The notes below the pieces were generated by a model that saw nothing but the letters and a program-made list of their open reading frames with translations, did no database searches and was not told the DNA's origin. Shown piece after piece: positions 1 to 26,347 of a DNA stretch of 26,347 nucleotides (position 1 is the first letter of the stretch; every line of letters begins with the position of its first letter). A program made the translations under genes and the position numbers. The stretch comes from a virus. The stretch is taken from IMG/VR virus record IMGVR_UViG_3300025154_000351, positions 1-26,347 of that record, one strand, 5' to 3'.

Positions 1-185
1 GTTTCGTTGCGGCCAACACCATAGCGGCGGCATTCAAGCGCGGGACTTCGATTGGGTATCCGACGGCCGCGCCTACACAGTACGTACACATGATGACTCC
101 GGGAATTCGTCATTTTCCAAAAATTTCTGACTCTTGGTACGGGCTTATCGTAAGCGCGGAATTCTGGGCGGATGTGTACGCATGA
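1..185 (+). CDS. Probable tail terminator / tail completion protein, C-terminal part (5' end outside window)
   Basis: The third forward frame is open from base 3 to a TGA at 183-185, giving the last 60 residues of a protein. It ends in a segment with SWYGLIVSAEFWADVYA, a polar then beta-strand-like tail. Proteins that cap the siphophage tail tube (DUF4128/lambda gpU-type terminators) commonly end this way, and they lie just before the major tail protein gene. Here the major tail gene is next except for an inserted endonuclease. The function therefore rests mainly on position plus a loose C-terminal resemblance. The stop codon overlaps the ATG of the following gene (ATGA), so translation is probably coupled. 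The start and most of the domain are not in the window. It could instead be another head-tail joining protein. Confidence 0.55.
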   Translation, partial: FVAANTIAAAFKRGTSIGYPTAAPTQYVHMMTPGIRHFPKISDSWYGLIVSAEFWADVYA

Positions 186-1051
186 GTATCGAGGAAATTG
201 TCAGGCCGTATGGGATTATTTATGCGGCGATCAATACTGTTACGCAAAAGTACTACATTGGAAAAACCGTGCGAAAGTTAGCACAGCGGAAGTCTGCCCA
301 TCTATCTGTTAGTAAGCGGGAATCTACGAATAGATTTTACAACTCAATTAGAAAACACGGTGCGGATGCTTTTTCTTGGTTTGTTGTAGACTACGCAGAT
401 AATGAGCAGGATCTTTGTGATAAAGAGGATCAATGGATGTGGGCAACAAACTCTCTGCATCCCATGTTTGGGTATAACTTGAAAACAGATTCTTTTGGTG
501 CGGTGAAAGGACGAAAGATGCCGAAAGAGTTCGGAGAGGCTATAGCAGAAAGAAAAAGAGGTGTTCCGAGAACTCCTGAGTGCAGAGCGAAGTTGAGCAA
601 GGCGCTAAAAGGAAGAAAACTGCCTTTGGAAACCAGAGCCAAGATGAGGGAAGCAAAGAAAGGAACAAGGCCCTCTGAGTTTTGTATGGAGAAAATGCGT
701 CTCTTTACACCGACAGAAGAGCAAAAAGCTCTGCGTAGACTTCGTAGGCACAGCGAAGAATCGAGGCAAAAAATGTCTTTGGTGCGGAAAGACTACTATA
801 AAGAACATCCTATGTCAGAGGAGCAACTTAAACTTTTTCGTGAAAGATTTAGAAAAAGCAATGGAAAACCTGTGCTTTGCGTTGAGACAGGGGAGGTATT
901 TGATTCTTTGGTAGCTGCAGCGGAGAAGTATGGTCCCGCTTCAGGAAATACTTATGGGCTTCTTCAGTGCCTTAAGAAAAGATGCCTTACATACAAGAAG
1001 CTACACTGGAAGTACAAAGCTAAGGAGGACTCGACTCTTGCTATTACTTGA
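182..1051 (+). CDS. Free-standing GIY-YIG homing endonuclease with NUMOD3 and NUMOD1 DNA-binding modules
   Basis: This 289-residue protein nicks or cuts DNA to spread its own gene. The GIY-YIG nuclease domain covers about residues 8-100, with GIIY at 11-14, YIG at 25-27 and a downstream Arg at about 36 (family catalytic residue). It is followed by several NUMOD3-type repeats (GRKMPKE, KRGVPRTPE, KGRKLPLE, KKGTRPSE; about 110-180) and a C-terminal NUMOD1/IENR1-like helix-turn-helix (about 232-285: PVLCVETGEVFDSLVAAAEK). I chose the ATG at 182 because it overlaps the upstream stop in an ATGA junction; the same frame is open further upstream from a TTG at 134, but that would overlap the previous gene by 50 bases. 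The gene is visibly richer in A and T than the tail genes around it, as expected for a mobile gene. It is not inside an intron or intein: both neighbours have intact ends. Confidence 0.92.
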   Translation: MSIEEIVRPYGIIYAAINTVTQKYYIGKTVRKLAQRKSAHLSVSKRESTNRFYNSIRKHGADAFSWFVVDYADNEQDLCDKEDQWMWATNSLHPMFGYNLKTDSFGAVKGRKMPKEFGEAIAERKRGVPRTPECRAKLSKALKGRKLPLETRAKMREAKKGTRPSEFCMEKMRLFTPTEEQKALRRLRRHSEESRQKMSLVRKDYYKEHPMSEEQLKLFRERFRKSNGKPVLCVETGEVFDSLVAAAEKYGPASGNTYGLLQCLKKRCLTYKKLHWKYKAKEDSTLAIT

Positions 1052-1066
1052 AACTTCTAGTATACT
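1038..1066 (+). promoter_or_regulatory. Probable sigma70-type promoter for the major tail protein
   Basis: TTGCTA (1038-1043, 4/6 to consensus), a 17-base spacer, and TATACT (1061-1066, 5/6). It lies across the last codons and stop of the endonuclease gene and would start transcription near 1073, about 75 bases before the major tail protein. Separate high-level transcription of the major tail protein makes sense. The call is by eye only. Confidence 0.45.
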
Positions 1067-1092
1067 TTCATTTGACCCGGTTATTCCTAGGG

Positions 1093-1109
1093 GTAGGCTT
1101 CCCGCCTAC
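1093..1109 (+). other. Hairpin in the leader of the major tail protein gene
   Basis: A 6-bp perfect inverted repeat, GTAGGC (1093-1098) and GCCTAC (1104-1109), with a 5-base loop. No T-run follows directly, so it is not a convincing terminator. It would lie in the 5' leader of the major tail protein mRNA, where such hairpins can stabilise transcripts. The role is inferred. Confidence 0.35.
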
Positions 1110-1148
1110 GTATTTACAGCGAATAAGTAGGCTTAGAGGAGAAATACC

Positions 1149-2459
1149 ATGGCTATAGTTGAAGGTGTTGGAGTACAGATGTCCTATAGCCCGGAGTCTT
1201 CGTGGGCAGTTCCCACGTCTCCTGGAACGACCTATACCGTAGTGCGTAAGCAGGTAGGAGCTTCCATAGGTGAAGGAAGGACCGCCCTTACCACAGCGGA
1301 GCTGAACACGCGGCGTGCTCTGACTTCCGTTCGTCTTGGGGCTCATTCTCCTGCTGTGTCTATTCCTTTTGAACTCTCCTATTCCGGAGGAGCCGCCGCA
1401 AATGTGCAACAGTTCGACGACTTCCTTTGTTCGTGGATGTGTGCAGCGCAATGGACAGCGGCGGCGACAGCCATCGCTGCGCAGACCGTGACGGTGGGAA
1501 CCCCCGCAGCCACGACTGTGTTCACCGCAGGGACTGCGGCTACGAATATTGCGGTGGGAATGTGGATTCGTGTATCCGGCTACAGTGGGGCACAAGCGCC
1601 CAACAACGGGTACTATCGTTGCAGCGCCATCAACTCCCTTGCTATCACCCTCGTAACCCCGAACTATGCGACCATGGTTGCCGGAGCCGCGCAGGGCACT
1701 GCAGTTGTCCTCCGAATCATGGCATACATCTCTCCCGGAACAACGGTGAAGTCTCTTGCGTTTGAAGAGGCTCTCACCGATACCGGTGGCTCCCTTGCCC
1801 TCGTCAAGATGGCTGTTGGATGTATCGCAAATTCGTTCTCGTTGACCATCAACCCCGATGCCATCGTGACCGGAACCTTCGAGTTCTTGGGCCGCGTACT
1901 CGGACAGGGAGCGACCCGGGCAGCTGCTGCTACCGACACTTCTGTGTACTCCACGATAGCCGCTTCTACTGTGTGGACACCCGCCGCCACCAACGCTGTC
2001 CTGACCTCCAACGACATTCTTGCCTACTTGATGCAGGACAACGTAGCGGTGGCTGTTGTGACGGCACTTACGATAAACGGGACCAACGACATAGAAGCCC
2101 TGCTTCCGGTCGGAGCCATGTACCCGTACGGCCTCGGAAAGGGCAATTCTGTTGTAAGTGGAACCATGAGCATCTTCCTCACCGACTCGACGTACTGGAC
2201 CAAGTTCCGTGCGGAGACGATGGTGGGGTTGACTGTGCGCCTGATGGACCCGGATTATGGTACGGCCCTCACATCCGGGGACGGGAAGGGCTATTCAATT
2301 GACATACCAAATGTCAAGATTATGGGACTCACGGAGACCAAGGACCCAAAGAAGGTTATCCAAGAGGTCACGTGGTCTGCAATTGAACTGGCCACCGCCA
2401 ACACCAACGGAGCCGTTACCGTGAACATGCGAGTTTCGAGGCTCGATCCTTCCGCGTAG
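1149..2459 (+). CDS. Major tail (tail tube) protein
   Basis: 436 residues, about the size expected for a large siphophage tail tube subunit. The N-terminus contains a run with SVRLGAHSPAVSIPFELSY, followed by an FDDFL segment, a pattern I associate with phage tail tube proteins. The middle (about residues 100-185) is an Ala/Thr/Val-rich beta segment. The C-terminal third (MSIFLTDSTYWTKFRAETMVG... VTWSAIELA) is typical of the tube fold, in which subunits stack as hexameric rings around the tape measure. Position supports the call: terminator upstream, frameshifted chaperone genes and tape measure downstream. An AGAGGAG site lies about 7 bases before the ATG. The codon bias toward C-ending codons is stronger than in neighbours, fitting high expression. 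The family name is from memory of the pattern, not a search. Confidence 0.75.
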   Translation: MAIVEGVGVQMSYSPESSWAVPTSPGTTYTVVRKQVGASIGEGRTALTTAELNTRRALTSVRLGAHSPAVSIPFELSYSGGAAANVQQFDDFLCSWMCAAQWTAAATAIAAQTVTVGTPAATTVFTAGTAATNIAVGMWIRVSGYSGAQAPNNGYYRCSAINSLAITLVTPNYATMVAGAAQGTAVVLRIMAYISPGTTVKSLAFEEALTDTGGSLALVKMAVGCIANSFSLTINPDAIVTGTFEFLGRVLGQGATRAAAATDTSVYSTIAASTVWTPAATNAVLTSNDILAYLMQDNVAVAVVTALTINGTNDIEALLPVGAMYPYGLGKGNSVVSGTMSIFLTDSTYWTKFRAETMVGLTVRLMDPDYGTALTSGDGKGYSIDIPNVKIMGLTETKDPKKVIQEVTWSAIELATANTNGAVTVNMRVSRLDPSA

Positions 2460-2472
2460 TAAGTAACTCCCC

Positions 2473-2500
2473 GGGGCCTCCGTATGGAAGGCCCCTATTT
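2473..2500 (+). terminator. Terminator-like hairpin after the major tail protein
   Basis: GGGGCCTCC (2473-2481) pairs with GGAAGGCCCC (2486-2495) with one bulged A and a 4-base loop, followed by TATTT. The stem is strong and the T-tract weak. It probably reduces read-through so that the major tail protein is made in excess over the chaperones and tape measure. Confidence 0.6.
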
Positions 2501-2526
2501 CCTCCCCTTATAAGAAAGGAAGTGTC

Positions 2527-2970
2527 ATGGATTTCAAGTCTTTCAACACCGAAGAGTCAAGCGCCGAAGGCACGTGGATGACTGTAAAAGATCATCTGGA
2601 AAACCCCCTGGACGCGATGATCAAGGTCCTCGGACCCGACAGCAAAGAAGCCGCAGCCATTGATATCGAAGCCGAGCGCGAGAACAGCCGGAAGCTCGGG
2701 GATATGTTTGCCTCCCGCGCCGCTGCGGCCAAGAAGCCCGAAGCCCCCCTCCCTGTTGACAAAGAGGCCACCGAACGTGTGGAGCGTGACGTTGCCCGTG
2801 CCATCAGGCTCACGAAGGACTGGAAGAACATTTCTTGGGGCAAGGATGAGCTGAAGTTCGACAAAGCCAACGCCACGATGCTGTACACCAAAGTACCAAT
2901 GATCCGCGAGCAAGTTCTTGAGTATTACAAGTACCGCAGCAATTTTATTGCGCCCGAACCGAAGAGCTGA
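2527..2970 (+). CDS. Tail assembly chaperone, short (gpG-like) form
   Basis: 147 residues, soluble, charged, with an Ala-rich helical middle. It sits between the major tail protein and the tape measure, where nearly all siphophages encode a chaperone that coats the tape measure before tube assembly. Family members are very divergent, so the call rests on position, size and the frameshift arrangement: the C-terminal codons contain a -1 slip site, and the other frame stays open to 3308. The start is the ATG at 2527, with an AAAGGAAG site just upstream. The last residues (about 141-147) are replaced in the frameshifted product. Confidence 0.8.
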   Translation: MDFKSFNTEESSAEGTWMTVKDHLENPLDAMIKVLGPDSKEAAAIDIEAERENSRKLGDMFASRAAAAKKPEAPLPVDKEATERVERDVARAIRLTKDWKNISWGKDELKFDKANATMLYTKVPMIREQVLEYYKYRSNFIAPEPKS

Positions 2971-3308
2971 CAGAAGCGGTTCGGGGCAAGTTCACCCTCG
3001 ATTACCCGAGGAAGGACGGAAACACCCTGCGGAGCACACTTACTTCTGTCCGCAGGCAACTCCCTTCCGGAGTTGATAGCGGGTCGGTGGATGACCAGCT
3101 CGCGCAGGATGTTCCCGTTCCCGAGGGCTTCGAGTATCTGTTCACCATATTCATCAGGTTGCGGGGGTCCGAGGGCGTATCGTTTCAGGATATCGCGGCC
3201 TATGAGACCGTGGCAGGATACAAATTGACGCCCGTGGAGATTTCTGCTATACTGTCCATGGATCAGGCGGCTTCTTCGGTGATCGGGGAGATCATGAAGG
3301 AGAAGTAG
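2527..3308 (+). CDS. Tail assembly chaperone, -1 frameshift fusion (gpGT-like)
   Basis: If about one ribosome in many slips back one base at the T-run 2943-2946, translation leaves the short frame after about codon 140. It continues in the frame that is open from 2922 to the TAG at 3306-3308, adding about 120 residues (about 260 in total). The added domain contains FEYLFTIFIRLRG and ends in EIMKEK. It lacks a good start of its own: the first ATG of the frame, at 3087, has no proper ribosome binding site and would drop the N-terminal third of the domain. In lambda the equivalent GT product binds the tape measure through its T domain. The direction (-1), the position of the overlap and the downstream stem-loop all match that pattern. 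Confidence 0.8.
2940..2985 (+). promoter_or_regulatory. Programmed -1 ribosomal frameshift signal
   Basis: The slip site is C AAT TTT (2940-2946; zero-frame codons AAT, TTT). The TTT tRNA re-pairs perfectly on TTT at 2943-2945, but the AAT tRNA does not re-pair well, so the site is not a classic X XXY YYZ heptamer. After a 6-base spacer (2947-2952) comes a perfect 9-bp GC-rich stem: CCCGAACCG (2953-2961) with CGGTTCGGG (2977-2985) and a 15-base loop that contains the zero-frame stop. Spacer length and stem strength are those of known bacterial -1 signals. Confidence 0.75.
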
Positions 3309-3353
3309 TGATTTAGTGCCGTAGGGCGGTAGGTTAGAGGGGAGGAGAACAAA

Positions 3354-6233
3354 ATGGCGGATGCTTCCCTCCTTATAGAAATAAATGCAAAAACTGGGGA
3401 AGCCTCTGTCGCTGTCAAGACCCTTGAAGCCATGGCAAGAGCTTCCGACGGGTCCATAAAGTCTTTGGAAAGACTTTCTGCCGCCATGGCTAAAGCGGAA
3501 GGGTATGCCGCAGGATTCAACCAAAATCTTTTCCGTAATCAACTTGCACTTGAGAAAGTGGCTCTTGCTACCGCTCGAAGAACGGAAGCAGAGGCTCGGG
3601 GAGTAATAGCCACAGAGAAAGCGAAGAATGCTGCCGCTTGGGCTGCGGCTGAGCTGGCCAACTTGATTGCAAAGACGGATAGACTTGTATTAGGGAATAA
3701 CAAGCTCTCTGATTCTCATGAAAAAGTAGCGCAAACAACGAAGAATTCCAAGAAAGATTGGACTGATTTGTTTTCCAGCCTTCTCAACGCAAGAACGGGC
3801 ATGGATGGTCTTTTAGGGGGGATGCTTCGGCTGGGCACTGGGGCTTACCTCATGGTCCGTGGTATGCAGACATTGTTGAATCTGGTCAAAGCTGTTCCTG
3901 AGGCTTTGCTTACCGCTGCAGGTTCGGCGGAAAAAACCCAGATAGCCCTTGTTGCTCTTACCGGCTCTGTAGAGTCTGGTACCTTGGCATACAGCCAACT
4001 CTTGAAGTTGTCCCGTGAATCCGGGATCTCCGGAGACGCCGCCAAAGACACCATAGTCCGTATGCGGGGCTTTGGCGTAGCAACCAACGAGCTGATTCCT
4101 CTTATGCAAAAGATGACTATAGCCACGCGAGGCGATTCTGACGCTATGCAACGTCTCGGCCTCGTGTACGGGCAAGTTACACAGCAGGGAAGAACTTTCG
4201 GAGACGATCTTCGCCAGATATATAACACAGGAGTACCTCTTGCAGGAGCTATAGCCAAGGTACTCGACATTCCGGTGTCCCGCTTGCGGGAAGCGGGAAA
4301 AGAGGGAAAGATAACCGCTGCGGTTCTTGACGAAGCTCTCACCAAACTTACGGAGCAGGGAAGTCTTTTAGGAAATGCTTGGGAAGAGGGTATGAACTCT
4401 GCCATAAGCAAAACCAACCAGCTCAAGGAATCTTGGTCCCAGCTTCTTGCAACCACAGGTTCCGGGGTTCTGGAATTCTACAAGCCCGCTATAGAGTTCA
4501 CCAAAAAAGCACTTAATGATCTGAACGACGCTATGCAGTTTGAAAAATTCCGCACAAATTTGCGAGAAGGTTTGGGGCTTAAAGGAATTGATATTGACTC
4601 TGCTCTCAGAGGTGGCGCAGCCGCACAATCAACGGCTATTTTGAATAGCCAAGCAGCTACAGGTTCATCCCAAATATACGCATCAAGGATGGCTTCCGAC
4701 ACAATCAACGCCAACCAACAGTTGCTTGAAGCCGTGCAACAAAACCAGAAGACCGCAGACAGCCTTGCCGCAATAGCAGAAAGACAGCGACTTCTTGGTC
4801 TTGGAGCCGCCACTCCCGCGCTGATGGCAGATGAAGCTATGGCAGCAATCAGAGCACGGGAGAAAGAACTCAAAGATCCGAAGCAGAGATTGTTGGAAGG
4901 TCTTAGGGACGATAAGGAAGTAGCCAAAGCCATGGTTGAGGCTATAACAAAACTCATTGATGAGGAGACAGCAAGAGCGGCGGCTTCTTTTGCCGGGGCT
5001 ATCGTTCCTAAGAAAGGCATAGTTGGAAAGGGGGAGGGATTCACTGGAGTTCAGGACCCCCGGCTGAAGCCGCAGTTTGATTTGTTGAATTACTACACGG
5101 ATATTGCGGATGCTACGAAAGGAACCAAGCCTCCCAAGACTCCCGGGGAACTCTTCAATGAACTCCTTCTCAAGTACCAGCAAGCAATAGCTGGGGAATT
5201 CGCCAATCTGGAACTTGACTCTGCTTACGACGACAAAATGTTCGAGATGTACAGAACCTTCATAGACTCCATAGAAGACTTGATTCTTAGCTCAGGAGCC
5301 GATGATTCTGTGCGTTCTTGGTGGGAGAAAGCCGCAGTAGCGGCTGCGGAGAATCTGAATGCTCCGATGCTTGGAATTCCGAAAGCAGTAAACCCTAATC
5401 CTAATATAGTTCCTCCCGGAAGAAATCCATGGGAACTTATCCCCGCCCTTCCCGAAGGGGAATCATGGTGGGCGGAAGAAGAGGCACAAAGACTTGCAGA
5501 GATGTATCAGGCAGTGGAGAACCTTAAAGGTGCATTAGGGGATCTCACCGCCAACGCAGGCCTTGACGCCCTCTTCGCCATGGGCGAACTCTTTGTCAAC
5601 GGAGCGGCGGGAGCCGACGACTTTGCTGCAGCCATTGGCAATATCGGCCTATCCCTGTTGAAGCAGCTTCCGCAGATGTTCTTGGCGGCTGGTTTGAACA
5701 TCCTCATCAATGACAGCAAGGACGCCCGAGGCTGGGGCCTCATAGCCATGGCCGCAGGAACCTCTGTAGTCTCGGGCATTGCCTCTGCAAATGCTGATCG
5801 GGGGGAAAAAGCGGCCACGTCCGGAAGTGGTGTGATTGCCAATTCCCTCGGAAACATCTACGGTTCAAGCGGCCTGATATCCGCGTTCGCATCCGGAGGC
5901 ATTGTATCCTCCCCCACGCTGTTCAACCACGCGGGAGGCTTCGGAGTCATGGGGGAGAAGGGTCCTGAAGCCATCATGCCCGTGACAAGGACTGCCAGCG
6001 GGAAACTCGGAGTCTCCGCAGTAGGCGGCTCCACTTCCATTGTTGTCATTGACCAATCCACCCGGGTAAACGGAGTCTCCGCCACTACGGAAGAGACGAC
6101 GAATTCCTCCGGGGGAAAGCAGATTCGTGTTGTCCTGCGGGATACTGTCCGTTCGATGATTGCCAACGGGGAACTGGATACGCAGTTGAAAACACGCGGG
6201 GTTCCGGGATTCGGGGGAGTACGACGCTCGTGA
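3354..6233 (+). CDS. Tail tape measure protein
   Basis: 959 residues, the largest gene before the tail-tip module. It sets tail length: at about 1.5 angstrom per residue the predicted tail is about 140-145 nm. The N-terminal 130 residues are helical and coiled-coil-like, followed by a hydrophobic stretch near 150-185. Then comes the conserved tape-measure domain (about 190-400; RESGISGDAAKDTIVRMRGF, FGDDLRQIYNTGVPLAGAIA). The C-terminal region has hydrophobic segments (about 730-820) and ends with the widespread tape-measure motif GGIVSSPTLF...GVMGEKGPEAIMPVTR (about 850-885). The start ATG follows a strong GGAGGAG (3341-3347). There is no peptidoglycan hydrolase insert that I can see. Confidence 0.95.
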   Translation: MADASLLIEINAKTGEASVAVKTLEAMARASDGSIKSLERLSAAMAKAEGYAAGFNQNLFRNQLALEKVALATARRTEAEARGVIATEKAKNAAAWAAAELANLIAKTDRLVLGNNKLSDSHEKVAQTTKNSKKDWTDLFSSLLNARTGMDGLLGGMLRLGTGAYLMVRGMQTLLNLVKAVPEALLTAAGSAEKTQIALVALTGSVESGTLAYSQLLKLSRESGISGDAAKDTIVRMRGFGVATNELIPLMQKMTIATRGDSDAMQRLGLVYGQVTQQGRTFGDDLRQIYNTGVPLAGAIAKVLDIPVSRLREAGKEGKITAAVLDEALTKLTEQGSLLGNAWEEGMNSAISKTNQLKESWSQLLATTGSGVLEFYKPAIEFTKKALNDLNDAMQFEKFRTNLREGLGLKGIDIDSALRGGAAAQSTAILNSQAATGSSQIYASRMASDTINANQQLLEAVQQNQKTADSLAAIAERQRLLGLGAATPALMADEAMAAIRAREKELKDPKQRLLEGLRDDKEVAKAMVEAITKLIDEETARAAASFAGAIVPKKGIVGKGEGFTGVQDPRLKPQFDLLNYYTDIADATKGTKPPKTPGELFNELLLKYQQAIAGEFANLELDSAYDDKMFEMYRTFIDSIEDLILSSGADDSVRSWWEKAAVAAAENLNAPMLGIPKAVNPNPNIVPPGRNPWELIPALPEGESWWAEEEAQRLAEMYQAVENLKGALGDLTANAGLDALFAMGELFVNGAAGADDFAAAIGNIGLSLLKQLPQMFLAAGLNILINDSKDARGWGLIAMAAGTSVVSGIASANADRGEKAATSGSGVIANSLGNIYGSSGLISAFASGGIVSSPTLFNHAGGFGVMGEKGPEAIMPVTRTASGKLGVSAVGGSTSIVVIDQSTRVNGVSATTEETTNSSGGKQIRVVLRDTVRSMIANGELDTQLKTRGVPGFGGVRRS

Positions 6234-6281
6234 GAACACCTATAGTTTGTAGCCCCGCGCGGAAGATAAGGAGCGTATTGT

Positions 6282-6494
6282 ATGGACTGGCCGTATGACC
6301 TTGCCGCGCGCCTGATATCGGGAGCCGAAGTCTCCGTACCAAATCTGGTACAATATTTCTCCTTCAACGTTGTTGCGGGAAGGGATGATTCGGGGTATGA
6401 TGACGATGGCACCGTGACTTCCGTGACTCTGGTAACAGGGGTGAGTGGGCAGGGCGGAGATTTTACGAACGCGGCGTCGCGCATTTTATTGTAG
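6282..6494 (+). CDS. Small tail-module protein of unknown function
   Basis: 70 residues, beginning MDWPYDLAARLISGAE and rich in Asp, Gly, Thr and Val, which suggests a small beta domain. A good AAGGAG site lies 9 bases before the ATG, and the spacing to both neighbours is short (48 and 12 bases), so it belongs to the tail operon. I do not recognise the family. Its place between the tape measure and the lectin-like proteins suggests a small tail-tip component. Confidence 0.7.
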   Translation: MDWPYDLAARLISGAEVSVPNLVQYFSFNVVAGRDDSGYDDDGTVTSVTLVTGVSGQGGDFTNAASRILL

Positions 6495-6506
6495 GAGAGA
6501 TACGGT

Positions 6507-8000
6507 ATGGCAACACCTTGGGTCGGAACAAAGCCCGGATTATTCGTAAACGATTCTTATTCTCCTGTAGCGGTGGATGCGCCTAACCTGAATGCAATGG
6601 TTGATACGGTTGACAGATTGAATGAGCAGAAATCCTTGCTTGACGGCCTCATCTGCGCCCCTGCCCTCGGGGGCCTGCCGGAGTGGCCGGACGGGGCGAG
6701 TCCGACGTATTTGACCATCAAGTTCTCCACCGTTGATGGGTGGGCCACGATGGGCACGGATACAGTCGTGACTGCCGCATCCAATAAATTGGTGCTTACA
6801 GCAGGAGCTGCTCCGACAACGTTTGTCCGGGCGAACAAAGCCCTCGCAGTGTCGTCAAAAACCGTGCGCATTAAATGGGCGTGTGCACAGACGGACCTGA
6901 CGACCTTGGAGATAGGGACCTCGGGAGCCGGGACGCACGTAACCAAATCCATCGCGGGGCAGACGAGCGGAATCACCGACATTACCACAGGCGCGAATTT
7001 CACCGACATTGAGGTACTTTTCAACTCAACGGGGAACAACACGAATCCGGTATACGTTTCGTTCATCTACATCGGCGACGGCACCTACTCCTCCCTTGCC
7101 CTTGATGCCTCGGGCTCAGGGAACCATGGCACGGTGTACGGCGCGACTCCGGTCGATACTCCTGCGGAGAGGGGGCTGAGTTTTGATAAACTAAATGACT
7201 ATACGGCTACTTCTATTTTTGCTATGCCTTCAATATATACGTTCCGCGCCTTAATTATCAATTGCTTACAGGACGCTTCGAATATCCAAATGTTGTGTGG
7301 TTATGGCATCACCCTTAGCGGAAGATTGCTCTTATATAGAGTCGCAAACTCCAACTCGTTAGCCGTCGGTTGGTATAACGGGTCCGCCAATCAAACGGAA
7401 ACCGTTACAAATGTATTCAGCAATGAGGAAGACGACACCGCTGATTTTTTGTTCTCAATAAATTGGACATCCGGTGCGTATGCCGTGTGGCTGAATGGAA
7501 TATCTTTTGCAACAGGAACACTGGCTGGCGTGGTTAAACCTACAACGGGGTATGCGTTATACATAGGAGCCCAGCAAACACTTACCGCGCTACAGTGGTT
7601 TGGCGGAACCATCGCCGACCCCCGCATCTACAACCGCGCCCTGAGTGCGGAGGAAGTGTGGTCCCTGTACCAGAATCCCGGAGCCTTCAAGCCCAGCGCC
7701 ATTATCGACGCGGCGACGGCGGTTCCGAATGCGCGCGCCGTCTACAGCAGTACAGGATTCCTCGCAAGCACGGACCCGACATCCATTGTCACAGCAGGCT
7801 CCGTAGGATACCAGACGGCGATAGACGTGGCAAGCGGAGGCACTCTGACAATGCCCGCAGGCTCCGGAACCTACTTCTGGACGATCCTTACCTACGGTGC
7901 CACGATCAACTCCGTCAAGCTCGGGACCACCGCAGCCGGAGCCGCCGCAACAGGAACCGCGAGCGCAAACCTTACCGTACTCGTGAAGAGGATATCGTGA
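6507..8000 (+). CDS. Tail protein with LamG / concanavalin A-like lectin domain
   Basis: 497 residues. The N-terminal part (about 1-190) is a beta-rich region that probably attaches to the tail. A concanavalin A-like (LamG) domain covers about 195-395. It opens with LALDASGSGNHGTVYGATPV and closes with FGGTIADPRIYNRALSAEEV, the standard start and end of such phage and bacterial LamG domains. The last 95 residues are Ala/Gly/Thr-rich beta. Domains of this type usually bind sugars, so surface adhesion or receptor binding is likely. The coding sequence between about 7185 and 7590 is clearly richer in A and T than the two ends, suggesting that the centre of the lectin domain was exchanged. A weak GGAGAGA site lies before the ATG. 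Confidence 0.8.
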   Translation: MATPWVGTKPGLFVNDSYSPVAVDAPNLNAMVDTVDRLNEQKSLLDGLICAPALGGLPEWPDGASPTYLTIKFSTVDGWATMGTDTVVTAASNKLVLTAGAAPTTFVRANKALAVSSKTVRIKWACAQTDLTTLEIGTSGAGTHVTKSIAGQTSGITDITTGANFTDIEVLFNSTGNNTNPVYVSFIYIGDGTYSSLALDASGSGNHGTVYGATPVDTPAERGLSFDKLNDYTATSIFAMPSIYTFRALIINCLQDASNIQMLCGYGITLSGRLLLYRVANSNSLAVGWYNGSANQTETVTNVFSNEEDDTADFLFSINWTSGAYAVWLNGISFATGTLAGVVKPTTGYALYIGAQQTLTALQWFGGTIADPRIYNRALSAEEVWSLYQNPGAFKPSAIIDAATAVPNARAVYSSTGFLASTDPTSIVTAGSVGYQTAIDVASGGTLTMPAGSGTYFWTILTYGATINSVKLGTTAAGAAATGTASANLTVLVKRIS

Positions 8001-8013
8001 GTGGAGTATCACA

Positions 8014-8844
8014 ATGCCTGAATCCATAGTCTTCTCCTACAAAGGAACGCAAGTAGCAGGAAGCTACAGAATCCTCACTTCTCCGTTGCTCCGGCACGAT
8101 TGCCCCCTCGCAATCCACCCGACGACCAGATACCTCGGGGCCATAATAAACGGAGCCTTCACGGCCCCCTCCCCTCAGACGGTAATGGCTGACGCTACTT
8201 GGTACTCTTTAGGCTATACGAGATCGGGAGCCAATCTCTCTGTTTATGCCAACGGCCTACCCGTATTGAGTTCTGCTGTATTTCTTGATCAAACCACCTA
8301 TCCCACAGGAGTCCTCGGAAACGGCCCCGCCGGATTTACCTATGCTTTGGCTGGTCTTGCTCCCTCCGCAACCCTCGCGCCTTCCGCCACTTTGGCTCCT
8401 TCGGGGACCTTGAGTGTCAGTTCCAACAGCAACGGCGTCATCGATGAGTTCCGGCGCTACTCCGCAGTGCTTATGCCTGCCGATTTTATGGGAATCTACC
8501 TTAGTCCGTCTGCCTATGTTGTGCTCCCGCAATTCCCGATCTCCGCATCCGAGGCCATCCCTCCCAGGGTATTGCGGTCGAAGATGGACACGGGGTACGA
8601 CAAGATTCGGGTCAGGCATACGTGGTCTCCCGCGAGCTATACTTGTGCGTATGCTGTGGACAAAGCGATGAAAGTATTGTTGGACGAGTTCTGGAGGTAC
8701 GATACCTTGCACGGAACGGTTGCTTTTACATGGCCGAACCCTTATACTGAGGCTACCTCCTCAGTCAAGTTTGTAGGGGCTCCGAGGTATACGCCGAATG
8801 GGCAGGAGTTCATTGCAAGTATTGTTGTGCGGGCGACAAGTTGA
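8014..8844 (+). CDS. Tail-tip protein: short LamG-like domain fused to a minor tail domain
   Basis: 276 residues in two parts. Residues 1-165 look like a shortened LamG domain (ATWYSLGYTRSGANLSVYANG... NGVIDEFRRYSAVLMPADF) and may lack the first strands, because the gene starts just after the previous stop. Residues 170-276 resemble the whole of the next protein but one frame on (8907-9251): LPxxP near the start, VLRSK, an LDxF helix end, FxxPxT, SVxF and a closing beta-strand. This tail domain is found in small phage tail-tip proteins of the lambda gpM class. A GTGGAG site precedes the ATG. Inside the lectin part is a triple LAPSAT hexapeptide. It probably carries a sugar-binding head into the tail tip. 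Confidence 0.7.
   Translation: MPESIVFSYKGTQVAGSYRILTSPLLRHDCPLAIHPTTRYLGAIINGAFTAPSPQTVMADATWYSLGYTRSGANLSVYANGLPVLSSAVFLDQTTYPTGVLGNGPAGFTYALAGLAPSATLAPSATLAPSGTLSVSSNSNGVIDEFRRYSAVLMPADFMGIYLSPSAYVVLPQFPISASEAIPPRVLRSKMDTGYDKIRVRHTWSPASYTCAYAVDKAMKVLLDEFWRYDTLHGTVAFTWPNPYTEATSSVKFVGAPRYTPNGQEFIASIVVRATS
8356..8409 (+). repeat. Triple 18-bp in-frame repeat encoding LAPSAT/LAPSAT/LAPSGT
   Basis: Three consecutive 18-base units encode LAPSAT, LAPSAT and LAPSGT within the lectin-like part of the 8014-8844 protein. The codons differ between copies (CTT GCT CCC, CTC GCG CCT, TTG GCT CCT), so the repeat is conserved as protein rather than being a fresh DNA duplication. It forms a Pro/Ala linker or loop. 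Confidence 0.8.
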
Positions 8845-8906
8845 GCGTACAGTATGGGGCGAAGTCACCACCTAGCGCCGGAAATTTCAAAAGGAGGGCT
8901 GTCTAA

Positions 8907-9251
8907 ATGGCTGCTTGGCCTTCAACATTGCCTGCCCTTCCCCTTCAGGACAACTTCTCCGAGCAGAGCGCAGACGGAGTTCTCAGGTCCAAGGAGGGTG
9001 AGCCCACTGTAGAGCGAAGGAGATACTCTGCCGTTCCGACTGCTGTAACTCATAGTTTAAGGCTTTCCCGCGCACAGAAGGCATACTTGGATACGTTCTA
9101 CTACACGGATTTGGCCGGAGGGGCAATTCCCTTCGATTACACCGATCCTTTGACAGGGGGTTCCCTGTCCGTGAGATTCTTGGAGCCCCCGGACCTTCAG
9201 TTGCTCGGATTTGAACTCGTTGCTTCTCTTTCCCTGGAGGTATTGCCTTGA
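8907..9251 (+). CDS. Minor tail protein (lambda gpM-class, tail tip)
   Basis: 114 residues, beginning MAAWPSTLPALPLQDNF, then VLRSKEGEPTVERRRYS and ending in alternating beta strands. The WPxxLPxPL opening, the VLRS segment and the size match a widespread family of small phage tail proteins found before the DUF1833, NlpC/P60 and J genes. They build the tail tip between the tape measure and the central fibre. A very strong AAAAGGAGGG site lies before the ATG. The stop overlaps the TTG start of the next gene. The C-terminal domain of the 8014-8844 protein is a divergent copy of it. Confidence 0.7.
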   Translation: MAAWPSTLPALPLQDNFSEQSADGVLRSKEGEPTVERRRYSAVPTAVTHSLRLSRAQKAYLDTFYYTDLAGGAIPFDYTDPLTGGSLSVRFLEPPDLQLLGFELVASLSLEVLP

Positions 9252-9757
9252 GCCGAGCCACGATTTCCGCAGCAGCCAAGCTGGCGATGCAGGCGGCGCA
9301 GACGTTCGCGCAGACTCCCACCCTTCTTGAAATATACTCGGCAGAGGCTGCGTTCGCAACTCTGGTCGGAGCGGACACAATCTACTTTTGCAACAACACC
9401 GAATCCATCACTTATAGCGGTCATGTGTATCTTCCCTTCCCCTTCTCCATCCAGTATCCGGGAGAAACTGACGATAGCATAACAAATGCAAGGATAACCA
9501 TATCCGCCGTCGATCAGCTCGTTATTTCGGCCATACGAATCCTCGTAAACTCCCCGACAATACGCGCCCGTGCCATGTTCTTCCCCAATGACGGAGTGGG
9601 GGATTTCGAGGAGATGGTTCCTTGGGAGTACTCTTTGAAAGCCGTCACGTATGACGTGAATTCCGTGTCGGGGGATCTTATATACGAGGACAGATTAGAT
9701 AACCAGATGGGGCCGGTAAGGGCCACCGCGCAGAATGCTCCGGGGTTGTTTGGCTAG
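9248..9757 (+). CDS. DUF1833-type minor tail protein (lambda gpL position)
   Basis: 169 residues. The core (about 25-165) has a pattern I associate with DUF1833: LLEIYSAEAA, a turn, then SGHVYLPFPFSIQYPGETDD, then NARITISAVDQLVISAIR. Such proteins sit directly before the NlpC/P60 gene and are tail-tip subunits in the place of lambda gpL, although they lack gpL's iron-sulphur cysteines. I chose the TTG at 9248: it overlaps the upstream stop as TTGA and follows GGAGG at the right spacing, so translation is coupled. Confidence 0.75.
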   Translation: MSRATISAAAKLAMQAAQTFAQTPTLLEIYSAEAAFATLVGADTIYFCNNTESITYSGHVYLPFPFSIQYPGETDDSITNARITISAVDQLVISAIRILVNSPTIRARAMFFPNDGVGDFEEMVPWEYSLKAVTYDVNSVSGDLIYEDRLDNQMGPVRATAQNAPGLFG

Positions 9758-9778
9758 AGGCGGAGGGGAGCGTAGGCT

Positions 9779-10177
9779 GTGCTGAACGTATCACAATATA
9801 CAGGAATACCTTTTGTTCCTCATGGCAGGACGCTCGAAGGCTGTGATTGCTGGGGCCTCGTCAGGATAGTGCTTGAAAACGAATATGGCAAGAAACTCCC
9901 CTCCTTCACAACAGCTTACGGAGAGCTGGAAAAAGAGTGGCTGGCCGAAGTTGTATCCTCCGCTATTGTTTCCCTTCATCCCGTCAAAGTCGATGTTCCT
10001 GCAGAAGGCGATATCGTGCTTATGACCTTCCGGGGATTTCCTTGTCACGTCGGTCTTTACGTCGCCCCCAATCACGTGCTACACTCTGATCTATTAGGGA
10101 AGGATTCCTCGCGTCTTTCCAGATTGTCTGATATGAGGATTGCATCCAGGGTCAGAGGTTTTTACCGAGTAGTGTAG
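9779..10177 (+). CDS. NlpC/P60-family tail assembly peptidase (lambda gpK-like)
   Basis: 132 residues, a compact NlpC/P60 cysteine peptidase. The catalytic Cys is in GCDCWGLVR (about residues 22-30) and the His in FPCHVGLYV (about 87-95), both in the family spacing. Phage tail versions such as lambda gpK take part in tail-tip assembly and may cleave stem peptides during DNA entry. It starts at a GTG (9779) after GGAGGGGAG. It lies between the DUF1833 and J-like genes, the standard place. There is no signal peptide, consistent with a virion rather than a lysis role. The N-terminal JAB domain of gpK is missing here. Confidence 0.85.
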   Translation: MLNVSQYTGIPFVPHGRTLEGCDCWGLVRIVLENEYGKKLPSFTTAYGELEKEWLAEVVSSAIVSLHPVKVDVPAEGDIVLMTFRGFPCHVGLYVAPNHVLHSDLLGKDSSRLSRLSDMRIASRVRGFYRVV

Positions 10178-10205
10178 TACCGAATAGCATAGCACAGGAG
10201 CCAAT

Positions 10206-13200
10206 ATGCCCAGAGTAGTTGCCTTTCTTCACCCCCTGATGTCGGAGCGGAAGATTCTCGAAGTCGCGGAGGGGTTCTCTGTAAGGCGGGCTCTGGATTC
10301 AATAGAAGGACTGAAGAAAACCAGCTCTTTGTTTGTTGTCCTGAATGACAACAGGTTGCCCGAAGAATCGTTTGACAGTACGATCTTGGGGGAAGAGGAT
10401 ACCCTTCTTGTCCGTGTCGTGCCTGCGGGAATAAGCCCGAACTCCTCGGGCACAAAAGATGAAAGCTTTTGGGATGCGCTCCTTATAGGAGGTGGCGCGC
10501 TCATTGCAGGGATCGGTGCAATAGGTGTAGGGGCCTTGGGTTGGACCGGCTTCGGAGCCGTCGTAGGCTATGCCATGATGTCCATAGGAAGCAGCATGGT
10601 TATGTCCGCATGGGCGGAAACAGCCACGGATACCGGAGACCGTAGCACGGATCGCCGCAAGGACGTATCCGGAGCCTCCAACTCCGCCGAACAGGACGGA
10701 CCCGTTCCTATTGTTTTCGGAAAGCATCTTCTCACTCCCTCCTATTGGACAACTCCCCATACCTCAATATCCGGTACGGATGGGGAAGATAAATACGTCC
10801 ACATGCTCTTCGCCCTCGGCTATGCGGACAAGACGAGATCCGACGGAAGCGTGAAGGTCTCCGACATCAAATTTGGGGACTCTGTTGTTGCATCCAACGC
10901 AGGAGACAGACGCAATACCATAGACGCAGCCTCCCAGATCGATGTTACCACAGGAACGGTGGGTACGGTCGAAGTCTCTATCCATCAGGGGTCGGCTTCC
11001 GCGAAAACATACCTCGACCTCCTCGGAGTCGGGAAGGTTATCAAGGAACAGAATCTCAATCTTCCTCTCGAAAGGTGGAGAGCGGAGCAAGGATCGACCG
11101 TAGGGGCCAAGATTTTTACAGGGTCTGTGACGGCGGATGATGAGATGGATGGTTCCATAGGTCGTCGTCTGCAATTTACAGGTAATGCAGGTTTTTGGTC
11201 GGGATTGGAATATGGCGCAGGAGCGGTGAATATAAGCGGCTTTACCAATGCCGCTTTTAATGGATCTTTCGGTATTGGCTGGTTCAGCGGAAGCCGTCTT
11301 ATGTCCTCCACGGCTTCAGGCAAAGTCACAGCGGAGACCGCCAACATAACCGCCTACCAAGGAGCCAGTAGCCTCACCTTCGCTGTGGACTCCTCCACGC
11401 GCACAATCACCCGGAACTCCGGTAGCTTCCTTTCCTACGACGACGACGTAAAGTACGGTGCCTTGCAGGTAGGAGATTTCGTCACCTATTCAAGCCCCCT
11501 AAACACTCCCGCGTGGACCTTCCCTGTGTCCTATGTTGCCCCCAATGGACTCTCCTTCAAGGTCTCGGGCGCAGGTACTCTCGTGACGGAAGCAGCCACA
11601 GGACTCGCGCAATACTGGTCGTCTTCCTCCCCTGTAATAGAGACCTCAAAAAAGACGACCTCCATTGCAGTGGAAATTGAGTTCCCTTCCGGACTCATCG
11701 GCTGGAACGAGGGCGCCAGACAAAACTGTACCACAACCGTAAAGTGGTACTACCGCCTGAAAAACACCGTTCCTTGGTTGCCAGGAACAGCGTTCTCAGG
11801 TTCCACCGCAGGAGTGTTCACCAAGCAGATACCCCATACAATCCGGTACACCGGAACCAAGACGGGCTTGACTTCCGGGCAGTACGAAGTCCGCGTACAG
11901 AGGGAAACCTTCGATGCGCAGAACAGCGACCGAACCGATGCCGTGGTCTGGTCCGCTCTCCGCTCCATCACGGGCCAGGATACCATAGGCTTATCCGACG
12001 ACGACATGAAAGGAGTGTGCTTCCTTGCGGTCAAGGCCCGGGCCTCCGAGTCCCTGTCCGGATCAATCGAGAAACTCAATTGCGTTGTCGAGCAGGTGTA
12101 CCGGACCTATGACGGCGCGGGTTCCGCGATAACGGACTGGTCTGTCGATGCCGACGAGACTCTGAGTACGAACCCCGCTGCCGCCTTCCTCCACGCTTTG
12201 ACCGGCCCCATAAATCCGAGACCTATTACTGACACAACCAAGATCGACCTTGCCGAACTCGGGGTTCTGTACGCCTATTGTGTGACGAACGCTTTCCAGT
12301 TCAACCGGGTGTACACGCAGGACACAACCCTGCGGCAGATGCTCACGGAGATCCTCGCATCCTGCCGCTCTTCATTAACGCTGAAGGACGGGCTGTATTC
12401 CTCTGTCACAGACAAAGCGCAGACCACTATTGTCCAGCACATCTCCCCACGGAATTCGTGGGGCTTCTCCGGCTCCAAGAGCTTCGAGAAGATGCCCCAT
12501 GCGTACAAGATCAAGTTCATCAACGCGGCGGAGAACTGGGCTGAAGATGAGATGGTAGTCCTTGACGACGGCTACAAGTGGGATACCGATGGCGATGGGA
12601 TATTAAAAGATTACGCCGGAACCGACAGGACTGCGGACGGGGCCTATACTCTTGCATCCGAATTCGAATCGCTTTCCGTGAAAGACCTCGGGATCACGGA
12701 TTCAGCTACCGTCAAGAAGTTCGGTCGTTACCTTCTCGCGTGCCGAAGACTCCGCCCTGAAACCTTCACAGTGAATCAGGATTTTGAATCCCTTGTCGTC
12801 ACACGCGGGGATCTTGTCCGCGTGTCCCACGACGTTCCGATGTGGGGCTTGGGGCAGGGAAGGATCAAGAGCGTAACGTACGGGAGCGGCGGGAACGTAA
12901 GCTCCTTCATTGCGGATGAACTGTTTCAGTATACGACAGGGGAGAGTTACTGTGTCAGAATAAGGACTGCGACCGGAAGTGAGTATGCGACCATAAGCAA
13001 CCCCGGAACCTCGCTTTCCAATACCGTGACTCCTGTGGGTGTCCTTACCTCCGCAGTAGAGTCGGGACAACTTGTTTTCTTCGGGGAAACGGCTCTTGAG
13101 TCCACGGAAGCTCTGGTTGTTGCCACCGAGTTGAACGACGATTTTTCCGCAAAGCTGACGCTCGTGGAGTACAACGCAGCGGTCTATACTGCGGAGGCCG

Positions 13201-15095
13201 GAATAGGCGCTCACAATTCGAGGATCACGAAGAATGCTTCCTTGGTTCCTGCTCCTGTGGTGAGGGCCGTGGTCAATACGATAGAGAGGAACTACGCACA
13301 GCAGAGCCCCGGAGCGCAGGCTGTGGATATGGCGCTGACGCAGGGGGAGGGGGCGGGGTCCATTGCGGTGGACAAGACTGCGGTATGGGCTTCCCTTGCG
13401 GTGGCGAACGCAACAAACAACGCCGTCATTGGTGATGAATTTCTTGACGATTCCACCGGGCCTCTTCTGATCTATCGTTGCACGGTTGCCGCGCCTTCCG
13501 TAACTCTTGAAAACTCCGTGCGGATAAAAGCCAAGCAGTACGGAGACGTTGCAAATTCCACGGAGCTTAACGCTCTTACCGGAGAGATTTACGGGGATAC
13601 GGTGTATATGACCACCACTTCTCAGTGGTACAAGTATACGACGACGTGGATCGTTGACGGGGTGTCGATAGGGGGGACTGCAACAACAATAGTAGCGTCC
13701 AATGCTCCGCGTTATAGGGGAATAGGCCGTCTCGCGGCTACAGGAACCGCGAACTTCGCAGGCTATGAAGTGTCCGCCTCCACCTTTGTCGGGGGCGTGA
13801 TAACCGTGAATGGAACGGTAACAGCCACCACCACAATAACTCCGAACGTCAATGACTGGATGCTTAACTACTACAATGCCGGAGTCTCGACTCTTGCAAC
13901 TTTCCTGTGGAGCGGAAGTGCTTGGACGCAGACGGGAGTCACCGGGGAGATGCGCTCTGCGGCTCTTGAAGATATCTTCAGGCTCAATTGTCTGGCTACC
14001 CCTATTGTGATTACGGAAGGGACAACGTACATAGAAGCAATGATCTACAGGCTCTTTGCGAAATACGTGAAGATACTGACGGGCGGAAGCATAAGGGGAG
14101 GAGACAGGTATGACGAAAGCGGCTCGACTATTGATGGGACTAAGTCTGGGTTTTATATCTCGGCCAGCGGCTCCTGCAAGGTCGCTGGCATGGAGTTTGA
14201 AGGCTCCCAGGGGGGCGGGGTGCAGTGGGGCGGAGGTCAGCAGGTAGGTACTGATCTGAATATTGCGGGAGTAGGAACTTACGTAGCACTAGCGGCCATG
14301 AATGCTACAGACGTAGCTTTCTACGATAGTACTAACAGAGACCTTCGTATGTATCGTTGGAACGGTACGATATGGGCATATGTCGCAGGAAGTGAACTCA
14401 ATATTCCGGACGGAGCAAAACCTGCTCTCGCCGCAATGAATGGGACAGATGTGGCCTTCATAGACTATTTTAATGATGACCTTCGTATGTATCGTTGGAA
14501 CGGTACGATATGGTCATATGTCGCAGGAAGTGAACTCCATATTCCGGACGCAAGCTTCCCTGCTCTCGCCGCTATGAATGCTACAGACGTAGCGTTCATA
14601 GATGGGTTTAATGAAGACCTTCGTATGTATCGTTGGAACGGTACGATATGGGCATATGTCGCAGGAAGTGAACTCAATATTCCGGGAGTAGGAGAGCCCG
14701 CGCTGGCAGCCATGAATGCTACAGACGTAGCTTTCTTTGACAGCGGTAATCAAGACCTTCGTATGTATCGTTGGAACGGTACGATATGGGCATATGTCGC
14801 AGGAAGTGAACTCAATATTCCTTCTGCCGTTATCGGGTCTCTCACAGCATTAAATGGAACCGACATCGCTTTTGTAGATAACAGCAACGATGATCTCAGG
14901 ATATATCGTTGGAACGGCACGGTATGGGCGTATATCTCTTCCGCAGGAACACCTAACATAGGTGCAGGCCAGCCAGCACTAGCCGCAGTGAACGGTACAG
15001 ATGTAGCTTTTGTGGATAGCACTAATGCAGACCTCCGCCTCTACCGCTTCGCCTTCGCTCTCTCCATCCCCTACTCCCGGACCCTGACCGGCTGA
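10206..15095 (+). CDS. Central tail tip / host specificity protein (lambda gpJ-like) with fused gpI-like N-terminus and C-terminal repeat propeller
   Basis: 1629 residues. Residues 1-80 look like a beta-grasp (ubiquitin/MoaD-like) domain (KILEVAEGFSVRRALDS... DTLLVRVVPAG), and about 90-140 form a Gly-rich hydrophobic segment. Together these resemble lambda gpI, which is normally a separate gene. From about 155 it follows gpJ-type proteins: DGPVPIVFGKHLLTPSY, then the tail-hub region about 670-920 with YKIKFINAAENWAEDEMVVLDDG and FTVNQDFESLVVTRGDLVRVSHD. The region after about 1050 is beta-rich fibre. Residues 1351-1626 are six repeats of 46 residues, likely a beta-propeller at the tip. It should form the trimeric hub and fibre that contact the receptor. 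An ACAGGAG site lies before the ATG. Confidence 0.88.
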   Translation: MPRVVAFLHPLMSERKILEVAEGFSVRRALDSIEGLKKTSSLFVVLNDNRLPEESFDSTILGEEDTLLVRVVPAGISPNSSGTKDESFWDALLIGGGALIAGIGAIGVGALGWTGFGAVVGYAMMSIGSSMVMSAWAETATDTGDRSTDRRKDVSGASNSAEQDGPVPIVFGKHLLTPSYWTTPHTSISGTDGEDKYVHMLFALGYADKTRSDGSVKVSDIKFGDSVVASNAGDRRNTIDAASQIDVTTGTVGTVEVSIHQGSASAKTYLDLLGVGKVIKEQNLNLPLERWRAEQGSTVGAKIFTGSVTADDEMDGSIGRRLQFTGNAGFWSGLEYGAGAVNISGFTNAAFNGSFGIGWFSGSRLMSSTASGKVTAETANITAYQGASSLTFAVDSSTRTITRNSGSFLSYDDDVKYGALQVGDFVTYSSPLNTPAWTFPVSYVAPNGLSFKVSGAGTLVTEAATGLAQYWSSSSPVIETSKKTTSIAVEIEFPSGLIGWNEGARQNCTTTVKWYYRLKNTVPWLPGTAFSGSTAGVFTKQIPHTIRYTGTKTGLTSGQYEVRVQRETFDAQNSDRTDAVVWSALRSITGQDTIGLSDDDMKGVCFLAVKARASESLSGSIEKLNCVVEQVYRTYDGAGSAITDWSVDADETLSTNPAAAFLHALTGPINPRPITDTTKIDLAELGVLYAYCVTNAFQFNRVYTQDTTLRQMLTEILASCRSSLTLKDGLYSSVTDKAQTTIVQHISPRNSWGFSGSKSFEKMPHAYKIKFINAAENWAEDEMVVLDDGYKWDTDGDGILKDYAGTDRTADGAYTLASEFESLSVKDLGITDSATVKKFGRYLLACRRLRPETFTVNQDFESLVVTRGDLVRVSHDVPMWGLGQGRIKSVTYGSGGNVSSFIADELFQYTTGESYCVRIRTATGSEYATISNPGTSLSNTVTPVGVLTSAVESGQLVFFGETALESTEALVVATELNDDFSAKLTLVEYNAAVYTAEAGIGAHNSRITKNASLVPAPVVRAVVNTIERNYAQQSPGAQAVDMALTQGEGAGSIAVDKTAVWASLAVANATNNAVIGDEFLDDSTGPLLIYRCTVAAPSVTLENSVRIKAKQYGDVANSTELNALTGEIYGDTVYMTTTSQWYKYTTTWIVDGVSIGGTATTIVASNAPRYRGIGRLAATGTANFAGYEVSASTFVGGVITVNGTVTATTTITPNVNDWMLNYYNAGVSTLATFLWSGSAWTQTGVTGEMRSAALEDIFRLNCLATPIVITEGTTYIEAMIYRLFAKYVKILTGGSIRGGDRYDESGSTIDGTKSGFYISASGSCKVAGMEFEGSQGGGVQWGGGQQVGTDLNIAGVGTYVALAAMNATDVAFYDSTNRDLRMYRWNGTIWAYVAGSELNIPDGAKPALAAMNGTDVAFIDYFNDDLRMYRWNGTIWSYVAGSELHIPDASFPALAAMNATDVAFIDGFNEDLRMYRWNGTIWAYVAGSELNIPGVGEPALAAMNATDVAFFDSGNQDLRMYRWNGTIWAYVAGSELNIPSAVIGSLTALNGTDIAFVDNSNDDLRIYRWNGTVWAYISSAGTPNIGAGQPALAAVNGTDVAFVDSTNADLRLYRFAFALSIPYSRTLTG
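14256..15083 (+). repeat. Six tandem 138-bp repeats (46-residue units) at the 3' end of the J-like gene
   Basis: The anchor GACCTTCGTATGTATCG and its variants recur at 14340, 14478, 14616, 14754, 14892 and 15030, exactly 138 bases apart. In units 1, 3 and 4 a 68-base block from the anchor is identical; unit 2 differs at two or three bases; units 5 and 6 are diverged. The other half of each unit varies mainly at two loops: the residues after the NIP turn, and those around the Asp-x-x-Asn motif. Each unit has four short strands (ALAAM, DVAFxD, DLRMYRW, WAYVA), the layout of one beta-propeller blade. Confidence 0.93.
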
Positions 15096-15108
15096 TCCCC
15101 CTACCAAG

Positions 15109-15145
15109 TAGCACAGGAGTGGACATCCCCTCCCTTCCTGTGCTA
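15109..15145. repeat. 10-bp inverted repeat spanning the lysis-block promoter
   Basis: TAGCACAGGA (15109-15118) and TCCTGTGCTA (15136-15145) are perfect inverted copies 17 bases apart, with one further G-T pair possible. The right arm covers the start of the -10 box. It could be an operator, or an RNA hairpin from tail-operon read-through. No T-run follows, so it is a poor terminator. Confidence 0.5.
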
Positions 15146-15149
15146 TACT
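15120..15149 (+). promoter_or_regulatory. Promoter for the lysis block
   Basis: TGGACA (15120-15125, 5/6), an 18-base spacer, and TATACT (15144-15149, 5/6) preceded by TGC, which makes an extended -10. It lies in the only sizeable gap between the tail and lysis genes, about 40 bases before the first lysis gene. Seen by eye; a strong match. Confidence 0.65.
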
Positions 15150-15188
15150 CTCCCCTAGCAACACCCTCCCTGAAAGGCAGGCCCAAGA

Positions 15189-15599
15189 ATGGATGCAACA
15201 GAGCTGATGCGTTTCGAGTCCCTCGAAAGACTCGCGGAAAGCCTCGACAAGAAGATACGGGAACTTGAACTGGTTCTTGTGCATCTTCCCCCCGCCATTC
15301 AAGCCCTTCAGACTTCGGTTTCCTGCCTTGAAGGGCAAGTCAGCGCCATAGAGAACGACCTTTCCGCACGCGAAGAGAGGGACAAGAACATCGACAGGGT
15401 TCTTGCCGAGATCAAGGAGATGCTGAAGACCTACACGGACGAGATGAAAGAGGCATTCCGTGTATTATCGGAGCGCATCGGAACCATAGAAAGCAGGCCG
15501 TCAAAGATGTGGGACGCCGTTGTTTTCGCCTTTGCCGCAGCCATCGGAGGCGGGGTTTTCGCTTTGGTCGGGAATCTGTTTCCGAAGGCCGCGCCGTGA
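15189..15599 (+). CDS. Coiled-coil protein with C-terminal membrane helix (holin/XhlA-like candidate)
   Basis: 136 residues. Residues 5-105 are a long heptad-rich helix (LERLAESLDKKIRELELVL... ENDLSAREERDKNIDRVLAEI). A single membrane segment follows at about 108-131 (WDAVVFAFAAAIGGGVFALV) with a short tail. XhlA-type phage haemolysin/holin accessory proteins have the same build: an N-terminal cytoplasmic coiled coil and one C-terminal helix. It opens the lysis block just after the promoter. The stop overlaps the GTG of the lipase gene. The ATG at 15189 is preceded by only a weak AAAGGCAGG site. A holin or holin-regulating role is inferred; a structural role is possible. Confidence 0.6.
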   Translation: MDATELMRFESLERLAESLDKKIRELELVLVHLPPAIQALQTSVSCLEGQVSAIENDLSAREERDKNIDRVLAEIKEMLKTYTDEMKEAFRVLSERIGTIESRPSKMWDAVVFAFAAAIGGGVFALVGNLFPKAAP

Positions 15600-16204
15600 G
15601 CACAAAAACCACAACGTCCACATGGGAGGCAACATACCTCGATCTCTACAACAAATGCACCCATGGGCCATGGAGGACATCCCCCCGCGATGTCCAGTGG
15701 CGTCTGGATTCCGATAACGCCCTCTATTTCCAATGTTCCGCCAGCCCTTCTGACTGGAAACACAATTTCCTTTTCTGCCCGAAGGCAGTACGTGCGTACA
15801 AAGGAGCTTCTTGGTACGCCCATGAAGGCTTCCTCCTCCTTTGGAAATCCGTGCAAAATGAGATCATGTCGGCCCTCGCGGGGGCTACTCCATCAATAAT
15901 CGCAGGATACTCCCATGGAGGCGCTCTTGCGACCCTTGCCCATGAGGACCTTCACTTCAGGGGTCTTCGCCCGAATACGGTTACTTTCGGCAGTCCGCGT
16001 GTTGTATGGAATCCCTTCAGACTGAACAGAGAAATTGACAAACGTTTCCTGCAGGTATATAATATTGCTGTGCAAGGAGATATTGTGACGAAAGTACCTC
16101 CGGCAGTGTTTGGATATGTCACCGAAGGAAGGACGGCGAAGATAGGGCCTCTGTCTCTTCCCTCCGCAGCCAATCATGCGAAGTACAGGGAGTACCTTGA
16201 GTGA
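15596..16204 (+). CDS. Class-3 lipase / alpha-beta hydrolase
   Basis: 202 residues with the complete lipase class-3 signature: nucleophile Ser106 in GYSHGGALAT, Asp162 in QGDIVTKVPP, His194 in AANHAKYREY, and the TFGSPRV strand at 130-136. Such enzymes cleave ester bonds in acylglycerols or other lipids. There is no signal peptide, so like many endolysins it would need a holin to reach its target. I chose the GTG at 15596 because it overlaps the previous stop as GTGA; the frame is open upstream from 15509, but that part is out of register with the real preceding gene. It lies in the lysis block, so the likely substrate is an envelope lipid or lipoprotein ester, by analogy with the LysB esterases of mycobacteriophages. 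The substrate cannot be read from the sequence. Confidence 0.85.
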   Translation: MSTKTTTSTWEATYLDLYNKCTHGPWRTSPRDVQWRLDSDNALYFQCSASPSDWKHNFLFCPKAVRAYKGASWYAHEGFLLLWKSVQNEIMSALAGATPSIIAGYSHGGALATLAHEDLHFRGLRPNTVTFGSPRVVWNPFRLNREIDKRFLQVYNIAVQGDIVTKVPPAVFGYVTEGRTAKIGPLSLPSAANHAKYREYLE

Positions 16205-16269
16205 GGCCACAGCCTTTTCTTTCAGTAAAGACCCTGATATCAGACTATCTGAGGAACAAAGGAGCAAAG

Positions 16270-16791
16270 ATGAAGTGGGTATTCCTGAGAAAAACAGAAG
16301 AGTTGCTGGTGGACATGGGAACCGTCTACAACGGAATTCCGCAGTTCCTTGTTTTCCATTGTACCTCGGATGTCAGGAATGAACTGAATGGTAGGCGAAG
16401 GCTTCATGATCCCCGAGAGGTAGTGCGCACGATCCCCGGAGCCTATCCGTATATGCCACGCCCGTTTCCTGTGGGCGAGTTTGATGTAACCGGAGTGAAA
16501 TACAGAGATAAAAGTGACCCCGAGTACGGCTATCTTGGCCCTGCCTTCATCCAGACCAACGCATATCAGATGGTGAGAATCTGGAGCCTTGACAAAGTAG
16601 GGGGATATGAAGCGGAGACCGCAGGAATTGCGAAGGATACTGCGTACGGATTCCATGCAGCTCCTGCGTCAAAGACCACGCAAGGGTGCGGAAGATTGAG
16701 GTCGGAAAAAGACGCTCTTGCCCTTGCCCAGCTTGTTGAGCAGGAACTTGCCACCAAAAGAAAGATAACTCTTGTGGTCAAGGATGAGTGA
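16270..16791 (+). CDS. L,D-transpeptidase (YkuD)-fold protein, candidate peptidoglycan-active lysis enzyme
   Basis: 173 residues. The features of the YkuD fold appear in order: PYMPRPFPVGEFDVTGV (about 60-76; compare the family's TPxGxF turn), His129 in YGFHAAP, then TTQGCGRLRSEKDAL with Cys140 and Arg142 (compare the family's SHGCIRLxxxDA). These are the catalytic Cys, His and Arg of L,D-transpeptidases, which attack stem peptides of peptidoglycan. There is no signal peptide. I chose the ATG at 16270, 5 bases after AAAGGAG; an alternative GTG at 16201 overlaps the lipase stop and would add 23 residues. It is the only peptidoglycan-directed enzyme I see in the lysis block, so it may be the endolysin. 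The fold call is from motifs only, and the first 50 residues do not match anything I know. Confidence 0.6.
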   Translation: MKWVFLRKTEELLVDMGTVYNGIPQFLVFHCTSDVRNELNGRRRLHDPREVVRTIPGAYPYMPRPFPVGEFDVTGVKYRDKSDPEYGYLGPAFIQTNAYQMVRIWSLDKVGGYEAETAGIAKDTAYGFHAAPASKTTQGCGRLRSEKDALALAQLVEQELATKRKITLVVKDE

Positions 16792-16853
16792 GATCCAGTT
16801 GCTTATGAGTGGTGGTGTTTTTGAATAGCGCGGTAGCTCACGGGAGGCTGATT

Positions 16854-17033
16854 ATGTCAGGAAGATATGCGATCTTTGATCCTGCCAACTCCATGCCCGA
16901 CCACTTCGAATCCATTATTGACGATCTTGCGACAGGCAAGTGTGTAGAGCTTCCGGGCCACGATATGCCTTGGTGGGAAATGATGGAACTCAGCGATGAA
17001 ATGGACGACGCGGAATTCTTTGGGGAGGACTGA
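16854..17033 (+). CDS. Small acidic protein of unknown function
   Basis: 59 residues, strongly acidic at the C-terminus (EMMELSDEMDDAEFFGED), with no membrane segment. I placed the start at the ATG at 16854, which follows GGGAGG at 6 bases; the frame is open from 16809, but that start has no ribosome binding site. It ends two bases before the next ATG. It lies inside the lysis block between the transpeptidase-fold protein and the holin candidate. I do not recognise it; it could be a small regulator. Confidence 0.65.
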   Translation: MSGRYAIFDPANSMPDHFESIIDDLATGKCVELPGHDMPWWEMMELSDEMDDAEFFGED

Positions 17034-17034
17034 C

Positions 17035-17268
17035 ATGAAGAAGATAACTGAATTCTTTGAAGGACTTGCCAAGCTCATTTGGGATTTCTTCACCGACAAG
17101 AACAATGACGGCGACGAGAAGCGTCTGCTTGGGGTCGCCTCCATCCTCATAGGTTTCTTCTATGGAGTACAGCCGAATCCGGACCCTACGGTCCTTTGGG
17201 CCTACCTAGGATTTGGGGGCACCCTCCTCGGAGTCTCCGCGTTCAGTGACAAGATCCCGCGAAATTAG
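17035..17268 (+). CDS. Holin candidate (two membrane helices)
   Basis: 77 residues. An amphipathic N-terminus (MKKITEFFEGLAKLIWDFFT) is followed by a charged turn (DKNNDGDEKR) and two hydrophobic helices (about 38-52, LLGVASILIGFFYGV; about 59-72, VLWAYLGFGGTLLGVS). Size, two helices and position between lysis enzymes and spanin-like genes fit a class II or III holin, which opens the inner membrane at the end of infection. I placed the start at the ATG at 17035, one base after the previous stop and 6-7 bases after GGGGAGG. It could instead be an antiholin paired with the 15189-15599 protein. Confidence 0.65.
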   Translation: MKKITEFFEGLAKLIWDFFTDKNNDGDEKRLLGVASILIGFFYGVQPNPDPTVLWAYLGFGGTLLGVSAFSDKIPRN

Positions 17269-17271
17269 CAC

Positions 17272-17287
17272 AAGGAGCAACAATGTG
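17272..17287 (+). promoter_or_regulatory. One ribosome binding site serving two overlapping start codons
   Basis: AAGGAG (17272-17277) is followed 5 bases later by ATG (17283-17285), and its last base begins GTG (17285-17287), 7 bases from the same site. Each start opens a long frame with a membrane segment and coiled coil. Both spacings are within the working range of a Shine-Dalgarno site. Confidence 0.6.
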
Positions 17288-17855
17288 GAAAAACGCGCTC
17301 TTCTTCGTTTTGTTGCAAATATTTTCCTTGTCCTTCTCGTGGCCGCAGCAGGAATCTTCAGCTACAGATATGTCCAATCAGACAGAAACCTCAGAGCAAT
17401 TACTTCTGAGATGGGCGAAAGTAAACGCGCTCTTGCAGAGCTTGGACGACTCGAACAAGAAGCAAGAGTCATGGCTTCAGGACTCCTTGAAACTCTTGGT
17501 GCAAAACAAAGAGAGCTTGAACTCGCAGAGGGAAGAATTGCTTCAATTGAAGAACAGCTACGACGAAGCAGTGAAAGAGAAGCAAAGGATAGAGGCAGAA
17601 TTGAGTCTCTTGAAAGAGGACTTGCGGAAAGCGACAGAATCCGGGAAGCTCTCGATGGAGCAATCACGGAATCTCTTGGAGAAACTGGAAGAAACGGAGA
17701 GATCATACATGACCTTGGCATCGAACTTTCGGAAATTAGAAATCTCTATCAAGAAGCTGAAGAGGGACATTGAATTCTGGCAGTTTGTCGCGGGCGCGGA
17801 AGCCGTTGTAATTGTCGTTCTCTCCGCGATCAGCATCGTGGCAGTTATCTTTTGA
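17283..17855 (+). CDS. Spanin-like coiled-coil protein A (N-terminal signal, C-terminal membrane helix)
   Basis: 190 residues. Residues 3-19 are hydrophobic like a signal peptide (ALFFVLLQIFSLSFSW). Residues 30-165 are a long heptad coiled coil (LLQLKNSYDEAVKEKQRIEA, LLEKLEETERSYMTL). About 168-190 are a membrane helix (VAGAEAVVIVVLSAISIVAV). This layout recalls unimolecular spanins, which bridge outer and inner membrane, but there is no lipobox Cys; the protein has no Cys at all. The ATG has an ideal AAGGAG, and the frame fills the space up to the next gene. Leucine is mostly TTG, unlike other genes here. It fully contains a second long frame (17285-17773). If only one is real, the extension beyond 17773 and normal spacing to the next gene favour this one. 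Confidence 0.75.
   Translation: MWKNALFFVLLQIFSLSFSWPQQESSATDMSNQTETSEQLLLRWAKVNALLQSLDDSNKKQESWLQDSLKLLVQNKESLNSQREELLQLKNSYDEAVKEKQRIEAELSLLKEDLRKATESGKLSMEQSRNLLEKLEETERSYMTLASNFRKLEISIKKLKRDIEFWQFVAGAEAVVIVVLSAISIVAVIF
17285..17773 (+). CDS. Spanin-like coiled-coil protein B (i-spanin topology), nested in the +2 frame of protein A
   Basis: 162 residues from a GTG that shares its first base with the end of protein A's ATG. The N-terminus is basic (MEKRALLRF), then one membrane helix at about 9-27 (VANIFLVLLVAAAGIFSY), then a long charged coiled coil to the end (ELGRLEQEARVMASGLL, IASIEEQLRRSSEREAKD, IESLERGLAESDRIREAL). This is the topology of lambda Rz-type inner-membrane spanins. Codon use matches the phage better than protein A does: leucine is almost all CTT/CTC, with many GAA, GGA, AGA and GCA. 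The third forward frame has a stop near 17404. Against it: purine-rich coiled-coil genes leave other frames unusually open, and a 119-codon antisense frame is open here too. Confidence 0.6.
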   Translation: MEKRALLRFVANIFLVLLVAAAGIFSYRYVQSDRNLRAITSEMGESKRALAELGRLEQEARVMASGLLETLGAKQRELELAEGRIASIEEQLRRSSEREAKDRGRIESLERGLAESDRIREALDGAITESLGETGRNGEIIHDLGIELSEIRNLYQEAEEGH

Positions 17856-17882
17856 TGCAGTCCCTATAGAGGAGTACAACTA

Positions 17883-18677
17883 ATGGCAGTCAACGTACTG
17901 ATCATGGGAGACACCCACGGAGGTGCTGCGGGCGGTTTATTGCCGCCCCCGTACTGGTCCGAGCAACTGAAGGTGATGCAATCTTTGGCCTACGGATGGT
18001 GGCTTGAAGCAATTACGGAATTCGGGCCTTGGGATGTTGGATTGTTCACCGGAGACGCAACAGATGGCGAGGGGAAGAAAGGGACCATGGATACCGTGAT
18101 CCCCGACACTTTAGAGCAAGCCGCTTCCCAAGAGGAAATATACGCCGCCCCCGGAATAGAAAAACAAAATATGTACTTTGTCAGAGGCACCCCCTTCCAC
18201 AGTTCCGGCACCTACAATTACGAAGATCCGCTGGCAAAAGCTCTCGGGGCATCCATCGAAAACGAGCAGCTTGTTTCTATCCTCGGCCTAAAAATCCATC
18301 TGCGTCACGCCCTCGGACGAAGCGATACCGCCTACGGGCAGGGAACTCCTTTGTTCCGTGAGAGTATCAGGGATCTTGTGGATGCCACGCTCTCGGAGCA
18401 GGAGCCCGCTGATATCGTGATCCGGGGGCATGTCCACTACTCCTGCAGGATGACAATCGGGAAGCGGACGGCAATCTCGGCTCCTTGTATGGAGTATCCG
18501 GATTCGGTGTTCGGGAGGACCTGTCGGGGAATGTACTACGACATGGGAATCGGGAAGCTGGTTGTTCGGAGCGCTACGGATTGGGAGTACCATCCCATTC
18601 TCATGCCCCTGAAAGTCGTAAAACGAAGAGAATACAAGGAAATATGCAGTGGGGAGGAATTCTCGAATGGTCGATGA
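17883..18677 (+). CDS. Calcineurin-like metallophosphoesterase
   Basis: 264 residues with the metal-binding signature spread along the chain: Asp10 and His12 (GDTHGG), Asp58 (FTGDATDG), His106 (RGTPFHSSG), His142 (RHALG) and His183/His185 (RGHVHY). The usual GNH(D/E) third motif is replaced by GTPFH, so Asn and its neighbour are lost or shifted. Phage members of this superfamily act on nucleic-acid ends, cyclic nucleotides or nucleotides; the substrate here is unknown. An AGAGGAG site lies 8 bases before the ATG. Its 3' end overlaps the next start by 11 bases. It sits after the lysis genes and may belong to middle rather than late functions. Confidence 0.85.
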   Translation: MAVNVLIMGDTHGGAAGGLLPPPYWSEQLKVMQSLAYGWWLEAITEFGPWDVGLFTGDATDGEGKKGTMDTVIPDTLEQAASQEEIYAAPGIEKQNMYFVRGTPFHSSGTYNYEDPLAKALGASIENEQLVSILGLKIHLRHALGRSDTAYGQGTPLFRESIRDLVDATLSEQEPADIVIRGHVHYSCRMTIGKRTAISAPCMEYPDSVFGRTCRGMYYDMGIGKLVVRSATDWEYHPILMPLKVVKRREYKEICSGEEFSNGR

Positions 18678-18912
18678 CATTGTAGTAGAAGAAGCCTCGG
18701 AAGAGCTGCAGGCTTGGCTTGCGTCCTTGCCGAAGAAGAGGGTGGGCACGCGCTGCTTCCACTTCACTCCTCTCATGGACCAGAAAATACTGCTTGCGTA
18801 CAACGTGACGCCGCGCTACATTTTGACAAAGGAAATCGGATGCTCAAAGGACACCTTGAATGCGAGGTATCGATATTTGACGGAGAATAAGGGAGGGAAG
18901 AGCGATGAATGA
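18667..18912 (+). CDS. Small putative helix-turn-helix protein
   Basis: 81 residues, beginning MVDDIVVEEASEELQAWLA. The C-terminal half (FTPLMDQKILLAYNVTPRYI then LTKEIGCSKDTLNARYRYL) reads as a helix-turn-helix in which GCSKDTLNARYRYL would be the recognition helix. The start is the ATG at 18667, after GGGGAGG with 9 bases between and overlapping the phosphoesterase stop. Its own stop overlaps the DUF3310 start. DNA binding is inferred from the pattern only. Confidence 0.65.
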   Translation: MVDDIVVEEASEELQAWLASLPKKRVGTRCFHFTPLMDQKILLAYNVTPRYILTKEIGCSKDTLNARYRYLTENKGGKSDE

Positions 18913-19336
18913 GGGAAGGGATTCGGTAGGGTACGATCAGGTCAACAAACCCAAGCATTACAACGTACACCCGTCCGGGGTCGAGTGTCTTGATGTCAAC
19001 AAGCACATGGGCTATTCGGTGGGCAATGCCTACAAGTATCTCTTCCGCAACGAAGAGAAGCACGCGGACCCTTTCCTTGATCTTCGCAAGGCCCTTCAAT
19101 ATATCCGGATCGAGATAGCCCACAGGGAAGAGAAGGAAGCCCTCGACAAGATCACGGCGAAGGCTGTAAGGGTGTCCGAGGCCTCTCCAAAGTACCAGGG
19201 CGATGCGCTATTCGAGTTGTGGCTGGCGGAACTGGAGGACGGGAGAAACGGGATTCCGCATCTCCAGAAGGCGGCGGGCATTGTCGAGAAGGAGCTGGAT
19301 CGCAGGGCTTCCGGGGGCGCGGGGCCGGACAGGTAA
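18905..19336 (+). CDS. DUF3310 protein
   Basis: 143 residues. The DUF3310 core is at about 8-65 (VNKPKHYNVHPSGVECLDV, GNAYKYLFRNEEKHADP), with the KPxHYxxxPSGxE and GNAxKYLxR signatures. The family is very common in phages and is linked to nucleotide metabolism or replication regions; its activity is not established. The C-terminal half is a charged helical extension. A GGGAGGGAAG site precedes the ATG, which overlaps the upstream gene by 8 bases. It is the last rightward gene before the convergence zone. Confidence 0.85.
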   Translation: MNEGRDSVGYDQVNKPKHYNVHPSGVECLDVNKHMGYSVGNAYKYLFRNEEKHADPFLDLRKALQYIRIEIAHREEKEALDKITAKAVRVSEASPKYQGDALFELWLAELEDGRNGIPHLQKAAGIVEKELDRRASGGAGPDR

Positions 19337-19486
19337 GAAAATCCCTGTAGGGTATAGGATAGGTCTATACCCTAGGAGGCTATTTCCCGCAGAAGTGAGT
19401 GCAGTAGATTCCACGACGCTGACGACCGCGAAAGCTATCTGCACAACTAAAAGAGTAACACGCACCACGAATAAAGATATTTCCAT
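19208..19486 (-). CDS. Doubtful small leftward frame with a hydrophobic N-terminus
   Basis: A 92-codon leftward frame whose start and ribosome binding site (AAAGGAG, then ATG GAA) lie in an exact copy of the start region of the 19734-19937 gene. The N-terminus is hydrophobic (ISLFVVRVTLLVVQIAFAVV), like a membrane or signal segment. Against it: the frame runs through the leftward terminator hairpin and into the 3' end of the DUF3310 gene, and the rest of the sequence looks random. It may be the remains of a duplicated gene start, or a short membrane peptide read from the end of the operon. Confidence 0.25.
   Translation of the reverse strand: MEISLFVVRVTLLVVQIAFAVVSVVESTALTSAGNSLLGYRPILYPTGIFLPVRPRAPGSPAIQLLLDNARRLLEMRNPVSPVLQFRQPQLE
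19338..19374 (-). terminator. Terminator for leftward transcription (hairpin plus T-run)
   Basis: TAGGGTATAG (19348-19357) and CTATACCCTA (19365-19374) form a perfect 10-bp stem with a 7-base loop. Read leftward, the stem is followed by CAGGGATTTTCTTA, a T-rich stretch. It would end the leftward operon after it has passed the rightward terminator and come just short of the DUF3310 gene. Confidence 0.5.
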
Positions 19487-19506
19487 TCAGGTCTCCTTTC
19501 TATCCC
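19481..19506 (-). repeat. 26-bp direct repeat, copy 1 (leftward ribosome binding site and start codon)
   Basis: Bases 19481-19506 are identical to 19932-19957. Read leftward, the repeat holds an AAAGGAG site, an ACCTGA stop context and the ATG GAA start. In copy 2 these belong to a real gene junction (end of the 19938-20120 gene, start of the 19734-19937 gene). Copy 1 looks like a recombination or duplication scar. Confidence 0.85.
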
Positions 19507-19508
19507 AC

Positions 19509-19541
19509 GGAGGCCCTCCACTAGAGGGCCTCCGGTTTACT
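19509..19541 (+). terminator. Terminator for the rightward block
   Basis: GGAGGCCCTC (19509-19518) and GAGGGCCTCC (19524-19533) form a perfect 10-bp GC-rich stem with a 5-base loop, followed rightward by GGTTTACTT. No T-run follows in the leftward direction, so it should mainly stop rightward transcription from the lysis and DUF3310 genes. Confidence 0.7.
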
Positions 19542-19722
19542 TAGGAAGGAAACTGATAGTCAGATTCACCAGTTGCCCATCCTCCATTTCTTGCCAAGCA
19601 ACCGAATCGACGGAGCAAAGATTGATGCCCATTTTGTTGGGTATCACTTCGAGAGGGAAAGGAACGAATTCCTTGCTTTCCAAGTTCTTGTTACCTGCGA
19701 TCTTCTTGTAAAAACACTTCAC
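19537..19722 (-). CDS. Small protein of unknown function
   Basis: 61 residues, beginning MKCFYKKI (GTG start) and ending LVNLTISFLPK. I chose the GTG at 19722 because AAAGGAG lies 6 bases upstream and overlaps the stop of the previous gene (TAAAGGAG); an ATG at 19776 would overlap that gene by 43 bases and has no site. It is the last well-supported leftward gene. The sequence has a beta-like C-terminus and no recognisable motif. Confidence 0.65.
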   Translation of the reverse strand: MKCFYKKIAGNKNLESKEFVPFPLEVIPNKMGINLCSVDSVAWQEMEDGQLVNLTISFLPK

Positions 19723-19733
19723 TGAGTACTCCT

Positions 19734-19937
19734 TTAGAATATCCCGAGCAACATTTTGCCATAGTCTGTGTTGCACAGACCCAAGAACTCAAAGTTTCCT
19801 TGCACCTCCTGAAGGTCCTCTGTCTGAGGTAGTTGCTCCACGCCATTCAGCGTCCATTTGATAGACGAGAAATCTTCTTTGTTTATGCCGCGCATGTAGC
19901 CTACACAATGTTTGAGTTCAGCGAGATCAACTTCCAT
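19734..19937 (-). CDS. Small protein of unknown function
   Basis: 67 residues, beginning MEVDLAELKHCVGYMRGI. Soluble, mixed charge, no motif recognised. A GAAAGGAG site is 6 bases before the ATG, which directly follows the TGA of the upstream gene. The start region is part of a 26-bp repeat whose other copy lies at 19481-19506. Confidence 0.7.
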   Translation of the reverse strand: MEVDLAELKHCVGYMRGINKEDFSSIKWTLNGVEQLPQTEDLQEVQGNFEFLGLCNTDYGKMLLGIF

Positions 19938-19957
19938 TCAGGTCTCCTTTCTATCCC
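19932..19957 (-). repeat. 26-bp direct repeat, copy 2
   Basis: The functional copy. It contains the last codons and TGA of the 19938-20120 gene and the ribosome binding site and ATG of the 19734-19937 gene, read leftward. It is 451 bases from copy 1, an interval that contains exactly two small genes and the rightward terminator. Confidence 0.85.
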
Positions 19958-20120
19958 GTGAAACGGGACGTATGTTTTCGATTACTCCTATATCCTCAAC
20001 GGAAGGTTCGTCAACAGTAAACCCATACTTTTCCGCTATTTCAGACCATTGTTTGTGTGTTTCGGTTGCCGCATCCCACGCAATATCGAAAAATAACATG
20101 TACGGAAGTTTTCTCTTCAT
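19938..20120 (-). CDS. Small protein of unknown function
   Basis: 60 residues, beginning MKRKLPYMLFFDIAWDA and ending RPVSRDRKET. An AAGGAG site lies 9 bases before the ATG at 20120. No motif recognised; the first third is mildly hydrophobic but not a convincing membrane helix. It lies in the leftward run of small early genes. Confidence 0.7.
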   Translation of the reverse strand: MKRKLPYMLFFDIAWDAATETHKQWSEIAEKYGFTVDEPSVEDIGVIENIRPVSRDRKET

Positions 20121-20132
20121 GCTTCTTTCTCC

Positions 20133-20378
20133 TTAAAACTCCGCGTACAGCATCTTTTGTGCGTCGCTGTCTGAACACCTCACAAGATACCTTCCGTCAG
20201 AACATCGAGTTTCCTCCGGTTCTGCCAACTCAAGTGCCCGATAAAAGAATAGTTCCCGGTTGCAGTCACAAGAAGCGTTTCCCTCCGCCCACCAATAAGT
20301 ATTCCATTCCCAGTCTTTCCAGACATCTGTTGCAATCATGCCGTCGGAAACTCGCTTCATCTCAAGTTTCAGGTTCAT
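20133..20378 (-). CDS. Small phage protein with WW..GNASCDCNR motif, unknown function
   Basis: 81 residues from the ATG at 20378, which follows AAGGAGG; the frame extends upstream to 20444, but only as overlap with the preceding gene. The central stretch YWWAEGNASCDCNRELFF followed by a CSDGRY segment is a pattern I have seen in small phage proteins of unknown function. The paired Cys in SCDCN and the later Cys residues may bind metal. It overlaps the previous gene by 17 bases, so translation is probably coupled. Confidence 0.75.
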   Translation of the reverse strand: MNLKLEMKRVSDGMIATDVWKDWEWNTYWWAEGNASCDCNRELFFYRALELAEPEETRCSDGRYLVRCSDSDAQKMLYAEF

Positions 20379-20556
20379 GGTTTTTAACCTCCTTCTGAAA
20401 TCGTTCCGCAACAAAAGCCTCAAAGCCCTCATCGATCCAGTCAAACTCCACGCCTTTCTCTTTGTACCCGTCGCACCAACCCCTGCTGTAGGCTTGGTGC
20501 AGGAGTTCGGACAAACTTGTGTCCCCGTCTATCGTCAGTTGTCGGAAGAATTCCAT
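20362..20556 (-). CDS. Small protein of unknown function
   Basis: 64 residues from the ATG at 20556, chosen because AAGGAAGG lies just upstream; an ATG six codons earlier would overlap the site. Contents: MEFFRQLTIDGDTSLSELL, then RGWCDGYKEKGVEFDWIDE and a helical end. Acidic and helical, no family recognised. It lies in the leftward operon between two other small genes. Confidence 0.65.
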   Translation of the reverse strand: MEFFRQLTIDGDTSLSELLHQAYSRGWCDGYKEKGVEFDWIDEGFEAFVAERFQKEVKNHEPET

Positions 20557-20577
20557 TGCGCCTTCCTTATTCACAGT

Positions 20578-20730
20578 TTAGAACTTACGCTCAAGTTCAT
20601 CCACAAGATCGTCCCGAAATTCTTTCAGTGCCTTTTCCATGGCAATCAAACAGATGACGGGCCATGATTGGCAATTGTTGTCCAAGCACTCTTGCTCTGC
20701 TTCTCTCTGTATTTCTTTCAGGTCTCTCAT
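20578..20730 (-). CDS. Small helical protein of unknown function
   Basis: 50 residues, beginning MRDLKEIQREAEQECLDNN and ending ELERKF with TAA. A GAGGGGAG site lies 8 bases before the ATG at 20730, in a gap where neighbouring genes otherwise leave about 190 bases unexplained. Highly charged and helical, with two Cys residues in the first half. No family recognised. Confidence 0.65.
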   Translation of the reverse strand: MRDLKEIQREAEQECLDNNCQSWPVICLIAMEKALKEFRDDLVDELERKF

Positions 20731-20746
20731 TTGGGCTGCTCCCCTC

Positions 20747-20899
20747 TCACAAAATCTCCTGCGGTGGAACTTCGAAGTTTATCCTCATCTCCATTCCACA
20801 TTTCGGGCATGTTCCACAGTTGTACACCCTCCAATTTCCAAAAGATTCGGCTTCATTTATAGAAGGCTCGTGCAGACATGGCTTGCATCCGAACCACAT
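20747..20899 (-). CDS. Small zinc-ribbon-like protein
   Basis: 50 residues from the ATG at 20899 to a TGA. Cys pairs at GCKPCLHE (residues 5-8) and CGTCPKCGME (about 29-35) make a likely zinc ribbon. Only the A-rich AAAGAAAAG precedes the ATG, not a standard site, and an in-frame TAG lies ten codons upstream, so no better start exists. It follows the DUF551 remnant and precedes the 50-residue gene. DNA or RNA binding is possible, but this is only an inference from the fold. Confidence 0.55.
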   Translation of the reverse strand: MWFGCKPCLHEPSINEAESFGNWRVYNCGTCPKCGMEMRINFEVPPQEIL

Positions 20900-20926
20900 C
20901 TTTTCTTTCTTTTTGCGAAGCCTGGG

Positions 20927-21055
20927 CTACTTCCTTTCCTTTACTTTCGGCAAAGGCATCCAATGAGTGAATCCGTTGAGGTCGTTTCCTCCTTCCCACA
21001 CTTCCCCATTATGCCAGATTCCGACAGCGGTACATCCCAAGTCAGCTTCAAACTC
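20927..21055 (-). pseudogene. C-terminal part of DUF551 domain, separated from its gene by an in-frame TGA
   Basis: In the same frame as the 21056-21433 gene, 42 codons continue without interruption after its TGA to a TAG at 20927-20929. They encode GCTAVGIWHNGEVWEGG and then GFTHWMPLPKVKERK; the HWMPLP ending is characteristic of DUF551. The first half of the domain (WILFEDKEPEDGDFIVAIR) lies before the TGA. So the domain is intact except for one stop codon. Without read-through this part has no good start of its own. A TGG to TGA change is the simplest cause. Confidence 0.75.
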
Positions 21056-21433
21056 TCATGGGTCTTCGTATGTAGGGAGACTCCGTATGGCTACAATGAA
21101 ATCGCCGTCTTCGGGTTCCTTGTCCTCAAATAGTATCCAAGCAGAAGACGCCCTTTCATTCCAAGCCTTTACCGCCTCTTCTTTGGAATCCAGCCACTCA
21201 TCCCACTTATGCCCTCCCCCGCACTCGCATCTGTACTCAGTATGCTGCTCTTCCAAGCGATCCCAAGGAACTATTTGTATGTCGGAATCTCCGCATCTCG
21301 GGCAGGGATTTGGTTTAGCTATGCCACAAACAAGACAAGTACTTCCGCCTTCAAGACAGTCTGCGTCGTAAGTCTCCGTACATGCAGGGCACGTGAACCA
21401 TGTTATTTCATTTATCGAAGTATCAAGACCCAT
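21056..21433 (-). CDS. Lar-like zinc protein, DUF551 domain cut by TGA
   Basis: 125 residues to the TGA at 21056-21058. It has two N-terminal Cys pairs (CPAC at 15-18, CLVC at 33-36). A Lar-type restriction-alleviation domain follows (PNPCPRCGDSDIQIV... YRCECGGGHKWDEW... SKEEAVKAWNERA), then the first half of a DUF551 domain. Lar proteins of phages and prophages reduce cutting by type I restriction enzymes; this role is known only for the family. I chose the ATG at 21433, just after AGGAGG; the open frame extends to 21478 but overlaps the previous gene there. See the next part for the in-frame stop. Confidence 0.7.
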   Translation of the reverse strand: MGLDTSINEITWFTCPACTETYDADCLEGGSTCLVCGIAKPNPCPRCGDSDIQIVPWDRLEEQHTEYRCECGGGHKWDEWLDSKEEAVKAWNERASSAWILFEDKEPEDGDFIVAIRSLPTYEDP

Positions 21434-21650
21434 GGGTTCCTCCTGTCGCAGGGGTATCCTCATGCAACTCAAAAGCATCCTCTTTCAGCTCGATTCTGTA
21501 CGTCTTGCTCGGGTTAAATATTAACTGGGCGGCGCAGATATTTTCTGCCCATGCGCCACAACAAGAGGAGACGTAGAATATATTCACGTCTCCTATCCTT
21601 TTTACCCGCAATTCCCTGTCACCGCCAGCCGACCATTCAGCTACCAACAT
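21423..21650 (-). CDS. Small protein of unknown function
   Basis: 75 residues, beginning MLVAEWSAGGDRELRVKRIG and ending TPATGGTHGS. It reads as a small beta protein with a CC pair (SSCCGAW) and one more Cys. An AAAGGAG site lies 6 bases before the ATG at 21650. It overlaps the Lar-like gene by 11 bases. No family recognised. Confidence 0.65.
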   Translation of the reverse strand: MLVAEWSAGGDRELRVKRIGDVNIFYVSSCCGAWAENICAAQLIFNPSKTYRIELKEDAFELHEDTPATGGTHGS

Positions 21651-21651
21651 G

Positions 21652-22080
21652 CTATGCTCCTTTTACAAACGTATGCATCCACTTCAACGCAAGTCCCGCG
21701 TCGAACCTCTTCATGAACAAGCCAGAGCCCTTCTCAGGCCTCTTCGTATTTACGTCAACATCCTCGATATGCGTCAAAAGTATTCCGTTTGAATATTTGA
21801 CGCAAACAAACGAAGGCCCTCCTTTCTTCCAGTTGTCCTTCAGCCAAGCGTGCTGGCCGGGGCGGAACGTGATCTTGCGGTCGCAGGGCCAGTCCGCTTT
21901 GGGGTCTACCTTGTACTCGATCCATGCAAGGAGGGGGAGCGCGTAAATTCCTTGGTGGGCCACGTAGGAATCAGGAATCCCGAGCCCTGTGGAAGGAGAC
22001 TCAAAAGATGTGGTTTTGGCTCCCATGAGACGGTATTCTTTGGAGCAGGAGGCTCGGAAGACGTTTTCGGGCTTGGGCAT
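21652..22080 (-). CDS. PD-(D/E)XK nuclease candidate (VRR-NUC-like)
   Basis: 142 residues from the ATG at 22080, which overlaps the previous stop as TAATG and follows CGGAGG. The nuclease pattern is GIPDSYV (Asp37), then WIEYK (Glu55, Lys57), then FRPGQHAWLKDN with a Gln (about 70-80), followed by FVCVKY. This order is that of VRR-NUC and Holliday-junction resolvase-type enzymes found in phage replication modules. It lies near the DNA polymerase gene. The call is from motif order only; overall similarity was not tested. Confidence 0.6.
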   Translation of the reverse strand: MPKPENVFRASCSKEYRLMGAKTTSFESPSTGLGIPDSYVAHQGIYALPLLAWIEYKVDPKADWPCDRKITFRPGQHAWLKDNWKKGGPSFVCVKYSNGILLTHIEDVDVNTKRPEKGSGLFMKRFDAGLALKWMHTFVKGA

Positions 22081-22292
22081 TACTTCCGCCTCCGACGGGG
22101 GGTACCGCAATCGTAACACGAGACACCCTCAGAAGGAGCGGAAAGCACCGCGTTCTCTTCAATATGCTTCCGTATGCCATCCTCCCACCCGCACAAGTAG
22201 ACCATGTATTCCCGTTCCTTGTTTTCAGGAGGCTGGGGATTGGTTTCTTGCTCGTTTCCCCAGCGTTTTTCAAATCGTTCTCGTGCTGTCAT
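22080..22292 (-). CDS. Small protein of unknown function with CxxC
   Basis: 70 residues, beginning MTARERFEKRWGNEQETN, with YMVYLCGWEDGIRKHIEEN in the centre and a final CYDCGTPRRRRK. The basic tail and CxxC suggest nucleic-acid or metal binding. The CYDC pair also occurs in the C-terminal tail of the MazG-like protein two genes upstream in the operon's direction. An AAAAGGAG site lies before the ATG at 22292, three bases after the MazG-like stop. Confidence 0.65.
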   Translation of the reverse strand: MTARERFEKRWGNEQETNPQPPENKEREYMVYLCGWEDGIRKHIEENAVLSAPSEGVSCYDCGTPRRRRK

Positions 22293-22295
22293 CTG

Positions 22296-22709
22296 TTACT
22301 CCTTTTCCCAATGGGTAGGGGTCGGCTTATATGGCAGGCTCAGGCAACCAATACATTCCCTGTCCCCTGAGTCATTGTACCTGCAGTCATAACAGCTGTG
22401 GCTTTCCTCTTCCTCCCTCACATGCTCGCTTGGTTCATCCTCCGCCGCAACGTTATACGTCCGTCCTCTGTTGATCTCCTGCTTCCTCGCTATTGCCTCT
22501 TCCAGTTCATCCGGCATCCCGCCTCTTCTCCAGAACGCGTCCATTGCCAGAATGATCACATCGATATACTCGGACAAATCATCGGGGTTCTCGCGTATCT
22601 CTTGCAGTTCTTTTTCGATATGGCGGAGGATTCCCTCCGTGCGGTAAGCCGGGCCAAATGTTTTCATGGACCATTCGATTTGATCTTCAAGAAGTTTCTG
22701 TAGGGACAT
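22296..22709 (-). CDS. MazG-like (DUF550) nucleotide pyrophosphohydrolase with zinc-binding tail
   Basis: 137 residues. The DUF550/MazG-like core is at about 10-90: WSMKTFGPAYRTEGILRHI, then EKELQEIRENPDDLSEYIDV, then ILAMDAFWRRG and KQEINRGRTYN. The Glu and Asp residues of the all-alpha NTP pyrophosphatase fold (about Glu34, Glu37, Glu47, Asp50) are present. Such enzymes hydrolyse dNTPs to dNMPs. The C-terminal 35 residues add SCYDCRYNDSGDRECIGC, two Cys pairs that look like a zinc ribbon and are not part of the core. The start overlaps the polymerase stop by one base (TAATG) and has an AAAAGGAG. Its position next to polA suggests a role in shaping the dNTP pool for replication. Confidence 0.8.
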   Translation of the reverse strand: MSLQKLLEDQIEWSMKTFGPAYRTEGILRHIEKELQEIRENPDDLSEYIDVIILAMDAFWRRGGMPDELEEAIARKQEINRGRTYNVAAEDEPSEHVREEEESHSCYDCRYNDSGDRECIGCLSLPYKPTPTHWEKE

Positions 22710-24634
22710 TACGTTTGCGCTCCTTTTAGCATTTCGTCAAAGTCGGCTTCGTTTACTTCCGCCCAGTTCTTCCCGTACTCCGCAGAAGCTATTACCGGGA
22801 CGTTTATCTTTATACAGTTTTCCATTATATGCTTCAGCTCTTTGAACGCCTCTACTCCCGCTTTGTCAAGATGAAATGATCCGTCCAATTCATCGTGTAC
22901 AGTTATAGTAGGCGTAAGATAGGAGAATACTCCTGCTTCGTTAGCATCCGTCATGGACTTCTTCATGAAGTCAGCACAACCTGACTGGCAGAGCCGGTTA
23001 AGGAAAACATAGGATTTTTTTTCGGCCCTCATTTTGTCTGAGTATCTGCTCCTTCGTCCCAGTACAGAGTAAATATAGCCTCTCTTTGTCACTACGTCCT
23101 CGACAAGCCTATTTGTCGCTTTCAAGAACGGAGCAAGATGCATATATTGGTCGTACAACTCCTTTGCGTGTTTCAAATCCCACATATACTTCTTCGCCAT
23201 TGACTTGTAACTCATATTGTATGCTAAGGCAAAATTGAGCGTTTTGGCCGTTTTGCGGTCCACTCCAACCATCTTCTGAATCATCTCATGATAGTCTGTT
23301 TTCGGATCTTTATTGTATTGCGCCTTTATGTTGGCCGATCCTGGGCCTACCGAGTACGAGGCGATCAGCCGATACTCCATTTGGCTGAAGTCTATCTTGA
23401 ACCACGATTGTCCGTCCTCGGGAATCATTATGTTTCTGCAAAGCGGATCAAATCCTCCTTTTGCCACTCCGATGTTTTGGGCGTTGGGATTGCTACTACT
23501 GAATCTTCCAGAAAGCGTTCCCGATTCATCGTTCATATACGGGTAGAAGGAAGGATGAATTCTTCCTTCAGTCACCTGCTCTTGGAAGTACCCGTTTATA
23601 TACGTCCCGAGAGTTTTGGCTATTTTCTTCATGGACCATACCGAGGTAGCTGTCGGGTGTGCTTCTTTCGCCATGTCAAGAACCAAAGCGTCTATCGACG
23701 GATATTGAAGATAGTATTTCCTCTGTTCTTCTTTCGACATGCGGAGTTCTTCAAACAAAGGTTTCTCGTTAACGCCATCCAGTCTTTTCGGATCGACACT
23801 TCTCTCTAGTTTTTCAAGAAGAAGTTTCTTCCCCGCATTCGATACTTCAAAAGGAATTTCTTCCCGGTCAAAAATGATTGCGAGTTGCTTGGAAGATCCG
23901 TAGTTGACTCCGGGATACTTTGAGTACCACTCCTTCTCAAGTCTTCCAAGATTGTCCCTGTGGATCACCTCCACTTCTTGCCTCTTCTTCTCATCAATAC
24001 GAATTCCGGTCTTTTTCATCCTCGTGAGAATGGGGAATAGCTTGCGCTCCATGGCGTAAAGTTCGGTAAGGCCTTGGGCCTCCAACTCTTTTATCTGGAG
24101 TTCAATTATTGGTACCAGCAATGCCGTATCTTCTTTGGCGTATTCCTCAACGAGAGAAAATGGCATCTTTGCCAAATGAGCGCGTGGGTCTCCTTTCAGG
24201 CCATGCGAGTCACAGAACTCCTGAAGGATATCTTTCTTCTTTTTCCTGTTCAAATATCTCCCGGCTATGGCGTCAAGAGAGTACGCACCGAAATGTTCCC
24301 CTATCAGGCTCTCGGCGTGCTGCACGTCATACATGCTTCCTTTGACTTCGAATCCGTGCTTGTTAACAAGGTAATCGTAGTCGTACATCCCCGATGCGGT
24401 TATCTTGTCGCAGGGGTCAAGCAATAAATCCTTTACGACGTCAATGTTCCTTCTTCTCTCAACTATTGGAGTATCTTCGTGGCCAAGGGTAAGATACTTG
24501 TTCATACCGAGATCGTCGGCAAAAGATACTCCTAGGACGTAGGAGTCTCCTCGGTACACTCCGTTCCCAAGGCGCTTGAACTTCTCTTGGTTTTCAGAGA
24601 CCTCGATGTCTACGGCGAGCCACCTTCTACTCAT
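22709..24634 (-). CDS. Family A DNA polymerase with 3'-5' exonuclease
   Basis: 641 residues, the phage's replicative polymerase. The proofreading domain is intact: AVDIEV (Asp9, Glu11), an Asp at 85-87 (GMYDYDYL) and EEYAKEDTALL (Tyr165, Asp169). Polymerase motif A is WFKIDFSQMEYRLIA (Asp415, Glu420, Arg422). Motif B is RKTAKTLNFALAYN (Arg460, Lys464, Phe468, Tyr472). Motif C is TVHDELDG (His580, Asp581, Glu582). There is no 5'-nuclease domain, as usual for phage enzymes. Phe468 favours dNTPs over ddNTPs. The Gly that normally follows the motif B Tyr is Asn473. The ATG overlaps the homing endonuclease gene by 8 bases, with GAAGGA upstream. Confidence 0.96.
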   Translation of the reverse strand: MSRRWLAVDIEVSENQEKFKRLGNGVYRGDSYVLGVSFADDLGMNKYLTLGHEDTPIVERRRNIDVVKDLLLDPCDKITASGMYDYDYLVNKHGFEVKGSMYDVQHAESLIGEHFGAYSLDAIAGRYLNRKKKKDILQEFCDSHGLKGDPRAHLAKMPFSLVEEYAKEDTALLVPIIELQIKELEAQGLTELYAMERKLFPILTRMKKTGIRIDEKKRQEVEVIHRDNLGRLEKEWYSKYPGVNYGSSKQLAIIFDREEIPFEVSNAGKKLLLEKLERSVDPKRLDGVNEKPLFEELRMSKEEQRKYYLQYPSIDALVLDMAKEAHPTATSVWSMKKIAKTLGTYINGYFQEQVTEGRIHPSFYPYMNDESGTLSGRFSSSNPNAQNIGVAKGGFDPLCRNIMIPEDGQSWFKIDFSQMEYRLIASYSVGPGSANIKAQYNKDPKTDYHEMIQKMVGVDRKTAKTLNFALAYNMSYKSMAKKYMWDLKHAKELYDQYMHLAPFLKATNRLVEDVVTKRGYIYSVLGRRSRYSDKMRAEKKSYVFLNRLCQSGCADFMKKSMTDANEAGVFSYLTPTITVHDELDGSFHLDKAGVEAFKELKHIMENCIKINVPVIASAEYGKNWAEVNEADFDEMLKGAQT

Positions 24635-25715
24635 TCGAGTTCATTCCTTCTCTGCCCGTCTCACCCATGAGTACCCCGGGGAGCAATCTGTTTTCCAATT
24701 TAATCTTCTCCTTCACCGCGTCCTCCAAAGTGAGGCAATGTTTACTTTGGTATCTTCTCTTGTTGACCGTTATGTAAGCTGCCCAAAACTCTTTACCTTT
24801 CGACTTTTGCTTATAAATTCCCTTGAATCCCGACGTGTTCTTTTCGCATAACCTTGAATTCCGTACGTTAACAGCCTGTGTGACCGCTCTCAGATTCGCC
24901 CGTCTGTTGTCCTTTCTATTTCTATTTATGTGGTCAATGACCAAGCCTTCTGGTTCTCCAAGAAGCCATCTAGACAAAGTAACGAATCTACGCCTCGCAC
25001 CGTCTCTAACGACTGCCGTGTACACTACATACCGGTCGTCGTATTTTTCTACTTGTTTCTTTTCTCCTTTGTTTATAAACCAAGGAGAGATGCTTTGAGC
25101 CAAGTCGAAATCAGAAGCGTCAATAAGGACTTCATCTCCTCTGATGTCCACCCTTATGCTACCTTCAGGGTCTCCTTTTATATGACCAAGATTTACAAGA
25201 CTCATAGGAGTTACCACCGATAGGTTCTCTCTCCTGAAATCGAGCCTATTTTTATTTTTGAACTCTACGGTAATTTCCGGGGAAGTTTCCGTGATGAACT
25301 TATGAAGAGCTTGCCCATCATTTTCCAGACAAAGAAGTCCTTTGTGCGTTTTCGGCTTCCATTGTCCCCTTTCTTTTATTCTACTCACGTCTTCTGTGGA
25401 GACCGTAATAACTACGTCAGCCCTCAGTTTTATATTAGAAACCCCTTCCTTCTCTGACAGTAGAACAAAGCAAGAAGGTGAGTGCACTCTCAGGTTTTCC
25501 TTTTTGAAATTAAGCCTGTCTTTGCTTATGAAAAATACTTTCTCGCCTTCGAGCGGAGATTTAATAAACTGGGCAAGAGAGATTGAGGATTTTGCTTGTT
25601 CAAACACCAAGAGGCCGTTGTTCTGTATCGTCCTCCACGGACCAGCTTCCAGTATTTTCTGGACGTCTTCCGCGTCTACTTGAATCCAACGGTCAGCCAG
25701 AGTAATCGTAGCCAT
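24627..25715 (-). CDS. HNH homing endonuclease with AP2 domain and two degenerate HNH-module copies
   Basis: 362 residues. The active part is an HNH_3 domain at about 186-282 (FVTLSRWLLGEPEGLVIDHI, Asp261-His262, RNRKDNRRANLRAVTQ) followed by an AP2 DNA-binding domain at about 294-340 (TSGFKGIYKQKSKGKEFWAA). The first 170 residues hold two more copies of the same module at about 3-80 and 94-170. Each has the ED..L/I...W opening, a Phe-Ile strand and an RLxFxxENL ending, but the DH pair is replaced (ISKDRLNF, KNKNRLDF), so both should be inactive. The start has AAGGAG inside the end of the XRE gene. The gene sits between a regulator and the polymerase, a common homing site. Confidence 0.88.
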   Translation of the reverse strand: MATITLADRWIQVDAEDVQKILEAGPWRTIQNNGLLVFEQAKSSISLAQFIKSPLEGEKVFFISKDRLNFKKENLRVHSPSCFVLLSEKEGVSNIKLRADVVITVSTEDVSRIKERGQWKPKTHKGLLCLENDGQALHKFITETSPEITVEFKNKNRLDFRRENLSVVTPMSLVNLGHIKGDPEGSIRVDIRGDEVLIDASDFDLAQSISPWFINKGEKKQVEKYDDRYVVYTAVVRDGARRRFVTLSRWLLGEPEGLVIDHINRNRKDNRRANLRAVTQAVNVRNSRLCEKNTSGFKGIYKQKSKGKEFWAAYITVNKRRYQSKHCLTLEDAVKEKIKLENRLLPGVLMGETGREGMNSNE

Positions 25716-25718
25716 CCC

Positions 25719-25949
25719 TCACTCCTTCTTTCGTTTCTTCTCTCTTCCTAGTTTGAAGAATTCAAGCGCCAGATCGTCCTTGTCCAGCCCAAGCACCTCT
25801 GCAATCCTGTCCCCGACGCTACTTATCGAGGGGACGTATCGTGAGCATTCCAGATTTGAATAGTATTCGGGCGTTATTCCGATAAGTTTTGCTGCTTGCC
25901 GCTGAGTGAGACCCTTATCTATCCTTGCATCCTTGATCATCGATATCAT
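25719..25949 (-). CDS. XRE-family helix-turn-helix repressor-like protein
   Basis: 76 residues. A Cro/CI-type helix-turn-helix spans about 4-58: IKDARIDKGLTQRQAAKLIG, then ITPEYYSNLECSRYVPS and RIAEVLGLDKDDLALEF. The tail is basic (GREKKRKKE). It probably binds operator DNA, and as the first gene after the leftward promoter it may control its own operon. The ATG at 25949 is 6 bases from AGGAGG. No oligomerisation or cleavage domain is present, so it is closer to Cro or a small repressor than to CI. Confidence 0.9.
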   Translation of the reverse strand: MISMIKDARIDKGLTQRQAAKLIGITPEYYSNLECSRYVPSISSVGDRIAEVLGLDKDDLALEFFKLGREKKRKKE

Positions 25950-25964
25950 TTGTTCCTCCTGTAG

Positions 25965-25993
25965 AGCATACCATAATCATGTTTCATTGTCAA
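25965..25993 (-). promoter_or_regulatory. Leftward early promoter
   Basis: Read leftward: TTGACA (25993-25988, 6/6), a 17-base spacer, and TATGCT (25970-25965, 4/6). It lies in the gap before the XRE gene, and transcription would start about 10 bases before its ribosome binding site. The best promoter match in the window; it probably drives the regulator, polymerase and downstream small genes. Confidence 0.75.
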
Positions 25994-26009
25994 TAGACCT
26001 TCGCTAAGA

Positions 26010-26321
26010 TTACGCCCTTTTCCTGCTTTCTTGAATCAAACCCCACAGCTTATCGATACTGTCAATTTGTGACAGTTTCCCTTCGTAGCCTGCTGATAAA
26101 GGCTTCTTCCCGAATTCACAATCCCAGACATAGTATGCAGTCCATTCCCCTTCGTCGCCAACTACTTGAGATAATAGACGAATATAATCATCCATGAACT
26201 TGCCCCCGAAGGAGCCTATTCCCCCAGGGCACAAAGCCCCAAGGTGCTCATTCAGCAAGTCCAGCTCGGCGTTGAATGCCTCTATCTCTTTGATCTTCTG
26301 TGCGAATTCTTCCTTTGTCAT
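26010..26321 (-). CDS. Small protein of unknown function
   Basis: 103 residues, beginning MTKEEFAQKIKEIEAFNAEL, with a Gly-rich centre (CPGGIGSFGGKFMDDYI) and a C-terminal segment WTAYYVWDCEFGKKPLS. The N-terminus is helical. A GGGAGAGG site lies 8 bases before the ATG at 26321. It is transcribed leftward from a promoter that would lie outside the window, and it ends 17 bases before the promoter of the XRE gene. No family recognised. Confidence 0.75.
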   Translation of the reverse strand: MTKEEFAQKIKEIEAFNAELDLLNEHLGALCPGGIGSFGGKFMDDYIRLLSQVVGDEGEWTAYYVWDCEFGKKPLSAGYEGKLSQIDSIDKLWGLIQESRKRA

Positions 26322-26347
26322 ATTCCCATCCTCTCCCTATAGGCGCG

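Follow-up and report, generated by a model that had tools for sequence, protein, structure and literature searches.

Overlapping ATG and GTG starts open two long reading frames in a putative phage lysis cassette

Organization of the locus and its start site

The window, that is, the whole stretch of DNA analysed here (26,347 nt), is a 26.3-kb IMG/VR record. Two long overlapping reading frames, A and B, are located within a gene cluster that reads as a lysis cassette, the lysis roles of the neighbouring genes being predicted from their sequences. The features of this region are listed below; L002, L003, and L004 are related IMG/VR contigs.

15189..15599, plus strand: XhlA-like coiled-coil protein with a C-terminal hydrophobic helix (phrog_937 'hemolysin', E 2.7e-7)
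15593..16204, plus strand: class 3 lipase (Pfam PF01764, E 8.5e-16; phrog_21992, E 2.5e-15)
16270..16791, plus strand: YkuD-fold protein, probable peptidoglycan-active enzyme (Pfam PF03734, 23.9 bits against a cut-off of 23.4)
17035..17268, plus strand: holin-like protein of 77 aa with two hydrophobic segments (from sequence)
17272..17277, plus strand: Shine-Dalgarno (SD) sequence AAGGAG, common to both frames (from sequence; GGAG with a 5-nt spacer also in L002 and L004)
17283..17287, plus strand: overlapping starts ATGTG, with ATG at 17283-17285 and GTG at 17285-17287 (from sequence; kept in L002, L003, and L004)
17283..17855, plus strand: frame A, 190 aa, opened by ATG (from sequence; signal-like N-terminus, coiled coil, C-terminal helix)
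17285..17773, plus strand: frame B, 162 aa, opened by GTG (from sequence; N-terminal helix, long coiled-coil helix)
17772..17855, plus strand: A-only tail past the last codon of B, encoding the C-terminal helix of A (from sequence comparison)

The other neighbours are a tail-tip protein and a 58-aa ORF upstream, and a phosphoesterase-like protein downstream of A/B. The holin-like protein gave no family match. The host is probably Gram-negative, as the matches of the tail-tip protein are to phages with Gram-negative (proteobacterial) hosts. The class 3 lipase, flanked by the genes for the XhlA-like and YkuD-fold proteins, could target host membranes during lysis.

Tandem repeats (ALAAMNATDVAFIDxxNxDLRMYRWNG...; window about 14400-15050) form the end of the tail-tip protein, and differ in sequence and arrangement in L004. 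An off-frame ORF inside the tail protein is open in L004 too. Proteins of the GIY-YIG and HNH homing-endonuclease type were recognized by eye at window 134-1051 and 24627-25715.

A single AAGGAG is followed by the spacer CAACA (5 nt) and by ATGTG, from which frames of 190 and 162 residues are opened; every coordinate of this arrangement in the original prediction was reproduced, as was the early stop of the third forward frame, which comes after 41 codons in the window and after 13 in the relatives. B lies in the -1 frame of A, GUG opening the +2 frame. The SD-to-start distance, counted as in Kohl et al. (2022, PMC9841429), is 12 for AUG and 14 for GUG, presuming the usual anti-SD in the host, and GGAG plus five bases gives likewise 12/14 in L002 and L004. 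On AUGUG sites in E. coli, GUG alone is used when AUG/GUG are at 10/12 or 11/13, almost only AUG is used at 13/15 and beyond, and both starts are used at 12/14, with a preference for AUG of 2-3.5-fold in vitro and of about 10-fold in vivo; of all AUGUG geometries, 12/14 alone was shown to let E. coli ribosomes use either start from a single SD (PMC9841429). With one SD at the distance 12/14, the A/B start agrees with the definition of an ambiguous AUGUG site in that study. This distance is the strongest point of the locus, and had been overlooked in the original prediction. Altogether, the dual-frame arrangement with its dual-use start geometry is confirmed, and is conserved in three versions.

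The sequence GGAG-N5-ATGTG occurs at five sites in about 120 kb (both strands of the window and of the 93.6-kb relative), and only at the A/B locus of each are both frames long, the longest elsewhere being 60 codons. Open length by itself is weak evidence, since overlapping ORF pairs on the same strand are common in this phage: those sharing at least 360 nt number six in the window and 15 in the 93.6-kb relative. The predicted pairing partner of the SD is, in each of the three versions, a pyrimidine stretch near the beginning of the coding sequence (window 17272-17305); comparison of start-region RNA folds with shuffled sequences gave nothing unusual (z 0.33, 1.11, and -0.34). In L004, the stop TAA of the upstream gene overlaps the ATG of A, which allows translational coupling.

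Conservation in relatives

Relatives of the locus in IMG/VR are three contigs only, L002 and L003 (identical at the locus) and L004, giving three distinct A/B sequences, of which two are close. The original prediction would have fallen with stops or frameshifts in one frame of close relatives, and none were found: L002/L003 and L004 all keep both frames, of 197 and 169 codons. Between the window and L002, the first 45 codons of A show strong divergence, with changes at 39 of 114 aligned sites, and an in-register indel of 21 nt (seven codons) lies in the N-terminal region, yet both frames stay open and the hydrophobic N-terminus of both A and B is retained despite many substitutions there. The holin-like gene is swapped in the relatives for an unrelated two-helix protein of 103-104 aa (L002:2350-2661; L004:5609-5923) with the flanking genes kept; A/B was thus retained while its upstream neighbour was exchanged.

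No homologs of A or B were obtained by tblastn from 50,697 phage records. When A, B, and the phosphoesterase, YkuD, and XhlA proteins were compared with viral_contigs, nothing was detected beyond the same few contigs; a scan with the polymerase detected none, and A found no match in genome_contigs. A tape-measure match to another contig, L022, was set aside as a relative, for it spans only 59 residues and the phosphoesterase has no match in that genome.

The window and L002 are nearly identical at window 17968-18208 (three differences in 240 bases), flanked by more diverged stretches, which suggests mosaic recombination. An extra gene of 174-191 aa follows the phosphoesterase in the relatives (L002:4046-4570; L004:7234-7809), and is absent from the window.

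Predicted properties of proteins A and B

Protein A has a short signal-like hydrophobic N-terminus, a coiled coil at about 36-163, and a hydrophobic C-terminal helix at about 165-190 without a cytoplasmic tail. Protein B starts with a strongly hydrophobic N-terminus (19-residue mean 2.37-2.62), containing a transmembrane helix at about 6-27 of predicted type II, and continues as a single long coiled-coil helix of predicted periplasmic location. AlphaFold modelling, with an alignment of three sequences, gave long helices only for both proteins. The claim that the two frames behind one SD encode different membrane topologies is supported and the difference is kept in the relatives, the orientations being predictions. 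The topology of A is uncertain, because KKLKR precedes its C-terminal helix on the presumed periplasmic side and no positive residues follow the helix, in conflict with the positive-inside rule. As had been noted, both proteins are long and neither has a lipobox; Cys is absent from A and B in all three versions. Family matches of the SMC/Rad50 type were rejected as coiled-coil bias, and the same bias accounts for Rz-like matches, which appeared only at noise level (phrog_89, E 0.066; TIGR03495, 16.8 bits against a cut-off of 92.75).

Coding of frame A

Coding of A is strongly supported by the substitution pattern. In the A-only tail, all three sites that vary among the relatives are synonymous in A. 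In the overlap core, substitutions at A codon positions 1, 2, and 3 number 5/4/9, 2/6/8, and 5/7/11 in the three comparisons (next gene, 9/4/68). Coding in B alone would load position 2 of A, where few changes are found (4 of 18, 6 of 16, and 7 of 23), and on this count B alone is excluded. The heptad of A is stronger than B would force (P 0.001-0.012). The codon score of A is 0.037, against a null of -0.048 given B (P=0.0014; <=3e-4 in the relatives); across versions, it ranges over 0.012-0.037, below that of B, and is still above what B forces (P <=0.0014).

That B is the only gene and A an overprinted non-gene is therefore highly improbable: the phage-like codon use of B would fit, but A owns the ATG and the conserved tail past the stop of B, in which only silent changes occur, its heptad is not forced by B, and too few changes fall on third positions of B. 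A single product made by ribosomal frameshifting between the frames, instead of two starts, might be considered from the location of B in the -1 frame of A. This is extremely improbable, as B possesses a well-spaced start itself and inspection by eye of the early part of the three versions revealed no conserved slippery heptamer.

Coding of frame B

Coding of B is moderately supported and probable, as judged from codon use, start geometry, and substitutions. The Leu codons of B are CTT (14 of 22) and CTC (7 of 22), and TTG is the largest class in A (15 of 30), in agreement with the contrast drawn originally. The codon score of B is 0.077, against a null of -0.029 given the protein of A (P<1e-4; <=3e-4 in all three versions), and its range across versions, 0.062-0.077, falls within that of confirmed phage genes (0.06-0.15). 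This phage-typical codon use is unforced by the protein of A, and thus supports B coding. The probability that the B frame is open, given the protein of A and the codon use of A itself, is 0.0014-0.004.

The opposite reading, that A is the sole gene, with B as an off-frame whose openness follows from the composition of A and with an incidental GTG, is unlikely, though it draws on several observations. Overlapping ORFs of comparable size often arise by chance in this phage, and there is also the one inside the tail protein. Some 7% of the mutations silent in A would introduce a stop into B, and the intact B of three sequences therefore carries only modest information. A partly dictates both the heptad of B (P 0.05-0.10) and its hydrophobic N-terminus (P 0.016-0.10). 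A heptad in one frame brings with it, to a large extent, one in the other frame, so that the overlap of two coiled coils is less remarkable than at first sight; the heptad of B mostly echoes that of A, a caveat overlooked in the original prediction, and the use of the two heptads as independent evidence was dropped for B. What this reading does not explain is that the start geometry is exactly that of dual use and is conserved, and that B is more phage-like in codons than A, the reverse of the usual case of a real gene with a chance ORF. In control pairs, mostly one frame scores gene-like and the other does not, the score being noisy and with exceptions.

Substitution rates that take the overlap into account (three sequences) were dNN 0.047, dSN 0.090, dNS 0.071, and dSS 0.73. 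Sites silent in both frames thus change the most, but the value for dSS rests on about two such sites. The ratio dNN/dSN for A is 0.52 (0.23-1.12) and dNN/dNS for B is 0.66 (0.35-1.27), both intervals including 1; the selection signal of B is weak and leaves room for an A-only gene. Between the window and L002, third positions take about 50% of changes in the overlap versus 60-94% in neighbouring genes, against the expectation for A alone. The overlap is strongly depleted of A-silent changes in comparison with the neighbouring genes (dS 0.22-0.41). The depletion of changes silent in A and nonsilent in B (p 1e-8 to 1e-13, window pairs) was rejected as proof of B: the A-only, non-overlapped tail is equally low in silent change (2-3 of 22 sites) and the regional rates form a mosaic, so that the depletion is not creditable to B alone.

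Taken together, A and B are probably both translated and functional. The proposal of an overprinted gene is plausible, and the phage-like codon use of B, less so in A, points to B as the older frame; the further suggestion that overprinting was caught in the act is not supported, both frames being already intact in all three known versions.

Possible role in lysis

Two-component spanins consist of an i-spanin and a lipoprotein o-spanin, u-spanins combine a lipobox and a C-terminal TMD in one protein, and spanins are missing from some phages (Kongari et al. 2018, PMC6139136). B has the N-terminal TMD and, in its predicted orientation, the periplasmic domain of an i-spanin, and the locus lies in the putative lysis cassette. 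Neither A nor B has the lipobox cysteine of an outer-membrane lipoprotein o-spanin, a periplasmic cysteine for intermolecular disulfides, or an Rz/LysB family match, and A has the C-terminal hydrophobic helix of a unimolecular spanin but no Cys. When the window and the 93.6-kb L002 contig, neither a proven complete genome, were subjected to a simple lipobox scan, no credible lipoprotein gene was found: of five weak matches, zero had a convincing SD and most overlapped other ORFs. Without Cys and without a credible lipoprotein, membership among the spanins fails, and by sequence A/B is no canonical spanin pair. The proposal of a new form of two-component spanin lacks the defining lipoprotein but may still apply to the function: given dual coding, spanin-like action is the most probable role, with a chance somewhat above one half.

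The best explanation as a whole, to which we assign a probability of roughly 0.48, is a dual-coding late gene whose products A and B take part in outer-membrane disruption. From the one SD, ribosomes would start on the AUGUG at 12/14 either at AUG, giving A in a probably larger share, or at GUG, giving B. Export of A would depend on its N-terminal signal, with the C-terminal helix as its anchor, and B would be anchored by its N-terminal helix. Both coils, each about 19 nm if fully helical, would lie in the periplasm in opposite orientation, and A and B, paired or separately, would help to disrupt the outer membrane once the holin and the YkuD enzyme have acted. Dual initiation in the host of this phage, the topologies, the pairing, and the spanin-like role are what we infer.

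Alternatively, both frames may be translated for another purpose, for instance as a holin regulator or two inner-membrane scaffolds, the outer membrane being disrupted by the lipase or by nothing. The lipase in the cassette, the lack of lipobox, Cys, or lipoprotein in the sequence searched, and the existence of phages without spanins (PMC6139136) agree with such a role, but the place after the holin-like gene and the long periplasmic-coil topology fit an envelope-spanning task, and we regard this alternative as rather unlikely. We tentatively propose, as a possibility with the odds against it, a lipoprotein-free two-protein envelope-disrupting system, in which type I and type II inner-membrane coiled coils are made from the same DNA at a ratio fixed via AUGUG.

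Comparison with known systems

The A/B locus is a natural candidate for AUGUG ambiguous initiation serving two long proteins. If true, A/B would be without known precedent as a long, selected gene pair initiated in this manner. AUGUG dual initiation is known from reporters and from native sites with second frames of 10-15 codons (PMC9841429). That a heptad in one frame cheapens a heptad in another may be an easy way for overprinted coiled coils to arise.

The native single-SD example is E. coli pqiA, with UAAGGAG, while tamA uses both starts through two SDs (PMC9841429). Like A/B, pqiA has AUGUG, one SD with an AAGGAG core, the distance 12/14, and a +2 frame from GUG, but its second frame is 15 codons and unproven in the cell, whereas the B frame is 162-169 codons, conserved, and its product structured-looking. 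Thermus rnpA-rpmH, as described in PMC9841429, likewise gives two full-length proteins in two frames from one initiation site, but from separate AUGs (AUGGAUG), for ribosomal and RNase P proteins on a bacterial chromosome. The lambda S holin/antiholin gene, in the description of the same paper, is a lysis gene whose two start codons lie very near each other, but these are in the same frame, give products two residues apart, and need two SDs.

Among spanins (PMC6139136), lambda Rz/Rz1 is similar in its lysis-cassette location, two proteins in two frames, and the Rz-type topology of B, but Rz1 is a short lipoprotein, and A and B are both long without lipobox or Cys; embedded o-spanins mostly start mid-gene, and the A/B starts overlap instead. 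The unimolecular spanin of the T1 gp11 type resembles A in its N-terminal export signal and C-terminal hydrophobic helix, but A is without lipobox, helical rather than beta-rich, and accompanied by a second frame.
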